This document shows, piece after piece, positions 1 to 64,000 of a stretch of DNA of 64,000 nt; position 1 is the first letter of the stretch, and every line of letters starts with the position of its first letter. The DNA lies in contig NZ_LMOZ01000002.1 of the NCBI RefSeq assembly GCF_001423695.1, positions 728,298-792,297 of the forward strand, in the 5' to 3' direction. The notes under the pieces were generated by a model. The model saw nothing but the letters and a program-made list of their open reading frames with translations, had not been told where the DNA came from and searched no databases. Source of the stretch: Leifsonia sp. Leaf336 (GTDB taxonomy: Bacteria > Actinomycetota > Actinomycetes > Actinomycetales > Microbacteriaceae). The translations under genes and the position numbers were made by a program.

Positions 1-486
1 CCCGCCCTGATCCTCGCCGCCGGCTTCGTCGTCGTCTTCGGCTGGCTGGGTCTGGGGTCGAGCACGCTCGGGCTGATCCTGGCGTCGATCGTGACCTCAC
101 TGCCGTTCGTCGTCCTGATCGTCTCGGGCCGGCTGCGCGACCTGAATCCGAACTACGCGGAGGCCGCCCACTCCCTGGGCGCGGGCCCGGTGCGCACGTT
201 CCTCACCATCACCATCCCGCTGATCGGACCGTCGATCATCGCGGGCGGACTGCTGGCGTTCGTGATCACGTTCAACAACTTCGCGATCCAGCTCTTCCTC
301 GCGCCGATCGGCGTCTCCACCCTCCCCGTGCAGATCTACTCGATGGTGCGCCTCGGCGTGACCCCCGACGTGGATGCGCTCGCGACGATCATCATCCTCA
401 GCACCGTGCTGCTGGTCGTCGTGCTCAACTGGCTCTCCGGCAACGCCGCCAAGCTCTTCACCACCTCCACGAACAAAGGAAAATGA
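1..486 (+). CDS. ABC transporter permease, PotC-like, 5' end cut off by the window
   Basis: This is the C-terminal part of an inner-membrane permease of a polyamine- or iron-type ABC importer. The reading frame is open from base 1, so the true start lies upstream. The visible 161 residues carry hydrophobic helices and the conserved cytoplasmic EAA loop (EAAHSLGAGPVRTF, about residues 54-67), which docks on the ATPase. The stop overlaps the start of the following ATPase gene by 4 bases (ATGA), the usual coupling for an importer operon. The substrate is unknown; the closest families are spermidine/putrescine PotC and Fe(III)/thiamine permeases. Upstream substrate-binding and PotB-like genes are expected but lie outside the window. 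Confidence 0.85.
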   Translation, partial: PALILAAGFVVVFGWLGLGSSTLGLILASIVTSLPFVVLIVSGRLRDLNPNYAEAAHSLGAGPVRTFLTITIPLIGPSIIAGGLLAFVITFNNFAIQLFLAPIGVSTLPVQIYSMVRLGVTPDVDALATIIILSTVLLVVVLNWLSGNAAKLFTTSTNKGK

Positions 487-1409
487 TGGCCGAGCTCACC
501 GTCTCGCGCGTCTCCAAGACCTTCAACGGCACGCGCGTCCTCGAACCGCTGGAGAAGCGCAACATCGGCTTCGTCTTCCAGAACTACGCGCTCTTCCCGC
601 ACCTGAGCGTGCTCTCGAACGTGATGTACGGCCTCCGCGCCCGGCGCACCCCACGCTCGGCGGCGCGCGCCAAGGCGGAGGCGATGCTGGGCCTGGTCGG
701 CCTCGGCGACTTCGGCGGCCGCTCACCCGCACAGCTCTCCGGAGGCCAGCAGCAGCGCGTCGCGCTCGCCCGCGCCCTGGTCACCTCGCCCGACCTGCTC
801 CTGCTCGACGAACCGCTCAGCGCGTTGGACAAGAAGATCCGCGGCGAGATGCAGCGCGAACTCAAGCGCATCCACCAGGAGACCGGCCTCACCACCATCA
901 TGGTCACCCACGACCAGGAAGAAGCCATGGACCTCGGCGACCAGGTGATGATGCTCGACCACGGCGTCGTGCAGCAGAACGACACCCCCGAATCCCTGTA
1001 CCGCGCCCCGGGCAACCGGTTCGTCGCCCAGTTCCTCGGCGGCCAGCTGCTCGGCACCGGAGTGGTCCACGGCACCGGGCCATCGGCCACGGTGGAGATT
1101 GGCGGCCTCTCGCTGACCACCGCCCAAAACGACCTGCGCGAGGGCGACCGGGTGGACGTGCTGGTCATGGCCGAGCGCGTGCGCATCGTCCGCGACGACG
1201 CGGTAACCCCTGCGGGAACCGCGACCGGGATCCTGAGCGCGATCGACTTCTTCGGGCCCTTCGCCCGCGCGGAGATCGCCGCCGGCGACCTCCGCATCCC
1301 CGTCACCATGCTGTCCCAGGAGGCCGAGACCCTGGTCGCCGGCCAGCAGACCCGCTTCACGATCTCGCCCGAAGGCCTCCACGCCTTCGCGGGAGAGCGG
1401 GCCGCCTGA
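483..1409 (+). CDS. ABC transporter ATP-binding protein lacking the Walker A region
   Basis: This should be the ATPase energising the permease just upstream. Visible motifs are the Q-loop (VFQNYALFPH, about residues 31-40), the ABC signature LSGGQQQRVALARAL, Walker B LLLLDEP with D-loop SALD, the switch histidine in VTHDQEEA, and a TOBE-like C-terminal domain from about residue 190. The Walker A loop (GxSGxGKT) is absent: the protein jumps from the first strand (FNGTRVLE) straight to PLEKRNIGFVFQ, where homologues have roughly 50 more residues. The frame stays open, so this looks like an in-frame internal deletion. At 308 residues it is shorter than the usual 350-370. It probably cannot bind ATP normally, and an assembly error is possible. 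The start is chosen from the ATGA overlap. Confidence 0.8.
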   Translation: MMAELTVSRVSKTFNGTRVLEPLEKRNIGFVFQNYALFPHLSVLSNVMYGLRARRTPRSAARAKAEAMLGLVGLGDFGGRSPAQLSGGQQQRVALARALVTSPDLLLLDEPLSALDKKIRGEMQRELKRIHQETGLTTIMVTHDQEEAMDLGDQVMMLDHGVVQQNDTPESLYRAPGNRFVAQFLGGQLLGTGVVHGTGPSATVEIGGLSLTTAQNDLREGDRVDVLVMAERVRIVRDDAVTPAGTATGILSAIDFFGPFARAEIAAGDLRIPVTMLSQEAETLVAGQQTRFTISPEGLHAFAGERAA

Positions 1410-1426
1410 CCCGCGCCGCCGCCGCC

Positions 1427-1488
1427 GCCGAGACGTGAGTATTCGTGGGAATCCCTGGTCCGATTACCGCGATTACTCACGTCTCGGC
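1427..1488. terminator. Bidirectional hairpin between convergent genes
   Basis: A perfect 15-bp stem, GCCGAGACGTGAGTA at 1427-1441 pairing with its reverse complement at 1474-1488, lies between the convergent ATPase and DUF4037 genes. The right arm covers the last codons of the DUF4037 gene. There is no long T-run, so its role as a terminator is inferred from position. Confidence 0.5.
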
Positions 1489-2526
1489 GCGGTACGCGCG
1501 GCGCCGGGCCTCCGGGTTCATGAGCAGGTCGACGTTGTCGGTCCACTGGTCGATCGATCCGCGGCCTCGGGGGAGGTCGCGGATCCCGGGATCGACGATC
1601 GGATCGAGCAGCTGGGCGATGATCGCCGGGTCGGGATGGAGGAAGGGGCGATCCCAGAACGGGATCGTCGCGCGTGACACGTCCGTCAGACCGCGTTCGT
1701 TCTGTCGTTCGAGGAGACGCTGCAGCGCGTCGGCGAGCGCGTGCTGTGCGGCGCCCGGCTCGGCCGCCGTGAGCACGGTGTCGATCGGCAGCTGCAGCTC
1801 CTCTGCGCCGGGCAGCGCGGCGAAGGCCGTGCCGAACCATTTCGAATACGGAGGCCAGCGGCGCTCCAGCAGGAACGCCAGGTGCATCGCCACGTGTGCC
1901 AGACGAGCCGCGATGATCCGTGCGCCCGTCTCGTCGCCCAGCTCGGCGGCGCGGCCCATCAGTGGAAGCTCCTGTGCCAGCCGCATCCAATCGCAGGCCA
2001 GGACGTACCTCCAGACCTCCTCCGGATACCAGGCGAGGTCGCGACGGGCCGTGTCGAGTTCGCCGTCCGCATCGATGAAGACCGGCCCCGCGACGACCTC
2101 CAGCACGGCCTGACCCGTGAGCGAGAGCCAGTCTCGCGCCGCGATGCCCGCTCGGGGATCGAAGCCGAGCCGCGACCGCAGGAAGCTCCCGACCGAGCTC
2201 ACGTCGACGTGGTTGCGGGGATCGCTCTCGCTCGTGAACGCGAAGCGCGTCGGCAAGCCCGCGAACGACTCGGGCAGCGCCTCGTCGAGGTACCGGGCGA
2301 CGTCGTCGACGGCGTCAGCCGCGACGAAGAGCTGCAGCCGGAGTCCCCAGTCGTGGTCGCGCGACGTCCGGTCGTCCAGTCCGAGCACATCGGATCCCTG
2401 CCCCAGCCGCCCCGCAGAGAACGGGAGGCCGGGGAATTGTGAAGAGACGAGCGGCGCGACGACCTCGTCGCAGTAGGCGCGCGCGAGCTCGATTCCGGTG
2501 GTGGTGTCATCGATCACACGCTCCAT
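1477..2526 (-). CDS. DUF4037 domain-containing protein (nucleotidyltransferase-like)
   Basis: A predicted cytosolic protein of 349 residues. The N-terminal third contains the nucleotidyltransferase-type signature GQGSDVLGLDDRTSRDHDWG (about residues 42-61), with a GS pair and spaced acidic residues expected to bind metal. The remaining two thirds are helical and rich in W and R, matching DUF4037 proteins, a poorly characterised family related to aminoglycoside/tRNA-type nucleotidyltransferases. The start at ATG 2526 (MERVIDD) is preferred. The frame stays open far upstream, but that stretch is antisense to the neighbouring amidohydrolase and is low-complexity. The real substrate is unknown. 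It is transcribed in the same direction as the amidohydrolase, about 60 bases downstream of it. Confidence 0.8.
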   Translation of the reverse strand: MERVIDDTTTGIELARAYCDEVVAPLVSSQFPGLPFSAGRLGQGSDVLGLDDRTSRDHDWGLRLQLFVAADAVDDVARYLDEALPESFAGLPTRFAFTSESDPRNHVDVSSVGSFLRSRLGFDPRAGIAARDWLSLTGQAVLEVVAGPVFIDADGELDTARRDLAWYPEEVWRYVLACDWMRLAQELPLMGRAAELGDETGARIIAARLAHVAMHLAFLLERRWPPYSKWFGTAFAALPGAEELQLPIDTVLTAAEPGAAQHALADALQRLLERQNERGLTDVSRATIPFWDRPFLHPDPAIIAQLLDPIVDPGIRDLPRGRGSIDQWTDNVDLLMNPEARRRAYRAET

Positions 2527-2585
2527 CGTGCCCGATCGGCCGCTCGTCGGCCCGTCGGCTGGGCCGATTAGATCGGTCGAAGCGC

Positions 2586-4223
2586 TCAGGCGCGGTAGAC
2601 GCTCCGCCCATCCACGAAGGTCTCGGTCACGCGGGCGGCGTCGAACGAGCGGCCGTCGGAGATGTCCCGGTCGAGGAGGACGAGGTCGGCGGCAAGCCCC
2701 GGTTCCAGCCGACCGGTGGTCGCCTCCAGGCGTCCGACCCAGGCGGCGGTGCCGGTGTACGCGTCGAGCACGGTCGCCGCGGGCAGCGCTTCGGAGGCCA
2801 GCAGCGGCTCGGTGAGCGCGAGCCCGGTCGCGTGCGGGTCGGTGGAGGGCGCCAGCCGCGTGGTTCCGGTGTGCATCGCCCACAGCGGGTTCGGGTCGGA
2901 CACCGGCCAGTCGCTGCCCGCGACGATGCGGGCTCCGCGGGTGCGCAGCGTCTCGAACGGGAAGTGCCGCGTCGCCCGGTCGTCGCCCATCATCGGCAGC
3001 TTGCGCTCGACGATCTCGGTGTCGGTGCGCGCCCACAGCAGTTGCGCGTTCACGGTGACGTCGAGTTCGGCGAACCGGTCGACGTCGGCGGTGTCGACCA
3101 CGTCGAGGTGCGCGAGCTGGTGGCGGCCTCCCGCCGGCCCGTTGACGGAGCGGGCGTGCGCCACGGCGTCGAGGCACTCGCGCACGGCGCGGTCGCCCAC
3201 GGCGTGGAGGTGCACGTCGAAGCCGCGTGCGTCGAGTTCGGCGACGATCGTCGCGAGCTCCTCCGGCGGGATGAACGAGTCGCCGCGCACTCCCGGCTGG
3301 TCGGTGTAGTCGTCGAGGAGGGCGGCCGTGCGGTTCTCGATCATGCCGTCCTGCATGATCTTGACGGTGCTCGCGACGAGGCGCGAGGTCTGCGCGACCC
3401 GGTCGCGCCGCGCCTCCAGGTCGGCGAGCTGGTCGAGGCCGCGGTCGCGATCCCACCACTGGCAGAGCACGACCCGGGCGGTGAGCGCACCCTGCGACTC
3501 CAGGCTCAGGTAGGCGTCGAGGGAGTCGGGACCGAGCTCGCTCTTGCCCACGGCCGCGTCGTGCCACGTCGTCACGCCCACTGCGTGGAGGCGCTGCTGC
3601 GCGGCCAGGATGGCCTCCTCAAGGAATCCGGGCGCGGGCTCAGGGAGGATCGCGTCCAGCGCCTGCATCGCGGTGTCGAGCAGCACGCCGGTGAGCTCGC
3701 CGTGCTCGTCGCGCACGAAGTGACCGCCCGACGGGTCGGCGATGTCGGGGGCGATCCCCGCGGCCTCCAGCGCCCGGGTGTTCACCCAGACGCCGTGGCC
3801 GTCGTGGCTGGTCAGGATCACCGGGCGGTCGCCGACGACCGCATCGAGCAGCGCACGCGTCGGGAAGCCTCCGTCGAAGACATCGCCGTACCAGCCGACT
3901 CCGACGATGGTGCCGAGCTCGGGATGCGCGCTCGCGTAGTCGGCGATGATCCGCAGGTAGGCGTCGGCGTCGTGCACGGGCATGAGGTCGATGCCGAGCA
4001 GGGAGCTCCCGGCCATCGGCGGGTGCACGTGCGTGTCGTGGAAGCCGGGGAGAAGGGCGGCGCCGCCCGCGTCCCGCACCTCGGTGCCGGGGTCTCTCAG
4101 CGCAGTGAGGTCGTCGTCGACGCCGACGGCCGCGATGACGCCGTCACGGACGAGCACGCCGCCGTCCTGCCAGCGGCCGTCGCCGAGGAAGAGGCGGGCG
4201 TTCATGATGTGCAGACTCGTCAT
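2586..4223 (-). CDS. Amidohydrolase family protein (YtcJ-like)
   Basis: A metal-dependent hydrolase of the amidohydrolase superfamily 3, cytosolic, 545 residues as usual for YtcJ-type proteins. The metal-binding HxH is seen in GFHDTHVHPP (about residues 60-69), later histidines in FDVHLHAVGDRAV, and the catalytic aspartate in GSDWPVSDPNPLW. The C-terminus rebuilds the small beta-sandwich (LEPGLAADLVLLDRD). The start at ATG 4223 (MTSLHIMNARL) is chosen because GAAGGGA sits just upstream. An 18-residue longer in-frame start exists but has no such site. Family members act on formamides, cyclic amides or related C-N bonds; the substrate here is unknown. The LysR gene lies directly upstream on the same strand. 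Confidence 0.88.
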   Translation of the reverse strand: MTSLHIMNARLFLGDGRWQDGGVLVRDGVIAAVGVDDDLTALRDPGTEVRDAGGAALLPGFHDTHVHPPMAGSSLLGIDLMPVHDADAYLRIIADYASAHPELGTIVGVGWYGDVFDGGFPTRALLDAVVGDRPVILTSHDGHGVWVNTRALEAAGIAPDIADPSGGHFVRDEHGELTGVLLDTAMQALDAILPEPAPGFLEEAILAAQQRLHAVGVTTWHDAAVGKSELGPDSLDAYLSLESQGALTARVVLCQWWDRDRGLDQLADLEARRDRVAQTSRLVASTVKIMQDGMIENRTAALLDDYTDQPGVRGDSFIPPEELATIVAELDARGFDVHLHAVGDRAVRECLDAVAHARSVNGPAGGRHQLAHLDVVDTADVDRFAELDVTVNAQLLWARTDTEIVERKLPMMGDDRATRHFPFETLRTRGARIVAGSDWPVSDPNPLWAMHTGTTRLAPSTDPHATGLALTEPLLASEALPAATVLDAYTGTAAWVGRLEATTGRLEPGLAADLVLLDRDISDGRSFDAARVTETFVDGRSVYRA

Positions 4224-4265
4224 CGGCGTCCCTTCGCGTATCCGACCAGTCTCCGTTGCACGGTA

Positions 4266-4296
4266 TGGATCACGCAAATAGGTTCGAGTGGATCAC
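4266..4296 (-). promoter_or_regulatory. Direct repeat upstream of the amidohydrolase gene
   Basis: The octamer GTGATCCA (read on the minus strand) occurs twice, at 4266-4273 and 4289-4296, 23 bases apart start to start, about two helical turns. It lies 43-73 bases upstream of the amidohydrolase start and is therefore a candidate binding site for a regulator such as the adjacent LysR protein. No assignment can be made from one copy of the locus. Confidence 0.3.
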
Positions 4297-4355
4297 TTCA
4301 TCAGCACGCTAGATGTGTGACTCGCGCGAAACGCCGGCGTCATCCGCGCCGGCGA

Positions 4356-5291
4356 TCAGGCTCGCGACGGCGCCGGATTCAGCGACTCGGCGACCACCTG
4401 TGCGGCGATGTCGCTGACCGCCCGCGCCCGCGCCGTCGCCCGGACCGAGCGCATCGCGGCGAGCACCACCGGCAGCGCGGGGACGCTGTCGGCGATCGGG
4501 AGGGCGGCCACCCGTTCGCCGTCGTAACTGAGGTCATGCCGCGGCCGCTGGTTGAGGATCGAGAACCCGTGGCCGTGCGCGACGAACGCGCGCACGGTCT
4601 CATAGTTCAGCGAGCGGTGCCGGATCTCCGGCTGCAGGCCGGCGCCGGCGAGGATGCCGAGGAAGTACTCGCGGCTGTGCGGCAGGTCGAGCAGGATCAT
4701 CGGCTCACGCGAGAGCTCGCGCAGGAACACCTGCGGGGAGGCCGCCAGCGGATGATCGGCCGGCAGGATGACGTGCGGGGGAGCGTCCGACAGCACCGCC
4801 GTGCGGATGTCGTTGCCGAAGCCGAAGTCGTAGCCGATCAGCAGTTCGACACGGCCGCTGCGCAGCGCGGCCCGTGCGCCGTCGGTGTCGAGCTCGTCGA
4901 CCTCGATGTCGAGGTAGGGGTGCTCCGCTCGCACCCGGCTCACGATCGCGGGGAGGACGAACGGCGCGAGCGTGACGAAGCAGCCGATGCGGATGGTGCC
5001 GCGCACCTGGTTGTCGATGCCGCGCGCGGTGTCGAGCGCCTCCTCCAGGTTGAGCAGGAGGGCGCGCGCATCGCCGAGGAACTGCTGCCCCGACGGCGTG
5101 AGCGTGAGGCCCCGCGAGCGCTGGCGGATGAAGAGCTGCGCGCCGACCTGCTGCTCGAGCTGCGCGATGGCCGACGAGACCGCCGACTGGGCGACGAACA
5201 GCTCCTCCGCGGCGCGCGTCATGGAGAGGTGCGTCGCGGCCTCGATGAAGTAGCGCAGCTGCGCCAGGGTGACGTCGGGCTTCTTGCTCAT
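4356..5291 (-). CDS. LysR family transcriptional regulator
   Basis: A 311-residue DNA-binding regulator. The N-terminal winged helix-turn-helix is typical (LRYFIEAATHLSMTRAAEEL, then AQSAVSSAIAQLEQQVGAQLF, residues about 12-55), followed by a linker helix and a two-lobe effector domain starting near residue 90 (IRIGCFVTLAPFVLP). LysR proteins normally regulate the divergent gene, here the NCS1 permease and GMC oxidoreductase; the 148-bp shared intergenic region (5292-5439) would hold the operator. It may also control the amidohydrolase downstream. The effector is unknown, but the neighbourhood suggests a transported nitrogenous compound. Confidence 0.92.
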   Translation of the reverse strand: MSKKPDVTLAQLRYFIEAATHLSMTRAAEELFVAQSAVSSAIAQLEQQVGAQLFIRQRSRGLTLTPSGQQFLGDARALLLNLEEALDTARGIDNQVRGTIRIGCFVTLAPFVLPAIVSRVRAEHPYLDIEVDELDTDGARAALRSGRVELLIGYDFGFGNDIRTAVLSDAPPHVILPADHPLAASPQVFLRELSREPMILLDLPHSREYFLGILAGAGLQPEIRHRSLNYETVRAFVAHGHGFSILNQRPRHDLSYDGERVAALPIADSVPALPVVLAAMRSVRATARARAVSDIAAQVVAESLNPAPSRA

Positions 5292-5439
5292 CGGAGGCCT
5301 CCCGGTTACGACGATGTTTCCGCTCTGTTTCCTCCGGCGCGGTATCTGCCGAAGTGATGCAGTGCTTCAGGCAACCTTAGTTGATTGATGCGGAAAAGCA
5401 GCAGAGGCTTCTATGCCAAACGACGACGAGGAGCACACC

Positions 5440-6897
5440 ATGAGCACAGAGGCCCGCATCGAGCCACGCAGCGACGCCCTCGGCGTCGAGACGCGCACCA
5501 TCGACTACATCCCCGAGAACGAGCGGCACGGCAAGGCACGCAACCTGTTCACGATCTGGTTCGGCGGCAACATCATGATGCTGTCGATCGCGACGGGGCT
5601 GCTCGCGACCGCCGTGTACGGCCTCCCGATCTGGGCGGCGATCATCGCGCTCATCGCGGGCAACCTGATCGGCGGTGTCGTGATGGCGCTGCACGCGGCG
5701 CAGGGGCCGCAGATGGGCGTGCCGCAGATGCTGCAGACGCGGGCGCAGTTCGGTTCGTACGGCAGCCTCCTGGTCGTCGTCATCGTCGTCGGCATGTACG
5801 TCGCGTTCTTCGCCTCGAACGTGATCCTGGGAGGCCAGGCGCTCGACTCGCTCACCCATATCGGCGACTTCTGGTCGACGGTGCTCGTCGGGCTCATCAG
5901 CGTGTTCGGCGCTGTCTTCGGCTACCGCCTCCTGCACGTGTTCGGAACGGTGATGAGCATCGTCGCCGGCCTCACCATCGCGCTGGTCTTCGTCTACATC
6001 TTCGCGGCGGGGACGCTGCCGGCCAGCGCTCTCAGCTACGGGTCGGTCACCGCCACCGGCATCATGGGCACCATCTCGGTCGCCGCGCTCTGGCAGATCG
6101 CCTACGCTCCGTACGTCTCCGACTACACGCGCTACATGCCCAAGGACACCGGCGTGCGGGCCGCCTTCTGGGCGACCTTCGCAGGCTGCGTCCTCGGCTC
6201 CGTCATCCCGATGGTGCTCGGCTCGATCGTCGGCGCCGCCTTCCCCAAAGACGACGTGGCGACCGGCCTGAGCGCCCTGATCCCCGGGATCGCCGGGCTC
6301 GCGATGCTGGTCTTCGGAGTCGGGATCAGCGTCAGCAACGGCATGAACCTGTACTGCGGCAGCCTCGCGATCATCACCATCGGGCAGACGCTGTTCCCGA
6401 AGTGGCTCCCGCGGGCCGTCACCCGCGGCGCCATCGCGGTGATCCTGTTCCTGGTCGCGCTCGTGCTCGGCTTCGCGTTCTCCGCCAACTTCCTGGTCAA
6501 CCTGTCGAACCTGATGATCCTGCTGCTGTGCGTGCTCATCCCGTGGACCGCGGTGAACCTGGTCGACTACTACGCGGTCAAGCACGGCAAGTACGACATC
6601 GCCTCGCTGTTCCGCCAGGACGGCGGCATCTACGGCCGCATCAACCGCAACGCCGTGATCTGCTACGTGCTCGGCATCCTCGTGCAGCTGCCCTTCCTCA
6701 GCACGGCGTTCTACACCGGCCCGATCGCCACCGCGCTCGGCGGCGTCGACATCTCGTGGATCGTCGGCCTCGCCGTGATCTGCCCGCTCTACTACGCGCT
6801 CATGAAGTGGGCGCCGTCGAAGCCGCCGGTGCTGTCCGGGCCGGAGTCGGCCTCCACCCCTCTCGCCCCCTCCATCGGAACCGCAGGAGCAGAATGA
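5440..6897 (+). CDS. NCS1 family cytosine/purine-type permease
   Basis: A 485-residue membrane transporter with about twelve hydrophobic segments, matching the nucleobase:cation symporter-1 family (cytosine, purines, hydantoin, thiamine or allantoin). The family N-terminus is recognisable (PENERHGKARNLFTIWFGGN, about residues 25-44), as is the QIAYAPYVSDYTRYMP stretch in the middle. The start at ATG 5440 (MSTEARIEP) is preferred over one nine codons upstream because GACGAGGAG lies seven bases before it. Its stop overlaps the GMC oxidoreductase start (ATGA), so the two are almost certainly cotranscribed. The substrate cannot be deduced; pairing with an FAD oxidase suggests an alcohol- or amine-bearing compound. 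Confidence 0.9.
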   Translation: MSTEARIEPRSDALGVETRTIDYIPENERHGKARNLFTIWFGGNIMMLSIATGLLATAVYGLPIWAAIIALIAGNLIGGVVMALHAAQGPQMGVPQMLQTRAQFGSYGSLLVVVIVVGMYVAFFASNVILGGQALDSLTHIGDFWSTVLVGLISVFGAVFGYRLLHVFGTVMSIVAGLTIALVFVYIFAAGTLPASALSYGSVTATGIMGTISVAALWQIAYAPYVSDYTRYMPKDTGVRAAFWATFAGCVLGSVIPMVLGSIVGAAFPKDDVATGLSALIPGIAGLAMLVFGVGISVSNGMNLYCGSLAIITIGQTLFPKWLPRAVTRGAIAVILFLVALVLGFAFSANFLVNLSNLMILLLCVLIPWTAVNLVDYYAVKHGKYDIASLFRQDGGIYGRINRNAVICYVLGILVQLPFLSTAFYTGPIATALGGVDISWIVGLAVICPLYYALMKWAPSKPPVLSGPESASTPLAPSIGTAGAE

Positions 6898-8459
6898 CCG
6901 CCGAGCCCACCAGCACCGCCACCGCCGCCGCCGAGTACGACTATGTCGTGGTCGGCGGTGGCACCGCGGGCGGCATCGTCGCCGCGCGGCTCTCCGAGAA
7001 CCCGGAGGTCACCGTCGGCCTCCTCGAGTGGGGCCCGAGCGACCGTGACGAGGGCCGGGCCCGGTCGATCCGGCGCTGGGAGGAGATGATCGAGAGCGAA
7101 TACGACCTCGACTACCGCAGCGTGCCGCAGGAGCGCGGCAACTCGACCATCCGGCAGTCGCGCATGCGCATCCTCGGCGGCTGCTCCACGGCCAACACGA
7201 TGATCGCCTGGCGCCCGCCGGCCTCCGACCTCGACGAGTGGGTGGAGGCCGGGGCGGCCGGGTGGGATGCCGCGAGCTTCCAGCCGTACTTCGACCGGCT
7301 GCGGATCCCGATCCACCCGGTGGCTGCGGCCGATCGCAATCCGTTCGTCGCCGACGTCGTGTCGGCCGCGAGCAGTGCCCTGGGCCTCCCGCTGCAGGAG
7401 CAGTGGAACGACGGCCGCACCGACACGCTGGCGCGCGGCGCCGGCTTCTTCGAGGTCGGCTACGACCCGCAGACCAACGTGCGCGGGTCGAGCTCGATCC
7501 ACTACCTCCACGACGTCATGGACACCCGGGAGTCGCTCGACGTGATCACCGGTGCTCGTGCCGAGCGCGTGATCGTGGAGGACGGCCGAGCGGTCGCCGT
7601 GGTCTATCGCTCGGCGGACGGCGAGCTTCAGGCGGTGCGCGCGCGGCGCGAGATCGTGCTCGCCTGCGGGGCGATCGACACGCCGCGGCTGCTGTTGCTC
7701 TCGGGCATCGGCCCGGTCGACGTGCTGGAGGCGGCCGGGGTGGAGCCCGTGCTCGACCTGCCGGGCGTCGGCGAGAACCTCCAGGACCACGCCGAGGGCC
7801 TCGTGGTGTGGGAAGCCGTGTCGGCTCCGCCCGCGATCTCGGCCTCCGGCTGGGACGCCGGCGCGATGGTCGGCGTCGACGGCGACCCGGCGAAGGCGGA
7901 CGTGCTCATGCACTTCCCGGTCGAGCCGGTCGTCGACCACCCGCGCGCACGCGGTGTGAGCTTCCCCGAGACCATCGTGGCGATCGCGCCGAACGTGGCG
8001 AAGCCGCACAGCCGCGGCCGGGTCACCATCGCCTCCGCCGACCCTGCCGAGCCTCCGGTGATCGACTACCGCTACTTCACCGACGCTTCCGGCCACGACG
8101 AGCGGATGCTGGTCGCCGGCGTGCGCCTGGCGCGGCGGATCGCGGAGGCCGAGCCGATGCGGCGGCACCTGGTGCGGGAGGTCTTCCCTGGCCCGGAGGT
8201 GCAGACCGACGAGGAGCTGTCGGCCGTGCAGCGCGACATCCACCAGACCGTCTACCACGTGAGCGGAACGTGCCGGATCGGGGCCGTCGACGACCGGCTC
8301 GCGGTGGTCGACCAGTCACTGCGGGTGCGGGGGATCGACGGGCTGCGGATCGCTGACGCATCGGTGTTCCCGACGCTGACCTCTGTGAACCCGGTCATCA
8401 CCGTGATGATGGTGGCGGAGCGGGCGGCCGACCTGATCGCCGCGCGCGTTCCGGCCTGA
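6894..8459 (+). CDS. GMC family FAD-dependent oxidoreductase
   Basis: A 521-residue flavoenzyme of the glucose-methanol-choline family, which oxidises alcohols to aldehydes. The FAD dinucleotide fold is at the N-terminus (YVVVGGGTAGGIVAARL, about residues 18-34), followed by the family stretch RILGGCSTANTMIAW, the second signature ACGAIDTPRLLLLSGIGP, and the C-terminal catalytic region with histidine in YHVSGTCRIG and the NPVIT motif. The usual GGSSxxN in the FAD-covering loop reads GGCSTAN here, a mild departure. It resembles choline dehydrogenase, but the substrate is unknown. It follows the permease with a 4-base overlap, so it probably acts on whatever that permease imports. Confidence 0.9.
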   Translation: MTAEPTSTATAAAEYDYVVVGGGTAGGIVAARLSENPEVTVGLLEWGPSDRDEGRARSIRRWEEMIESEYDLDYRSVPQERGNSTIRQSRMRILGGCSTANTMIAWRPPASDLDEWVEAGAAGWDAASFQPYFDRLRIPIHPVAAADRNPFVADVVSAASSALGLPLQEQWNDGRTDTLARGAGFFEVGYDPQTNVRGSSSIHYLHDVMDTRESLDVITGARAERVIVEDGRAVAVVYRSADGELQAVRARREIVLACGAIDTPRLLLLSGIGPVDVLEAAGVEPVLDLPGVGENLQDHAEGLVVWEAVSAPPAISASGWDAGAMVGVDGDPAKADVLMHFPVEPVVDHPRARGVSFPETIVAIAPNVAKPHSRGRVTIASADPAEPPVIDYRYFTDASGHDERMLVAGVRLARRIAEAEPMRRHLVREVFPGPEVQTDEELSAVQRDIHQTVYHVSGTCRIGAVDDRLAVVDQSLRVRGIDGLRIADASVFPTLTSVNPVITVMMVAERAADLIAARVPA

Positions 8460-8520
8460 CCTCTCCACCTCACGCAGTCAGCGGAGGAGATCCACGAGTG
8501 CGGGCCTCGAAAACGCGGCT

Positions 8521-8563
8521 AACGGAGGAGATCCCGGCCTCAAGGACCGGGATCTCCTCCGTT
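8521..8563. terminator. 17-bp perfect hairpin between convergent genes
   Basis: AACGGAGGAGATCCCGG at 8521-8537 pairs perfectly with 8547-8563 around a 9-base loop, placed between the convergent GMC oxidoreductase and APC permease genes. A partial copy of the same arm (CGGAGGAGATCC) lies at about 8482. The arm is the same as the repeats at 18388-18611. It likely terminates both transcripts. Confidence 0.6.
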
Positions 8564-8583
8564 GTCGCGTGGGGCGACGGCCG

Positions 8584-10107
8584 TCAGTCGCGCACCGGCT
8601 CCAGCAGCAGTTCCGGCTCGGGGGCGACGCGGCGGTCGCGGGCCCGCTGCCAGAAGTAGCCGGCCAACGCCAGAACCGTGATGACGATCAGCGTGCCGAC
8701 GGTGAAGCCCTCGAAGGTCGGCCGGTCGACGCCCCAGGTGTCGATGAAGTCGTACTTGAGGCCGAACACCGACTCGAGCGTGCCGGGGAACACCGCGACC
8801 CACGAGCCGAGCAGCACCCAGGCGTAGATGACGACGACGGCGGTCCACAGGCCGGCCTTGCCGCCCGGGACGCGGAACGGACGCTCGATGTCCGGGTACT
8901 TGCGGCGCAACCGGATGATCGACGGGAAGATCACCAGGTACGACAGCAGCAGCGTCGAGATCGCGACGGTCAGCACGACGGTGAACACGGCGGCGGTGCT
9001 GCCCTTCAGCAGCAACGTCGCGGCGATGCAGAAGACGGTGGCGACGATCCCGGAGAGCAGATTCATCCGCACCGGGGTGCCGAACCGCTTGGAGAAGACG
9101 CCGAAGTAGCGGAAGAACGCGCCGTCGGCGCCGGCGGCGGCCTGAACTCGGTCGGAGGCGATCATCCAGGCGCTCGCCTGCGTCAGCACCACGAACACGA
9201 ACAGCAGAGCCGCGACGAACATCACCGGCCCGGTGGCGATCCCGTAGACCGAGAACACCTCTTTGAACGCGTCGAGGAGGCCGCTGGCGCCCTGCACCTT
9301 GTCGGCCGGGAGCACCGCCAGGATGGCGAAGATCGGGACGAGGTAGCACAGGATCGAGATGATGCCGGAGGAGGTGATGGCCCGCGGGACGTCCTTCTGC
9401 GGGTTGCGCATCTCCTCGGCCGCGCCGTTGGGCGCCTCGAATCCTACGACCGCGAAGAGGATGACCGGGGTCACCGCGAGGAAGCCGCCGAGCGTCGGCG
9501 AGAAGGCGCCGGCCGCGTAGCCGTGGACGCCGTTCTTCATCGCGTAGACCACGACCGTGACGACGAAGACCAGCAGCAGCGCGATCTTCACGACCGCTCC
9601 GGCGGCGACGATGTGCTTGCCGTAGCGGAGGCCGATGATCGCCGTGCCGATGGCCAGCCAGATGAACGCCAGCTTGAAGACGATGTCACCGGCGCTGCCC
9701 TCCGGCAGCGGCGCGATGTAGGCGCCCCAGGTGGCGGCCGAGATGAACACCAGCGAGCCGCCCATCCAGAGCGGGTTGGTGATCCAGTAGAAGAGCGTCG
9801 CGATCGCGCCGGTGAGCTTGCCGAACGCGAGCCGCACCCAGACGAAGGGGCCGCCCTCGTCGTGGAAGGTGCTGCCGAGCTCGGAGATGACGAGCGCGTA
9901 CGGGAACAGGAACGTGATGCCGATCACGGCGGTCCAGGTGAACGCCTCCGCACCGCCACCCGCCGCGATCTGCGCGACGGTGTCGATGGAGATGACAGCG
10001 CCGATCGAGAGGAAGACGATGTCGAGGCGGCCCAGCGTCTTGTGGAAACGCTGGGCCCGGATGCTGGAGGTCGCGAGTTTCGCGTCGTTCCGGGTGGATG
10101 AACTCAT
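8584..10107 (-). CDS. APC superfamily amino acid/amine permease
   Basis: A 507-residue transporter with about twelve membrane segments and the typical APC opening after a short polar N-terminus (GRLDIVFLSIGAVISIDTVA). The conserved loop after the fifth segment is visible (GFEAPNGAAEEMRNPQKDVPRAI), as in amino acid and amine permeases. The start ATG 10107 has AAGGAG about nine bases upstream. It is the last gene of a minus-strand operon with the CitE-like lyase and aldehyde dehydrogenase, which suggests import of a compound oxidised via an aldehyde. The substrate is unknown. The 3' end faces the GMC gene across a strong hairpin. Confidence 0.9.
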   Translation of the reverse strand: MSSSTRNDAKLATSSIRAQRFHKTLGRLDIVFLSIGAVISIDTVAQIAAGGGAEAFTWTAVIGITFLFPYALVISELGSTFHDEGGPFVWVRLAFGKLTGAIATLFYWITNPLWMGGSLVFISAATWGAYIAPLPEGSAGDIVFKLAFIWLAIGTAIIGLRYGKHIVAAGAVVKIALLLVFVVTVVVYAMKNGVHGYAAGAFSPTLGGFLAVTPVILFAVVGFEAPNGAAEEMRNPQKDVPRAITSSGIISILCYLVPIFAILAVLPADKVQGASGLLDAFKEVFSVYGIATGPVMFVAALLFVFVVLTQASAWMIASDRVQAAAGADGAFFRYFGVFSKRFGTPVRMNLLSGIVATVFCIAATLLLKGSTAAVFTVVLTVAISTLLLSYLVIFPSIIRLRRKYPDIERPFRVPGGKAGLWTAVVVIYAWVLLGSWVAVFPGTLESVFGLKYDFIDTWGVDRPTFEGFTVGTLIVITVLALAGYFWQRARDRRVAPEPELLLEPVRD

Positions 10108-10125
10108 CGGGGGACTCCTTCGTCC

Positions 10126-11004
10126 TTACATTCTCGTGGGGGATGGGGTGGAATTCGGGGCAGAGCTGAACGCGCGGTCGAGCTCGAGGATCCGCTCGGC
10201 CCGGCCGAGACGCGGGAGGTCGCTGCCGTCGCGCACGACGCGGCCGCAGGCGTCGAACTCCTCCAGGAAGTCGCTGGCCCACGACACCTCCTCGGCCGAC
10301 GGCGCCATCACCTCGTTGACGATCGCGACCTGGGCCTCGCGGAGGCAGAGCCGCCCGGTGAGGCCGAGCGCCGACGCCGAGCGGGACTGCTCGGTGACGA
10401 TCGGCACGCCGTCGACGACCGACGGTCCGTCGATCGGGCCGGGGAGGCTTCCCACGCGGCTCGCGACGACCAGCCGCGAGCGCGGGTAGGCGAGGGCGAG
10501 CTCGTTGTTGGCGACGCCCGTGTCGCGGCGGTAGTCGCCGCTGCCGAACGCGAGCCGGAAAACACCGGCGGCGCGTGCGATCGCGGCCGCGTTCTCGATT
10601 CCGAGCGCCGATTCGATCAGCGCGACGACCGGCGTCCCGCCGCCGAGTCGCTCGGAGGTCTCGGCGACGTGGCCGGCCTCCTCGGTCTTCGCGAGCACGA
10701 CGCCGAGCAATCCGGGCGCGCCCCGGAGCCGGTCGAGGTCGTCCGCCCAGAACGGCGTGGTGCGGTCGTTGATCCGCACCCACGCCTCGCCTCCGGTCTC
10801 GAGGAACCGGGCGACGCGCTCGCGCTCGACGCCTTTGCGGGAGGCGTCGATGGCGTCCTCCAGGTCGATGACGACGGCGTCGGCCCGCGAGCCGCTGACG
10901 GCGACCGCGTCGAGGCGGGCCGCCGAGATCAGCAGCCAGGTGCGGGCGACGTCCGCGGGGACGCCGAAGCCGGGGCGGGAGGGCGTGTCGAGCTGCAGGG
11001 TCAT
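10126..11004 (-). CDS. HpcH/HpaI aldolase / citrate lyase beta-subunit-like protein
   Basis: A 292-residue TIM-barrel lyase of the CitE family. These enzymes split or join 3-hydroxy(acyl-CoA) compounds such as malyl-CoA or citramalyl-CoA with Mg2+. Visible signatures are the N-terminal RTWLLISAARLDAVAVSGSR, the acidic VVIDLEDAIDAS that helps bind Mg2+, the FARINDR-like arginine strand (WVRINDRTTP), the second metal site in ALIESALGIENA, and the RLAFGSGDY strand. It is a stand-alone protein rather than part of citrate lyase, as no CitD or CitF genes are nearby. It sits 13 bases downstream of the aldehyde dehydrogenase and is probably cotranscribed with it and the permease. The acyl substrate is unknown. 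Confidence 0.85.
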   Translation of the reverse strand: MTLQLDTPSRPGFGVPADVARTWLLISAARLDAVAVSGSRADAVVIDLEDAIDASRKGVERERVARFLETGGEAWVRINDRTTPFWADDLDRLRGAPGLLGVVLAKTEEAGHVAETSERLGGGTPVVALIESALGIENAAAIARAAGVFRLAFGSGDYRRDTGVANNELALAYPRSRLVVASRVGSLPGPIDGPSVVDGVPIVTEQSRSASALGLTGRLCLREAQVAIVNEVMAPSAEEVSWASDFLEEFDACGRVVRDGSDLPRLGRAERILELDRAFSSAPNSTPSPTRM

Positions 11005-11017
11005 GGTGTGGTGCGTC

Positions 11018-12481
11018 CTAGTCGTGCTGGAACCACGTGGTCTTCAGGCCGACGTAGTTGTCGATGGCGTGCCGGGAGAGATCGCGGCCGAACCCGGACT
11101 GCTTGAACCCGCCGAACGGGGTGGTCGAGCCGAGGGCGTCGACGGTGTTGACCGAGACCGTGCCGGCGACGAGCCGGTCCGACACCCGGTGGGCGCGCGA
11201 CAGGCTGGAGGTCCAGACCGACGCCGCGAGGCCGTAATCGGTCGCGTTCGCGGCGTGCACGGCGTCGTCCTCGTGGTCGAAGGCCTGCACCACGACCAGC
11301 GGCCCGAAGATCTCGTCGCGGTGCAGCGGGTGCGAGAGCGGGAGGCCGGCGACGATCGCCGGGTCGATGAACGCGCTCGAATCGCCGCGCTGGTGGCGCT
11401 CGCCGCCGATCAGCTCGCCATCACGGGCCGCCGTTTCGATCGCCGCCGCGACGTCGTCGGCGTGCGCGCCGGAGATCAGGGCGCCGTTGCCGCTGGCCGG
11501 GTCGAGCGGGTCGCCCGACCGGTAGGCCTGGGCGGCGTCGGCGAGCAGGCCGACGAACTCGTCGTAGACCGGGCGCTCGACGAAGATGCGCGAGTTGGCC
11601 GAGCAGACCTCGCCCTGATTGTAGAAGGCGCCGAACGCGGCTTTCTCGGCGGCCAGGGCCAGGTCCTCCGTGTCGGCGAAGATCAGGTTGGAGCTCTTGC
11701 CGCCGGCCTCCAGGCTGAGCCGTTTCAGGTTCGACTCTCCGGCGTACGTCATCAGCTTCTTGGCGACGGCGGTCGAGCCGGTGAAGGTGAGCGCGTCGAC
11801 GTCCGGGTGGAGGCCGAGCGCACGGCCGATGACGGAGCCGGGGCCGGGCACGACGTTGAGCACGCCGGCGGGGAGGCCGGCCTCCAGGGCCAGCTCGCCG
11901 AGGCGCAGGGCGGTGAGGCTGGTGGTCTCCGCGGGCTTCAGCACCACGCTGTTGCCGGCGACGAGCGCCGGTGCGAGCTTCCACGCGGCGATGTCGAGCG
12001 GGTAGTTCCAGGGCACGATCGCGGCGACCACACCGAGCGCGACGCGGCTGACGATCGCGGTCGAGCCCGGGGGAGTGGCCGGCACCTCGTCGGTCAGCTT
12101 GTCGGCCAGCTCGCCGTACCAGCGGAACGTCGCCGCGGTTCCCGGCACATCGACCGCACGCGTCTGCGAGAGCGGCTTGCCCATGTCGAGCGACTCGAGC
12201 AGTGCGAGCTCTTCGGCGTCGCGTTCGATGAGCTCCGCGAGGCGGTGGAGCACCGCGCCGCGGTCGGCGGCGCCGAGTCCGCTCCACACCCGGCTGTCGT
12301 AGGCGGCCCGGGCGGCGGCGACGGCGCGGTCGACATCGGCGAGGCCGCTCTTGGCGACCTCCGCGAGGGCCGCGCCGGTCGCGGGGTTGATCGTGACGAA
12401 GGTCTCGCCGGAGGCCGCGCCGACCCGGTCGCCGTCGATGAGTGCCCTGCCGTCGATGCGGACGGTTGTGTCGATCGTCAT
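11018..12481 (-). CDS. NAD(P)-dependent aldehyde dehydrogenase
   Basis: A 487-residue cytosolic aldehyde dehydrogenase oxidising an aldehyde to the acid. Signatures in order are the Rossmann region PWNYPLDIAAWKLAPALVAG, the GSTAVAKKL turn, the general base in SLEAGGKSS, the catalytic cysteine in YNQGEVCSANSRIF, and the C-terminal PFGGFKQSGFGRD. The start is ATG 12481 (MTIDTTVRIDG); a longer frame adds 31 residues that look non-coding. No strong ribosome site is seen at 12481. It heads the minus-strand operon and is divergent from the monooxygenase operon across 279 bases. Betaine-aldehyde or gamma-aminobutyraldehyde-type substrates fit the neighbourhood but are not proven. Confidence 0.9.
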   Translation of the reverse strand: MTIDTTVRIDGRALIDGDRVGAASGETFVTINPATGAALAEVAKSGLADVDRAVAAARAAYDSRVWSGLGAADRGAVLHRLAELIERDAEELALLESLDMGKPLSQTRAVDVPGTAATFRWYGELADKLTDEVPATPPGSTAIVSRVALGVVAAIVPWNYPLDIAAWKLAPALVAGNSVVLKPAETTSLTALRLGELALEAGLPAGVLNVVPGPGSVIGRALGLHPDVDALTFTGSTAVAKKLMTYAGESNLKRLSLEAGGKSSNLIFADTEDLALAAEKAAFGAFYNQGEVCSANSRIFVERPVYDEFVGLLADAAQAYRSGDPLDPASGNGALISGAHADDVAAAIETAARDGELIGGERHQRGDSSAFIDPAIVAGLPLSHPLHRDEIFGPLVVVQAFDHEDDAVHAANATDYGLAASVWTSSLSRAHRVSDRLVAGTVSVNTVDALGSTTPFGGFKQSGFGRDLSRHAIDNYVGLKTTWFQHD

Positions 12482-12760
12482 GCCGGAAGAGTACGCAGGA
12501 TGAGTGCATCGAAACGAGCGACGAAAAGCGTTGAAGTGCATCGAGAGAATCGATGTCGCGGAAGGGCGCTGCACATCGGCCGGGCAATGCAGGAAATGTT
12601 CACGCGCGTGAAACGCACGCGAAGCATCACTTCACCTGATCTGATTCGTCGATTCTCATTGTTTTACAGATTCCATCGCTCCTGCTGACAATGACTGGAC
12701 GAGCCGCGGGACGCACGGACCGCTCACGGTTCAGCTCACGGATCAGCGAAGGAGATCAGC
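12482..12760. promoter_or_regulatory. Shared divergent promoter region
   Basis: This 279-base stretch lies between the divergent aldehyde dehydrogenase and monooxygenase operons and carries no convincing gene. It is AT-richer around 12640-12690 (TTGTTTTACAGATTCC), where a plus-strand promoter could lie. GAAGGAG at 12749-12755 is the ribosome site of the monooxygenase. I could not define an operator. Confidence 0.35.
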
Positions 12761-14041
12761 ATGTCGAGCCAGGAAATCGAGGTCCTCGTCGTCGGCGCCG
12801 GGCAGGCCGGTGTGGCGATGAGCGATCATCTGACCGACCGCGGCATCCCGCACCTCGTGCTCGAGAAGGGCCGCATCGCCGAGCGCTGGCGCTCCGGGCG
12901 GTGGGACTCGCTGGTCGCCAACGGCCCCGCCTGGCACGACCGCTTCCCGAAGCTCGAGTTCGAGACCGTCGGCGCCGACGACTTCGCTCCCAAGGAGGAC
13001 GTGGCCGACTACTTCGTCGCCTACACGAAGCTCATCGACGCTCCCATCCGCACCGGCGTGGAGGTCACCCGCGTCGTGCGCAACAGCGACCGGCCCGGCT
13101 TCACCGTCGAGACCTCCGAGGGCGACCTCCAGGCGCGCTACGTCGTCGCGGCGACCGGGCCGTTCCAGGTGCCGGTCATCCCGGCGGTCGTGCCGGACGA
13201 CTCCGGTCTCACCCAGCTGCACTCCAGCGACTACCGCAACCCGGCTCAGCTGCCGGAGGGCGGCGTGCTGGTCGTGGGCGCCGGGTCGTCTGGCGTGCAG
13301 ATCGCCGACGAGCTGCGACGCTCCGGACGCGAGGTCTGGCTGTCCGTCGGCCCGCACGACCGGCCTCCCCGTCGCTACCGCGGCCGCGACTTCGTCTGGT
13401 GGCTGGGCGTGCTCGGCAAGTGGGACCTCGCCGCGCCTCCGCAGGGCGCCGAGCACGTCACCATCGCGGTGAGCGGCGCCGACGGCGGGCACACGGTCGA
13501 CTTCCGCGAGCTCGCGGCGACCGGCATCACGCTGGTCGGCCGCACCGACGCCTTCGCCGACGGCCGGATGCGGTTCGCTCCCGACCTCGCCCGCAACGTC
13601 GCCGCCGGCGACGCCAACCTGTTCGCGCTGCTCGACGAGGCCGACGCCTATGTCGCCCGAAACGGCCTCGACCTCCCGGAGGAGCCGGAGGCCCGCGCGC
13701 TGCTCGCCGACCCCGCGAGCCTCACCGACCCGATCCTCGAGCTCGACCTCCAGGCCGCCGGTATCACCACGATCGTGTGGGCGACCGGGTTCCGCACCGA
13801 CTACAGCTGGCTGCAGGTCGACGCGTTCGACGAGAACGGCAAGCCGGCGCACCAGCGCGGCGTCTCGACCGAGCCGGGCGTCTACTTCCTCGGCCTGCCG
13901 TGGCAGTCGCGCCGCGGCTCCAGTTTCATCTGGGGCGTCTGGCACGACGCCCGCCACATCGCCGACCAGATCCAGATCCAGCGGGGCTACCTCGCCTACG
14001 ACCAGCAGGCCGCTCTCGCGGCGGAAGGAGCAGTTCTCTGA
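12761..14041 (+). CDS. Flavin-containing monooxygenase
   Basis: A 426-residue FAD/NADPH monooxygenase that oxygenates nucleophilic nitrogen or sulfur, or inserts oxygen next to a ketone. The FAD-binding GAGQAGVAMSDHL is at about residues 11-23, the NADPH-binding GAGSSGVQIADEL at about 172-184, and the ATGFRTDYSWL motif near the C-terminus is typical of class B enzymes. GAAGGAG precedes ATG 12761. It is the first gene of a five-gene operon (monooxygenase, RidA, DUF1028, M20, aspartase) with overlapping junctions throughout, so it likely starts a pathway that releases a reactive imine or enamine handled by RidA. The substrate is unknown; a YUC-like auxin role or tertiary-amine oxidation are alternatives. 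Confidence 0.88.
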   Translation: MSSQEIEVLVVGAGQAGVAMSDHLTDRGIPHLVLEKGRIAERWRSGRWDSLVANGPAWHDRFPKLEFETVGADDFAPKEDVADYFVAYTKLIDAPIRTGVEVTRVVRNSDRPGFTVETSEGDLQARYVVAATGPFQVPVIPAVVPDDSGLTQLHSSDYRNPAQLPEGGVLVVGAGSSGVQIADELRRSGREVWLSVGPHDRPPRRYRGRDFVWWLGVLGKWDLAAPPQGAEHVTIAVSGADGGHTVDFRELAATGITLVGRTDAFADGRMRFAPDLARNVAAGDANLFALLDEADAYVARNGLDLPEEPEARALLADPASLTDPILELDLQAAGITTIVWATGFRTDYSWLQVDAFDENGKPAHQRGVSTEPGVYFLGLPWQSRRGSSFIWGVWHDARHIADQIQIQRGYLAYDQQAALAAEGAVL

Positions 14042-14478
14042 TGCCGACCCACACCCGGATCCGCCCGTTCAACACCAAGGACACCTACCCGGAGCAGAAC
14101 CTCGACAACGACCTCTGCCAGGCGGTCGTCGCAGGCGGCGTGGTCTACCTGCGCGGCCAGATCGGCCAGGACTTGGAGACCCGCGAGTCCGTCGGCATCG
14201 GCGACGTGGAGGCCCAGGCCGAGAAGGCGATGGCGAACATCGCGATGCTGCTGGAGGAGGCCGGCTCGAGCCTCGACGACATCGTCAAGGTCGTGATCTA
14301 CCTCATCGACCCGCGCTACCGGGAGGACGTCTACCGCGTCGTCGGCCGCTGGCTGAAGGGCGTCTTCCCGGTATCCACCGGCATCGTCGTCTCGGCGCTC
14401 GCCCGGCCGGAGTGGCTGGTCGAGATCGATGCGACCGCCGTGATCAGCTCGACGGTGGCGGACGGGGCCGCACGATGA
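14041..14478 (+). CDS. RidA/YjgF family protein (enamine/imine deaminase)
   Basis: A 145-residue small cytosolic protein of the RidA family, which forms trimers and hydrolyses reactive 2-aminoacrylate-type enamines and imines to ketoacids and ammonia. The fold is recognisable from AVVAGGVVYLRGQIGQD (about residues 29-45), the AMANIAMLLEEAGSSLDDIVKV helix-strand pair, and the C-terminal active-site arginine in ALARPEWLVEIDATAV. It begins at ATG 14041, where its first A is the last base of the monooxygenase stop, and ends overlapping the DUF1028 gene by 4 bases. A pathway-specific rather than housekeeping role is likely because it is embedded in a catabolic operon. Confidence 0.9.
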   Translation: MPTHTRIRPFNTKDTYPEQNLDNDLCQAVVAGGVVYLRGQIGQDLETRESVGIGDVEAQAEKAMANIAMLLEEAGSSLDDIVKVVIYLIDPRYREDVYRVVGRWLKGVFPVSTGIVVSALARPEWLVEIDATAVISSTVADGAAR

Positions 14479-15146
14479 CCTTCTCCATCCTGGCCGTCGA
14501 CGACACCGGAGCGATCGGCTCCGCCATCTGCTCCTCCTCACCGGCCGTGGCCGCCCGTTGTGTGAACCTCGCCGATGGCATCGGCGGCGCGCACTCGCAG
14601 AACATCACCGACCCCCGGCTCGGCCCGCAGCTCATCGACGGGCTGCGCGACGGCCGGCCGGTGGAGGAGGTGCTGGCGTGGGTCGTGGACTCCACGCCCG
14701 ACATCGACTACCGGCAGCTGCTCGTGATCGACCGCAACGGCCGGTCGGCCATCCACTCCGGTTCACAGGTGCTCGGCCATCACGGCGAGGCGCAGTCCGC
14801 GCACGCGGTGGCCGCGGGCAACATGCTCGCCCGCGCGGACGTGCCGCAGCTCATGGTCGACGCGTTCGAGGAGGCGACGGGCGACCTGGAGGTGCGGCTT
14901 CTGGCCGCGCTGAAGGCCGCCATCGCCGCCGGCGGCGAGGAAGGGCCGGTGCACTCGGCCGGCGTCGCGGTCGTGCGCGACGCCGGCTGGCGGGTCACCG
15001 ACCTCCGCGTCGACTGGGCAGAGAACCCCGTCGAGCTGCTCGACGAGATCCTGGTCGAGACGTGGCTGCCGCAGCGCGACGCGTACGTCACCCGCGGGCT
15101 GATGCCGGCGGGCGCGCCGAGCTACGGGGTGCCCGGGGATGAGTGA
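14475..15146 (+). CDS. DUF1028 domain-containing protein
   Basis: A 223-residue protein covering a full DUF1028 domain, a family proposed to have an Ntn-hydrolase-like fold but without a settled activity. Recognisable features are the start MTFSILAVDDTGAIGSAICS, the conserved AHSQNITDPRLGPQLIDGL stretch and the RQLLVIDRNGRSAIHSG strand. The start ATG 14475 overlaps the RidA stop by 4 bases and the stop overlaps the M20 start by 8. DUF1028 genes next to RidA and M20 genes are a recurring theme from memory, which suggests an amidase or lactamase step, but this remains inference. Confidence 0.85.
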   Translation: MTFSILAVDDTGAIGSAICSSSPAVAARCVNLADGIGGAHSQNITDPRLGPQLIDGLRDGRPVEEVLAWVVDSTPDIDYRQLLVIDRNGRSAIHSGSQVLGHHGEAQSAHAVAAGNMLARADVPQLMVDAFEEATGDLEVRLLAALKAAIAAGGEEGPVHSAGVAVVRDAGWRVTDLRVDWAENPVELLDEILVETWLPQRDAYVTRGLMPAGAPSYGVPGDE

Positions 15147-16296
15147 GCGGCTCGCGGTGACCGACGTCGTCGCGCTGAAGGAGCGCGTGCGAGAGCTCGT
15201 CGACGCCGACCTCCCTCAGCTCGTCGCCCTCTCGGAGGCATTGCACGCCGACCCCGAGACCGCGTGGAACGAGCACCGCTCGGCCGCGCGGCTCTGCGAG
15301 TCGCTGGCCTCGCGTGGCTTCACGGTGACGCCCGCGTACCTCGGATTGCAGACCGCGTTCCTGGCGACCGCCGGCTCCGGTGCGGTGCGCATCGGCGTCT
15401 GTGCCGAGTACGACGCACTGCCCGGTCTCGGGCACGCCTGCGGGCACAACCTCATCGCCGCGATCGCGGTCGGGGTCGCCTCCGCGCTGGCGCCGCTCGC
15501 CGACGAGCTCGGCATCACCGTGGAGGTCTACGGAACTCCGGCCGAGGAGGGCGGCGGCGGCAAGATCGAGCTGCTCGACCGCGGCGCCTTCGCCGGGCTC
15601 GACCTCGCGGTCATGGCGCATCCCGGTCCTGTGGATGTCGCCGAGGCCCGGCCGTTCGCCGTGGCGCACTCGCACGTGCAGTACGACGGCAAGGCCGCGC
15701 ACGCGGGCGCCTATCCGGAGGAGGGGGTCAACGCGAACGACGCGTTCGTGGTCGCCCAGGTGGCGATCGGCCTCCTGCGGCAGCAGCTTCCGCACTCGGT
15801 GCGCGTGCACGGCATCCAGACCGTCGGCGGCCAGGCGCCCAACGCCATCCCCGACCGCACAGAGGGCCGCTGGTACGTGCGCGCCGAGACGCTGGAGGAG
15901 CTGGGACGCGTCGAGGAGAAGGTGAACCGCTGCTTCGAGGCCGGCGCCCTGGCCTCCGGCGCGACGCTCACCGTCACGTCCGAGAGCCAGCCGTACTCGG
16001 AGTTCCGCAACGACGAGCGGGCACTCGGCTTCTACCGCGCCAACGCCACGGCGCTCGGGCGCGTGTTCGACACCTCCGGCGCGAGCGCGATGAACCGTGC
16101 ATCGACCGATATGGGCAACGTCTCGCAGGTCGTCCCGGCCATCCACCCGTACGTCGGGATCAACAGCCTCCCGGCCACCAACCACCAGCCGGAGTTCGCG
16201 GCGGCGTGCGTCGGGGCGGACGCCGAGAAGGCGCTGCGGGATGCCGCGGTCGCGCTCGCGCAGACCGTCGTCGACGTCGTGCGGGCCGCGGTATGA
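15139..16296 (+). CDS. M20 family amidohydrolase (AbgB/PM20D2-like)
   Basis: A 385-residue di-zinc hydrolase that cleaves amide bonds of N-acyl or dipeptide-like compounds. Metal-binding motifs typical of the AbgB/PM20D2 branch are visible: CAEYDALPGLGHACGHN (about residues 89-105) and GTPAEEGGGGK with the catalytic glutamates (about 134-144). The dimerisation lid follows (SHVQYDGKAAHAG), and a late histidine lies in TNHQPEF. Relatives hydrolyse p-aminobenzoyl-glutamate, beta-alanyl dipeptides or IAA-amino acid conjugates. Since aspartase is the next gene, an N-acyl-aspartate substrate is an attractive inference. It overlaps both neighbours, so translation is coupled. Confidence 0.88.
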   Translation: MSERLAVTDVVALKERVRELVDADLPQLVALSEALHADPETAWNEHRSAARLCESLASRGFTVTPAYLGLQTAFLATAGSGAVRIGVCAEYDALPGLGHACGHNLIAAIAVGVASALAPLADELGITVEVYGTPAEEGGGGKIELLDRGAFAGLDLAVMAHPGPVDVAEARPFAVAHSHVQYDGKAAHAGAYPEEGVNANDAFVVAQVAIGLLRQQLPHSVRVHGIQTVGGQAPNAIPDRTEGRWYVRAETLEELGRVEEKVNRCFEAGALASGATLTVTSESQPYSEFRNDERALGFYRANATALGRVFDTSGASAMNRASTDMGNVSQVVPAIHPYVGINSLPATNHQPEFAAACVGADAEKALRDAAVALAQTVVDVVRAAV

Positions 16297-17690
16297 GCGC
16301 GACCCGCGTCGAGCACGACTCGCTCGGGCCGGTCGCCGTGCCGGCCGACGCCTACTGGGGCGCGAACACGCAGCGCGCGGTCGAGAACTTCCCGATCTCG
16401 GGCCGGGGGATCGGCACGTATCCCGAGCTCGTCACCGCCCTGGCGCTCGTCAAGCAGGCCGCCGCTCGCGCCAACGCCGAGATCGGCGTGCTCGATCCGG
16501 CGATCGCGTCGGTGATCGACGCGACCTGCCAAGAGATCGTGGAGGGCGACCTCCACGACCAGTTCGTCGTCGACCTCATCCAGGGCGGCGCCGGCACCTC
16601 CACCAACATGAACGCGAACGAGGTCATCGCCAACCGCGCGCTCGAACGGCTCGGCCACGCGCGCGGCCGCTACGACCTCGTGCATCCTCTCGACCACGTC
16701 AATCGCAGCCAGAGCACGAACGACGTGTATCCGACCGCGGTGAAGATCGCCCTCACCATCGGGCTGCGGAGGCTGATCGCCGAGCACGCGCTGCTGGCGG
16801 CGGCGTTCCGGTCGAAGGGCGTCGAGTTCAGGGATCACGTGAAGATCGGGCGCACGCAGCTGCAGGACGCCGTGCCGATGACGCTCGGGCAGGAGTTCAC
16901 CGCGTTCGCGGTCACGATGGAGGAGGACAACCTCCGGCTGAACGAGACCATCCCGCTGCTGGCCGAGATCAACCTCGGGGCCACCGCGATCGGCACCGGC
17001 ATCACGGCATCGCCCGGCTATGCCGCCGCGGTCGTGCGGCACCTCGCTGCGCTCACCGGCCTCCCCGTGGTCACCGCCACCGACCTCATCGAGGCCACCT
17101 CGGACACCGGCGTGTTCATGCTCGTCTCGGCCGCGCTCAAGCGCGCCGCGATCAAGCTGTCGAAGATCTCGTCCGACCTGCGGCTGCTCTCCAGCGGGCC
17201 GCAGTTCGGGTTCGGCGAACTGCACCTCCCGCCCCGCCAGGCCGGCTCGTCGATCATGCCGGGCAAGGTGAACCCGGTGATCCCGGAGGTCGTCAACCAG
17301 GTCGCGTTCGCGATCGCGGGAGCCGACGTGTCGATCACGATGGCCGCCGACAACGGCCAGCTGCAGCTGAACGCCTTCGAGCCGGTCATCGCGAACGCGC
17401 TGCTGCAGGGGCTCACGTGGCTGACCAACGCCTGCCGCACGCTGCGCGTCAACTGCGTCGACGGCATCCAGGCCGACGCCGAGCTGCTGCGGACGCGCGT
17501 CGCGTCATCGGTCGGGCTGGTGACCGCGCTGACACCGCGGATCGGCTACTCGACCGCCGCGCAGATCGCGCACGAGGCGCTGGAGACCGGCGGCGACGTA
17601 CGCACCGCGATCGTCGGCCGCGGGCTGCTCACCGCGGAAGAGTACGACGCGATCACCGACCCGCGGCTGCTGACCGGGTCGGTGCGCTGA
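16293..17690 (+). CDS. aspA: Aspartate ammonia-lyase
   Basis: A 465-residue member of the aspartase/fumarase superfamily, a homotetramer converting L-aspartate to fumarate and ammonia. The catalytic flexible loop GSSIMPGKVNPVIPEVVNQV is at about residues 317-336, with upstream conserved segments GGAGTSTNMNANEVIANRA and HVNRSQSTNDVYPTA. The N-terminal DSLGPVAVPADAYWGANTQRA matches aspartases (fumarases usually have DxMGxxxVPA as well). Class II fumarase is the alternative, but the length and loop favour aspartase. It is the last gene of the monooxygenase operon, overlapping the M20 gene by 4 bases, which suggests the pathway yields aspartate. Confidence 0.87.
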   Translation: MSATRVEHDSLGPVAVPADAYWGANTQRAVENFPISGRGIGTYPELVTALALVKQAAARANAEIGVLDPAIASVIDATCQEIVEGDLHDQFVVDLIQGGAGTSTNMNANEVIANRALERLGHARGRYDLVHPLDHVNRSQSTNDVYPTAVKIALTIGLRRLIAEHALLAAAFRSKGVEFRDHVKIGRTQLQDAVPMTLGQEFTAFAVTMEEDNLRLNETIPLLAEINLGATAIGTGITASPGYAAAVVRHLAALTGLPVVTATDLIEATSDTGVFMLVSAALKRAAIKLSKISSDLRLLSSGPQFGFGELHLPPRQAGSSIMPGKVNPVIPEVVNQVAFAIAGADVSITMAADNGQLQLNAFEPVIANALLQGLTWLTNACRTLRVNCVDGIQADAELLRTRVASSVGLVTALTPRIGYSTAAQIAHEALETGGDVRTAIVGRGLLTAEEYDAITDPRLLTGSVR

Positions 17691-17730
17691 GCGACGGCGC
17701 TGAGCGATTGCGCTGTCAGGCCGCCGGGCC

Positions 17731-18363
17731 TCACGCCAGCCAGCCGCGAAGCGTTGCCGCCGCAGGGGAGGCCGCCTCGCTGAGCCAGGGCGCGACCGCG
17801 GTCGCGAAGGAGCGGCGCGCCTGGCGCGGGTCGTCGTCGACGGACTCGGCCGCCCAGATGACCTGCTCGCCCGCGTAGACGGAGTCGAGGAGTCGCACCA
17901 GCGCCTCGATCGGGGTCGCCTCGACGAGGTCGCCTTCGTCGACGGCATCCGTCAGCGCCGCGCGTGTGCGATCGGTGAACTCGCGGGGCCGGCCGAACGC
18001 CGAGCGCGTGTCGGCGTCGGGCAGCACCTGCCCCCAGAACGCGACCACGACACGCGCCTCCTCGCGGGTGATGTCGGTGATCGGGAGGATCTCCTCGGCG
18101 ATCGCGAGCAGTGCGGCGAGCCCGCGCAGGTTGCCCGAGCGCTCGTCGATGCGCGCCAGCGTGCGTTCGACTCCCCGCTGGGCCGCTGCCTCCGCGATCT
18201 GCTCGACCGAGTCGAAGTAGTGCCAGAGCGTGCCCGGCACGACGCCGAGCTCGGCCGCGACCGACCTCCCGTGCGTGCCCGCGACGCCCGAGCGCGCGAG
18301 CACGCGGAGGTAGGCCTCGACGATGTCGCGGCGGCGCTGGTCGTGGTCGACGATCTTGGGCAC
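17731..18363 (-). CDS. TetR family transcriptional regulator
   Basis: A 210-residue repressor-type protein. The N-terminal helix-turn-helix is typical (RRRDIVEAYLRVLARSGVAG, then SVAAELGVVPGTLWHYF, about residues 10-50); the C-terminal ligand domain includes LLDSVYAGEQVIW. The start is GTG 18363 (VPKIVDHDQ) with a G-rich TGGGGGC site before it. The frame continues upstream through the repeat region but that part is not protein-like. It faces the convergent aspartase gene at its 3' end and is divergent from the copper amine oxidase, so it is the likely regulator of that gene, perhaps through the TTGAC-N6-GTCAA palindrome at 18646. Confidence 0.9.
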   Translation of the reverse strand: MPKIVDHDQRRRDIVEAYLRVLARSGVAGTHGRSVAAELGVVPGTLWHYFDSVEQIAEAAAQRGVERTLARIDERSGNLRGLAALLAIAEEILPITDITREEARVVVAFWGQVLPDADTRSAFGRPREFTDRTRAALTDAVDEGDLVEATPIEALVRLLDSVYAGEQVIWAAESVDDDPRQARRSFATAVAPWLSEAASPAAATLRGWLA

Positions 18364-18387
18364 GCCCCCATCTTGCCAGCCGCGAGG

Positions 18388-18611
18388 AACGGAGGAGATC
18401 GGGCCGGCCGCACCCCGAAATCGCAGCCGACGGAGGAGTTGCGCCCCGAGACCCGGCAGATCTCCTCCGTTGCTTCCGCCCGTCGTACCTCCGCAGTTCG
18501 TCCGTCGCCCACCCACCGAGCCTGTCGGAAACGGAGGAGTTGCGCCCCGAGACCTTGCCGATCTCCTCCGTTCCCCGCTTTCCGCGGGCGTGTCGCTCAG
18601 GATCTCCTCCG
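18388..18611. repeat. Cluster of CGGAGGAG / CTCCTCCG palindromic repeats
   Basis: Within the TetR-amine oxidase gap the arm ACGGAGGAG or its complement CTCCTCCGT occurs repeatedly. There is a single arm at 18388-18400, then two near-identical hairpins at 18430-18471 and 18530-18572, and a single reverse arm at 18598-18611. The two hairpins share the left arm plus loop start (GGAGGAGTTGCGCCCCGAG). The same arm forms the terminator-like hairpin at 8521-8563. The arm CTCCTCC resembles the anti-Shine-Dalgarno sequence, so it would pair with ribosome sites if transcribed. No protein-coding signal is seen here. Confidence 0.7.
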
Positions 18612-18645
18612 CTACCTGCTTCCCGCCTCTTCCGCATCCCGGATT

Positions 18646-18661
18646 TTGACGCTAGAGTCAA
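18646..18661. promoter_or_regulatory. Candidate TetR operator TTGAC-N6-GTCAA
   Basis: A short perfect inverted repeat with arms TTGAC/GTCAA around GCTAGA lies 34 bases upstream of the amine oxidase start and in the gap controlled by the divergent TetR gene. TetR proteins commonly bind palindromes of this kind, and TTGACG could also serve as a -35 element. The link is inferred from position only. Confidence 0.4.
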
Positions 18662-18694
18662 TAACAATCGGGAGCACCGACGAAGGAGTATGGA

Positions 18695-20674
18695 ATGTCC
18701 CTGACCGTCCCCACCACGACGACCACCCACCCGCTCGCCGCACTCACCGGCGGCGAGATCGACCGCGCCCGTGAGGCCGTCACCGCGGCCGGCCTGGTCA
18801 CCGAGCACACCCGGTTCACCTACGTGCTGCTGCACGAGCCGCACAAGCGCGACGTGCTCGACCCCGAGCGCGCCGCCGGGCTGCACCGCCAGGTGGAGAC
18901 GCTGCTGCTCGACTTCTCGACCGGAGCGGTCACCCAGGTGGTCGTCGACGTGACCGACGGCGTCGTCGTCAGCACCCGCGAGCTCGACCCCGTGACCGAG
19001 GGCACCGCCCCCGTGCTCGACGAGGAGTTCGCGCTCGTCGACGAGATCGTCAAGGCCGACGCCGGCTGGGCGGCAGCACTCGCCCGGCGCGGCATCCACG
19101 ACATCGAGAACGTGCGCACCTGCCCGCTCACCGCCGGCCACTTCGACTACGACGACGAGGAGGGCCGCCGGATGTTCCGCGTGCTCGCCTTCTACCAGGC
19201 CGACCAGGCCGACCTCGCGTGGGCGCACCCGATCGACGGCGTCGTCGCGCACGTCGACACCCTCTCGCGGTCGGTCATCCGGCTCGTCGAGACGCCGATC
19301 GACACCGTGCCGATGGAGTCGGGGGACTACCTCGACCCGCAGCTCACCGGGCCGTTGCGCACCTCCCTGAAGCCCATCGAGATCCGCCAGCCGGAGGGCG
19401 TCAGCTTCAGCTACGACGACGGCGTGCTGCGCTGGGAGAACTGGGACCTCCGCGTCGGCTTCAACGGCCGCGAGGGACTCACCCTCCACGACGTCGCCTT
19501 CACCTACCAGCAGGAGCGCCGCCCGATCCTCTACCGGGCCTCCATCTCGGAGATGGTCGTCAACTATGCCGACCCGACGCCCATCCATGGCTGGCAGAAC
19601 TACTACGACGCCGGCGAGTACCAGTTCGGCCGCCTCGCGAACTCGCTCGAGCTCGGCTGCGACTGCCTGGGCGAGATCTTCTACCTCGACGCCGTTGTCG
19701 CCGACGACTTCGGCCACCCGCGCACCATCACGAACGCGATCTGCATCCACGAGGAGGACTACGGGATCCTCTGGAAGCACACCGACGAGTTCAGCCACAC
19801 CTCGGAGGCCCGCCGCCAGCGCCGCCTGGTCGTCTCGTTCTTCACGACCGTCGGCAACTACGACTACGGGTTCTACTTCTACTTCTACCTCGACGGCACC
19901 TTCGAGGTGGAGGCCAAGGCGACCGGCATCGTCTTCACCGGCGCGCACGACGGCGGCGACGACCCCTACTCGACCCCGCTCGCGCCCGGACTCGGCGCTC
20001 CAGTGCACCAGCACATGTTCTGCGCCCGCCTCGACATGACCGTCGACGGCGTCGCGAACGCGGTGGACGAGATCGACGTCACGCGTGTGCCGGTGTCGGA
20101 GGGCAATCCGTGGGGGAGCGCCATCGGCCGCACGATCACGCGCCTCGAGACGGAGGCTGGTGCGGTGCGCGACGCCGACGGTAGCGTCGGCCGCGTGTGG
20201 AGCATCAGCAGCGCCGAGCGCACCAACCGGGTCGGCCGGCCGACCTCGTACGTGCTGCACCCGGAGTCCGCTCCCGCGCTGTTCAGTGCAGAGGAGGCGC
20301 ACCAGCGCCGCCGCGCCGGGTTCGCCGCCCACCACCTGTGGGTCACGCAGTACGAACCCTCGGAGCTGTGGGCCGCCGGCTACGCGGTCAACCTCCACCC
20401 GGGCGGCGCGGGCCTGCCGGCGTACATCGCGCAGGACCGCCCGATCGACGGCGAGGACATCGTCGTCTGGCACACCTTCGGGCTGACGCACTTCCCGCGC
20501 CTGGAGGACTGGCCGATCATGCCCGTCGACTACGCGGGCTTCTCGCTCAAGCCGTACGGCTTCTTCGACCGCAACCCCACCCTCGACCTCCCGCGGTCGT
20601 CGTCGGCCTCGTGTCACACGGCCTCCGCTTCGGAGTCGTCGGCCTGCGGCCCTGATTGCACCTGCGGGCACTGA
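18695..20674 (+). CDS. Copper-containing primary-amine oxidase
   Basis: A 659-residue copper/TPQ amine oxidase, which converts primary amines plus O2 to aldehyde, ammonia and H2O2. The cofactor tyrosine is Tyr389 in TVGNYDYGF, the catalytic base is Asp305 in NYYDAGEYQFG, and the three copper ligands are His438 and His440 (HQHMF) and His599 (GLTHFPRLEDW). Two N-terminal N2/N3-type domains precede the catalytic beta-sandwich. GAAGGAG stands before ATG 18695. The C-terminus is odd: after PTLDLPRSS it ends in a tail with CH, then CGPDCTCGH, a likely metal-binding sequence. It lacks a signal peptide, so the enzyme is probably cytosolic. The aldehyde product could feed the aldehyde dehydrogenase at 11 kb. 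Confidence 0.93.
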   Translation: MSLTVPTTTTTHPLAALTGGEIDRAREAVTAAGLVTEHTRFTYVLLHEPHKRDVLDPERAAGLHRQVETLLLDFSTGAVTQVVVDVTDGVVVSTRELDPVTEGTAPVLDEEFALVDEIVKADAGWAAALARRGIHDIENVRTCPLTAGHFDYDDEEGRRMFRVLAFYQADQADLAWAHPIDGVVAHVDTLSRSVIRLVETPIDTVPMESGDYLDPQLTGPLRTSLKPIEIRQPEGVSFSYDDGVLRWENWDLRVGFNGREGLTLHDVAFTYQQERRPILYRASISEMVVNYADPTPIHGWQNYYDAGEYQFGRLANSLELGCDCLGEIFYLDAVVADDFGHPRTITNAICIHEEDYGILWKHTDEFSHTSEARRQRRLVVSFFTTVGNYDYGFYFYFYLDGTFEVEAKATGIVFTGAHDGGDDPYSTPLAPGLGAPVHQHMFCARLDMTVDGVANAVDEIDVTRVPVSEGNPWGSAIGRTITRLETEAGAVRDADGSVGRVWSISSAERTNRVGRPTSYVLHPESAPALFSAEEAHQRRRAGFAAHHLWVTQYEPSELWAAGYAVNLHPGGAGLPAYIAQDRPIDGEDIVVWHTFGLTHFPRLEDWPIMPVDYAGFSLKPYGFFDRNPTLDLPRSSSASCHTASASESSACGPDCTCGH

Positions 20675-21195
20675 TGATGCTCGACGTGGGCGCGCTCGGG
20701 GCCTCCACGGTCTCCGCGTGCTGCCTGCTCGGCTCGCCGCGTCCGCGCCGGGTGTGGATCTCGGCGTCGCTCATGGTGCTGGCGATGCTCGGCTGCGTGC
20801 TGGCCGAGGCCGCGCCCGGGCTGGGGCTGGCATCGATCGTGCTCTCGCTGGGGTCGGCGGGGTTCGCCCTCCAGCGGAGGGACGGACGGGTCGCTCCGAT
20901 GAGCCTTCATCGCGCGCTCGGCGGCGTGACGATGGCGGCTCTCGTGGCGATGTCGATCGGGATGGCGGGGGCGCGTGCGTCCGCCGCCCCCGGGCACTCC
21001 CACGGGGTGTCGCTCGCGGCGATCGCGTTCGGCTTTGTCGCCGGTTACCTCGCGTACAGCGTGTGGCTGCTGATCGCGATGGCGCGTGCGCGGCGGGAAG
21101 CAGCGGCGGATCGTCCCGGCCGCGCCCGCGGCGTCCTCCAGTTCGGCGAGGTCGCCGGCATGGCTGTCGGCGTCCTCCTCATGTGCGCGATGTAG
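20674..21195 (+). CDS. Hypothetical membrane protein (possibly DUF5134)
   Basis: A 173-residue protein with about five hydrophobic segments and few charged residues. A HSHG cluster lies in the loop APGHSHGVSL around residue 110. The start ATG 20674 (or the adjacent ATG 20677) overlaps the amine oxidase stop, so it is translationally coupled to that gene. It resembles DUF5134-type actinobacterial membrane proteins, but I cannot confirm this by eye. Because the amine oxidase needs copper and has a cysteine-rich tail, a metal-related role is conceivable and untested. The 3' end meets the convergent DUF6457 gene four bases on. Confidence 0.65.
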   Translation: MMLDVGALGASTVSACCLLGSPRPRRVWISASLMVLAMLGCVLAEAAPGLGLASIVLSLGSAGFALQRRDGRVAPMSLHRALGGVTMAALVAMSIGMAGARASAAPGHSHGVSLAAIAFGFVAGYLAYSVWLLIAMARARREAAADRPGRARGVLQFGEVAGMAVGVLLMCAM

Positions 21196-21199
21196 GCGC

Positions 21200-21457
21200 T
21201 CAGGTCCCGGCGGGGTCCTCCGGCTGCCCGCTCTCGGCGATGGCGACGCGCAGCTCGCGCGCGACGTCCTCCAGGGTGCGGCCGGTGCCGACGGCCAAGC
21301 CTGCGATGTAGGAGGTGAGCGGCGCGGCCGGGCGGGTGACACCGTGCGCGGCGTCCTTCGCGAGGTCGAGCAGCGCCGCGACGTCGCCCGGTTCGAGCGT
21401 CACCCCGAGGCGTCGTGCGGCGGCTCCCGCCCAGGCGTCGAGTTCTTCGGGTGTCAT
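21200..21457 (-). CDS. DUF6457 domain protein
   Basis: An 85-residue helical protein (MTPEELDAWAGAAARRLGV, then LLDLAKDAAHGVTRPAAPLT and a GRTLEDVARELR segment). This matches the small DUF6457 proteins that accompany molybdenum cofactor genes in actinobacteria. Its start overlaps the stop of the MobA-like gene upstream (ATGA), so the two form an operon. Its function is unknown; a helper role in molybdenum cofactor maturation is inferred only from the pairing. Confidence 0.75.
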   Translation of the reverse strand: MTPEELDAWAGAAARRLGVTLEPGDVAALLDLAKDAAHGVTRPAAPLTSYIAGLAVGTGRTLEDVARELRVAIAESGQPEDPAGT

Positions 21458-22032
21458 GAGTGCAGCTCCTTCATCCTGTCGAGGTCTTCGGGGAGGTCGA
21501 TGTCGGCGATCGCGTCAGCGGTCGCGGCGACGTGCCGGAGGCCGAGCTCACCGACGATCGCGCGCGCGGGGAGTCCTGCGGTTCCGCCCGCGGCCTCCAG
21601 TTCGGCGAGCCGGTCGCGCAGCGCGGCGGCCGGTGCGCGGGCGAGGAGCCACTGCGGGTGGCCGTCGGCGTCGGCGAGCACGCCGGTGTCGAGCGCCAGC
21701 AGCGCCGCGATCGCGGCCTCCGGACGCGCCAGGTCGGCGGCGACGATCAGCGTCTCGCGCACGTCGCTGGGCAGCGCGGCGACGCCGGCGCCGATCGCCG
21801 CGGCCGGACCGCACCAGCGCGGGTACTCCGAGACGCGCACGACGGCGCTCGCCAGAGCCGCGGAGGTCGCCGAGACCAGCACGACGGGATTGCATCCGCT
21901 CACCGCTGCGAGCGTCCCTTCGAGCAGGGTGCGGCCGTGCAGCTCGGCGAGCAGCTTGTCGCTGCCGAACCGCGACGAGCGGCCTCCGGCGACGACGATG
22001 GCCGCGGGCGGCGTGGGAGGGTGGAGGGCCAC
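21454..22032 (-). CDS. mobA: MobA-like molybdenum cofactor guanylyltransferase
   Basis: A 192-residue nucleotidyltransferase that attaches GMP to molybdopterin. The diagnostic N-terminal loop is AIVVAGGRSSRFGSDKLLAEL (the glycine-rich motif ending in the catalytic lysine, about residues 11-31). This is followed by a Rossmann-like core with YPRWCGPAAAIGAGVAALP and the metal-binding LIVAADLARPE, where MobA proteins usually have a cDMP. That site reads ADLARP rather than GCDMP, a small departure. It could be a related NTP transferase such as MocA. It is in an operon with DUF6457. Confidence 0.75.
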   Translation of the reverse strand: MALHPPTPPAAIVVAGGRSSRFGSDKLLAELHGRTLLEGTLAAVSGCNPVVLVSATSAALASAVVRVSEYPRWCGPAAAIGAGVAALPSDVRETLIVAADLARPEAAIAALLALDTGVLADADGHPQWLLARAPAAALRDRLAELEAAGGTAGLPARAIVGELGLRHVAATADAIADIDLPEDLDRMKELHS

Positions 22033-22216
22033 CCCTCCACCCTCCCACGATCAGCGTGGATCGGCGATCTAGATGCTCTGTCGCTCGTTCTGCTGGTCGA
22101 CGGAGAGCCGGCGCGGAACGGAACGGCGCGGCGGCGACCCCAGGGCCGCACGCCGCGCCGTCGGGTGCGGGCGCCGTCGGGCCGGCGCCGTCCCCGCTTT
22201 CTGTCGTGCTGCGAGG

Positions 22217-22822
22217 TCAGGCGTCGCTCACGCGCTGACCCGCCTCCTTCGCGTCGTCGGTGACGTCGCTCGCGCGGTCGGTGGCCTCGGCCTTCACCGT
22301 CTCCACCGACTCCTGCGCGGTCTCCTTCACGGACTGCACGGCCTCCTGAGCCGGCTCCTTGAGGTCGTTCGCGACCTGCTTGCCGACCTCGGCGGCCTCC
22401 TGAAGCATCGGGTGGGCCGCGTCCTTGGCCTTGGCGGCGAGCTCCTGCTCCTTGTCGCTGGCCGGGATGAGGGAGGCTGCGAGCAGTCCGACGCCGAAGG
22501 CGATCAGTCCCACGGCGACCGGGTTGCCCTCCGCCTTGGCCACGACGCGGCGGCCCGCATCGACGGTCGCGTCCTTCGCGTCTCCGACCGCATCGCCGGT
22601 CTTGTCGGCCATCGACCGGTGGGTCTGGCCGTAGTAGTCGTACTCGTCGTCGGAGCCCATGATCTTCTCGGTGAAGGAGTGGAACGCGCCCTTCACCTTG
22701 CGCTTCTGCCGGTCGGCGATCTTGCTCGGGGTGACCTTGTCGGCCAGTGCGTCCACGTCACCGCTCAGGTTGCGGCGGGTGGATTCGATCTCGGCGCGGA
22801 TCACATCGGGGTCGTCGGTCAT
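22217..22822 (-). CDS. DUF3618 domain-containing envelope protein
   Basis: A 201-residue protein. The DUF3618 motif is at the N-terminus (DPDVIRAEIESTRRNLSGDV, about residues 5-24), one membrane helix lies at about 101-120 (PVAVGLIAFGVGLLAASLIP), and a long Ala/Glu/Lys helical tail follows (LEA-like repeats). It is probably a membrane-anchored stress or envelope protein. The start ATG 22822 has GGAGAG upstream and overlaps the stop of the holin-like gene, so it is the last member of a three-gene operon. Its function is unknown. Confidence 0.82.
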   Translation of the reverse strand: MTDDPDVIRAEIESTRRNLSGDVDALADKVTPSKIADRQKRKVKGAFHSFTEKIMGSDDEYDYYGQTHRSMADKTGDAVGDAKDATVDAGRRVVAKAEGNPVAVGLIAFGVGLLAASLIPASDKEQELAAKAKDAAHPMLQEAAEVGKQVANDLKEPAQEAVQSVKETAQESVETVKAEATDRASDVTDDAKEAGQRVSDA

Positions 22823-23235
22823 CGGTTCTCTCCGTTTCGTTTCAGGGTGTCCGGGAATTCCTTGACCGTCTCGACGGTCTGCGGCATCCCTTTCACCGCC
22901 TTCAGTTGATTGCGCCCGACCACGTAGAGGATCAGCGCGATGATGGCCCAGATGACGGCCACGACGACGCCGGACCAGGCGTTGCCCATCAGGTAGCCGA
23001 GCGCCCACCAGAGCGCGATCGACAGGAAGAGCACCGCCATCAGGGCGGCGTAGCCGGCGCCGCCCATCATCCCGGCGCCCTTGCCTGCGCGGGTCGCGGT
23101 CTGCTTCAGCTCGGCCTTGGCAAGTTCGACCTCCTGCCGGATGAGCGTCGACAGGTCGCGGCTGACCTCGGCGAGCAGATCGCCGAGGGACTCGCGTCCC
23201 GCGCGTTCCTCCGAAGGAGTGGGCTGATCGGTCAC
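22819..23235 (-). CDS. Actinobacterial phage-holin-superfamily membrane protein
   Basis: A 138-residue protein with an amphipathic N-terminus (LGDLLAEVSRDLSTLIRQEVELAKAELKQ, residues about 17-45) and two close membrane helices (about 60-80 and 86-107), the pattern of the DUF1469/holin-like family. Despite the family name it is a chromosomal envelope protein, not evidence of a prophage. It overlaps the genes on both sides by four bases. It probably works with its DUF3618 neighbour. Confidence 0.82.
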   Translation of the reverse strand: MTDQPTPSEERAGRESLGDLLAEVSRDLSTLIRQEVELAKAELKQTATRAGKGAGMMGGAGYAALMAVLFLSIALWWALGYLMGNAWSGVVVAVIWAIIALILYVVGRNQLKAVKGMPQTVETVKEFPDTLKRNGENR

Positions 23236-23978
23236 AGCGAGCCTCCGGACCGGCTTTCGTCGCCCATGGTTCCGCCCGGGACGTAGCCCTCGCTGGCCGG
23301 CACTGCCGTGCTGCCGGCTGTGCTGCCGGCTGTGCCGCTGCCGGCTGTGCCGCTGTCGTCGCCGCCGGACGCGAGCGCGCGGGTCAGTCGCCCGGCCAGC
23401 ACACCCGTCAGCGCCGCTGCGGCGATGAACGTACCGGGGTTGCGTCGTGCGTACGACTTGACCTCCCGCAACAGCGACCCCGGGTCGCGCTCGTCGAGCC
23501 AGCGCGCGACCGACTGCGTGCGAGTAGCGGCCTGGCCGACGAGGTCACTGGCGACGCCCTGCTGCTCAGACGACCGGGCCATCTGCTGCAGCTCGTCCCC
23601 GATCGAGCGGAGGCCGTCGGCCACCCGCTGCTGCTGAACGGCCGCCTGCTCCCGCAGCTCCGACTGGGTCTGGTGGTACAGCTGCTTCGCCTGCAGCTGC
23701 GCTTCGTGCGCGACGATGGCCGCTTCGTCCTTGGCGACCTCCGCGACATCGACGGCGGCGTCCTTCGCCGAGTCGGCGACGCGGCCCGCCTCGTCCTTGG
23801 CGACCTCGGTCTTGCTGGTGTCGCTGGTGGTGCCGGCTGTGCCGGATTCATCGCTGCCGGTGAGGAAGGTGCTGCCGACGGGCGGCTCGGCCCCTGCCAC
23901 CACCTCGGCCTCGCCGTAGCTCTGGCGTGTGTTCTCGAAGATCGGAGTGCCTTCGGGGTTGTCTCCCGAGATCGTCAT
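23232..23978 (-). CDS. Coiled-coil membrane protein of the DUF3618/holin operon
   Basis: A 248-residue protein. Residues about 50-170 form alanine- and glutamate-rich helices likely to be coiled coil (KDEAGRVADSAKDAAVDVAEV and so on). One membrane helix follows (PGTFIAAAALTGVLAGRLTRA), then a low-complexity tail of GTAGS/STAGS units encoded by a tandem CTGTGCCGCTGCCGG-like repeat at about 23305-23350. The start ATG 23978 has AAGGGAG upstream; a longer frame is open but not protein-like. It is the first gene of the trio. I do not recognise a specific family; a role in cell-envelope stress is inferred from the partners. Confidence 0.75.
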   Translation of the reverse strand: MTISGDNPEGTPIFENTRQSYGEAEVVAGAEPPVGSTFLTGSDESGTAGTTSDTSKTEVAKDEAGRVADSAKDAAVDVAEVAKDEAAIVAHEAQLQAKQLYHQTQSELREQAAVQQQRVADGLRSIGDELQQMARSSEQQGVASDLVGQAATRTQSVARWLDERDPGSLLREVKSYARRNPGTFIAAAALTGVLAGRLTRALASGGDDSGTAGSGTAGSTAGSTAVPASEGYVPGGTMGDESRSGGSL

Positions 23979-24169
23979 GCTCCGGCTCCCTTCCGTTTGG
24001 GTTCGAACGTGTGTGGTGTCCATGAACCCACGGAAAGTCCGCTGTGCGAGTCGGTTGACAGGTGCGGTGCGCGAGGGGATAAGAGGGGGTGGAGGTGAGC
24101 CCGCGTTCGGGACGGAATCCGTACCTCCACTGATTCGTGCGGCGACGCGGCGCCGATAGCCTCCGTCAC

Positions 24170-25075
24170 ATGACCGAGGCCACTGCCCCTGCGCCCGCAC
24201 CCGAGTTCAACCGATTCGGCTGGGTGAGGAGGCTGCTGCCGCGCATCGTCATCGGGGCGCTGATCGCCGCCGCGCTCGTCGGCGTCTACGCCGTGATCAT
24301 CGGCCGCTGGGACGAAACCTGCTGGAGGCTGATAGGCACGATCGCTCTGCTCGTGTTCTTCTCGCTGGTGTCCTGGTACGACGCCGACGTCTCCGCGCGA
24401 CGAGCGCCGTGGTTCGGGGCGGTGTCCGTGACGCTGTCCGCGTTCCTGCTGCTCGACGGCCTCTGGAAGATCTGGGCGCCGGCGCTCGATGGCAGCGTGC
24501 CCGACGACTGGTGGTGGGGCTTCTTCTCGTGGATGCTGCTCGTCGCGGTGACGCGCCTCGGCCTCCTGCACATCCACCTGGTGCTGAACACGCAGCGCCG
24601 CTTCACCGGGCCGATCATGTCGAAGGTGACGCTCGTTACCCTGATCCTGGTCGGAGCGCTGACCGTCGGACTGGCCACGCCGCTCGTGTTCCAGCACGTG
24701 GACTTCGGCGAGGCCTACTGGAGGCTGGTCGGTGCGATCGCGATCCTGGACGCGCTCGGCACGATCCTCATCCCGTTGACGTACACGCTGTTCGGGCCCA
24801 AGCGGGAGCGGGGGCCGCAGGCGCCGCGGGCGGTGGTGTCGCCGGGCGTGGTGCCGGTCGCGCCCGCTTTCGTGCCTGGGCCGGTTGCGCCCGCGTCTGA
24901 TGCATACGCGTCGCCTGCCGCGGCCGCAGCTCCTGCGGCGCCGGCCTCCGCGTACCCCAACGTGCTCACGCCGACGGGAGGCTTCCGGCTGGAGTGGCCG
25001 CGCTACGTGAACGGCACCCCGCTGCCGGCGAGGCCGGACGGGTCGCCGGACTTCACGGGGGTCGTGGGGTACTGA
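24170..25075 (+). CDS. Hypothetical membrane protein
   Basis: A 301-residue protein with about six membrane segments between residues 20 and 205 and a proline/alanine-rich cytosolic or external tail (about 215-301). A pattern around CWRLIGTIALLVFFSLVSWYDAD recurs as YWRLVGAIAILDALGTILIP, suggesting an internal duplication of a two-helix unit. No enzymatic motif is seen. The start is ATG 24170. A likely terminator follows at 25092. Its function is unknown. Confidence 0.75.
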   Translation: MTEATAPAPAPEFNRFGWVRRLLPRIVIGALIAAALVGVYAVIIGRWDETCWRLIGTIALLVFFSLVSWYDADVSARRAPWFGAVSVTLSAFLLLDGLWKIWAPALDGSVPDDWWWGFFSWMLLVAVTRLGLLHIHLVLNTQRRFTGPIMSKVTLVTLILVGALTVGLATPLVFQHVDFGEAYWRLVGAIAILDALGTILIPLTYTLFGPKRERGPQAPRAVVSPGVVPVAPAFVPGPVAPASDAYASPAAAAAPAAPASAYPNVLTPTGGFRLEWPRYVNGTPLPARPDGSPDFTGVVGY

Positions 25076-25091
25076 CGGCTGGCCGATCTCC

Positions 25092-25122
25092 GGCGCACCG
25101 AGCCGCCTCGGCGCCCCTTTTT
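25092..25122 (+). terminator. Rho-independent terminator
   Basis: GGCGCACCGAG pairs with CTCGGCGCC (one bulge) around a short loop, and the stem runs into CCCTTTTT. It sits 17 bases after the stop of the preceding membrane protein gene. Confidence 0.6.
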
Positions 25123-25174
25123 GGGGCCTCTCAGCTAGCTGAGCGTTTACTCAGATTCTGCCAGGGTTGTGTCT

Positions 25175-26104
25175 ATGACTACCCCGAATGACCCGACGAA
25201 TACGACGGCCGCGGCCGCCGGCTGGTACGACGACGGCACCGGTTCCGGCGCCCAGCGTTACTGGGACGGCGCACAGTGGACCGATGCCGTCCAGGCCGCG
25301 CCTGCCGCTGCCGGCCCGATCCCCGGTGCGCCCGTCGCTGCCGCGGCGAAGCAGAAGAATGTGCTCGGTATCGTCGCGCTGGCCGTCGCGGCCGTCGGGT
25401 TCATCTTCGCGTGCGTTCCCGGCGCACTGATCGTCGGTTGGGTGCTCCTCCCGATCGCTTTCGTGCTCTCGATCGTCGCCTTGTTCCTGAAGGGAAAGGG
25501 CAAGGGCCTCGCGCTTGCCGCTCTCATCACCTCGATCGTCGGCACCGTGGTCGGATTCGTCGTGTTCTTCGCCGTCGTCGCGAACTCGTTCAACGATGCG
25601 TTCGGCGGAACGGACACCGAGGTCAAGGCGCCGTCCTCGGCGAGCTCGGCCGCTCCGACGAAGGCGGCGGCGGAGGCGGCGAAGACCGGCACGCGAGAGA
25701 GTCCCGCTGCTCTGGGGAGCGCCATCGTCGGCAACGACTTCACGGTCACGATCAATTCGGTCAACCTCAACGCCGTCGATGCGATTCACGCCGCGAACGA
25801 GTTCAACGAAGCGCCCGACGCGGGCATGACGTACGCGCTCATCAACGCGACGGTCACCTACACCGGCAAGGATTCCTCGTATGCGGCGGAGGCCCAGATC
25901 TCGTACGTGGGAGCGGACGGCAAGGTGTACAACGAGTTCAACAAGGCCGTCATCGGCCCTGACCCGCAGCTCGGCGCGGACGAGCTCTACACCGGCGCGT
26001 CGACGACCGGAAACATCGTCATTCAGATCCCGGCGTCGGGCGATGGCCTGATCCGTGTCCAGCCCGGCCTGATTGCTGACAAGGTGTTCGTCGCGACTAA
26101 GTAG
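25175..26104 (+). CDS. DUF2510 / DUF4352 membrane protein
   Basis: A 309-residue protein with three parts. An N-terminal DUF2510 motif (AGWYDDGTGSGAQRYWDGAQWT, about residues 13-33) is followed by membrane helices at about 65-130 in a DUF4190-like hairpin, then a Thr/Ala/Ser linker (about 150-175). The C-terminal DUF4352-type beta domain (about 185-309, with SAIVGNDFTVTINSVNL and a YAEAQISYVGADGK strand) probably lies outside the cell. The start ATG 25175 is favoured over GTG 25169 because AGGG is spaced properly for it. The ligand is unknown. It ends at a strong shared terminator opposite another DUF2510 gene. Confidence 0.82.
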   Translation: MTTPNDPTNTTAAAAGWYDDGTGSGAQRYWDGAQWTDAVQAAPAAAGPIPGAPVAAAAKQKNVLGIVALAVAAVGFIFACVPGALIVGWVLLPIAFVLSIVALFLKGKGKGLALAALITSIVGTVVGFVVFFAVVANSFNDAFGGTDTEVKAPSSASSAAPTKAAAEAAKTGTRESPAALGSAIVGNDFTVTINSVNLNAVDAIHAANEFNEAPDAGMTYALINATVTYTGKDSSYAAEAQISYVGADGKVYNEFNKAVIGPDPQLGADELYTGASTTGNIVIQIPASGDGLIRVQPGLIADKVFVATK

Positions 26105-26117
26105 GCCCGTGCGATAT

Positions 26118-26156
26118 GCGGCCCCGGCACGACCTCGTCGTGCCGGGGCCGCTTTT
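26118..26156. terminator. Bidirectional terminator between two DUF2510 genes
   Basis: A 16-bp perfect stem (GCGGCCCCGGCACGAC with its complement at 26137-26152) around CTC is followed by TTTT on the plus strand. It lies between convergent genes ending at 26104 and 26177. Confidence 0.75.
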
Positions 26157-26176
26157 CGTGTGCGGTGCCGGCCGTG

Positions 26177-26605
26177 TTACGTGAGACTTGAGCCATCGTG
26201 CGCCGTGACGAGCGAGATCGTGACGACCGCGGCGACAACGGCAACCGCACCGACGCCGAGAGCGATACCCCACACCGCGCGCACCTTTCCTACATGCGGC
26301 TGCAGCCGGCTGGCGCGGACGAGCGCCGGGATGCCCGTCGCGAGCGAGACGATCGTCCCGGACACCATGAACAGCACGAGGAGGGGATCGATCCCGATCG
26401 CGGTGATGATGGCGAGCGCTGCGACGGCCGCCGCGGCGATCCCGCCGACGAGGGAGGCCGTCGCGAGGCCGTTGCTCTGCGCGACGAGAACGGGCGTTGA
26501 CGGCGGTAGCGCCTGCAGCGACTCCGTCCACCGCTGCCCGTCCCACCACCGCTGATAGCGCGTGTCGGCATCGGGATACCAGCCGGGAGGCGGCAACTGG
26601 CTCAT
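26177..26605 (-). CDS. DUF2510 membrane protein
   Basis: A 142-residue protein with the DUF2510 motif at the N-terminus (PPPGWYPDADTRYQRWWDGQ, about residues 5-24) and three membrane helices (about 46-70, 73-95 and 110-135). GAGGAG precedes ATG 26605. The family is common in actinobacteria and has no settled role. It is a convergent partner of the larger DUF2510/DUF4352 gene, but sequence similarity outside the motif is not obvious. Confidence 0.82.
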   Translation of the reverse strand: MSQLPPPGWYPDADTRYQRWWDGQRWTESLQALPPSTPVLVAQSNGLATASLVGGIAAAAVAALAIITAIGIDPLLVLFMVSGTIVSLATGIPALVRASRLQPHVGKVRAVWGIALGVGAVAVVAAVVTISLVTAHDGSSLT

Positions 26606-26749
26606 CGGTCTCCTCGTCGAGATCATCTTCGGGTCGCCTGAGGCTATCGCCGTCGTTACCGAATCGTAAGCTTTGAGAGGCGGGTGCACCTGTACTGGGG
26701 GTGGGTCCGCCGCGCGGCCACGAAGAAACCCACAACGGAGGGGCACCAC

Positions 26750-27715
26750 ATGCGAGTCATCGTCATCGGAGGCAGCGGACACATCGGCACCTTCCTGGTT
26801 CCGCGCCTGGTGCGGGCCGGCCACGACGTCGTGTCCATCAGCCGCGGCACGCGCACCCCGTACGCCGAGTCTCCCGAGTGGGCGCAGGTGGAAGTGGTCA
26901 CCGCCGACCGCGAGCAGGAGGACCGCGACGGAACCTTCGCCGACCGGATCGCCGCGCTGCATCCCGACGTCGTCATCGACCTCCTGTGCTTCACCCTCGA
27001 CTCGGCGACCGCGCTGGTCCAGCGGCTGCGCGGCGAGATCGGCCACTACGTCTTCTGCGGCTCGATCTGGAGCGCCGGCCCAAGCCGCAGCCTCCCGATC
27101 ACCGAGGAGACGGCGACGCCGCCGTTCGGCGAGTACGGCATCCAGAAGCACCGGATCGCGCGCATGCTCAGGGAGGAGACAGCGTCCGGAGGCCTCCTTA
27201 CGACCTCCCTGCACCCCGGCCACATCAGCGGCCCCGGCTGGGCGCCGATCGGCCCGACCGGCAACCTCGACCCGGCGGTGTGGACGACGCTCGCCTCGGG
27301 CGCGCCGCTGGCGATCCCGGGCCTCGGCGCCGAGACGATGGCCCACGTCCACGCCGACGACGTCGCCCAGGCGTTCGAGCTTGCAGTGGACCACCCGCTG
27401 AGCGCGGCGGGGGAGGCCTTCTTCATCGTGGCGCCGACCGCGCTGAACGTGCGCGGCTACGCGGAACTGGCGGCATCGTGGTTCGGGCGGACGGCCTCGC
27501 TGGAGTCGGTGACGTGGGAGGAGTTCCGGGCCGGGCTGAGCGCACGGGACGGCGAGACGAGCTGGGAGCACCTGGTGCGGAGTCAGGTCTTCTCGATCGA
27601 CAAGGCGCGGGACGTGCTGGGGTATGCGCCGCGGTATACGGCGGAGGAGACGGTGCTGGAGGCTGTGCGGTGGTTGGTGGAGGCGGGGGAGGTGGATGGG
27701 GGAATGGTCGTGTGA
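26750..27715 (+). CDS. NAD-dependent epimerase/dehydratase family protein
   Basis: A 321-residue extended-SDR-type protein with an N-terminal Rossmann motif IVIGGSGHIGTF (about residues 4-15). The downstream part has PGHISGPGW and HADDVAQAFELAV, as in NAD-dependent epimerases and nucleoside-sugar or isoflavone-reductase-like proteins. The usual SDR YxxxK appears as YGIQKHR in the expected position (about residue 130). GGAGGGG precedes ATG 26750. It is the last ordinary gene before the defence island. The substrate is unknown. Confidence 0.85.
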   Translation: MRVIVIGGSGHIGTFLVPRLVRAGHDVVSISRGTRTPYAESPEWAQVEVVTADREQEDRDGTFADRIAALHPDVVIDLLCFTLDSATALVQRLRGEIGHYVFCGSIWSAGPSRSLPITEETATPPFGEYGIQKHRIARMLREETASGGLLTTSLHPGHISGPGWAPIGPTGNLDPAVWTTLASGAPLAIPGLGAETMAHVHADDVAQAFELAVDHPLSAAGEAFFIVAPTALNVRGYAELAASWFGRTASLESVTWEEFRAGLSARDGETSWEHLVRSQVFSIDKARDVLGYAPRYTAEETVLEAVRWLVEAGEVDGGMVV

Positions 27716-28032
27716 ACACTGGCGCGGAAGCGATCACCCGTGTTGGAATTAGAGAACGCTCAGAAACCAGCCAGCATAAGACTCGTGACTCACTCAATGT
27801 GACCTGAGTTGCACGCGCTCGCTCATATATCTCGACCCCTACGGAATGGGCAGTTGCAGTTTCCGCGTCGAATGCACGCTAGTGCGTAGCGCGCACGAAG
27901 AATCGACAAGCGCTAGCTCGCGCGTGGGCTACGTTGGCCCGCTCTCTGTCAGAAATTGTCTCGCTGGATTCTCGCCGACAACGCTAGAGCCCTGGCGATC
28001 GGGTCCCGTATGACTTCACTCGACGACTCGCC
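27716..28032. other. Left junction of the defence island, no gene seen
   Basis: This 317-base stretch is noticeably less GC-rich than the preceding kilobases and has no frame with protein-like content. Short palindromes occur (such as AGCGCTAGCT near 27911) but no tRNA gene, integrase or clear attachment repeat. It marks the transition into the lower-GC island. Confidence 0.4.
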
Positions 28033-29961
28033 CTATGGCAAGAACGCATCCGAAAAGTAGCCCAGTGATGGGTCGGCCAGCGTCCCGACAACGAGCCCTC
28101 GATCTAGGAAACGGTTGAATTCTTCACAGCTCGTTTCGGGCAGCAGTGCACAAGCATGGCAGGCCGCCAGGTTGCACGAGTCCGGACCCTGGCCGTTTTC
28201 TCCTGCATCCATGCAGACTGGGTCGGTCGAGCACCAGCGCGCGTCTGCAAGGGCAGAAGCGAAGACTTGTCGAAGGTTTTCGGGACGAGCCATTCGAACC
28301 AGGCCACCCATCGTTCCTTCGGAGTCTCCGGCTGCGGTGTAGATGAGAGCCGCCGCCATATTGCGGTCTTCGGAGCTCGAGACGTAAAGGCGCTCCCTCA
28401 GCGATGCGGAGCTGTACCCGCACGTGAAGATCAGTTCGTTGATCAGAATGTGAGAGAGCGTATGTAGGAGGACGAATCGCGGGCTGATCGTTCGACCCTG
28501 GAGTCCTCGCTGGCTCGAGACCGATCCGAAGTGGTCAGTGATGAGATCAGCCCGGAGTTGAACCTCGGCACGCGCTTCCCAAGCGGCGAGGCGTTCATTA
28601 TCGAGCTCGAAGTAGATCCCTTCTCCCTTAACAACGTACGCGGGGAGCCAATCCTGGGCCGGCGTTAAGCTCGCCCGCCGCAACAAGGCCTTGCCTTCAG
28701 AGAGTTTGAGCTCGCCGTCACGAACTCTAGTGAACCCACGAAGCGCGCGGGTCTCCCGCAAAACATCTACAGACCGGACCCTCGATAGGTGCGCATGCAG
28801 GTCGACGTGGGTGCCGGGATCAGACGCGGCGAGATAGTCATCCTTTGGAGTCTCGCGGATCTTCGCGTACTCAGGGTGCCGCCAAATGTCGTTACTGGTG
28901 AGACTCTCGGCATCGGCGGGAATCTCCGCGGGCTCCTCAATTGGACCAGCGCCAATACCGAACTGATCTTGGTACGCGGCTACCAATTCTTCGTCCGAAA
29001 TCGGGGCAAACAGTTCGGGGGGCACGTTTCGGTCAAGGAGTCTTCGCAGCTGAGCGCCGGAGACATCAGCATCCGAGAGTTCGAACACGGTGGCAAAGGT
29101 CGCACTGACCGCAGGGTGACGCAAGAGCTGATGGACTTCTTCGCTCACTGCTCCCTCACGGCGAGGCAGGTAGATTGAGGACTCGACTTTCGGGAAATAC
29201 ACGTTTCCCGCCGCGCGCAGAGCTCCTCGAATCGGCTGATCGCAGACGCCCTCCAGCTGCGCGAGCCAAGGCCGTGCACCACTGCAAAGGTATGGCGCCT
29301 GAGGCGATACGAGTTGATCGCTGAGATTTGTGTGCTCGTCACCGGTTGCCTTGTCGAAGTGAGCCTCTGTAATGCCTCGGAGCGATCGTTCGTTGCCGCA
29401 GCGGTCGCAGGTCACCACCTGGCCTTCAAGTCCGCCCCCGCCACGTGACTTCAGACGGAGAGGACCTTGGCAAGCCGGGTCCACGGAACGATGGACCCAC
29501 TTGTCAAACGGAAAGTCTTCGAGGTGTCCCCGTGAACAGATTGCGACGAACGGCACCTGCGACATTCGAAACTTGAACTTCTTGTCGGCATGTCTAGGGT
29601 CAGGGCATTCCACCGGCGCCTTCATTGTTAGCTTGCTCAGCTCCAGACGCTTGCAGTACATGCAGAATGACCAACGCGGGAAACGAAGCACGGGAATGGT
29701 AAGCCTCAGATTCCGCTGGTCGACGCCCTGACCGGAATATCGGTAATCAGGAGGAAGGCGAAACTCAGACACCTTTAGGCGAGATTGGAGCCGCCAGTCA
29801 TGTTCCTGGTATTCCTCCATCGCGAGCGAACTCCGGTCGACGACTTCGTACCAGTGATCGAGGCCAGCAGTAATTACGGATGTCCCGTTGACCAGGACGC
29901 TCATCGCGCCGACGCCAAAAGGTGTCACGAGCTGTGCTCTCCGCATGGCGCCTGTGCTCAT
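28033..29961 (-). CDS. drmB: DISARM protein DrmB (DUF1998)
   Basis: A 642-residue cytosolic protein with a C-terminal DUF1998 domain, the marker of DrmB, which in DISARM anti-phage systems partners the DrmA helicase. Visible are N-terminal zinc-ribbon cysteines (CMYCKRLEL, CSRGHLED and CDRCGNERS), and the C-terminal cysteine series CSTDPVC, CNLAACHACALLPETSCEEF ending in NRFLDR, which is the DUF1998 hallmark. HTLSHILINELIFTCGYSSA precedes it. The start ATG 29961 (MSTGAMRRAQLVTPFG) overlaps the DrmA stop by 4 bases and has GGAGGAG upstream. It is the last gene of the seven-gene island. Druantia DruE also carries DUF1998, but is much larger and fused to its helicase. Confidence 0.88.
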   Translation of the reverse strand: MSTGAMRRAQLVTPFGVGAMSVLVNGTSVITAGLDHWYEVVDRSSLAMEEYQEHDWRLQSRLKVSEFRLPPDYRYSGQGVDQRNLRLTIPVLRFPRWSFCMYCKRLELSKLTMKAPVECPDPRHADKKFKFRMSQVPFVAICSRGHLEDFPFDKWVHRSVDPACQGPLRLKSRGGGGLEGQVVTCDRCGNERSLRGITEAHFDKATGDEHTNLSDQLVSPQAPYLCSGARPWLAQLEGVCDQPIRGALRAAGNVYFPKVESSIYLPRREGAVSEEVHQLLRHPAVSATFATVFELSDADVSGAQLRRLLDRNVPPELFAPISDEELVAAYQDQFGIGAGPIEEPAEIPADAESLTSNDIWRHPEYAKIRETPKDDYLAASDPGTHVDLHAHLSRVRSVDVLRETRALRGFTRVRDGELKLSEGKALLRRASLTPAQDWLPAYVVKGEGIYFELDNERLAAWEARAEVQLRADLITDHFGSVSSQRGLQGRTISPRFVLLHTLSHILINELIFTCGYSSASLRERLYVSSSEDRNMAAALIYTAAGDSEGTMGGLVRMARPENLRQVFASALADARWCSTDPVCMDAGENGQGPDSCNLAACHACALLPETSCEEFNRFLDRGLVVGTLADPSLGYFSDAFLP

Positions 29962-32900
29962 GGAAGCTCCTCCGGTGTGGTGTCCTCGAGGAGATAAGCC
30001 TGACTGATCTCGAGTTGGCATTCGGCGTCCACATTCCTCATGCTCGTCGGAACGTCCCAGATCGTCGATCTGCTTCCGAGGTCTGGAAGCGTACCCGCGA
30101 AGCGCATCAGCCCCTGCAGTGGATCGCCAAACGGTGCCGGGTTCGCGTCCCATTGCGTTCGCTCCCATCCGTCCCACTGTCTTGCCCGCTCCCGAGCGAT
30201 GTGGTCGAGCGCTGGAAGCTCATGTGGGTCCGCGATTGCAGCTCGACCCCGGAGAAGATCGATCGCTTGGTCATAGGCCGATTTGGGGAATGGATCGGGC
30301 CCAAGGGCTACGGGCGAGGTCTGCCGTATGTAGGCGACGGCAGCTGCATGAAGGGCCCGTCGCAGAACAGGAGTCGCAAACGGCGTCAGGGAAGTCGGCT
30401 CCACCTGCGCGTATAGCTGTTGATGATAGGTGCGAAAGCGTTCGTAGTGGCTGCGATCTCGGGGCTTGGCTGCCCCATAAATCGTGATAACAAGTCCCGG
30501 GCTAACTTCAGGTTTTCGACCAACACGGCCGCTGACCTGGATGTACTGCGCCGTGGTCTTCGGCTGACCGACGATCGTCATGAGGCCGAGCCGATCGATG
30601 TCGACGCCAACCTCGATGATGTTGGAGGCCAAGCAGATGTCGACGGCTTCTTGGCGGTCTTTGCCGGGAGCGAATTTCACCTGGAGCTGCTCAATCGCTT
30701 TGGGGATCTCATCCGATCTCCGCCGGGAAGTGAGCTCCATCGTACGCTGCGGCCATCGGGGATCGATCCCGTCGCGTCTGATGAGACCCGTGAGGTAGTC
30801 GGGGACGTCGGATTCCAAGAGTGAAACGGTGTTGCCCAGCTCCCGCAGCGAGTTGAGGAAGTTGAGATTCGTCCAGTAGCCGTCGCGGTCAGCTTCTGGG
30901 ATTGTCGTGGCAGCTTGTAAGGTCGCAGCGGTCACCCGAACTTGCACGGTCTGAGTGGAGCCAAGCGAGGCACTCATCACTCCGATGTATCGGCGACCCG
31001 GCTCTCGACTACCGTCAGGCTTGGTCGCTGGCTCCGCAAAAAAGGACCGGCCTTCCTCCAGTCCGTGAGGGGGAAATAATGCAACGCGGCCACGACCGAA
31101 CAGGCTGCGGACCTGATCCTCGTAACGACGTACCGTCGCCGTCGACGCGATGACCTTCGGCGGAACAGGGATAGCTCCCCGACGATCAGTGCAGAGTTCG
31201 TCAATCATGGGCTCGTAGAGGCCGACCATAGAGCCCAGCGGACCGGAGATCAGGTGCAGCTCGTCCTGGATGATGAGGCTCGGTGGCGAGACGTTTCGCG
31301 CGCCTTGATCATCAAGACCAAAGAGCCGCCTCGCCATGGGTCGCCATGCCATCATCGCGAATTTATCGACCGTGCCAATGACGATGGAGGGCCGCACATC
31401 GTAGATGTCCTCATCAACGACGTGGACAGGCAACCCCGACCGACGGGCGTATTTACATTGGGGGTCGATGCAACGAAAGACCACCTTGCCCGACATCTCC
31501 TCATACCCGATAGGCTCCTGCCCACCGCCGCGCTTCTGTTGGGGTCCCATCTGCGTGCCGCACCACGGACAGCGCAGCAGCAGGAAGAGGTTCTGCTCGT
31601 GGGACCGGGTGCGAAGAGCACGTAGGTTGTCGAGTGCACTCCGCCAGGAGTTTGGAGTGGAGCTACCTCCGAGCCAGATTCCGATTCCAAATGGAGCTCC
31701 ACCGAGATCAATTGAGTTTCGCTCCCGGATGTCTTCGAGGACGCAAACTAGGGATGCTGCCCGAAGGAACTGTTGGGCGGTAAGAAGACGCAACGTGTAT
31801 CTCATGAGCGTGTCGGTGCCGACATCGTTTGGGTTGCGAAGCCGCCGGGCGAGCAGACTCACTGCGGCCGCGCCGAGATAGGCCTCTGTCTTGCCGCCGC
31901 CGGTCGGGAAAAAGATCAGATCGACCTGAGCTCGCGAGGGACGCTCAGGCTCGATGAGTTCAGGCAGCACCGCCAGCAAGAATGCGATCTGGAACGGCCT
32001 CCAGAGCCCGCGTCCTTCCGGAACGACCGGTGTCGGGTGTGCACCGGCGACCCGCCAGACCCGGTCGCTACCTTGCTTCACCTCCCGCAGAGGGACGCTC
32101 GAACGGATCTGTTGCATCAGCATCGCCTCGTTTGCCCAACGAAAGGTCCGAGCAGCGAGTGCATTCGTAAATAGAAGACCCCAGCCTTCGCGCATGCGTT
32201 CCAGTGCTTCTCGCGCTCGAAGCATGTGCTCGCGCGCCGCGTGTTGGTACCTGGGCAGCAATGCCGATATCTCTGATTCGCGGCGCTCGATCCAAGCCTC
32301 GTACTGACTCAAAACGAGTTCGACCTGAGCACCCCCCTCGGCACTCCCTTCGGCCAGCTCTTTCATGCTTACCGAGACAAGCGTTCGATTCCCGTTGGCG
32401 TCGCGCACAGGGTTGCCCGTGGCGTCTGCGAGGTAGACGTTGGGCGAAAGGCTGACAACCTCGTGTGCGGGCAGTGCGACTGCATCTACCCGCGAAGTAT
32501 TGCCGCTCTCATCGACGACACCCCACTCCGCTGCGCACCCATGACCGATCGCGTAGGTTCGCTGGTTGCGATACAGCAAGTCGAGGGACTTCTGCTCCGC
32601 ATCTCGGTCCGGCAGGTCCACCTCGGGATATGGGGCGATGTCGCTGCCTTCATCAGCCGAAACCGAAAAACCCACCTGAAACAGGGCCGACGCAGGACCA
32701 GACCCGGGGGTGTCGTTGACGACGGCTACGGTTACCAGGCGGAGGGTGTCATCATCGGATCCGGACACCGGGCGACTGAATACTCTGACCGCGACCGGCA
32801 CATTGTCTATACCGTCTGACCGTGAAACGTCCACGACCTTCAGCCGGTTCGTCTCTTGTAGGAGCGTGCGTCCCGGGATGGCGCCGGTCGCCTGGAATGG

Positions 32901-33461
32901 CCGCCTGACCCACCACTCCACGGGCTTCGCGAGCCCAGGAAGGTGGATAGCCAGCTTTTCGTAGCGGGCGGCTTGAAGCGCAATCGTGAAGGTGCCCGCA
33001 TTCGAGGTCCGGCATTGGAACGAGATTGCCATTGCGGACGGCTTGAAAGCGTTCGCGTCGGCGAGATCGAAGTCATCGGAATCGGCGACGTCGTGCCGAA
33101 CCCGACCCGTGATCTCGATCGGCGAGCCTTGTGGGTTATCCTCCGTCGTCGCAACGCCAGTTACTCCAACGAGCTCTTGCGTGTCATCAAGATCTCGGCT
33201 GTCAATAGCTGAGCCACCGACAAGGGCCCCCGGGTAAAGCACGCCGATTCCGTAACGCGTCAACGGCGTCCCACTCGTGAGGATCTCCTGCCCCGTGTCG
33301 GCATCATGGAACTGCCCTCTGGACTCTTCCACCTTCCCGAAATGCACGGCGCCCGCAGCGCACTTCAATGGCACACCGCGGATCTGGTCGCCGTCGAGCG
33401 GGCCGAAGAGTTCTCTACGTAACGCGTCCTCGACGGTGCGACGAGCGTCGACACCACTCAT
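29958..33461 (-). CDS. drmA: DISARM helicase DrmA
   Basis: A 1167-residue SF2-type helicase. The N-terminal half (about 1-500) is a family-specific region. Walker A FFPTGGGKTEAYLG is at about residue 520, motif II reads QDELHLISG at about 732, motif III is ASTATVRRYEDQV, and motifs V-VI read IIEVGVDIDRLG and QYIQVSGRVGR at about 977. A CxxC pair (LRCPWCG) and a second pair (CIDPQCKYARR) between the lobes suggest a zinc-binding insert. Length and motifs fit DrmA, the DNA-translocating core of DISARM. Both ends overlap neighbours by 4 bases (NERD-helicase upstream, DrmB downstream), so the three are one translational unit. Confidence 0.88.
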   Translation of the reverse strand: MSGVDARRTVEDALRRELFGPLDGDQIRGVPLKCAAGAVHFGKVEESRGQFHDADTGQEILTSGTPLTRYGIGVLYPGALVGGSAIDSRDLDDTQELVGVTGVATTEDNPQGSPIEITGRVRHDVADSDDFDLADANAFKPSAMAISFQCRTSNAGTFTIALQAARYEKLAIHLPGLAKPVEWWVRRPFQATGAIPGRTLLQETNRLKVVDVSRSDGIDNVPVAVRVFSRPVSGSDDDTLRLVTVAVVNDTPGSGPASALFQVGFSVSADEGSDIAPYPEVDLPDRDAEQKSLDLLYRNQRTYAIGHGCAAEWGVVDESGNTSRVDAVALPAHEVVSLSPNVYLADATGNPVRDANGNRTLVSVSMKELAEGSAEGGAQVELVLSQYEAWIERRESEISALLPRYQHAAREHMLRAREALERMREGWGLLFTNALAARTFRWANEAMLMQQIRSSVPLREVKQGSDRVWRVAGAHPTPVVPEGRGLWRPFQIAFLLAVLPELIEPERPSRAQVDLIFFPTGGGKTEAYLGAAAVSLLARRLRNPNDVGTDTLMRYTLRLLTAQQFLRAASLVCVLEDIRERNSIDLGGAPFGIGIWLGGSSTPNSWRSALDNLRALRTRSHEQNLFLLLRCPWCGTQMGPQQKRGGGQEPIGYEEMSGKVVFRCIDPQCKYARRSGLPVHVVDEDIYDVRPSIVIGTVDKFAMMAWRPMARRLFGLDDQGARNVSPPSLIIQDELHLISGPLGSMVGLYEPMIDELCTDRRGAIPVPPKVIASTATVRRYEDQVRSLFGRGRVALFPPHGLEEGRSFFAEPATKPDGSREPGRRYIGVMSASLGSTQTVQVRVTAATLQAATTIPEADRDGYWTNLNFLNSLRELGNTVSLLESDVPDYLTGLIRRDGIDPRWPQRTMELTSRRRSDEIPKAIEQLQVKFAPGKDRQEAVDICLASNIIEVGVDIDRLGLMTIVGQPKTTAQYIQVSGRVGRKPEVSPGLVITIYGAAKPRDRSHYERFRTYHQQLYAQVEPTSLTPFATPVLRRALHAAAVAYIRQTSPVALGPDPFPKSAYDQAIDLLRGRAAIADPHELPALDHIARERARQWDGWERTQWDANPAPFGDPLQGLMRFAGTLPDLGSRSTIWDVPTSMRNVDAECQLEISQAYLLEDTTPEELP

Positions 33462-35167
33462 AACCGGCCCCCTAACAATTGGCGCAGTGTGCTTGTTTCT
33501 ACCAGAACGGTGAGACGGTCGGTCGCTCGCGTGAGTCCGACATAGAGCAGAGCATCAAAGTTCGACGCACCAGAATCGACAAGGTCCGTGACCACAACGG
33601 CCGGCGCATCGAGACCTTTGAACGCGTGAATGGTCGAGAAGCGAAGTTCACCGCGCGACGGAGATTTTCCGTCCGCCGGTCGCAATACTTGGCGCAGCCA
33701 CGGATCGGACGTACTTGCTGCTACTGAGCTTTCGCCAAGGGGACTCAGCACCACGATTTCGCTTAGATCAAAGCCTTCGTCGCGAAGGTCGCTGATCGCC
33801 TTCTTCAAAAGCGCGGACTGATCGTCGCCCGAACTGTATCGGACAATAACCGGGTCGATCCCATCGTCGTTTCGACGGAACTCTTTGAAACCGGGCTCGA
33901 GGTGCCCAAGCAGGTTGACCTCGTATCCGATTCGCGGCAAATTGCGACAGTTTTCAAGCAACCGAATCGATGCCAGGTGTGGCGCCCTCGAGCGGAGGCG
34001 CTCACGGCCCTCCTCGTTGGCGTAAATCGCTTGACGCTCAAAGTCGCCGAACAAGAGAACACGGCCTTCCCGGAGTCCGCCAACCACAAGAAAATCGAGG
34101 AGGTCGAGGTATGCATCAGTCGCGATGTCCTGCACCTCATCGATTATCAAGAAGTCGCCAACCTCTTTCGAGCCTCGTGATGCAAGCCCATCGAGTGCGC
34201 GATCTGGTAGCTCTCGCTCCCAGAAGTCACTCCCCGCTCCATCAGGCGGTCCGCCCAAACCTGCCAGACGTAGCATCTCCTGATGCAGCGTGCTAACGCC
34301 CAGGCCGACTGTGTCCGAAAACTTGTCGCGCAGGCTGCGGCCAAGAAACCGGTTGAAACAGAGAAGTCGTCCACTTCGGCCTTGTGCGATTTCCCGCTGA
34401 GCAGTTTCGACGGCTAGGAAGGTCTTCCCCGTTCCAGCTGGACCGGTGAATAGAACAGACTTGTTGTCGGCCGCGGCATCGAGCGCTCGAAATTGCTCCT
34501 CGACAAACTGTGCTAGCTGTCCCTCCCTTGCGCGTCGGCGATCGCTTGGGGTGGAGACGATCTCGAAGCGCGGGCGAAGCAGCTGGGCAATCTTGTTGGC
34601 AAGGACCCCATCTGGCCCCAACCCGTTATTGCCGAAGTGCTTGAGAGTTGCCGAGAGGTGCTGAGCTCCGGCAGACATGACTCGCTTAACGGAAAAGAAT
34701 GCCGACGGCAGGTCCTGTGAGTCTAGAACTTGCCAGTCGTGCCACTCCGGCGAATCTGGGAGGCTCGTTCGGGCCCTAACTCCGGTGAACCACACCGCGT
34801 ACAGCGTCGGAACATCGCGTAAATCAACTCGCTTCTTAAGCAAGTACTCACGGATGCTGTACATGGCTCCTTGAGCCTGTTGGAATGGACTGCGCGCGGT
34901 CGGCGCATCGCGCCCGAGCCGCCACCTGCCGTCGCTGAGGCGTTCAACAGAGCGATGTGACTTGACCTCGACCACCAGCAGTCCAGCTCTCGGCACGATG
35001 ACGATGAAATCGGCCTCGCCCTCAACCTGGCGCTTATGCTGAGCGATTCCGAGCGAATGAAGCACGGTCCAGTGTTCGGTGCCAGGAGCATTCTGAAGCG
35101 CCGCGAACACCGACTTTTCTCCTGGGGGCGCCGTGTCCACGCAGTACGCCGGGATCATTCGAGCCAT
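33458..35167 (-). CDS. NERD nuclease-domain / UvrD-like helicase fusion
   Basis: A 569-residue protein. An N-terminal NERD domain shows the PD-(D/E)XK-like series GEADFIVIV...LLVVEVKSH (about residues 49-72), with acidic residues plus the EVK lysine. An SF1 helicase follows: Walker A FTGPAGTGKTFLAVE (about 245), Walker B FLIIDEVQDI (about 343), the arginine region ENCRNL, and motif VI YVGLTRATDRLTVLV near the end. It would be a DNA-processing ATPase with a possible nuclease. It is not one of the named DISARM core proteins, yet it is locked into the operon by a 4-base overlap with DrmA and a 13-base overlap with the gene upstream. It may supply the nuclease role of the missing DrmC. Confidence 0.87.
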   Translation of the reverse strand: MARMIPAYCVDTAPPGEKSVFAALQNAPGTEHWTVLHSLGIAQHKRQVEGEADFIVIVPRAGLLVVEVKSHRSVERLSDGRWRLGRDAPTARSPFQQAQGAMYSIREYLLKKRVDLRDVPTLYAVWFTGVRARTSLPDSPEWHDWQVLDSQDLPSAFFSVKRVMSAGAQHLSATLKHFGNNGLGPDGVLANKIAQLLRPRFEIVSTPSDRRRAREGQLAQFVEEQFRALDAAADNKSVLFTGPAGTGKTFLAVETAQREIAQGRSGRLLCFNRFLGRSLRDKFSDTVGLGVSTLHQEMLRLAGLGGPPDGAGSDFWERELPDRALDGLASRGSKEVGDFLIIDEVQDIATDAYLDLLDFLVVGGLREGRVLLFGDFERQAIYANEEGRERLRSRAPHLASIRLLENCRNLPRIGYEVNLLGHLEPGFKEFRRNDDGIDPVIVRYSSGDDQSALLKKAISDLRDEGFDLSEIVVLSPLGESSVAASTSDPWLRQVLRPADGKSPSRGELRFSTIHAFKGLDAPAVVVTDLVDSGASNFDALLYVGLTRATDRLTVLVETSTLRQLLGGRL

Positions 35168-36687
35168 TGCGCCCCTCGATCCGAGAACGGCACGCGCGCC
35201 TCGTGTCGGGCGACGAGCTCCGTGAACGGCGAAATGCCGAGGACTTTCGTCACAAATATTCCCCTGAAACCTGGCTCAGTGATGTCGAGCGTCATATGAC
35301 CCATGCGCTCAAGCTCGTGCAGGTCGGCATTGTCCGCGACAGCCTCGAGGCGGTTACGTAGTTCACGAGTTGCGCGGTGAACCTCGTATCGAAGCGTCGA
35401 TGCGTTTTCGAAGTATGGCTGCACTTGGAGCCCCAGCCAGGTGAGGACCAGTTCGAAGTCGCGGTCGCGTTGCGGCCGGATGACGTGCGGGGATATCCAA
35501 GCGCTCACCTGCCCCGCGGCACGAACATCGAGGGTACGGAGCGCTACTTCAGAATCGCGGATACCATTCGTTTTCAACCGATCCGAAAGAGCCGCTTTCC
35601 ACGTCGCCTGCGAGTCTCGGATGGATGCCGCGCGAGTTCCGAGCCTGTCGAATGCCCTTTCGTGCAGTGACTCGCTCTCGCCGGCACCCTCGCGGAGAAG
35701 CAAGTATGTGCCCGCCGATAGGAGCGAAACGTCGACGTACGTGACCCGCTCCCCCGCAGGCTGAGTGGGGTCAAGGGAACGGATACGTTCACCGTCTGTT
35801 TCGAGCCAAATCGCACGACCGCCGCTTAGGAGAACCTTGTGCGCTTCCACTTCATCGAGTGTTGGAGCGCGGTCTTCACTGACTCGTATGCCCCAGAAAG
35901 GCTGGGGCAGTAGTTCCTCTTCGGGGATTCCGTTCAGGCCGTCCTGTGTCTCTTCCGGCACCTCCTGCGCCGACTCGCCAGCTTCGACGACTCGGACGCC
36001 GACCCGAATCCCGCCTTCCGCGTAGTCCGAGATTGGAGACCGAGGGAGGCTCAGGTCGCCGAACCACCCGGGGACAACGAAAGTTACCTCCGGAGTACGC
36101 GGCGCTGTTACTGCGATGGGTTTGAAGAACCTCGGGGGACCAACAAAATACGCGATTTCCTCGGAAACTTCCACACGCTCCAGGTCCCCGAGTGTTAGTA
36201 CCCGAAGGCCATCCGTCGCAAGCCAGCCGCCGAGGGCCTCGCGAGCACGCGAGCTTGCGGCGACAATCACAGCTGTCCCAACTCCCACTTCGTTCGCCGA
36301 CTCAACGACGACACGGCCGATGAGTGGGTCGCGTGTCAGGAGCGCGCTCGCGGCGTCGCGTATCTCGGTCAGCACCTCGGGCTCTCCCACGGCTCCCGCA
36401 AGCCGCGCTGCCTGCCGTTTTACTCGCTCGACTCCAGACCTCAGAATGTCATTGCGCTCGATTGGCAGCGGATCAGTGATGAGATGCCATCGGAGCAACT
36501 TCGCCGGGCCGGCCAGATCATCCCAGACCCCGGGACCATCGCGCTGCACAAGCCGGAAAAGGCTGCGCGTCGCTGCATCGAAGCGCGATGCCAGCGAATC
36601 ATGCACGGCGATAATCTGCACGCCCTCGCGTACAAGCGCAGACGATGCTGCGTAGCGGCGGTCGAGCTCCGCCACACGCGATGTCAT
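35155..36687 (-). CDS. Unrecognised defence-island protein, possible C-terminal half of a DrmE-like factor
   Basis: A 510-residue protein I cannot assign to a family with confidence. The N-terminal 150 residues are helical (RYAASSALVREGVQIIAVHDSL and a FRLVQRDGPGVWDDLAG stretch). A Rossmann-like strand pattern follows (VGTAVIVAASSRAREALGGWL, then LRVLTLGDLERV), resembling the second RecA lobe of a degenerate helicase. After that come a beta-rich middle and a helical C-terminus. No Walker motif is seen. It starts at ATG 36687, overlapping the preceding gene by 4 bases, and overlaps the NERD-helicase gene by 13. Together with the 314-residue protein upstream it adds up to about 820 residues, roughly the size reported for DrmE, so a split DrmE is my working hypothesis. 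Confidence 0.6.
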   Translation of the reverse strand: MTSRVAELDRRYAASSALVREGVQIIAVHDSLASRFDAATRSLFRLVQRDGPGVWDDLAGPAKLLRWHLITDPLPIERNDILRSGVERVKRQAARLAGAVGEPEVLTEIRDAASALLTRDPLIGRVVVESANEVGVGTAVIVAASSRAREALGGWLATDGLRVLTLGDLERVEVSEEIAYFVGPPRFFKPIAVTAPRTPEVTFVVPGWFGDLSLPRSPISDYAEGGIRVGVRVVEAGESAQEVPEETQDGLNGIPEEELLPQPFWGIRVSEDRAPTLDEVEAHKVLLSGGRAIWLETDGERIRSLDPTQPAGERVTYVDVSLLSAGTYLLLREGAGESESLHERAFDRLGTRAASIRDSQATWKAALSDRLKTNGIRDSEVALRTLDVRAAGQVSAWISPHVIRPQRDRDFELVLTWLGLQVQPYFENASTLRYEVHRATRELRNRLEAVADNADLHELERMGHMTLDITEPGFRGIFVTKVLGISPFTELVARHEARVPFSDRGAQWLE

Positions 36688-37628
36688 AGCGCCACCGTGA
36701 AGGCGAACGCCTCCACGCCAGTTGGCGCCGCCCAACCCAGGTCGCTAGCCAGCGACAAGGGGGCGCCTCGAGAGTTCCTGAGCTGGACAACTTGTTCCGC
36801 CGCGGTCTCGTCCGCGACCGAACGATCGAAGATGCACACCACGACGGGAACAAGGATGCCGTTCAAGTACCGGATTGCTGCCTGCCCATCAAGGATCACG
36901 AGGTTAAGGTCTTCGGGCAGGGAGGCCAGCTGTTCCCCGAAACCCGCTGACGAATATATGCGAGTGAACCAGGTCGCCGATTTGTCGGTCTTAGGGAGAA
37001 GGAGAGTTTCGATCGCGTCACCGTCCGCGTCGTCGCCTCGGGCGAGGACGCCCTCGAGGTCGTCGAGAATCCAGCTCTTGGTACCGACGATGGCAACGTC
37101 GGCGGCAGGAGCGACGAGCCGCCGCTCCCAGTCTCGATCGACGCCAGTCATGCGACCGATGCTGCCCAATGGCGGGCGCGGCATCTTCTCCGCGGGGTCC
37201 GCTTCGGCAACCGGCGCGACCGCAGCCATCCGATCCACGGCCCACTGCCCCGCCAGCGTGACTCTTGGTGGTCGGTGCGATTCATCAAGACCTTGAAACC
37301 GACCCGAGATTACGTGCGTTGCGTTCACGGCACGGTAGTTCCGCCCAGGCAGCGCTTCCCGAAGCCTTATAAGCGGATCCGTGATTGTCTCGGCCGGTGG
37401 GCGACAGACTGTCCACCCGGTGCCTACTAAAACGGCCGCGAATTCACGACTAGGCACCGAAAGGGCGACTATCAACTGGCGTCCACTATATGTCTGAGCT
37501 TTCCGCGACAACCGAGTCCCAAGGGCGAGAAGGGGCCCAATCCACGGGGATCGAATTGGCTCGGCATCGCGACTTTCGGCAAGGCTGAGCAGCACTGCCG
37601 GACCCGGCCTAGCCCCCGCCTCAACCAT
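36684..37628 (-). CDS. Unrecognised defence-island protein, possible N-terminal half of a DrmE-like factor
   Basis: A 314-residue protein with alternating strands and helices. Segments such as RQLIVALSVPSREFAAVLVGTGW, VAIVGTKSWILDDLEGVL and LNLVILDGQAAIRYLNGILV followed by VPVVVCIFDRS resemble the first RecA lobe of SF2 helicases, with a DEAD-box-like strand reading LDGQ instead of DExx. No P-loop was found, so ATPase activity is doubtful. GGGGGA precedes ATG 37628. It is followed directly by the 510-residue gene with an ATGA overlap. The gap to the methyltransferase upstream is 68 bases. Its function is unknown; the DrmE relationship is inferred from size, position and helicase-like character. 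Confidence 0.58.
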   Translation of the reverse strand: MVEAGARPGPAVLLSLAESRDAEPIRSPWIGPLLALGTRLSRKAQTYSGRQLIVALSVPSREFAAVLVGTGWTVCRPPAETITDPLIRLREALPGRNYRAVNATHVISGRFQGLDESHRPPRVTLAGQWAVDRMAAVAPVAEADPAEKMPRPPLGSIGRMTGVDRDWERRLVAPAADVAIVGTKSWILDDLEGVLARGDDADGDAIETLLLPKTDKSATWFTRIYSSAGFGEQLASLPEDLNLVILDGQAAIRYLNGILVPVVVCIFDRSVADETAAEQVVQLRNSRGAPLSLASDLGWAAPTGVEAFAFTVAL

Positions 37629-37696
37629 GAATCCCCCGCTCGCAGTCCACCCTAGCGATGACCTTCGACATCACGGTCGTGGTAACTCCGGGCGTG

Positions 37697-38731
37697 TCAT
37701 GCTGCGTCAGCAACAGTTCCTTCCGCGGCGCTCCTAAGCGCCGTGGCAACAGCAGCAGCCAGCGATCGGGCGACGGGCGGCGGGACAGCGTTCGAGATTT
37801 GCTCCACCTGCTGCGACAGAGTTCCCTCGATTACGAATGACGTGGGGAATCCCTGAAGCAGCATCGCCTCGAAGATGCTGAGTCGACGAGTTCCGTCAGG
37901 GTGCACGTGGATTTCACGGTGTCCGTAGGCTACGGTCGGGCTTGGTTTGTCCCAAGAAAGTCGACGGAAACTTCGCGTAGGTGCCGGGCTCAAGCCCTCG
38001 CCAGAAAACCGCCTGGATACGGGCTTCATAGTCCAGTGGTTCGGATGCTCTGGAATGTCATCAACTAGCAGATCTCGCGCGAAGAACGCGGGTGCCGGGA
38101 GGTGACCGATAGCTCCGCGGACTGTGAGGTCCGCCTCCGTTGCGTGAAGCGGTACGAATGTCTTTGCAGCAGTTTCGTCCTTGAATCCCGAGATGATGAC
38201 TCGAGTGCGAGTCTGTGGCACGCCATAGTCGAGAGCTGAGTGTTCCGCGACTCCGGCCGTGAGTTCAAGGTCCTTGAAGCGCCGCATGATGCCCTGGAAG
38301 GTGACCGCGTGCTTCGCGTCACGGATGCCCATTACGTTTTCGAAAAGAACGAATTGGACGTCATACAGCTGTTGTAGGGCTTCAACGATTTCCAGGTAGA
38401 ACGAGGGCATCTGGTTACGAGGATCGTCGGCATGCGACTTCGGGTTCGCTCGCGAAAATCCCTGGCACGGCGGTCCGCCGATAACACCAATTGCCTCACC
38501 CTTTCGGAGTACCTTCTCAATCTGACCAAGCACGATGAGCTTGCCCGTCGAGGTATCCCGGTCGGTGATATCCACGGCGACCGAGGTCGTCCTCGGGAAG
38601 TTACGGCGGTGGGTTTTGATTGCGGCGGCCATTCGATCAACAGCGAAGACGATCTCGTAGCCTTGATCATGAAACCCGAGGTCGAGCCCTCCCGCACCTG
38701 AGAACAGACTCACGATGCGAGGCAAGGTCAT
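37697..38731 (-). CDS. DNA (cytosine-5)-methyltransferase, DrmMII-like
   Basis: A 344-residue methyltransferase forming 5-methylcytosine with S-adenosylmethionine. All key motifs are present: I LFSGAGGLDLGF (9-20), IV GGPPCQGFS with catalytic Cys89, VI ENV (131-133), VIII QTRTRVII (173-180) and X QISNAVPPPVARSL near the C-terminus. The target-recognition region (about 185-280) is short, so the recognised sequence cannot be guessed. The start ATG 38731 (MTLPRIVSL) has GAAGGAG seven bases before it, and a 28-codon longer frame is rejected. Class 2 DISARM uses a methyltransferase of this type to protect host DNA. It also might serve the DUF262 protein upstream. Confidence 0.9.
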   Translation of the reverse strand: MTLPRIVSLFSGAGGLDLGFHDQGYEIVFAVDRMAAAIKTHRRNFPRTTSVAVDITDRDTSTGKLIVLGQIEKVLRKGEAIGVIGGPPCQGFSRANPKSHADDPRNQMPSFYLEIVEALQQLYDVQFVLFENVMGIRDAKHAVTFQGIMRRFKDLELTAGVAEHSALDYGVPQTRTRVIISGFKDETAAKTFVPLHATEADLTVRGAIGHLPAPAFFARDLLVDDIPEHPNHWTMKPVSRRFSGEGLSPAPTRSFRRLSWDKPSPTVAYGHREIHVHPDGTRRLSIFEAMLLQGFPTSFVIEGTLSQQVEQISNAVPPPVARSLAAAVATALRSAAEGTVADAA

Positions 38732-38861
38732 CCGAGTGCTCCTTCGATCCTGCCGGCAGCCCGAGGGGGCCATTTTTCTCCAGCGTAGTGCCGAAGACTG
38801 CGCAGGCCCGGCCATTCCAGCGTGTCATCCGAACGGACTGAGTCGTTGAAGGCGCGCCGCG

Positions 38862-40499
38862 TCAAAACGGTCCAAGTACCCCCTGCGCAAAAGACTCAGT
38901 GCGCTCTTTGATCACAGTCGGTGTCCACTCCATGAAGGCGAGCGTTTCGAGGCTCCTTGGGTAGTCAGACACGCGGGGCGACAAGTACGTCGCTTTTTTA
39001 TCCTCGAATTCCTTATTTTGCGCGGACGAGTTCTTCCCTTTGCTCAAGAGAACGAGATTCCCAACCGAGTGGACGAGCTCCCTGGCTTGTTCCTCCGTAA
39101 AATCGGATAGCCATCGACTCCCGATTCTCGGCGTCTGCGGGAGCACGTCCTCAATGGACCGCGGGGCGAACTCTCGGGGCGCGCCCAGTTCAGCGACCTG
39201 AATCTCAGCGCGCACAAGGAGGTACTTGGCGAAGCCAGCCCCATAGAAGTTTGCGCTCCGGCACGCCTTCTGAACTGCGTCCAACGGGACCGCAAATGAT
39301 TCGATGACGGCAGCAGCGTGGGGCGAAACTTCAATCGTCTTGAGAATCGCAGTGTAGGCCGAGTACCTCTCGTCTTTACGAACACCACGAACCCACTGGT
39401 CGACAAAAAGGCGCTCGATTGCTAAGACAAAGTCCATCATCGACACCGTGCCATACTTTCGCGCGTAGGCCAGGATGCACGCCTTCCACTCGCTTGCTCG
39501 GAACTCGCCAACCATTGCGTGCATCAGGGTCTTGAATCGCGCATGATCGGGGCCGGCAACTAGATAATCGCGACTAATGAAAATGGCGTCCCACAAGTCC
39601 ACGAACTCACCCAGTTCGTCGATGAAGTTCACACCCGCCGACGGGCGAGCCTTGTTCGCATAGACCCGCTTCTCGAATTCATGGAGCAGGTCACCCTCGG
39701 GCTTGTCCTGCACATAGACAAGTCGGAGCGCAGCGAAGAGGCTCTCGAAGTCCCCTTCGCCCAGAGCCTCCTCGAAACCCTCCCATTTGCGCGCATATTC
39801 CTCGCGTAGAGCGGTATCAGCGATCACCCCTGGGCTCAAATTGACAGCCTTCAGCACATCGATCCGTCGCAGCTGCTTACCGCGATCATTTACCACGGTA
39901 AAGAGACGGAAGGCGTCATCAAAGCTCGCCGCCGCTAGGTAAATGACGACAACATGCTGAACGATGAACTCGACCAAATCATGCAGATAGTCCTGACTTT
40001 CGTTGCCGAGTGCGTCGCGAAAAATAGCAACGGCCGCGCGATACCGCTGGTCGACACTCGTTTGGAGCGGCTCATCGGATTCGAGGTCCGATGTGCCACC
40101 GAGCGATGTCACGATTTTGCTGTACGGCGCCGAGTCGCGGACGAAGATTCGCGGCCTTGACGAGATCTTCAGGAACCTCTTCTCCGGCTGCACAAGCATG
40201 TCTTGAACTTCAGCGGCATCCGATTCCAAAAGATCACGGAGGACAGCGAGGAGGATCGATAGCGCGGTAAGCCGCTGCTGTCCATCTACGACGTCGAAGG
40301 TATCCGCGGCCGTCTCATGGAGTACGAGCGTCCCTAGGAAATAGTCATTCTCTCGGTTGGCCTCCATCAAGTCCTCAATGAGATCCGAAAGCTGATCCTT
40401 GTCCCACGAGAAGGGGCGCTGGTAGTTGGGAATCGAGAAGAAGAATCCCTCCGCAAATAACTTGCCGATGCGCACGGTCGCGCTATCTAGCTTCGCCAT
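38862..40499 (-). CDS. DUF262/DUF1524 protein (GmrSD-like) with altered nuclease motif
   Basis: A 545-residue protein like single-chain GmrSD type IV restriction enzymes and SspE/BrxU relatives. The N-terminal DUF262 domain shows IPNYQRPFSW (23-32) and the DGQQR motif (72-76), typical of an NTP-using domain. The C-terminal DUF1524/HNH-like domain shows SIEDVLPQ followed by SVGNLVLLSKGKNSSAQNKEFEDKKATY. In homologues the first part reads IEHxLPQ with a catalytic histidine; here it is Asp451 (codon GAC; CAC would be His). Nuclease activity may therefore be lost or changed. It is the first gene of the island, 130 bases upstream of the methyltransferase, and may be a separate defence module. Confidence 0.87.
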   Translation of the reverse strand: MAKLDSATVRIGKLFAEGFFFSIPNYQRPFSWDKDQLSDLIEDLMEANRENDYFLGTLVLHETAADTFDVVDGQQRLTALSILLAVLRDLLESDAAEVQDMLVQPEKRFLKISSRPRIFVRDSAPYSKIVTSLGGTSDLESDEPLQTSVDQRYRAAVAIFRDALGNESQDYLHDLVEFIVQHVVVIYLAAASFDDAFRLFTVVNDRGKQLRRIDVLKAVNLSPGVIADTALREEYARKWEGFEEALGEGDFESLFAALRLVYVQDKPEGDLLHEFEKRVYANKARPSAGVNFIDELGEFVDLWDAIFISRDYLVAGPDHARFKTLMHAMVGEFRASEWKACILAYARKYGTVSMMDFVLAIERLFVDQWVRGVRKDERYSAYTAILKTIEVSPHAAAVIESFAVPLDAVQKACRSANFYGAGFAKYLLVRAEIQVAELGAPREFAPRSIEDVLPQTPRIGSRWLSDFTEEQARELVHSVGNLVLLSKGKNSSAQNKEFEDKKATYLSPRVSDYPRSLETLAFMEWTPTVIKERTESFAQGVLGPF

Positions 40500-40669
40500 T
40501 CCGACCCCTCTCGGCGCTCGCTAACAATGCGCAAGCTGACTTTAGCTGATAACGCACGGCACCAATCTCCGCGGCGCTTGCAGGTGAGCTGGGGCCATGA
40601 TCCCCTTCAGGCCGGGCCCGGGCATCACACAGCAGATGGGCAGGTAGAGGTCTCCCATTTCTCCCCCGA

Positions 40670-40691
40670 ACGATATATCGTGAACTATCGT
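40670..40691. promoter_or_regulatory. Candidate PadR operator
   Basis: A perfect 12-bp palindrome ACGATATATCGT (40670-40681) followed five bases later by a further ATCGT half-site (40687-40691). It lies 27-48 bases upstream of the PadR start and would overlap its promoter. PadR repressors commonly bind AT-centred palindromes of this type and repress their own operon. Confidence 0.6.
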
Positions 40692-40717
40692 TACCCGCTT
40701 CTCCCGAGGAGGACATC

Positions 40718-41299
40718 ATGAGCGGAACATTCACCGGTGGCGGCGGCTGGGGCGCCAACATGAACCCGGACAACCTGTGGCAGGCGTTCGATCAGCTCAG
40801 GTCGCAGTTCGAGAAGAAGGTCGGCACGCGGATGGGGCGTGGGGATGTGCGGTCCGCCGTCCTGGCGCTGCTGGCCGAGAAGCCGATGCACGGCTATCAG
40901 ATCATCCGCGAGATCGAGGAGCGCAGCGGGGGGAGCTGGAAGCCGTCCGCCGGGTCGGTCTACCCGACCCTCCAGTTGCTCGCCGACGAGGGGCTGATCA
41001 CGGCCGAGGAGTCCAACGGGCGCAAGACCTACGCGCTCACCGAAGAGGGCAAGGCTGCCGCCGAAGAGGCTGGGCCAGCGCCCTGGGACACGGACAGCGA
41101 GCGAGAAAGCACCCGCAGCCGCGGCCCGTTCGGCGGCGGCCACAACCCCTTCGACGGCGACCTCCCGAAGGCCGGCATGGCGCTCGCCCAGGCGGCGGCG
41201 CAGGTGCGGCGCACGGGCACGCCCGAGCAGATCAAGGAGGCGGTGACCGTCCTGGAGGACGCGCGCCGCAAGCTCTACTCGATCCTCGCGCAGGACTGA
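40718..41299 (+). CDS. PadR family transcriptional regulator
   Basis: A 193-residue regulator. The PadR winged helix is clear from about residue 45 to 115 (RSAVLALLAEKPMHGYQIIREI, then SAGSVYPTLQLLADEGLI and the wing NGRKTYALTEEGK). The C-terminus is helical (about 150-193) and probably dimerises. The N-terminus is glycine/asparagine-rich. GAGGAGG precedes ATG 40718. It is followed after 4 bases by the ABC1-kinase gene, which it presumably regulates together with itself through the palindrome at 40670. The inducer is unknown. Confidence 0.92.
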   Translation: MSGTFTGGGGWGANMNPDNLWQAFDQLRSQFEKKVGTRMGRGDVRSAVLALLAEKPMHGYQIIREIEERSGGSWKPSAGSVYPTLQLLADEGLITAEESNGRKTYALTEEGKAAAEEAGPAPWDTDSERESTRSRGPFGGGHNPFDGDLPKAGMALAQAAAQVRRTGTPEQIKEAVTVLEDARRKLYSILAQD

Positions 41300-41303
41300 C
41301 GGG

Positions 41304-43025
<1,722 letters not shown>

Positions 43026-43036
43026 TCGCGAGCCGT

Positions 43037-43093
43037 CGAGGGGCACGTTAGCGCCCCAAAAACGCGAGTTCAGGGGCGTTTGCGTGCCCCTCG
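43037..43093. terminator. Bidirectional hairpin between convergent genes
   Basis: CGAGGGGCACG pairs with CGTGCCCCTCG, with an inner CGCCCC/GGGGCG stem separated by a four-base mismatch. It lies between the convergent ABC1 kinase and SDR genes. The outer arm resembles that of the hairpin at 49736. Confidence 0.55.
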
Positions 43094-43116
43094 GAGACGA
43101 AGAGCCACCACGGAGG

Positions 43117-43959
43117 TCAGGCGGCGCCGGTCACCCAGTGCGCCGTCACGTGCTGCACGTGCGCGCCGTCCAGATCCGACAGCTTCACGCCGGCGAAGCG
43201 ACGCGCGGCCTCCGACGTCTGCACGCGGGCCGGCGGATTCTCGGAGGTCAGCACCCCAACGATGACGTCGGCCACACCCTCCGGAGTCTGTGCATTCGCG
43301 GGGTCGAACGCGGCGGCGGTGCGCTCCAGGTAGGCGTTCAACGCGCCCTCGTACGGCGTCCCATCGACTGAACGCTGCCCGCCGACGTTGGCGACGAACT
43401 CGGTCGTCACGGCGCCGGGCTCGATCACGCTCACGCGCACGCCGACGGTCGCGGCGACCGGGGTCAGCGACTCCATGAACCCCTCGACGGCGAACTTGGC
43501 CGCGCAGTACGCCTCGTTGAACGGCTGGCCGACGACGCCTCCCACGCTCGACACGCTGACGACGCGGCCACTGCTGGCACGCAGCAAGGGCAGGAACGCC
43601 TTCGTGAGAGCGACGACGCCGAAGAAGTTGACCTCCATCACGGCGCGCACGGCCTCCACCGACTCGAGCTCGATCGTGCCGAGGTGGCCGGCGCCCGCGT
43701 TGTTGAGCAGGGCGTCGAGGCGTCCGTAGGTCGACTCCACATACGAGACGCAGGCCGCGATGGAGGCCGGGTCGGTGACATCCAGCGGCTGCAGATCGAG
43801 CGTCACGCCGGCAGTGGAGGCCGCGGCGCGCAACGCGCCGGAGCGGCCCAGGTCGCGCATGGTGGCGACGACGGTGAACCCGGCGCGGGCGGCGGCGACG
43901 GCCGAGGTCAGGCCGATGCCGGAGGAGGTGCCGGAGATGAGAAGGATCGATTGGGTCAC
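43117..43959 (-). CDS. Short-chain dehydrogenase/reductase
   Basis: A 280-residue classical SDR oxidoreductase using NAD(P). Motifs are the cofactor loop SGTSSGIG (about residues 9-16), NNAGAG (about 86-91) and the catalytic YCAAK (about 150-154) with serine in VSVSSVGG shortly before. It resembles the 17-beta-hydroxysteroid dehydrogenase-like SDRs that carry IEPGAVTTEF. The start is GTG 43959 with GGGAGG about nine bases upstream; the longer frame has no such site. It is divergent from the GH5 glycosidase gene. The substrate is unknown. Confidence 0.88.
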   Translation of the reverse strand: MTQSILLISGTSSGIGLTSAVAAARAGFTVVATMRDLGRSGALRAAASTAGVTLDLQPLDVTDPASIAACVSYVESTYGRLDALLNNAGAGHLGTIELESVEAVRAVMEVNFFGVVALTKAFLPLLRASSGRVVSVSSVGGVVGQPFNEAYCAAKFAVEGFMESLTPVAATVGVRVSVIEPGAVTTEFVANVGGQRSVDGTPYEGALNAYLERTAAAFDPANAQTPEGVADVIVGVLTSENPPARVQTSEAARRFAGVKLSDLDGAHVQHVTAHWVTGAA

Positions 43960-44066
43960 GATGTCATCCTCCCACCGTGGCCAACTTGACACTCAGTGCC
44001 GAATCCCGCATTCTGTGCTGGCTGCCACCGTCGGCGGCCCCCTGCATGTCGTCACGATGGAGTGTC

Positions 44067-46400
44067 ATGAAGTCGGTCCGCCGTCCTCTCGTCGCGGTGT
44101 CCACCGCACTGGTCCTGGTCATCCTCCAGGCGGTCGCCGACCCGACCGGGCTGCTCGCGCTGGTCGGCTGGTCGGGCGCCCAGCCGACGATCACGGCCGG
44201 GGTCTGGCCGTTCGCTCCCTACCTCGTCTACCTCCCGGTGCTGCTCGGGATGGTCTGGTGGGTGACGCTGCGCGCCGGCCAGCGCTACTGGACGCTGGTC
44301 GCCGGTGTGGTGCTGGCCGCACTGCTGGCGCAGGCGCTCGCGTGCCTGGTGATGACGGGCAACCTGGCGATCAGCGCCTGGGCCGCCGGGTACGTGACGG
44401 CCAAGGCGGTGCCGGCCGCGCTGATCGTGGCGGCGTTCGCCCGCTGGTTCGGCGGGCCGACGACCCGGGAGGCGTACCGCTGCGGTCCTCCGTGGATCCC
44501 GGCGGCGCTCTTCGCGGCCGCGGCCCCGCTGCTCGCGGGCGAGTGGTGGACGAGCGCGGCGTACGCACCGGGCGTGCCGGTCGCGCGCCCCGACCGCGGG
44601 CCCCTGTCGGTCATCGTCGCCGTACTGCTGATCGGGCTCGCCACCGTGCTGTGCCAGCGGTGGATGCGGCGGCGGGTGCCGGGCGTGCTGGGCGGCTGGC
44701 TCGCAGCACTTGTCGCGGGAGGGCTGGTCGGCCTGGTGCAGGCGATCGTCGCGTTCGCCGTCGACGGCGGGTTGAGCGGAGACCTCTGGCCCGGGATGGC
44801 CGCATACGTGGCGTTCGCCGACGGACTTTCGTTCGGCGCGTGCGTGGGCTGGATCGTCGGTGTCGGAGCGCTCGTCGTCGAGCGCATCCCTGCCGCGGGG
44901 AGGGTGCGCGTGGCTCGGCTGTCGGCGGCGGCCATCGTGGTGGTAGCGGTCGTGGCCGCGCTCGCGGTGCCGGCGATCGCACCGGCGTCGGCCAGCGCGA
45001 CAGACGCCGCCGCGCCCGCGGGCTTCCTCCGCGCCTCCGGAACCACCATCACCGACGGCCGCGGCGACCAGGTGCTGCTGCGCGGCGTCAACGTCAACCA
45101 GCTCGTCGACTTCTACCAGCCGAAGGCCGGCGTCCCGGCGACGCGACCGCTGACGGAGGCCGACTTCGCCGGCATCGCGGCGCAGGGATTCAACGTGGTG
45201 CGCCTGAACCTCTCGTGGTCGGCGCTCGAGCCGACGCGCGGCGTGCTCTCGAAGGCCTACCTCGCGAAGGTGCAGGAGGCCGTGAGGTGGGCGCGCCAGC
45301 ACGGCATCTACATCGTGCTCGACATGCACCAGGACGGCTGGTGGAACGGCGCGACCCCCGCCGGCACCGATTGCCGGCCTGGCACCGACCCGATGTGGGG
45401 CTACGACGGCGCACCGGCCTGGGCGACGATCACCGACGGCGCGCCGCGCTGCCAGTTCACCGGGCGCGACATCTCTCCCGCGGGCGACCGGGCCTTCCAG
45501 AACTTCTACTTCGACACGGCCGGGGTGCAGTCGGCGCTGGTCACGACGTGGGGCAAGCTGGCGGCGATCTTCCGCGACGAACCGACGGTCGCCGGCTACG
45601 ACCTCCTCAACGAGCCGGGCTTCGGCGAGACCGCGCCGGTGACCACCTCCTCCCTCCTCGGACGGTTCTACGACCGGGCGATCGGCGCGATCCGCGCAGT
45701 CGGGTCGCGGCAGCTGGTGGTCGTCGAGCCGAGCATCCTCTGGTCGGGGCTCGGCTTCGACACCGGGCCGACGCCCGGGTTCACGACGGACGGGAACATC
45801 GTCTTCTCGCCGCACCTCTACGCCGAGTCGATCACGATGGACCGCTCGCTCGGCCTCCCGCCGATCGTCTCGCTCGAACGGCAGTTCACCCTCGCCCAGC
45901 GCGTCGCCGCCGAGTACGACGCTCCGCTGTGGTCGGGGGAGTACGGCTACTGGGGCGACACGAAAGACGTGGACGCGCGGCTCACGCGCTACGCGGCGGC
46001 CGAGGACGCGAACCGGCTCGGCAGCGCCTACTGGGTCTGGAAGCAGGCGTGCGGCGACCCGCAGAACGGCATCGGTCCGACGGGCAACGGCCTCCAGGTG
46101 CAGAACTGCAGCACGGGAGGCGACGCGGCGCCCCGCACCGACCTGCTCTCGGTTCTGAGCCGCGCCTACCCGCGGTCGGCACCCGGCACGCTCACGATGC
46201 TCACCGCCAAGGGGCGCGACCTGCTGCTCACCGGCAACGCCGGGCACGACAGCTGCGGGCTGGAGGTGTGGGTGCCGGGCGCGCCGAAACCCGTCGTCCA
46301 TTCCACCGGCGTCACGGCGATCGCGACCTCCTCGACGCCGGGAGGCTGGCTCGTCACCGGGTGCGCCTCCGGCCGCTACACGCTCAACACGAGCGGCTGA
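44067..46400 (+). CDS. GH5-family glycosidase fused to an N-terminal membrane domain
   Basis: A 777-residue protein. Residues 1 to about 325 hold about eight membrane helices in an unrecognised transmembrane module. Residues about 330-690 form a glycoside hydrolase 5 barrel: RGVNVNQLVDFY, FNVVRLNLSWSALEP, IVLDMHQDGWWN, the acid/base glutamate in LLNEPGFGE and the nucleophile in WSGEYGYWG. A small beta domain ends the protein. The GH5 part resembles endoglycosylceramidase-like enzymes (MHQD and long loops), so a glycolipid substrate is a guess. The last helix before the barrel (about 300-325, ending APASASA) resembles an export segment, putting the catalytic part outside. The start ATG 44067 has GGAG upstream. 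Confidence 0.85.
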   Translation: MKSVRRPLVAVSTALVLVILQAVADPTGLLALVGWSGAQPTITAGVWPFAPYLVYLPVLLGMVWWVTLRAGQRYWTLVAGVVLAALLAQALACLVMTGNLAISAWAAGYVTAKAVPAALIVAAFARWFGGPTTREAYRCGPPWIPAALFAAAAPLLAGEWWTSAAYAPGVPVARPDRGPLSVIVAVLLIGLATVLCQRWMRRRVPGVLGGWLAALVAGGLVGLVQAIVAFAVDGGLSGDLWPGMAAYVAFADGLSFGACVGWIVGVGALVVERIPAAGRVRVARLSAAAIVVVAVVAALAVPAIAPASASATDAAAPAGFLRASGTTITDGRGDQVLLRGVNVNQLVDFYQPKAGVPATRPLTEADFAGIAAQGFNVVRLNLSWSALEPTRGVLSKAYLAKVQEAVRWARQHGIYIVLDMHQDGWWNGATPAGTDCRPGTDPMWGYDGAPAWATITDGAPRCQFTGRDISPAGDRAFQNFYFDTAGVQSALVTTWGKLAAIFRDEPTVAGYDLLNEPGFGETAPVTTSSLLGRFYDRAIGAIRAVGSRQLVVVEPSILWSGLGFDTGPTPGFTTDGNIVFSPHLYAESITMDRSLGLPPIVSLERQFTLAQRVAAEYDAPLWSGEYGYWGDTKDVDARLTRYAAAEDANRLGSAYWVWKQACGDPQNGIGPTGNGLQVQNCSTGGDAAPRTDLLSVLSRAYPRSAPGTLTMLTAKGRDLLLTGNAGHDSCGLEVWVPGAPKPVVHSTGVTAIATSSTPGGWLVTGCASGRYTLNTSG

Positions 46401-46446
46401 GCCGCCCGGCCCTCGGGCCAAAAGGGTCGCTCAGGCCGCCGGTCGC

Positions 46447-47301
46447 TCAGGCAGGCAGGGGCGCGACGGGCTGGAGTTCGCGTGGCCGCACGCGTCCGCG
46501 CACGGCGAAGATCGCCACGATCGTGATCGCCAGGTAGATGTACGTGGAGATCCCGGCGAGGCCCGCGAGCGGACTGACGGTCGTGGTCGCCGAGTCGACG
46601 CCGCCCGACGCCAGGATGGTCGACGGGTCGGTGACGGCGTGCAGCAGCATCGGCCAGATCAGGCTGCCGGTGACGCGCAGCGTGAGGTACATCGCCACGC
46701 CGAACACGAAGGTGAAGGCCATCGTGACGGCGACCGTCATGATGGGCTGGCCGCTCAGGACGTTGGTCGCGTGCAGCAGCGCGAAGATGAGCGACGAGAG
46801 CAGCATGACGACGCGCTCGGAGTAGCCGCCGCGGCGCAGGAGGTCGACGGCGAAGCCGCGGGTGAGGAGCTCCTCCGCGAAGCCGACGAAGAGCCCGGTC
46901 ACGTAGACCATCACGAGCACCCCGACGTTGTAGCGGGAGTAGTCGGTGCCGAGGATGCGCAGGACCGCGGCGACGAGCACGATCGCCGGCGCGATCCACA
47001 TCCAGCCGCGGCCCCGGATGGGCTGCCGGCCGAACAGCTCGCGCAGCCATCCGAGCGACGCTCCGAACACGATCAGCAGCACCGATCCGACGATGATGGC
47101 CAGCGCGATGCCGAAGAACACGCTCTGCACGGTCGCGAGGATGTCCTTCTTGTCGATCTGCGAGCCGAAGAGGGTGCCGATCAGCCAGCCGGTGCCGAGG
47201 TAGAGGCCCAGGTAGACGCCGGCGACGAGCGCGGCTTTCCACCACCCTCCGCGGTTCCAGAATCGTCGCCAGCCGGACTCGGTTCGGGAGGTGTCGGTCA
47301 C
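46447..47301 (-). CDS. CPBP family intramembrane metalloprotease
   Basis: A 284-residue membrane protein with about eight helices and the CAAX-processing/bacteriocin-processing (CPBP) motifs: EELLTRG (glutamates plus arginine), FALLHATN and LLHAVTD. These supply the metal-binding residues in the membrane. Members process prenylated or bacteriocin-like peptides or cleave regulatory membrane proteins; the target here is unknown. The start at GTG 47301 is uncertain because no clear ribosome site is seen. It is divergent from the TetR gene; its promoter would lie next to the tandem TetR operators and could be affected by them. Confidence 0.82.
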   Translation of the reverse strand: MTDTSRTESGWRRFWNRGGWWKAALVAGVYLGLYLGTGWLIGTLFGSQIDKKDILATVQSVFFGIALAIIVGSVLLIVFGASLGWLRELFGRQPIRGRGWMWIAPAIVLVAAVLRILGTDYSRYNVGVLVMVYVTGLFVGFAEELLTRGFAVDLLRRGGYSERVVMLLSSLIFALLHATNVLSGQPIMTVAVTMAFTFVFGVAMYLTLRVTGSLIWPMLLHAVTDPSTILASGGVDSATTTVSPLAGLAGISTYIYLAITIVAIFAVRGRVRPRELQPVAPLPA

Positions 47302-47364
47302 CCGGCGACGGTATCGGACGGGCGGGTCCGTCGTCCAGTTTCCCCGGCGCGTCGGCGTTTCACA

Positions 47365-49724
<2,360 letters not shown>

Positions 49725-49735
49725 CACTCGACGAT

Positions 49736-49792
49736 CGAAGGGCACGTCGTTGTCCCCCTCGCGCGCCGAAGGGGACGACGACGTGCCCTTCG
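49736..49792. terminator. 22-bp hairpin after the MFS gene
   Basis: CGAAGGGCACGTCGTTGTCCCC pairs with the segment ending at 49792 at 21 of 22 positions around a 13-base loop. It lies 12 bases after the MFS stop. The arm resembles the hairpin at 43037. Confidence 0.65.
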
Positions 49793-49796
49793 GCGG

Positions 49797-50110
49797 TCAG
49801 GCCGTGCCGGCGGGAGGGCGACCCGAACGAGGGCGGCGTACTCGGGCTTCGCGAGGTGGAGGCCCCCATTCCTTCAACGAACGACTGACGCGGCGCACCG
49901 ACCGTTCGACGGCGAGTTCTGCCTCGTCCGTGCTGACCGCGAGGCCGTCCGCGGATTCCGGAGCTCCACACCCGTGGACCGCTCCGGTGGCGTGCCCGAT
50001 CACGGACTATGGCCGGGACTGTCTCGGCCCGGTGATCCGGAGTGATCGCGAGACGATGCCGTCAGCTCTGGGCGTACACCGTCGAACTGGCGGTGTCCTC
50101 AGCCGGGTGC
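49797..50110. other. Gap with only a doubtful short reading frame
   Basis: A minus-strand frame from GTG 50003 to 49797 could encode 68 residues (including TDEAELAVERSVRRVSRSL), and it ends right at the MFS terminator. It lacks a ribosome site and a recognisable family. It may be a gene remnant or chance. Nothing else is seen before the META gene. Confidence 0.25.
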
Positions 50111-50473
50111 TCAGCGGGAGAGCGTTCCGATTTTGGTGCCGGACGAATTGAGGACGCGCATGGTGGTTCCGGAAACGGTCGCTGTCGCCAAGTTGATCAG
50201 CCAGGTGTCCACCCCGCGGCATGCCATGCGCGTGGACGCGACCTCCCCGAACGTCACTGTGTTTCCCGCTTTACTCCAGGTTCCGTGTAGCCGGTTGCAT
50301 CCGTCTGTGCCTGACAGGGAGCCGTCCGCTTCAAGGACGAGCTGCGGCTCGCCCTCCGCGGACGAACCCCAGGTACCGGCAGGAGGCGCTGCAGCGGGAC
50401 CGCACCCCGTCAGTATCAGCGTCGTGGCGAGTGCCGTGATCGAGACCAGTGCCATCCGGTGTGAACGCGTCAT
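50111..50473 (-). CDS. META domain lipoprotein
   Basis: A 120-residue secreted lipoprotein with a signal sequence ending in the lipobox LILTGC (Cys24) and a short META domain (GTWGSSAEGEPQLVLEADGS, then SGTDGCNRLHGTW, about residues 33-66). META/HslJ-type domains are associated with heat-shock or resistance roles but have no defined activity. AAGGA precedes ATG 50473. It overlaps the aminopeptidase stop by four bases, so it is the last gene of the AbgT-aminopeptidase-META operon, which is an unusual grouping. Confidence 0.85.
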   Translation of the reverse strand: MTRSHRMALVSITALATTLILTGCGPAAAPPAGTWGSSAEGEPQLVLEADGSLSGTDGCNRLHGTWSKAGNTVTFGEVASTRMACRGVDTWLINLATATVSGTTMRVLNSSGTKIGTLSR

Positions 50474-51981
50474 GCTGCGTCCTTTTGTGTGAACGTGCGA
50501 GCGGTCTCGAGCAGAATCCGTGCTCCGAACCCGGTCGCGCCAACGGTCCGCCAGGAGTCGTCCTTCTCCGCGTGCATGGTGCCGGCGATATCGAGGTGCA
50601 CCCAGGGGGTGTCGCCCACGAAGTGCTGAAGGAACAGTGCAGCGGTGGTGGCACCGGCGTAGGGGCCGCCGAGGTTGGCGATGTCGGCGATGGAGGAGTC
50701 CAGCTGCTGACGGTACTTCGTCTCCAGCGGCAGCTGCCACAGCGGTTCATCGACGACGGCGGATGCCGCGCGGACCAGGTTGATCGTTCGAGGGTCATTG
50801 CCGAAGATCGGGGCGGTCGATGCGCCGAGCGACACCAACGCCGCACCGGTCAGCGTCGCGATGTCGACGATGGCATCCACAGCGGCCTCGTTCGCGAGCA
50901 CGAGCGCGTCCATCATGACCAAGCGCCCTTCGGCGTCGGTGTTCTTCACCTCGACAGTGGTTCCATCGCGTGCGGTGAGAACATCACCGAGTTTGTATGC
51001 CGTGCCGGACGGCATGTTGTCGGTGCACATCAGCCAGCCGGTCACCCGGGTGCGCACTCCGCTGTCGCGCAGCCCGGTGAACGCGCCGAGCACCGCAGCG
51101 GCGCCGCTCATGTCCATCTTCATAAGCAGGTGCATAGGGTCGCTCGGCTTCAGGCTGATACCGCCCGAATCGAACATGATGCCCTTGCCCACGAGCCCCA
51201 GATGACTCGTCGCACCCTCCGGCGCGTAATCGAGCTTGATCATCCTAGGCTCCTCCGTCGAGCCCTGGTTCACACCCAGAAGGCCTCCGCAGCCGAGCTC
51301 GGTGAGCGCCTGCTTGTCGAATAGTTCCACCGCGAACCCGAATCGAGCGCCGAGCTCGACGGCGATCTCGCCCAGGTTCGTTGCGGTCAGGTGACCGGGA
51401 GGTGTGTTCGCCAGATCCCGGGCGACGATGGCGGTGCGGGCCGATACGAAGGCGGCAGCGATGGCGAGGTCCGCGCCGTCCGTGTCCGGCACGTCCAGCG
51501 CGAACGAGATCAACGGAACGTGTGTCGAAGCTTTTTTCAGCGCCGTGTAGCGGTAGCCGGCCAAGAGCGCGCCCTCGGCGGCTGCACGGATCGCGGAGAG
51601 CGCGTCGACGCCGGCCAGGTCGTCGACGCGAAGGGTGAGCGTGGCTCTGCGGGATGCGGTCCGGACGAGGGATGCGGCGGCGTCACGGAAGACAGTTGCG
51701 TCGACATCGGCACGGGGTCCGAGACCGATCGCGACCAAATCCGGCCCGGAAGCCTGCGGCAGTAGCAGGGACGAGCACGCCTTCCCCTCGAATCCGGCGT
51801 TTGCGAGGTCCGCGCGATCGAACCCGAGGAATCGTGGCACGTCGGCGTCGGAGTATACGCCGACGCCGATCGCCTCGGCATCGGTCTGTGTGCCGACGAT
51901 CACCGACACCGCATCCAGGGCGTCGAGCCCAGGAATGGTGGCGAAATCGGTCGGGATCACCGTGTTCTGCCTGCTGGTCAT
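50470..51981 (-). CDS. pepA: M17 leucyl aminopeptidase family protein
   Basis: A 503-residue di-metal aminopeptidase releasing N-terminal residues from peptides, normally a cytosolic hexamer. The C-terminal catalytic domain shows the metal and lysine motif VGKGIMFDSGGISLKP, then MKMDMSGAAAVLGAF, and the signature NTDAEGRLVM. The N-terminal 170 residues are the family's variable domain. GAGGAG stands before ATG 51981 (MTSRQNTVIP). It lies 71 bases downstream of the AbgT transporter, suggesting that it hydrolyses the imported dipeptide-like compound. Confidence 0.92.
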   Translation of the reverse strand: MTSRQNTVIPTDFATIPGLDALDAVSVIVGTQTDAEAIGVGVYSDADVPRFLGFDRADLANAGFEGKACSSLLLPQASGPDLVAIGLGPRADVDATVFRDAAASLVRTASRRATLTLRVDDLAGVDALSAIRAAAEGALLAGYRYTALKKASTHVPLISFALDVPDTDGADLAIAAAFVSARTAIVARDLANTPPGHLTATNLGEIAVELGARFGFAVELFDKQALTELGCGGLLGVNQGSTEEPRMIKLDYAPEGATSHLGLVGKGIMFDSGGISLKPSDPMHLLMKMDMSGAAAVLGAFTGLRDSGVRTRVTGWLMCTDNMPSGTAYKLGDVLTARDGTTVEVKNTDAEGRLVMMDALVLANEAAVDAIVDIATLTGAALVSLGASTAPIFGNDPRTINLVRAASAVVDEPLWQLPLETKYRQQLDSSIADIANLGGPYAGATTAALFLQHFVGDTPWVHLDIAGTMHAEKDDSWRTVGATGFGARILLETARTFTQKDAA

Positions 51982-52052
51982 GCCATTGCTCCTCTGACGA
52001 CGATTGGCGGGGTCACGATTGCGGGGCGACGATTGCCTCTGCGATGAGGGGC

Positions 52053-53714
52053 CTAGCCGCCGGTTTGCACCGGAGAGCCAGGGCCCCACGGGATCCCCAG
52101 TAGGAACCAGGCGATGAACAGTAGCGTCCAGCTCACCAGGATCGCGACCGTGTACGGAATCATCAGCGCGATAACGGTGCCGATACCGGCGTCCTTCTTA
52201 TACCGCTGCGCGACGGTGACCATGAACGGCAAGTACACCATCAGTGGGGTCAGCACATTGATGGGTGAGTCGCCGACACGATAGGCGGCCAGCAGCGTCT
52301 GCGGAGCCACATGGAGCGAGGCGAAGATCGGGATGAACACGGGTGCGAAGATCACCCACTTGGGCACCAGGCCAGGGAGGATGAAGTCCAGAATCACGAT
52401 CACAAGAATGAACGCGACCAGCAGAACGATGGCCGGCACGCTCGCCGATTTCAGAAACTCAGCTGCCGAGATCGCGGCGACCGTCGGCAGGTTCGACCAG
52501 TTGAAGAGGGCGATGAACTGCGCGATCATCAGGAACATCAAGAGCAGTCCGCCGAGGCTCCCGAAGGTCTTCGCGATCGCGGCGACGGCGGCGTTCCCGC
52601 CGACGAGCGTCTTTGCCCCCGCTCCGTAGGCGACACCGCAGACCAGGAATGCGAGCGTGATGATGAAGACGAGGCTGGCCATGAATGGCGTGGTGCCGAT
52701 GATCGCGCCTGTCTCCGGGTCGCGCAGCGGTGCGCCCGGGGGTGCAGTGAGCAGCGCGATGACCGCGATGAAGCCGATCAGCGCCCAGAAGGAGAACTTG
52801 AGTCCTCGCGCCTCCGCCCTCTCGTCGACCTTCTCGTCTGCGCCATCGCCCGCCGTGTAGTCCGCCGGGTTGAATGGGCCGAGTCGTTTCTGGGTGATGA
52901 AGACCGTCACGAGCAGGACCACCACCGCCATCAGAATCGACGAGGCTACGGAGAAGTAATAGTTCTGGGTGACCTCGAGCGTTTTCATCCCTGCTGCCGA
53001 GAGCACCTCATTGGTGATCTCGGTGAGCATACTGTCACTCGGAGTTATCAGCAGGTTCACCCCGAACACGGCTCCGACGGCAGCGAATGCCGCTGCAAGC
53101 CCCGCGAGTGGATGTCGGCCGACGGTGAAGAACGCGGCGGCTGCGAGCGGCACCAGGATGAGGTAGCCGGCGTCCGTGGCCACCGACGAGAGCACGCCGA
53201 CCAAGACGAGAATGAACGCCAGCCACCGCTTGGGAGCGACCTTCACGGTTCGGCGGATGAGCGCCCCCATGAGTCCTGCGTGTTCGGCGACGCCGACACC
53301 GGCCATGGCGATCAGGACGACGGCGACGACCCCGAAGCCGGCGAAGTTGTCGACGAACGAGGAGAAGAAGAAACGGATACCTTCGATGGAGATCAGGTTC
53401 TGCACTTCGACGGTTCGCGTCTCGACCGTGTAGTCGGGCACATTCGCCGGCTGGCCCGTCGTGGTGTCGAAGATCTGCCACGTGCCGCCGAACTGTTCGT
53501 TGACCTGCGCGAACTGATCGTGCGGAAGCGGGGTGACGACCTCGTCGGTGACGGACACTCCCACCCAGGACAGGATCGCGGAGAGCACCGCGATGAGGGC
53601 GATCAGGTAGAGGAACATGATCGTCGGATTCGGCACCTTGTTGCCGGCCTTCTCGATCCAGTTCAGAAGGCCCTTGCTCGGGGCTTTCGTCAGCGCGGCC
53701 GCGTCGCTGCTCAC
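52053..53714 (-). CDS. AbgT family transporter
   Basis: A 553-residue membrane transporter of the p-aminobenzoyl-glutamate transporter family, with about eleven helices. The N-terminus GLLNWIEKAGNKVPNPTIMF and the later ITPSDSMLTEITNEVL and NWSNLPTVAAI stretches match AbgT. Family members import p-aminobenzoyl-glutamate or export sulfonamides. Coupling to an aminopeptidase favours import of a peptide-like substrate. The start is uncertain: GTG 53714 (VSSDAAALTK) and GTG 53723 are both possible and neither has a strong ribosome site. The M20 enzyme of AbgB type at 15 kb might act on the same class of compounds. Confidence 0.88.
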   Translation of the reverse strand: MSSDAAALTKAPSKGLLNWIEKAGNKVPNPTIMFLYLIALIAVLSAILSWVGVSVTDEVVTPLPHDQFAQVNEQFGGTWQIFDTTTGQPANVPDYTVETRTVEVQNLISIEGIRFFFSSFVDNFAGFGVVAVVLIAMAGVGVAEHAGLMGALIRRTVKVAPKRWLAFILVLVGVLSSVATDAGYLILVPLAAAAFFTVGRHPLAGLAAAFAAVGAVFGVNLLITPSDSMLTEITNEVLSAAGMKTLEVTQNYYFSVASSILMAVVVLLVTVFITQKRLGPFNPADYTAGDGADEKVDERAEARGLKFSFWALIGFIAVIALLTAPPGAPLRDPETGAIIGTTPFMASLVFIITLAFLVCGVAYGAGAKTLVGGNAAVAAIAKTFGSLGGLLLMFLMIAQFIALFNWSNLPTVAAISAAEFLKSASVPAIVLLVAFILVIVILDFILPGLVPKWVIFAPVFIPIFASLHVAPQTLLAAYRVGDSPINVLTPLMVYLPFMVTVAQRYKKDAGIGTVIALMIPYTVAILVSWTLLFIAWFLLGIPWGPGSPVQTGG

Positions 53715-53969
53715 GATGCACACGCCGGTCGCCGGACCAACTGCACGGACTGCAGACGACTTCGGTGCAAAGCCACGGATGACGCCCTTTCAGTACGGTG
53801 CACGGGATCGCCGATCCCGGTGAAGCTCATGGACCGTGAGCTTCTGGGTTGGGTGGGGCGAGGATATCCGCCACCGATTCCATGATTCCGATTCGCGAGT
53901 CCGTCCTGCAAGATAACCCCCCAGACATAGGGGTGTGACGCGGGGGTGAGCCGCCCTAGTGTCAGGGCA

Positions 53970-55538
53970 ATGGATCCGATCGTCACCACCCTCGTCATCC
54001 TTTTCGTCGCAGTGGTGGCCTTCGTCTCGAACCGGATTCCCCTCGGCGCTGTCGCGATCGGCGTCTCGCTCGCGCTCTATCTGACCGGCGTCTTGGACCT
54101 CGCGCAGGCGCTGGCCGGGTTCGGTGACCCGACGGTGCTGTTCATCGCCTCGCTGTTCGTGGTGAGCGAAGCACTCGAATCGACGGGCATCGTGGCCTGG
54201 GCGGGGCAGCAGGTGATCAGTCGTGCCGGCGTACGACGCGCGCCGCTACTCCTGACGATCGGTGTCCTCGTCGCGGTGGTGACCGCGGTGATCAGTGTGA
54301 ACGGCTCCGTCGCCGCCCTCCTGCCCCTCGTGGTCGTCGTGGCGGCACGAGCGAAGATCGCCCCCTCCCAGATGCTCATCCCCCTCGCGTTCTCGGCGCA
54401 CGCGGGATCCATGCTCGCCCTCACCGGCACGCCGGTGAACATCATCGTGTCCGAACTCTCCGCCGACTCGGGCGGACGGCAGTTCGGCTTCTTCGAATTC
54501 GCACTGGCCGGTCTGCCGTTGCTGGTCGGCACGCTGGCGATCATCGTCCTGTTCGGATCGCGCCTCTTGCCGCACCGCACAGCCGCCTCGGCGCCGATCG
54601 ACGTGGAACAGCTCGCCGCGACACTCCGGGCAGATTATGAGGTCGCATCCGATCGCGCGATGATGACTGCAGGACGGGGGATCGCCGAAGTCGTCGTGCC
54701 GCCGCGGTCCCGCTTGATCGGACTGCATGTGTTTGCCGGAATGTGCACCCCGAGCGGAGACCTGATGATCCTCGGCGTGAACCGCGCGGGGGAGCCGCTC
54801 GCCGAAAGAGGCACTGTCCTGCGGGCGGGCGACGCGCTGTTGCTCGATGGGACCTGGGACGACCTCCACAAACACACCAGCGGCAGCGGCGAGGTGCTTG
54901 TCGTCGACGATCCCGCCGCGCTCCGCCGCGCTCTGCCGCTCGGCGCCGGGGCCAAGCGCGCCGCCGTGATCCTGTTCGTGATGATCGTGCTCCTCGCGAC
55001 GGGGATCGTCCCCGCCGCCGTCGCAGGGATGCTGGCCGCCGTGGCGCTCGTGCTCACCAAGGTGGTCTCCGTCGCGCGCGCATACCGATCAATCTCGTGG
55101 ACGACGGTCATCCTGGTTGCGGGGATGATCCCGATGGCCACGGCGTTCCAGACGACCGGTGCGGCGACGGCGATCGCGGATGCGTTGAGCTCGCTGCTCG
55201 GTGACGCCGGTCCATACGCTGCTCTGGCGGTCATCGTGCTGATCACTCTGGTTCTCGGGCAGCTGATCAGCAACACGGCGACGGTGCTGATCGTCGCGCC
55301 GGTCGCCGTCGCCCTGGCCGACGCCACACATCAATCCGTGCTGCCGTTCCTGATGGGTCTCACCATCGCGGGTGCCGCAGCGTTCCTCACCCCTGTCGCG
55401 ACGCCGGCGAACCTGATGGTGATGGAGCCGGGAGCCTATCGGTTCGGCGACTACGCCAGACTCGGCTTGCCGATGATGGCGCTGTACTTCCTGGTGGCGG
55501 TGTTCTACGTGCCGCTGATCTGGCCGTTCGCAGGCTGA
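53970..55538 (+). CDS. SLC13/ArsB-type permease with an RCK_C domain
   Basis: A 522-residue transporter of the ion transporter/SLC13 superfamily. Two membrane halves (about 1-195 and 320-520) flank a soluble TrkA-C/RCK_C domain (about 205-305, with SRLIGLHVFAGMCTPSGDLM and LRAGDALLLDGTWDDLHKH). The transport signatures ALTGTPVNIIVSEL and LTPVATPANLMVMEPG in the hairpin regions are clear. Substrates of this type are sulfate, dicarboxylates or phosphate. AGGG precedes ATG 53970. Its last 34 bases overlap tail to tail with the gene on the minus strand. Confidence 0.87.
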   Translation: MDPIVTTLVILFVAVVAFVSNRIPLGAVAIGVSLALYLTGVLDLAQALAGFGDPTVLFIASLFVVSEALESTGIVAWAGQQVISRAGVRRAPLLLTIGVLVAVVTAVISVNGSVAALLPLVVVVAARAKIAPSQMLIPLAFSAHAGSMLALTGTPVNIIVSELSADSGGRQFGFFEFALAGLPLLVGTLAIIVLFGSRLLPHRTAASAPIDVEQLAATLRADYEVASDRAMMTAGRGIAEVVVPPRSRLIGLHVFAGMCTPSGDLMILGVNRAGEPLAERGTVLRAGDALLLDGTWDDLHKHTSGSGEVLVVDDPAALRRALPLGAGAKRAAVILFVMIVLLATGIVPAAVAGMLAAVALVLTKVVSVARAYRSISWTTVILVAGMIPMATAFQTTGAATAIADALSSLLGDAGPYAALAVIVLITLVLGQLISNTATVLIVAPVAVALADATHQSVLPFLMGLTIAGAAAFLTPVATPANLMVMEPGAYRFGDYARLGLPMMALYFLVAVFYVPLIWPFAG

Positions 55539-56524
55539 CCTTCCGCGTCGAGGAGCACCCGCACCGCGGGACCTCCCGCCGGACGCATGAGCACAGAGAC
55601 GACACCGCTTCGTCGTGCGTGGATGGTGATGTCGACCGCCTGTGCCACCAGTTGGGCGAGGGCCTCGGCGAGGGTGTCGGAGACAACCGCTCCGGACGGG
55701 TCTTCTCCGCCGAGCATCAGGACTCGTGCGCCGCCACGGCGCGCGGTGTCCACGGCATACACCAGCACGGGATGGGCGAGCTCTGCAGCCCGGATGCGGT
55801 CCCGAATCCCACCCTCGGCGACAGTGAGCTGCTGGACGAAATCTTCGTCGATCGTTCGACCGGCGGCGAGATCGCTCAGGGATGGCCGGGCGATCCGCAG
55901 GATCTCCGCGAGCTCGGCGCGGGATGTGCGTGCCGCGTCTTCCGCGGCACGGGCCTCTGCATCCGCCAGTGCCGCTCGCTCACGAGCGGCATGCTCGCGA
56001 CGGACCACCGCGGCGAGGACGAAGCGCCAGGTCGCGCCCACGACCGCGCCGCTGACGGCGGGGAGGACCAGCTCGGCGAGATCCACGCCGAGCTGCCTGC
56101 TGATCACACCCCGGGCCAGCGCGAACGCGACGACGGCGACGGTTCCGATCGTGCCGATCACGACATTGCCGCGCATGATCAGGAGGGCCGCCAGATACGA
56201 GTTCACGTTGAAAAGCCAGATCTCGCTGGCGCTGCGGTCTGCGACCTCGAGGAACGGGAGCAGGGACATCGCCCCCACGAGCAGGCCAGCGAGCACGATC
56301 AGCGCGCGCCTCCGTGGCAGCGGCCCGGGCACGTGCCACGTGACCAGCACCGCTCCGGCGAGGGGCAGCAGGAAGCCGACGACCCCGATCGCACCCCCCG
56401 AGTCGCGGAGCAAGCCAGCGAGTATGGCTTGCACGACGCCCGTCACCCAGACCACGATCAGCGCGACCCTGGCGCCCGTGGTTGCGAGTCCGGCGCTGGC
56501 CGTCCTCGCCGGCGCGGCGCTCAC
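55505..56524 (-). CDS. Membrane protein resembling a degenerate histidine kinase
   Basis: A 339-residue protein with about five membrane helices (about 20-170), a coiled-coil segment (about 175-215, REHAARERAALADAEARAAED) and a C-terminal domain. The latter contains TLAEALAQLVAQAVDITIHAR, which parallels the kinase N-box of the neighbouring gene (MAEALRNSVLHADGATTRR), but the asparagine and the G-boxes are missing. No phosphorylatable H-box histidine was recognised. It overlaps the histidine kinase by 4 bases (GTGA) and probably acts as its sensing partner or as a pseudokinase. The start is GTG 56524 with GGAG upstream. Confidence 0.65.
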   Translation of the reverse strand: MSAAPARTASAGLATTGARVALIVVWVTGVVQAILAGLLRDSGGAIGVVGFLLPLAGAVLVTWHVPGPLPRRRALIVLAGLLVGAMSLLPFLEVADRSASEIWLFNVNSYLAALLIMRGNVVIGTIGTVAVVAFALARGVISRQLGVDLAELVLPAVSGAVVGATWRFVLAAVVRREHAARERAALADAEARAAEDAARTSRAELAEILRIARPSLSDLAAGRTIDEDFVQQLTVAEGGIRDRIRAAELAHPVLVYAVDTARRGGARVLMLGGEDPSGAVVSDTLAEALAQLVAQAVDITIHARRSGVVSVLMRPAGGPAVRVLLDAEGQPANGQISGT

Positions 56525-57675
56525 GAGAGCCACTCCAGCGCGACCCGTGTGCCAGATGCATCAGAGTGGATCGTCGCAGACCCACCAGGCAGATCCCGCA
56601 TGCGCCCGAGAATGCTGCCCCTCACGCCCAGCCGTTCCGCCGGCACCGCATCGACATCGAAGCCGGAGCCGTCGTCGGTGACGACCAGGCGCAGCACTTT
56701 GGCTCCGATCACTCCCGTGACCCGTCGAGTCGTCGCTCCATCGGCGTGCAGAACCGAGTTGCGCAGCGCCTCCGCCATCGCTCGACCCGCCTCGGAAACC
56801 ACGACCATGGGGAGGCGCCCGGTCACGGCGTCGATGCGGACGTCAGCCGGCTGAATCCACCGCGACGCGATCGTGACGAGCCGCTCGCGGGCGTCGCGCA
56901 CGTCCTCCTCGGCGCCGTCTTCGGGGTCCGCGATGGCAGCAGCACCAAGCACACGCAACGCGACCTCTGCAGCCTCTCGCAACTCTGTGATCGGCTTCCC
57001 TGGCAGACGAGTAGCCGCGACCAGAGTCGAGAGAACATCGTCGTGCACCAGGTGGGAGAGTTCGTCCCGTCGCTTGGCTCGCGCCTGAGACAGTGCCCGG
57101 CGCTCGACGCTGCGACGGCCTTCCCGCTCGATCCGTTCGCGGTCGCGAAGCCGAGACCGGATTCCGACCAGGATCGCGACGAAGGCTGCATTGCCGAGGT
57201 GGATCGGGGTCTGCAGCAGCACCTCGTGCGGCACGCGCCCGAGGAAGAGGAGACCGGAGAGCGCCGGAGCAAGCGTGCTGAGCACGACATATCCGATGGT
57301 GACCGGCAACGGCGTGATCAGCGCCACGAAGCACATCATGATCGGCTCCAGCGCCCAGATCCACGGCCGCAGCACGTCGGGATGCCCACCGTTGTATCCG
57401 AGGAACACCGTCGCCTGGGCAAGGATCGTGGCGACGACGGCCGAGACACCGAGGGCGTACACGACACGCAGAGGAAACACGCGGCCCCCCACCGCGATCG
57501 CTGCGATGAGACCGACGGCCGCGAACGCGAGCGCCGACCACCACAGCGCGAACTCGTCCGTCGTTCGCAGGACGCGATCGCCGGCGGCGAGCGTCAGCAC
57601 CAGCCCGCCGAGCGCAAGCACCCACCCGAGCAGGCGCTCGATCGCCCACGGGTCGGCGGGCTGCAGACGGTTCAC
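56521..57675 (-). CDS. Sensor histidine kinase, DesK/NarX-like
   Basis: A 384-residue membrane kinase. About six helices (about 10-180) form the sensor; the dimerisation/phosphoacceptor helix reads LSHLVHDDVLSTLVAATRL (His in VHDD, about residue 235). The ATPase domain has the N-box EALRNSVLHA, the G1 box VTDDGSGFD and a final GTRVALEWL. It begins at GTG 57675 overlapping the response regulator stop (GTGA). It would phosphorylate that NarL-type regulator. The signal is unknown; the divergent SLC13 transporter is the only non-regulatory gene nearby, so its substrate may be sensed. Confidence 0.88.
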   Translation of the reverse strand: MNRLQPADPWAIERLLGWVLALGGLVLTLAAGDRVLRTTDEFALWWSALAFAAVGLIAAIAVGGRVFPLRVVYALGVSAVVATILAQATVFLGYNGGHPDVLRPWIWALEPIMMCFVALITPLPVTIGYVVLSTLAPALSGLLFLGRVPHEVLLQTPIHLGNAAFVAILVGIRSRLRDRERIEREGRRSVERRALSQARAKRRDELSHLVHDDVLSTLVAATRLPGKPITELREAAEVALRVLGAAAIADPEDGAEEDVRDARERLVTIASRWIQPADVRIDAVTGRLPMVVVSEAGRAMAEALRNSVLHADGATTRRVTGVIGAKVLRLVVTDDGSGFDVDAVPAERLGVRGSILGRMRDLPGGSATIHSDASGTRVALEWLS

Positions 57676-58304
57676 TGAGAGTCGACCAAACCGTCCTCGA
57701 CGGCGCGGCGGAACAGGTCGACCTTGGTAGGCGCGGACCGGTCCACGGCTAGATACTTCTTGCGAATGTTGCTGATGTGTTCTGTCACGGTGTCGCGGGA
57801 CAGATACAGCATCTCTGCCACATGATCCGCCGTGGCCCCTGACGCGTACAACGCCAAGACCTCGGACTCGCGAGGAGTGAGCCTGGCATCGGCGAGGCGC
57901 TGGTCGCCCTCCAGTGCCGCCGCCCACTCGGGGCCGGCCACCACCTCGCCCCGCCCCGCGGACCGAACAGCGTCGACGATCGCACTGATCTGCTCCGTCT
58001 TACGGATCATCCCCACCGCCCCCGCTCGCGCGGCATCGCGGACCAGCTCAGGACGATCACCCGAGGTGTACGCCAGTACGCGCGCGCCGCCCGCTGCTAA
58101 CAGCCGTGTGTTCGCGAAGGGATTCGAGTCATCGCTCAGCGAGAGGTCGAGCAGCACGACGTCGGGGAGCTCTCGTAGCGTCAGCACCTGACGGATGCTG
58201 TTGGCCGCCGCGACAACGCGCAAGTCTGACTGGGCGTTCACGATCGCGATCGTGCCGAGCATCATGGCGGGATGATCCTCCACGATTCCAACCCGAATGG
58301 TCAT
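57672..58304 (-). CDS. NarL/FixJ family response regulator
   Basis: A 210-residue two-component regulator. The receiver domain has IVEDHPAM at the start (acidic pocket, about residues 7-14) and the phosphoacceptor aspartate in DVVLLDLSLSDD (about 49-60). The C-terminal LuxR helix-turn-helix is LTPRESEVLALYASGATADHVAEMLYLSRDTVTEHISNI. The start ATG 58304 (MTIRVGIVEDH) agrees with family length; an upstream in-frame ATG at 58370 also exists. An AT-rich stretch at 58363-58385 probably contains its promoter. It is the first gene of the operon regulator-kinase-degenerate kinase. Confidence 0.9.
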   Translation of the reverse strand: MTIRVGIVEDHPAMMLGTIAIVNAQSDLRVVAAANSIRQVLTLRELPDVVLLDLSLSDDSNPFANTRLLAAGGARVLAYTSGDRPELVRDAARAGAVGMIRKTEQISAIVDAVRSAGRGEVVAGPEWAAALEGDQRLADARLTPRESEVLALYASGATADHVAEMLYLSRDTVTEHISNIRKKYLAVDRSAPTKVDLFRRAVEDGLVDSQ

Positions 58305-58673
58305 CGTTGCAAACTCGCCGTCTGTGTCGTTCGTCCCGCGTGTGAGGTCAGCATAGCCGCTCATATACAAGTTATTTTAGATACGGATGGTTACCGACAT
58401 CTATTGGACACCGTAGACCGCGGCTCACACTCTCCGGCGTCGGCGGGGTATCGATGTGCCGGCTCTCTCGCCGGCATCCTGAGCTGTGCTACGTCGGATG
58501 ACGGCACCCGTAGTGATCCGGTCGTGTGGTCCGACGGTTCGACGCGCTGGTTGTTAGAAAGGGCTCAGGCCTCCGTCGGCAAGGCCGACGTGAACAAGTG
58601 AAATGTACCGTTCGGCGCCCGAGCACATGGCCGACGCCAGCACATGGCTCTCCATACTCGCTCCGGAGATTGC
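58305..58673. promoter_or_regulatory. Promoter region of the NarL-type regulator and gene-poor gap
   Basis: The stretch 58363-58385 is very AT-rich for this genome (TATACAAGTTATTTTAG) and is a plausible minus-strand promoter. A small hairpin TGCCGG...CCGGCA lies at about 58456-58475. No further gene is supported. Confidence 0.4.
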
Positions 58674-58874
58674 TCAAACTTCGCCCTCTACTTCGGCTGA
58701 CAACGCGGAGCCGTCGGTCGCAGGAGAATCGTCACAAGCCGGCATGGCCGGAGCCCTTTCGGCCGGTACGCGCGACGTGATATCTGCTGCTATCGACGTG
58801 AGAACGTGGGTGATGTCGACCGTCCGTGTGGGCGGAAGGTCAACAGATCCGGGGTCGACGGTGGATTCTGTCAT
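58674..58874 (-). CDS. Small hypothetical protein downstream of the VanY-like gene
   Basis: A 66-residue reading frame (MTESTVDPGSVDLPP... ending SAEVEGEV), acidic and without a membrane helix. AAAGGGACG precedes ATG 58874 at a workable distance, and it follows the VanY-like gene by 34 bases in the same direction, so it may be the third gene of that operon. A single cysteine is present. The family is unrecognised, and chance is possible. Confidence 0.4.
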   Translation of the reverse strand: MTESTVDPGSVDLPPTRTVDITHVLTSIAADITSRVPAERAPAMPACDDSPATDGSALSAEVEGEV

Positions 58875-58908
58875 GCGTGTTCGTCCCTTTGAAAGAGTGG
58901 CGCGATCG

Positions 58909-59484
58909 TCAGCCGCGACCGTCGGCGGCCATTGGTGGGCAGGTGCCGCCTGGGGTGGTGCGCATCTCGAAATGCCAGATTTCGTTCGCGTACACCTGGC
59001 ATATGCCCCAGCGTGAGCCGAAACGATTCAGGAAGTCCATCGCGTCGGCCGTTGCGACGTCCACCGCGTGTCCGGTGACGTGGGCGGAGTCGGTGCTTCG
59101 TCTCACCCACTTCGAGGCTTCCTCTTCGCTACCGTACTTCTGGACGGCCTGCTCGAAGAGGAAATCCTGGTAGCGCGCCGATCGCCAACCGTCAGTAATC
59201 GTGATCGTTATGCCGCGCTCATCCTTCGCCGCGCTGTCAGCGGATCGGAGGGCCGAAAGCAGCGCCGGGTCCAGCTTGGTGACGGCGGGCTTGTCGCTGG
59301 TCAGAGGGAGGGAGTCCCCTGCGGGGATATAGCCGTCGGCGCCCGTCAGTCCGGCTGTGCTCGTCGCGGTTCGGACCGTCTCGACAAACTGGGATGCAGC
59401 GGCACAGCCCGTCAGGGAGACGGTGAGCGCGAGCCCAGCGAGGGTGGCGATGACTCGGCTCGCGGTGTTGGGTTTGCGGATCAT
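58909..59484 (-). CDS. VanY-type D-alanyl-D-alanine carboxypeptidase lipoprotein
   Basis: A 191-residue predicted lipoprotein (lipobox LTGC, Cys27) with a zinc-dependent LAS/VanY peptidase domain. Metal and active-site motifs are SAHVTGHAVDV (HxxxxxxD, about residues 133-143) and EIWHFE (about 168-173); WRSARYQDFLFEQAV is the substrate-region helix. It would trim terminal D-alanine from peptidoglycan stem peptides outside the cell. It overlaps the Amidase_6 gene by 4 bases. The neighbouring two-component system suggests control by envelope stress or wall-targeting antibiotics. Confidence 0.88.
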   Translation of the reverse strand: MIRKPNTASRVIATLAGLALTVSLTGCAAASQFVETVRTATSTAGLTGADGYIPAGDSLPLTSDKPAVTKLDPALLSALRSADSAAKDERGITITITDGWRSARYQDFLFEQAVQKYGSEEEASKWVRRSTDSAHVTGHAVDVATADAMDFLNRFGSRWGICQVYANEIWHFEMRTTPGGTCPPMAADGRG

Positions 59485-60122
59485 TTGGTCAGCTCCCAGA
59501 AGTGGCCGACAGCGCCGGGATGATCGACTGTGATCGTGGTGTCGAGGTCTCGGAGATTGGTGTCCACGTTGTGACCGACCATTTTGACCTTGATCGTGGA
59601 GCCGACCTTTTCGACGGCCGAGACGATCTGGACGTGGTCGAGGGAGTCGTTGTCGTCCCAGTCGAACATCACGATGTCGCCGACCTGGACTTTGTCGCGC
59701 TGTTTCAGCGGGTAGCGAGTGATGCCGAGCCGGGCGGCGTTGGCTTCGAGATAGTCCTCCATGGCGGGGACGTAACCCCATGCCGGGCTCCAGCTGGCGC
59801 CCGCATTGTGGTTGTACCACTGGGCATTCATCTTCCAGCCGCGGGCGACAAGTGTCTGGCTGACGAAATTGGCGCAGTCGCCGCCGACGGGGTTGAGGTC
59901 ACCGTATTCGGCGGTGTTGTAGTCCTTCCAATGCACCTGTGCATACGCGAGCTGTTTGCCCGTGTTGACATCAGCCGCCTGCGTGGTGCCGGTCACGGGC
60001 ATGACATGCGCGGCCGACGTCGAGGCCGAGCAGCCGGTCATCATGACGAGAAAGAGGGCGGCGACGGCCATAGGGCCGGCTGCTTTGCGCACCCCTTTCG
60101 GTAGGTTCAGTGTTCGAGTCAT
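59481..60122 (-). CDS. Amidase_6 domain lipoprotein
   Basis: A 213-residue predicted lipoprotein (lipobox MMTGC, Cys31) with a putative amidase domain of the NlpC/P60-like cysteine type: catalytic Cys83 in GGDCANFVSQTL and histidine in DHVQIVSAV, with VGHNVDTNLRDL behind. It is likely to cut peptidoglycan or a related amide bond on the outer membrane face of the cytoplasmic membrane. It is the first gene of a minus-strand operon with the VanY-like gene, divergent from the OmpR-type regulator across 86 bases. No strong ribosome site is seen before ATG 60122. Confidence 0.85.
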   Translation of the reverse strand: MTRTLNLPKGVRKAAGPMAVAALFLVMMTGCSASTSAAHVMPVTGTTQAADVNTGKQLAYAQVHWKDYNTAEYGDLNPVGGDCANFVSQTLVARGWKMNAQWYNHNAGASWSPAWGYVPAMEDYLEANAARLGITRYPLKQRDKVQVGDIVMFDWDDNDSLDHVQIVSAVEKVGSTIKVKMVGHNVDTNLRDLDTTITVDHPGAVGHFWELTK

Positions 60123-60208
60123 GATGCCAGCTAATCCGGCCGGGTGTTGTGGGCCCGTATGAGGTTTTTGAAATGCCGACGATATGAGCGGGCTTCTACG
60201 ATCAAGTT

Positions 60209-60904
60209 ATGCGAGTGTTGATCGTCGAGGATGAACCGTACATGGCAGAGGCCATTCGGAGCGGATTGCGGCTAGAAGCGATTGCAGCCGATATCGCCGG
60301 TGACGGCAACGCCGCATTGGAGTTGTTGAGAATCAACGATTACGATCTGGCCGTTTTGGATCGTGACATACCCGCGCCGTCCGGGGACGAGATCGCGCAG
60401 CGAATCGTCGCATCCGGCAGTGGCATGCCGATCCTGATGCTGACCGCCGCGGATCGACTCGATGACAAGGCCTCAGGGTTCGAGCTGGGGGCTGACGACT
60501 ACCTCACGAAGCCTTTCGAACTGCGGGAGCTCGTGCTCAGACTGAGGGCGCTTCATCGCCGCCGCGCCAATAGTAGACCCCCGGTTCTCGAGATCGCCGG
60601 CCTGCGGCTGGATCCGTTTCGTCGTGAGGTCTACCGAGACGGTCGCTATGTCGCGTTGACCCGCAAGCAATTCGCTGTTCTCGAGGTGCTTGTCGGCGCC
60701 GAGGGTGGCGTGATCAGCGCTGAGGCTTTGCTTGAACGGGCGTGGGATGAGAATGCGGATCCATTTACGAACGCCGTTCGCATCACCGTTTCGGCGCTCC
60801 GGAAACGGCTTGGTCAACCTTGGCTGATTTCGACGGTGCCCGGGGTGGGCTACCGCATTGACGTTGGGACGAATCCAGATGATGAAGAGCCCGATCCCAC
60901 ATAG
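60209..60904 (+). CDS. OmpR family response regulator
   Basis: A 231-residue two-component regulator with an N-terminal receiver domain (VEDEPYMAEA at the start, phosphoacceptor Asp in LAVLDRDIPAPSG, and the LTAADRLDDKASGFELGADDYLTKPF segment). The C-terminal winged helix has LTRKQFAVLEVLV and TVPGVGYRID. It is divergent from the two wall-active lipoproteins, which it probably controls, and overlaps the histidine kinase gene that follows by 26 bases. Start ATG 60209 lacks an obvious ribosome site. Confidence 0.92.
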   Translation: MRVLIVEDEPYMAEAIRSGLRLEAIAADIAGDGNAALELLRINDYDLAVLDRDIPAPSGDEIAQRIVASGSGMPILMLTAADRLDDKASGFELGADDYLTKPFELRELVLRLRALHRRRANSRPPVLEIAGLRLDPFRREVYRDGRYVALTRKQFAVLEVLVGAEGGVISAEALLERAWDENADPFTNAVRITVSALRKRLGQPWLISTVPGVGYRIDVGTNPDDEEPDPT

Positions 60905-61997
60905 GAGGCCCGGGCTGAGCGTCCGCCTCAAACTCACCCTCAGTTACGCCGGGTTCCTCATGGTGGCCGGCGCACTGCTGTTCGCGGTCGTGTGGTTGTT
61001 CCTGCTGCGCTACGTACCCGCTGGTACGTTCCCCGTCGCCGGTGGATTCGTCCCCAACCGCGAGGACCTCGTGCGCGCGTTCGCCCCAGCAGCAGGGTTG
61101 GCGCTGATGTTCCTCTTGATCTTCGGGGTCGTGGGTGGCTGGTTCCTCGCGGGCCGCATGCTCCGGCCCATGACGCTCATCACTGAAGCAACTCACCAGG
61201 CCGCTAACGGCTCCCTCTCGTACCGAATCGAGATGGAGGGCCGAAACGATGAGTTCCGCGAACTCGCCGACAGCTTCGACGCGATGCTCGCCCGGCTCGA
61301 GGCCCAGGTCGCCGAACAGCGAAGGTTCGCAGCCAACGCCTCGCATGAACTTCGCACGCCGCTGGCGATCATGCAAACTCTGCTCGAGGTCGCAGCGACT
61401 GATCCGGATCGCGCCGGCGACGAACTCATCGCCAAGCTCGGCGTCGTCAACTCCCGCGCCATCGCTCTCATCGAAGCGCTGCTCCTGCTCAGCCGCAGCG
61501 AACGCCAGGACCTCTCTCCAGAATGTGTCGACCTGTCCCTGCTCGCCGAAGAGGCCACCGAAACGCTCCTTCCGCTTGCGGAGCAGCGTGGCGTCACCAT
61601 CGAGACATCAGGTGATTTCGCGCCGACCTCCGGCTCGCACACGCTTCTCCTGCAGATGACGACCAACCTCGTTCACAACGCGATCGTACATAATCTGCCT
61701 GAGCACGGCACCGTGCTGGTCAACACCGCCTTCGGTCCAGGAAGCGTCCACCTCACCGTAGAGAACACGGGTGACGAGCTCGCAGCGCAATTGGTCTCGA
61801 CCCTCACGGAACCATTCCAGCGTGGCGCCGAACGCATACGCACGCATCAGTCTGGTGTGGGTCTCGGGCTGGCAATCGTCAAGAGCATCGTCCGCGCCCA
61901 TAACGGAACCCTCACGCTTTCACCCTTGGCCGGTGGGGGGCTCCGTGTCACGGTGCAATTGGACACGTGGCGCCCAACGGTCAGTACGACCTGCTGA
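60879..61997 (+). CDS. HAMP-type sensor histidine kinase
   Basis: A 372-residue membrane kinase with two membrane helices (about 20-45 and 75-100) flanking a short extracellular loop. A HAMP domain follows, then the H-box FAANASHELRTPLAIMQ with the phosphorylated histidine, the N-box NLVHNAIVHN and the G2-box HQSGVGLGLAIVKSIV. The short sensor loop (about 25 residues) suggests sensing in or near the membrane, as in many antibiotic-sensing kinases. The start is ATG 60879 or the adjacent 60882. It pairs with the OmpR-type regulator upstream. Confidence 0.92.
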   Translation: MMKSPIPHRRPGLSVRLKLTLSYAGFLMVAGALLFAVVWLFLLRYVPAGTFPVAGGFVPNREDLVRAFAPAAGLALMFLLIFGVVGGWFLAGRMLRPMTLITEATHQAANGSLSYRIEMEGRNDEFRELADSFDAMLARLEAQVAEQRRFAANASHELRTPLAIMQTLLEVAATDPDRAGDELIAKLGVVNSRAIALIEALLLLSRSERQDLSPECVDLSLLAEEATETLLPLAEQRGVTIETSGDFAPTSGSHTLLLQMTTNLVHNAIVHNLPEHGTVLVNTAFGPGSVHLTVENTGDELAAQLVSTLTEPFQRGAERIRTHQSGVGLGLAIVKSIVRAHNGTLTLSPLAGGGLRVTVQLDTWRPTVSTTC

Positions 61998-62168
61998 AGC
62001 CCAGGCGGAGCTCGAGGGATTGTGCCTCGCCGGGCGCCGCTTCCGCTATGCCCGATATTGTCCCCCGGCGGGCGCGGATCGACGTCTTGCCGCGCACGGA
62101 GCCGCAGGTGCATCATGCGGCCACAGGGCCCCCGTTCGGGCGGCATCGACGACGTGCGGGGGCCGATC

Positions 62169-62447
62169 ATGGCAGAAGGGCTGGGAACCTTCGTAGCCGT
62201 GTTCCTCTTTCCCGATGAGGCGAGCGAGAGCTTCAGCAAGCGGCTTCCGGTCATCGGCGCGGGGCCTCCCGCAGTGATCCGGGCCGCTGCGGCGTTCGAG
62301 GGGGCTGCGGCGATGGACGTCTACCGCCTCGTCGATGCCAGTGCGTGGCCCGGGGCGGCCGCCTATCTCTACGCCGAGACGGTTCCGCGGACACTCGCCG
62401 ACGGCGACGGCGACCTGGTCCAGCAGATCTCGACGCCGGACGACTGA
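62169..62447 (+). CDS. Hypothetical small protein
   Basis: A 92-residue protein (MAEGLGTFVAVFLFPDEAS...) without membrane helices or known motif. An alternative start at ATG 62115 (with AGGTG upstream) would add 18 residues. The stretch 61998-62168 before it carries nothing else recognisable. It is convergent with the next gene with four bases between stops. Function unknown. Confidence 0.55.
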   Translation: MAEGLGTFVAVFLFPDEASESFSKRLPVIGAGPPAVIRAAAAFEGAAAMDVYRLVDASAWPGAAAYLYAETVPRTLADGDGDLVQQISTPDD

Positions 62448-62451
62448 GCGC

Positions 62452-62745
62452 CTACCGCGGCGTGTACTCGTAGACGACAGCCGACCAGTGGTTGTCGATC
62501 TCGTCCCACGCGCCGTCGTCCATGTAGGCGAGCCGGAACTGCAGGTTCAGGATCGGCCCGAGCACGTCGAGCACCTCGGGGCGGAACGGGGTCTCCGGAG
62601 CCAGTCCCAGGCCGAAGCTGTGGATGATGCTGTCGTCGGCGGCGCGCAGCCAGACACCCCAACCGCGCTCGACGGGCATCGCGACGACGCGGAAGACATG
62701 AGCCGGGTCGTAGTCGGACGGGAGGGCGTCGGGAAGGTCGGCCAT
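62452..62745 (-). CDS. Hypothetical small protein
   Basis: A 97-residue acidic, tryptophan-containing protein (MADLPDALPSDYDPAHVFRV at the N-terminus, DNHWSAVVYEYTPR at the C-terminus). GGAGGA is placed just before ATG 62745. The family is not recognised. It is cytosolic by composition. Confidence 0.6.
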   Translation of the reverse strand: MADLPDALPSDYDPAHVFRVVAMPVERGWGVWLRAADDSIIHSFGLGLAPETPFRPEVLDVLGPILNLQFRLAYMDDGAWDEIDNHWSAVVYEYTPR

Positions 62746-62770
62746 TCCTCCAAACTACAGCGCACCACCG

Positions 62771-62983
62771 CTAGCCAGGGGAGTGCGCCGTCGCCTCCGG
62801 ATCGCGTTCACGGGCGTGCCGCACGTCGGCGACCACGGCGCAGGCCGTTGCACCGACTGCGGCGACCACGACCACGACGGCGTCGACCACGCGCACCGGG
62901 CTGAGCGCGGCGCCGCTGGTGGTCGCCAAGGCCACCAGCGCGATCACCGCGACCGCACCGCCGAACCTCGCGAGCTCCCGCAT
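62771..62983 (-). CDS. Hypothetical small membrane protein
   Basis: A 70-residue protein with two hydrophobic segments (about 8-26 and 31-52) and a charged C-terminus (RHARERDPEATAH). GGAGG precedes ATG 62983, which is why the shorter form is chosen over a longer open frame. Function unknown. Confidence 0.55.
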   Translation of the reverse strand: MRELARFGGAVAVIALVALATTSGAALSPVRVVDAVVVVVAAVGATACAVVADVRHARERDPEATAHSPG

Positions 62984-63260
62984 CCGACCTCCGGCCCCGC
63001 TCAGCGAGCGCTCCGCGCACGCGCGACCGACGCGGGAGCCGGTGCCCGGGAGGCCGGCGCCGGGGAGGATGGCCGACCCTTCCCGTGACACCGGCTCGTC
63101 CAGTGAAGCTCAGCCCCCATCGCGAACCTCCCCTCGAGGCACAGGATGCATGAGCCCGACGTCGTTGGGGAGAGGTCAAATTCGGGTGTAGCCACAGCAT
63201 CGCCGCGTGCGTTACATTCCCGTCGCCGGCAGTGGGCCGGCCATGACGGGGAGGATCATC

Positions 63261-63638
63261 ATGAACAGTTTCTGGAGCGTCGTCTGGTGGTTCTTCTGGT
63301 GCTTCGCTTTCATCGCGTACCTGTTCGCGCTGTTCGCGATCATCGGCGACCTGTTCCGCGACCGCAAGCTCAACGGGTGGTGGAAGGCCGTGTGGATCAT
63401 CTTCCTGATCTTCGTGCCGTTCCTGACCGCGCTGGTCTACCTCATCGCGCGCGGGCGCGGCATGGCCGAGCGGAGCGTGAAGGAGGCCGCGGACACGCAG
63501 GCGGTGGTCGACGCGCACATCCGTGAGGTCGCGACGTCGAGCCCGGCCGACGAGATCGCCAAAGCCCAGCAGCTGCTCGCCTCCGGCACGATCACGCAAC
63601 AGGAGTTCGACCACCTGAAGGCGCGCGCGCTCAGCTAG
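63261..63638 (+). CDS. PLDc_N / SHOCT domain membrane protein
   Basis: A 125-residue protein with two membrane helices (about 4-28 and 40-62) in the pattern of the phospholipase D-nuclease N-terminal domain (DRKLNGWWKAVWIIFLIFVP), followed by a SHOCT motif at the C-terminus (DEIAKAQQLLASGTITQQEF, about residues 96-115). Such proteins are common and of unknown role. The start ATG 63261 has GGGGAGG eight bases upstream. Confidence 0.8.
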   Translation: MNSFWSVVWWFFWCFAFIAYLFALFAIIGDLFRDRKLNGWWKAVWIIFLIFVPFLTALVYLIARGRGMAERSVKEAADTQAVVDAHIREVATSSPADEIAKAQQLLASGTITQQEFDHLKARALS

Positions 63639-63658
63639 GGCGCACAGTCGCAGACGTC

Positions 63659-63695
63659 GGGTGCCGCAGCCTCCAACCCCTGCGCCGCGGCACCC
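63659..63695. terminator. Hairpin between convergent genes
   Basis: GGGTGCCGC at 63659-63667 pairs perfectly with GCGGCACCC at 63687-63695. It lies between the SHOCT gene and the convergent gene at the window edge. Confidence 0.45.
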
Positions 63696-63728
63696 GTACT
63701 CGGTGCGTGCGGCGTCAGGGGGCGTCCT

Positions 63729-64000
63729 TCAGGCGGTCGCGGCCCGCTCGGCGGAGTCGAGGATGGCGTCGACGCCCATGCGGTAGATGTCCTCGTCGCG
63801 GAGGTCGCGCAGCTCGGCGGCGACCGAGGCGATGTGGGAGTGGGTGAGCGGGTCGACCAGGAGCGGGCCCTCGAACCAGGCGTTGGTCGCCCGGGTGTCG
63901 CCGTCGCCTTCGCCGCTGGTGGTGGTGCGGCCGCGCGCGATGCCGGCGGCCTCCGAGAGCACGTACGACGCGAGGAGCGCATAGTGGCGTACCAGGTCGG
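63729..64000 (-). CDS. C-terminal end of an unrecognised protein (start outside window)
   Basis: The last 90 or so residues of a gene that enters the window from the right. The frame is open to base 64000 (DLVRHYALLASYVLSEAAG and on), so the start codon lies beyond it. Visible features are a glycine/threonine-rich linker (GRTTTSGEGDGDTRAT) and a helical C-terminus ending SAERAATA. No family was recognised. Confidence 0.6.
   Translation of the reverse strand, partial: DLVRHYALLASYVLSEAAGIARGRTTTSGEGDGDTRATNAWFEGPLLVDPLTHSHIASVAAELRDLRDEDIYRMGVDAILDSAERAATA

Follow-up and report, generated by a model that had tools for sequence, protein, structure and literature searches.

A candidate class 2-like DISARM locus of Leifsonia sp. 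Leaf336 with DrmE encoded in two genes next to a NERD-UvrD protein

Seven minus-strand genes of Leifsonia sp. Leaf336, located in the 64,000-nucleotide stretch that was analysed (the window), probably represent a class 2-like DISARM anti-phage system gained by horizontal transfer, with a core of drmE-N, drmE-C, NERD-UvrD, drmA and drmB plus a C5-cytosine DNA methyltransferase; its DrmE would have been cut once, and the version with two genes would then have spread through about 10 phyla. From sequence comparison we place the probability of this reading at about 0.72. The first-pass annotation had proposed a DISARM subtype or related system not yet described, and the locus indeed emerged as a DISARM-like variant outside the PADLOC, NCBIfam and PGAP libraries.

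All seven minus-strand ORFs were found open between 28033 and 40499, as previously listed, the longest ORFs being 28033-30177, 29958-33461, 33458-35167, 35155-36735, 36684-37628, 37697-38815 and 38862-40499. Likely ATG starts at 29961 (drmB), 36687 (drmE-C) and 38731 (methyltransferase) indicate that the longest ORFs are too long for these three genes. With the likely ATGs, the five core genes overlap by 4, 4, 13 and 4 bases, mostly in ATGA-type coupling, in agreement with the 4-13 base overlaps reported for five genes. The identities proposed for DrmA, DrmB, the C5 methyltransferase, the NERD+UvrD protein and the DUF262/DUF1524 protein were each matched by profile searches. The genes belong to a 13.9-kb segment (26705-40651, no strand assigned) that also includes a host-like epimerase gene (26750-27715, plus strand). 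Comparing the window with relatives by blastn and inspecting junction sequences placed this block at a variable site; it is missing in the congener G404, where its flanks lie 38 bp apart. The GC3 of the block is foreign, and the block is horizontally acquired.

A DrmA-family helicase of the YprA-type SF2 group in its short form (29958-33461, minus strand) and its OB-CON-DUF1998 (MZB) partner DrmB (28033-29961, minus strand) are encoded on separate genes. DrmA matched the PADLOC DrmA model at 2.7e-199 and the solved DrmA structure 7s9v_A at 4e-141, with its GGGKTEA, DELH, STAT and GRVGR motifs all intact. Its 824 bits fell short of the cut-off of 950 for the NCBIfam DISARM DrmA equivalog NF038325, and five other tested members scored 813-894. 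V1144 sits opposite the methylation-sensing V1296 of Serratia, provided that no gap interrupts the last 16 residues of the alignment. DrmB, the sole MZB protein of the genome, scored 425 bits against NF038324 (cut-off 240) in the NCBIfam profile search, 34 bits against PF09369, 1.3e-68 with the PADLOC DrmB model and 1.2e-69 against the solved DrmB structure 7s9v_B, and its start region combines a Shine-Dalgarno-like GGAGG with a 4-base ATGA overlap with drmA. Rather than scoring worse than another known system, the DrmA and DrmB profiles led all other systems by far.

The two small proteins previously left unassigned together make up DrmE, the protein that marks class 2 DISARM, one being its N-terminal and the other its C-terminal half; they are thus not foreign to DISARM. 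The lack of a direct library match stood, since profile searches of Pfam, PADLOC (to E 1), NCBIfam and PDB sequences returned nothing for either window protein; neither matched NF038316 or NF038323, and the best split relative reached 75.6 bits against a cut-off of 80. The DrmE identity, by contrast, was reached through relatives of the window proteins. The drmE-C protein (35155-36687, minus strand) has homologues in 53 ORFs and covers residues ~400-885 of intact DrmE, and the relatives in Nostoc and Neobacillus match NF038316 DrmE_fam at 4e-18 to 3e-21. When drmE-N (36684-37628, minus strand) and drmE-C were concatenated, their alignment to single-gene DrmE was colinear and spanned 730 columns (E 1.3e-33). 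The similarity of drmE-N to the N-halves of intact DrmE is only distant (11% identity), with hhalign scores of 46.8-59.3 and controls at or below 21.3 in a comparison that was also checked with 30 column shuffles. The split-family profile retrieved canonical class 2 DrmE at 1.7e-20; this DrmE scores above 1000 bits with NF038323, and its locus also contains DrmA, DrmB, a PLD-motif gene and a C5 methyltransferase. No match was obtained between drmE-N and the N-halves of two canonical class 2 DrmE sequences, which probably reflects profile depth. A Lactiplantibacillus protein at the DrmE position matched neither DrmE model, and searching 20 relatives and 396 phylum genomes with NF038316 gave three matches, one of which is an intact DrmE (G524).

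AlphaFold2 models gave drmE-N (pLDDT 91, pTM 0.89) RecA1-like matches at Z 7.4-9.3, with a predicted degenerate RecA1-like domain and a small beta insert, and drmE-C (pLDDT 88.8) RecA2-like matches at Z 8.0-9.9, with a helical insert and a C-terminal domain; the RecA likeness of the halves carries middling Z values (7.4-9.9) and weak Foldseek E-values. The Walker A pattern GxxxxGK[ST] was found in none of the 37 members of the drmE-N family. These models suggest that the cut falls between two degenerate RecA-like domains devoid of a Walker A motif, the halves possibly forming a heterodimeric pseudo-helicase. In many phyla the two genes overlap by 4 bases where DrmE was cut, so the split is not a frameshift artefact. 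None of the loci read has both fused and split DrmE, and the two forms alternate at the same operon place.

Between drmE-C and drmA lies a gene (33458-35167, minus strand) for a fused NERD nuclease of the PD-(D/E)xK type and UvrD-like SF1 helicase (PF08378 2e-11; PF13538, UvrD_C_2, 3e-9), which overlaps both neighbours in the window. Residues E51, D53 and E67-x-K69, Walker A K248 and Walker B D343-E344 are invariant in all 38 loci checked (25 split and 13 fused). DrmC, the PLD nuclease, had been reported as absent, and the NF038319 search agreed: neither this genome nor the surroundings of the split loci searched gave a hit over the cut-off (best in this genome 44.7 bits against a cut-off of 133; the positive control was detected at 167). 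DrmC is dispensable and often missing in DISARM (PMC9142583). The invariance of the NERD and helicase residues suggests that NERD-UvrD is the nuclease arm of the system. The gene is not strictly obligatory, since split loci of Bacillota and Nostoc lack it.

The C5 methyltransferase (37697-38731, minus strand; PF00145 3.3e-49) would fill a drmMII-like role and supplies the DNA methyltransferase that DISARM of any class requires. Its best PADLOC model is DruM2 (3e-96), with DrmMII at 5e-45. A 66% identical enzyme occupies the same place in Demequina; the methyltransferase differs among loci and is missing near about one third of them. The last gene (38862-40499, minus strand) encodes a GmrSD-type DUF262/DUF1524 protein (PF03235, GmrSD_N, 7e-34; PF07510, GmrSD_C, 5e-21) that shares both domains and the DGQQR motif with GmrSD type IV restriction. 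It differs in that the HNH general-base His (GmrD H114, PMC4619093) is Asp here (the protein reads RSIEDVLPQ where a 50.5% identical homologue from Nonomuraea has RSIEHVLPQ), leaving the HNH catalytic triad in DUF1524 incomplete. The gene was found in no other of ~88 loci and is a non-conserved passenger. Of the three genes set outside the standard DISARM set, NERD-UvrD stands as the sole true conserved addition.

A locus scan seeded with DrmA recovered the drmE-N/drmE-C/(NERD-UvrD)/drmA/drmB core in ~36 loci of at least ~10 phyla, counts that are lower bounds biased to DrmA similarity, because the best 80 of at least 581 relatives were used. One of these loci, in which drmE-C alone was detected, is counted as probably split. 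The order methyltransferase-E-N-E-C-NERD-DrmA-DrmB recurs in five further cases: Demequina, Gordonia and a Propionibacteriaceae MAG, whose methyltransferases are related (56-66% identity), and Microbacterium and Microtetraspora, where the methyltransferase is distant. The gene order is therefore not due to chance. Uniqueness of the seven-gene order had been named as grounds for rejection; the core order proved to recur widely, the DUF262 gene being the only member without recurrence. In the DrmA tree the split loci form one clade (SH-aLRT 100), which also appears in a FastTree of all loci. The clade is nested within a set of intact-DrmE loci, and a single gene fission therefore fits best. Two truncated loci (L059, L105) are classed as split by tree position in the SH-aLRT tree only; they are labelled separately in the FastTree, inside the same clade.

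Like class 2 DISARM (drmE-drmA-drmB-drmC-drmMII), the locus has DrmA and DrmB on separate adjoining genes and a C5 methyltransferase, and upstream of drmA it encodes a homologue of DrmE. By contrast, DrmE is made of two genes, NERD-UvrD lies between DrmE and DrmA, DrmC is lacking, the methyltransferase is at the other end, and in the tree the window DrmA is distant from the branch of canonical class 2. A similar layout is that of the DrmE_fam (NF038316) loci, such as G524/L017, where intact DrmE, NERD-UvrD, DrmA and DrmB share the same order and partners without DrmC, but DrmE is one protein of ~850-1130 residues; a literature search found no paper on this arrangement. Class 1 (DrmD, DrmMI, DrmA, DrmB, DrmC) shares DrmA and DrmB, but its DrmA branch is separate, and DrmE replaces DrmD and the MmeI-like methylase here; PADLOC models found neither the DrmD SNF2 helicase nor DrmMI among the seven proteins, only an ATPase match at 0.009.

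We give next to no credence to the possibility that the locus belongs to ARMADA, Druantia, Dpd or TALON and not to DISARM. A YprA-type helicase is common to all of these, a NERD nuclease occurs in TALON as well (PMC12458937), and the methyltransferase scores best with a Druantia model. However, DUF1998 on a separate unfused gene is the hallmark of DISARM, DrmA models lead DpdJ and DruE by more than 100 orders of magnitude (DruE 0.0083 vs DrmA 2.7e-199), the NERD domain sits on a UvrD helicase, and the operon has no BrxHII helicase, PglX methylase, TPR-CSD or TBP genes; these four identities were rejected. Decay of an ordinary class 2 DISARM, with DrmC lost, DrmE frameshifted and other genes hitch-hiking, could account for the missing DrmC, the lost HNH His of DUF262 and the two-piece DrmE. 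This is highly improbable, because the same cut, typically with a short gene overlap, is conserved over the ~36 loci and ~10 phyla of one clade, which is not expected of a decaying gene, and the DrmA, NERD, UvrD and methyltransferase motifs are all intact.

It is also very improbable that drmE-N and drmE-C are independent, unrelated new components at the place of DrmE in a new system sharing DrmA and DrmB alone with DISARM. Their lack of direct matches in Pfam, PADLOC and NCBIfam and the 11% identity of drmE-N would fit such a system, but the DrmE_fam matches of drmE-C relatives (to 3e-21), the 730-column colinearity and the alternation of fused and split forms argue for a divided DrmE. The view that NERD-UvrD is a frequent neighbour outside the system, as with NERD-helicases near reverse-transcriptase defence systems, and that DrmAB and DrmE block phage DNA alone, we consider unlikely. 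It draws on related NERD-helicases in other PADLOC systems, on the Bacillota and Nostoc loci, and on the statement that DrmAB alone may block replication (PMC9142583). Against it, the gene sits between drmE and drmA in 26/36 split and 13/16 intact-DrmE loci, its active sites are invariant, and the window copy overlaps the genes on both sides.

For the divided-DrmE DISARM, we infer function and mechanism from homology. DrmAB loads on 5'-overhang DNA and is repressed by methylation (PMC9142583). The methyltransferase would mark host DNA, and DrmA-DrmB, like the Serratia complex, would load on DNA that is unmodified and has a 5' single-stranded end, and then translocate. DrmE-N and DrmE-C would pair, rebuilding a two-RecA-domain body; because this body has no ATP-binding motif, the pair may act as a clamp or adaptor linking DrmAB to NERD-UvrD, not as a motor. 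The UvrD helicase would feed the NERD nuclease, which would degrade DNA, the role usually proposed for DrmC, and the DUF262 protein would be a separate, optional defence gene. At a little under even odds, we further propose that DrmE is a degenerate SF2-type helicase without an ATP site, turned by a single RecA1/RecA2 fission into an obligate heterodimer in one phylum-crossing DISARM lineage, and an adaptor passing DrmAB-trapped DNA to a NERD-UvrD that replaces DrmC. If true, this would constitute a third DISARM class.

As judged by its genes and their order, the split-DrmE locus is a new, widespread, class 2-like DISARM variant. In PADLOC, NCBIfam and PGAP the split form is not identified as DISARM, and the Rhodococcus copy is named by PGAP only 'helicase-related', 'DUF1998', 'NERD' and 'hypothetical'. 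Because tools relying on DrmC and full-length DrmE would miss this form, DISARM is probably undercounted. DrmE is among the DISARM components still to be studied (PMC9142583), and an operon with a built-in NERD nuclease-helicase and DrmE as two clean halves makes both the DISARM nuclease step and the role of DrmE testable.

All seven minus-strand genes attributed to the locus by the first-pass annotation are open and intact in the ORF reading of the window. In transcription order, profiles identify a GmrSD-type DUF262/DUF1524 protein (38862-40499) and a C5 methyltransferase (37697-38731), which are followed by two genes without a library match, drmE-N (36684-37628, 314 residues) and drmE-C (35155-36687, about 510 residues), and then, again by profiles, by a NERD nuclease fused to a UvrD-like helicase (NERD-UvrD, 33458-35167), DrmA (29958-33461) and DrmB (28033-29961), the latter being the only MZB/DUF1998 protein in the whole genome. 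Given overlaps of 4, 13, 4 and 4 bases among the last five genes, taking the likely start codons, these five probably form one operon with coupled translation.

The two library-less proteins had been regarded as unassigned; on sequence comparison they are instead the two halves of DrmE, the marker of class 2 DISARM. Relatives of drmE-C in Nostoc and Neobacillus matched the second half of the DrmE_fam model (NCBIfam NF038316) at 4e-18 to 3e-21, and 16 of the 53 drmE-C family members form the C-terminal half of proteins of 850-1,725 residues in the same operon place, with all four tested long proteins carrying this half exceeding the DrmE_fam cut-off. The drmE-N family aligned colinearly with the N-half of the long proteins (hhalign score 46.8, E 1.2e-5, 226 columns; 59.3 with the longer set), while neither the 30 column shuffles nor the five unrelated families used as controls exceeded 21.3. 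Concatenated drmE-N and drmE-C aligned with intact DrmE over 730 columns (E 1.3e-33). The drmE-C profile also matched, at 1.7e-20, the canonical DISARM of two Bacillales genomes (DrmE by NF038323 at more than 1,000 bits, DrmA, DrmB, a PLD-motif gene and a C5 methyltransferase), and drmE-N found no match in the N-half of this canonical DrmE, for which only two sequences were available. A 1,725-residue protein in a Bradyrhizobium MAG (L048:3044-8218), standing ahead of NERD-UvrD, DrmA and DrmB, ends in the DrmE C-half and has, close to its N-terminus, the Walker A motif GADGTGKS. On Lactiplantibacillus plantarum pMK02, DrmA and DrmB, with no DrmC, are accompanied by a C5 methyltransferase and by a protein of 801 residues that takes the place of DrmE; this protein, detected by no DrmE model, possibly represents a further DrmE-like family.

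The AlphaFold2 models of drmE-N and drmE-C, both confident (pLDDT 91.0 and 88.8), were weakly matched by Foldseek alone (best E 4e-3 and 2e-2). By structural alignment, drmE-N resembles mainly RecA1 domains (NAT10, NS3 helicase, Chd1, INO80; Z 7.4-9.3), and drmE-C, over its first 240 residues, resembles RecA2 domains (Hef, Hera, YxiN, XPB; Z 8.0-9.9), values near the warning level of the tool; the reading is favored because two independent halves agree with consecutive domains of one fold. A Walker A motif occurs in none of the 37 drmE-N proteins. We infer that DrmE may be a helicase-like body that does not bind ATP, and that its division would fall at a natural joint between two RecA-like domains.

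A scan for DrmA across 85,000 species genomes yielded 80 loci, the best of at least 581 relatives, so that phylum counts are lower bounds biased towards DrmA similarity. Iterated profiles collected at least 53 ORFs of the drmE-C family and at least 37 of the drmE-N family, and at least about 36 loci carry the two as separate genes, in Actinomycetota, Bacillota, Cyanobacteriota, Chloroflexota, Acidobacteriota, Verrucomicrobiota, Myxococcota, Nitrospirota, Thermodesulfobacteriota and Pseudomonadota. Within the order, 4 of 395 other genomes have a drmE-C relative at E 1e-3, one of them very weak (5.5e-4); further relatives are encoded on the Rhodococcus opacus B4 plasmid pROB02 and on two plasmids of Nostoc. 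Where the case is clear, drmE-N and drmE-C are near neighbours upstream of DrmA, with a transposase between them in one Nostoc copy. The exact order of six genes from methyltransferase to DrmB recurs in Demequina, a Propionibacteriaceae MAG, Gordonia, Microbacterium and Microtetraspora. At E 1e-10, no other locus gave a match to the DUF262 protein.

In a PMSF tree built from 58 DrmA sequences, a branch with SH-aLRT 100 separates the split loci from the rest, a grouping with which a FastTree of 89 rows agrees. Because, with the tree rooted on class 1, intact-DrmE loci diverge successively and the split clade is nested among them, fission of an intact drmE gene is the simplest history. Sequencing frameshifts as a general cause of the split are ruled out by the junctions, which are short overlaps or gaps, often of exactly 4 bases.

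DrmC, the usual PLD nuclease of DISARM, had been noted as missing, and its model indeed found nothing over cut-off anywhere in the genome, while it passed in a class 1 control; of the remaining genomes searched, with DrmE split or fused, only that of L033 had a hit, far from the locus. Among the loci compared, 26 of the 36 with split DrmE and 13 of the 16 with intact DrmE carry NERD-UvrD next to DrmA, Bacillota and Nostoc split loci being without it. In all 38 NERD-UvrD proteins aligned, the nuclease residues E51, D53, E67 and K69 do not vary, nor do the Walker residues. No account of NERD together with DISARM turned up in our literature search; in the related system TALON, a NERD nuclease occurs with a different set of partners (PMC12458937). 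Separately, DrmE-less DrmAB loci in Mycolicibacterium, Rhodococcus and Streptomyces (L058:3390-14853; similar L062, L069, L080, L085, L087) have the order upstream protein of about 1,600 residues (in L058 a sacsin-type ATPase domain with a RadD/Hef-like helicase), UvrD-type helicase often without NERD residues, DrmA and DrmB. Loci L063, L065, L072, L073, L077, L084, L089, L092 and L095 (Streptomyces, Kitasatospora, Micromonospora) have a NERD-UvrD-related ORF of about 360-440 residues directly after DrmB, the usual place of DrmC.

By published class definitions (PMC9252829, PMC9142583), separate DrmA and DrmB with a methyltransferase place the predicted system within core DISARM. It shares the class 2 marker DrmE, but as two pieces, and since neither the DrmC test nor the cut-off tests admit it to either named class, the DISARM variant suggested earlier should be filed as an undescribed lineage, neither class 1 nor class 2.

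The DUF262 protein keeps the GmrS-type DGQQR (NTPase) motif and carries Asp at the position of the HNH general base (H114 in GmrD, PMC4619093); a 50.5% identical Nonomuraea homologue, whose gene is not near DISARM genes, keeps His. The gene is probably an independent defence gene, and its product may be a type IV enzyme that is nuclease-dead or has been repurposed. On pROB02, the region directly downstream of the split-DrmE cassette has genes for endonucleases of the Vsr, NaeI and HNH types, for a C5 methyltransferase and for a DUF262 protein.

The segment 26705-40651 occupies a variable insertion site in the genus, between a DUF2510 gene and a conserved flank from about 40.65 kb. The system was probably acquired there, because the flanks meet in congener G404 (bases 26704 and 40652 only 38 bases apart), G797 and G806 hold 1.2 kb and 5.2 kb of different DNA, and GC3 is 0.63-0.68 in the seven genes versus 0.91-0.92 in two host-like neighbour genes. 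No integrase was seen in the segment, and a host-like epimerase gene (26750-27715, plus strand) lies inside the same indel.

Serratia DrmAB is autoinhibited, opened by 5'-overhang DNA and slowed by cytosine methylation, and DrmC is dispensable (PMC9142583). DrmA of the window aligns with Serratia DrmA along its length, and V1144 would pair with V1296, the methylation-sensing residue, provided that the end of the alignment contains no gap. With the parts of the system identified, the methyltransferase would protect self DNA, and DrmAB, as follows from homology, would capture and unwind foreign DNA. We conjecture that DrmE-N and DrmE-C rebuild an inert helicase body coupling DrmAB to NERD-UvrD, which in the same conjecture would degrade the DNA.
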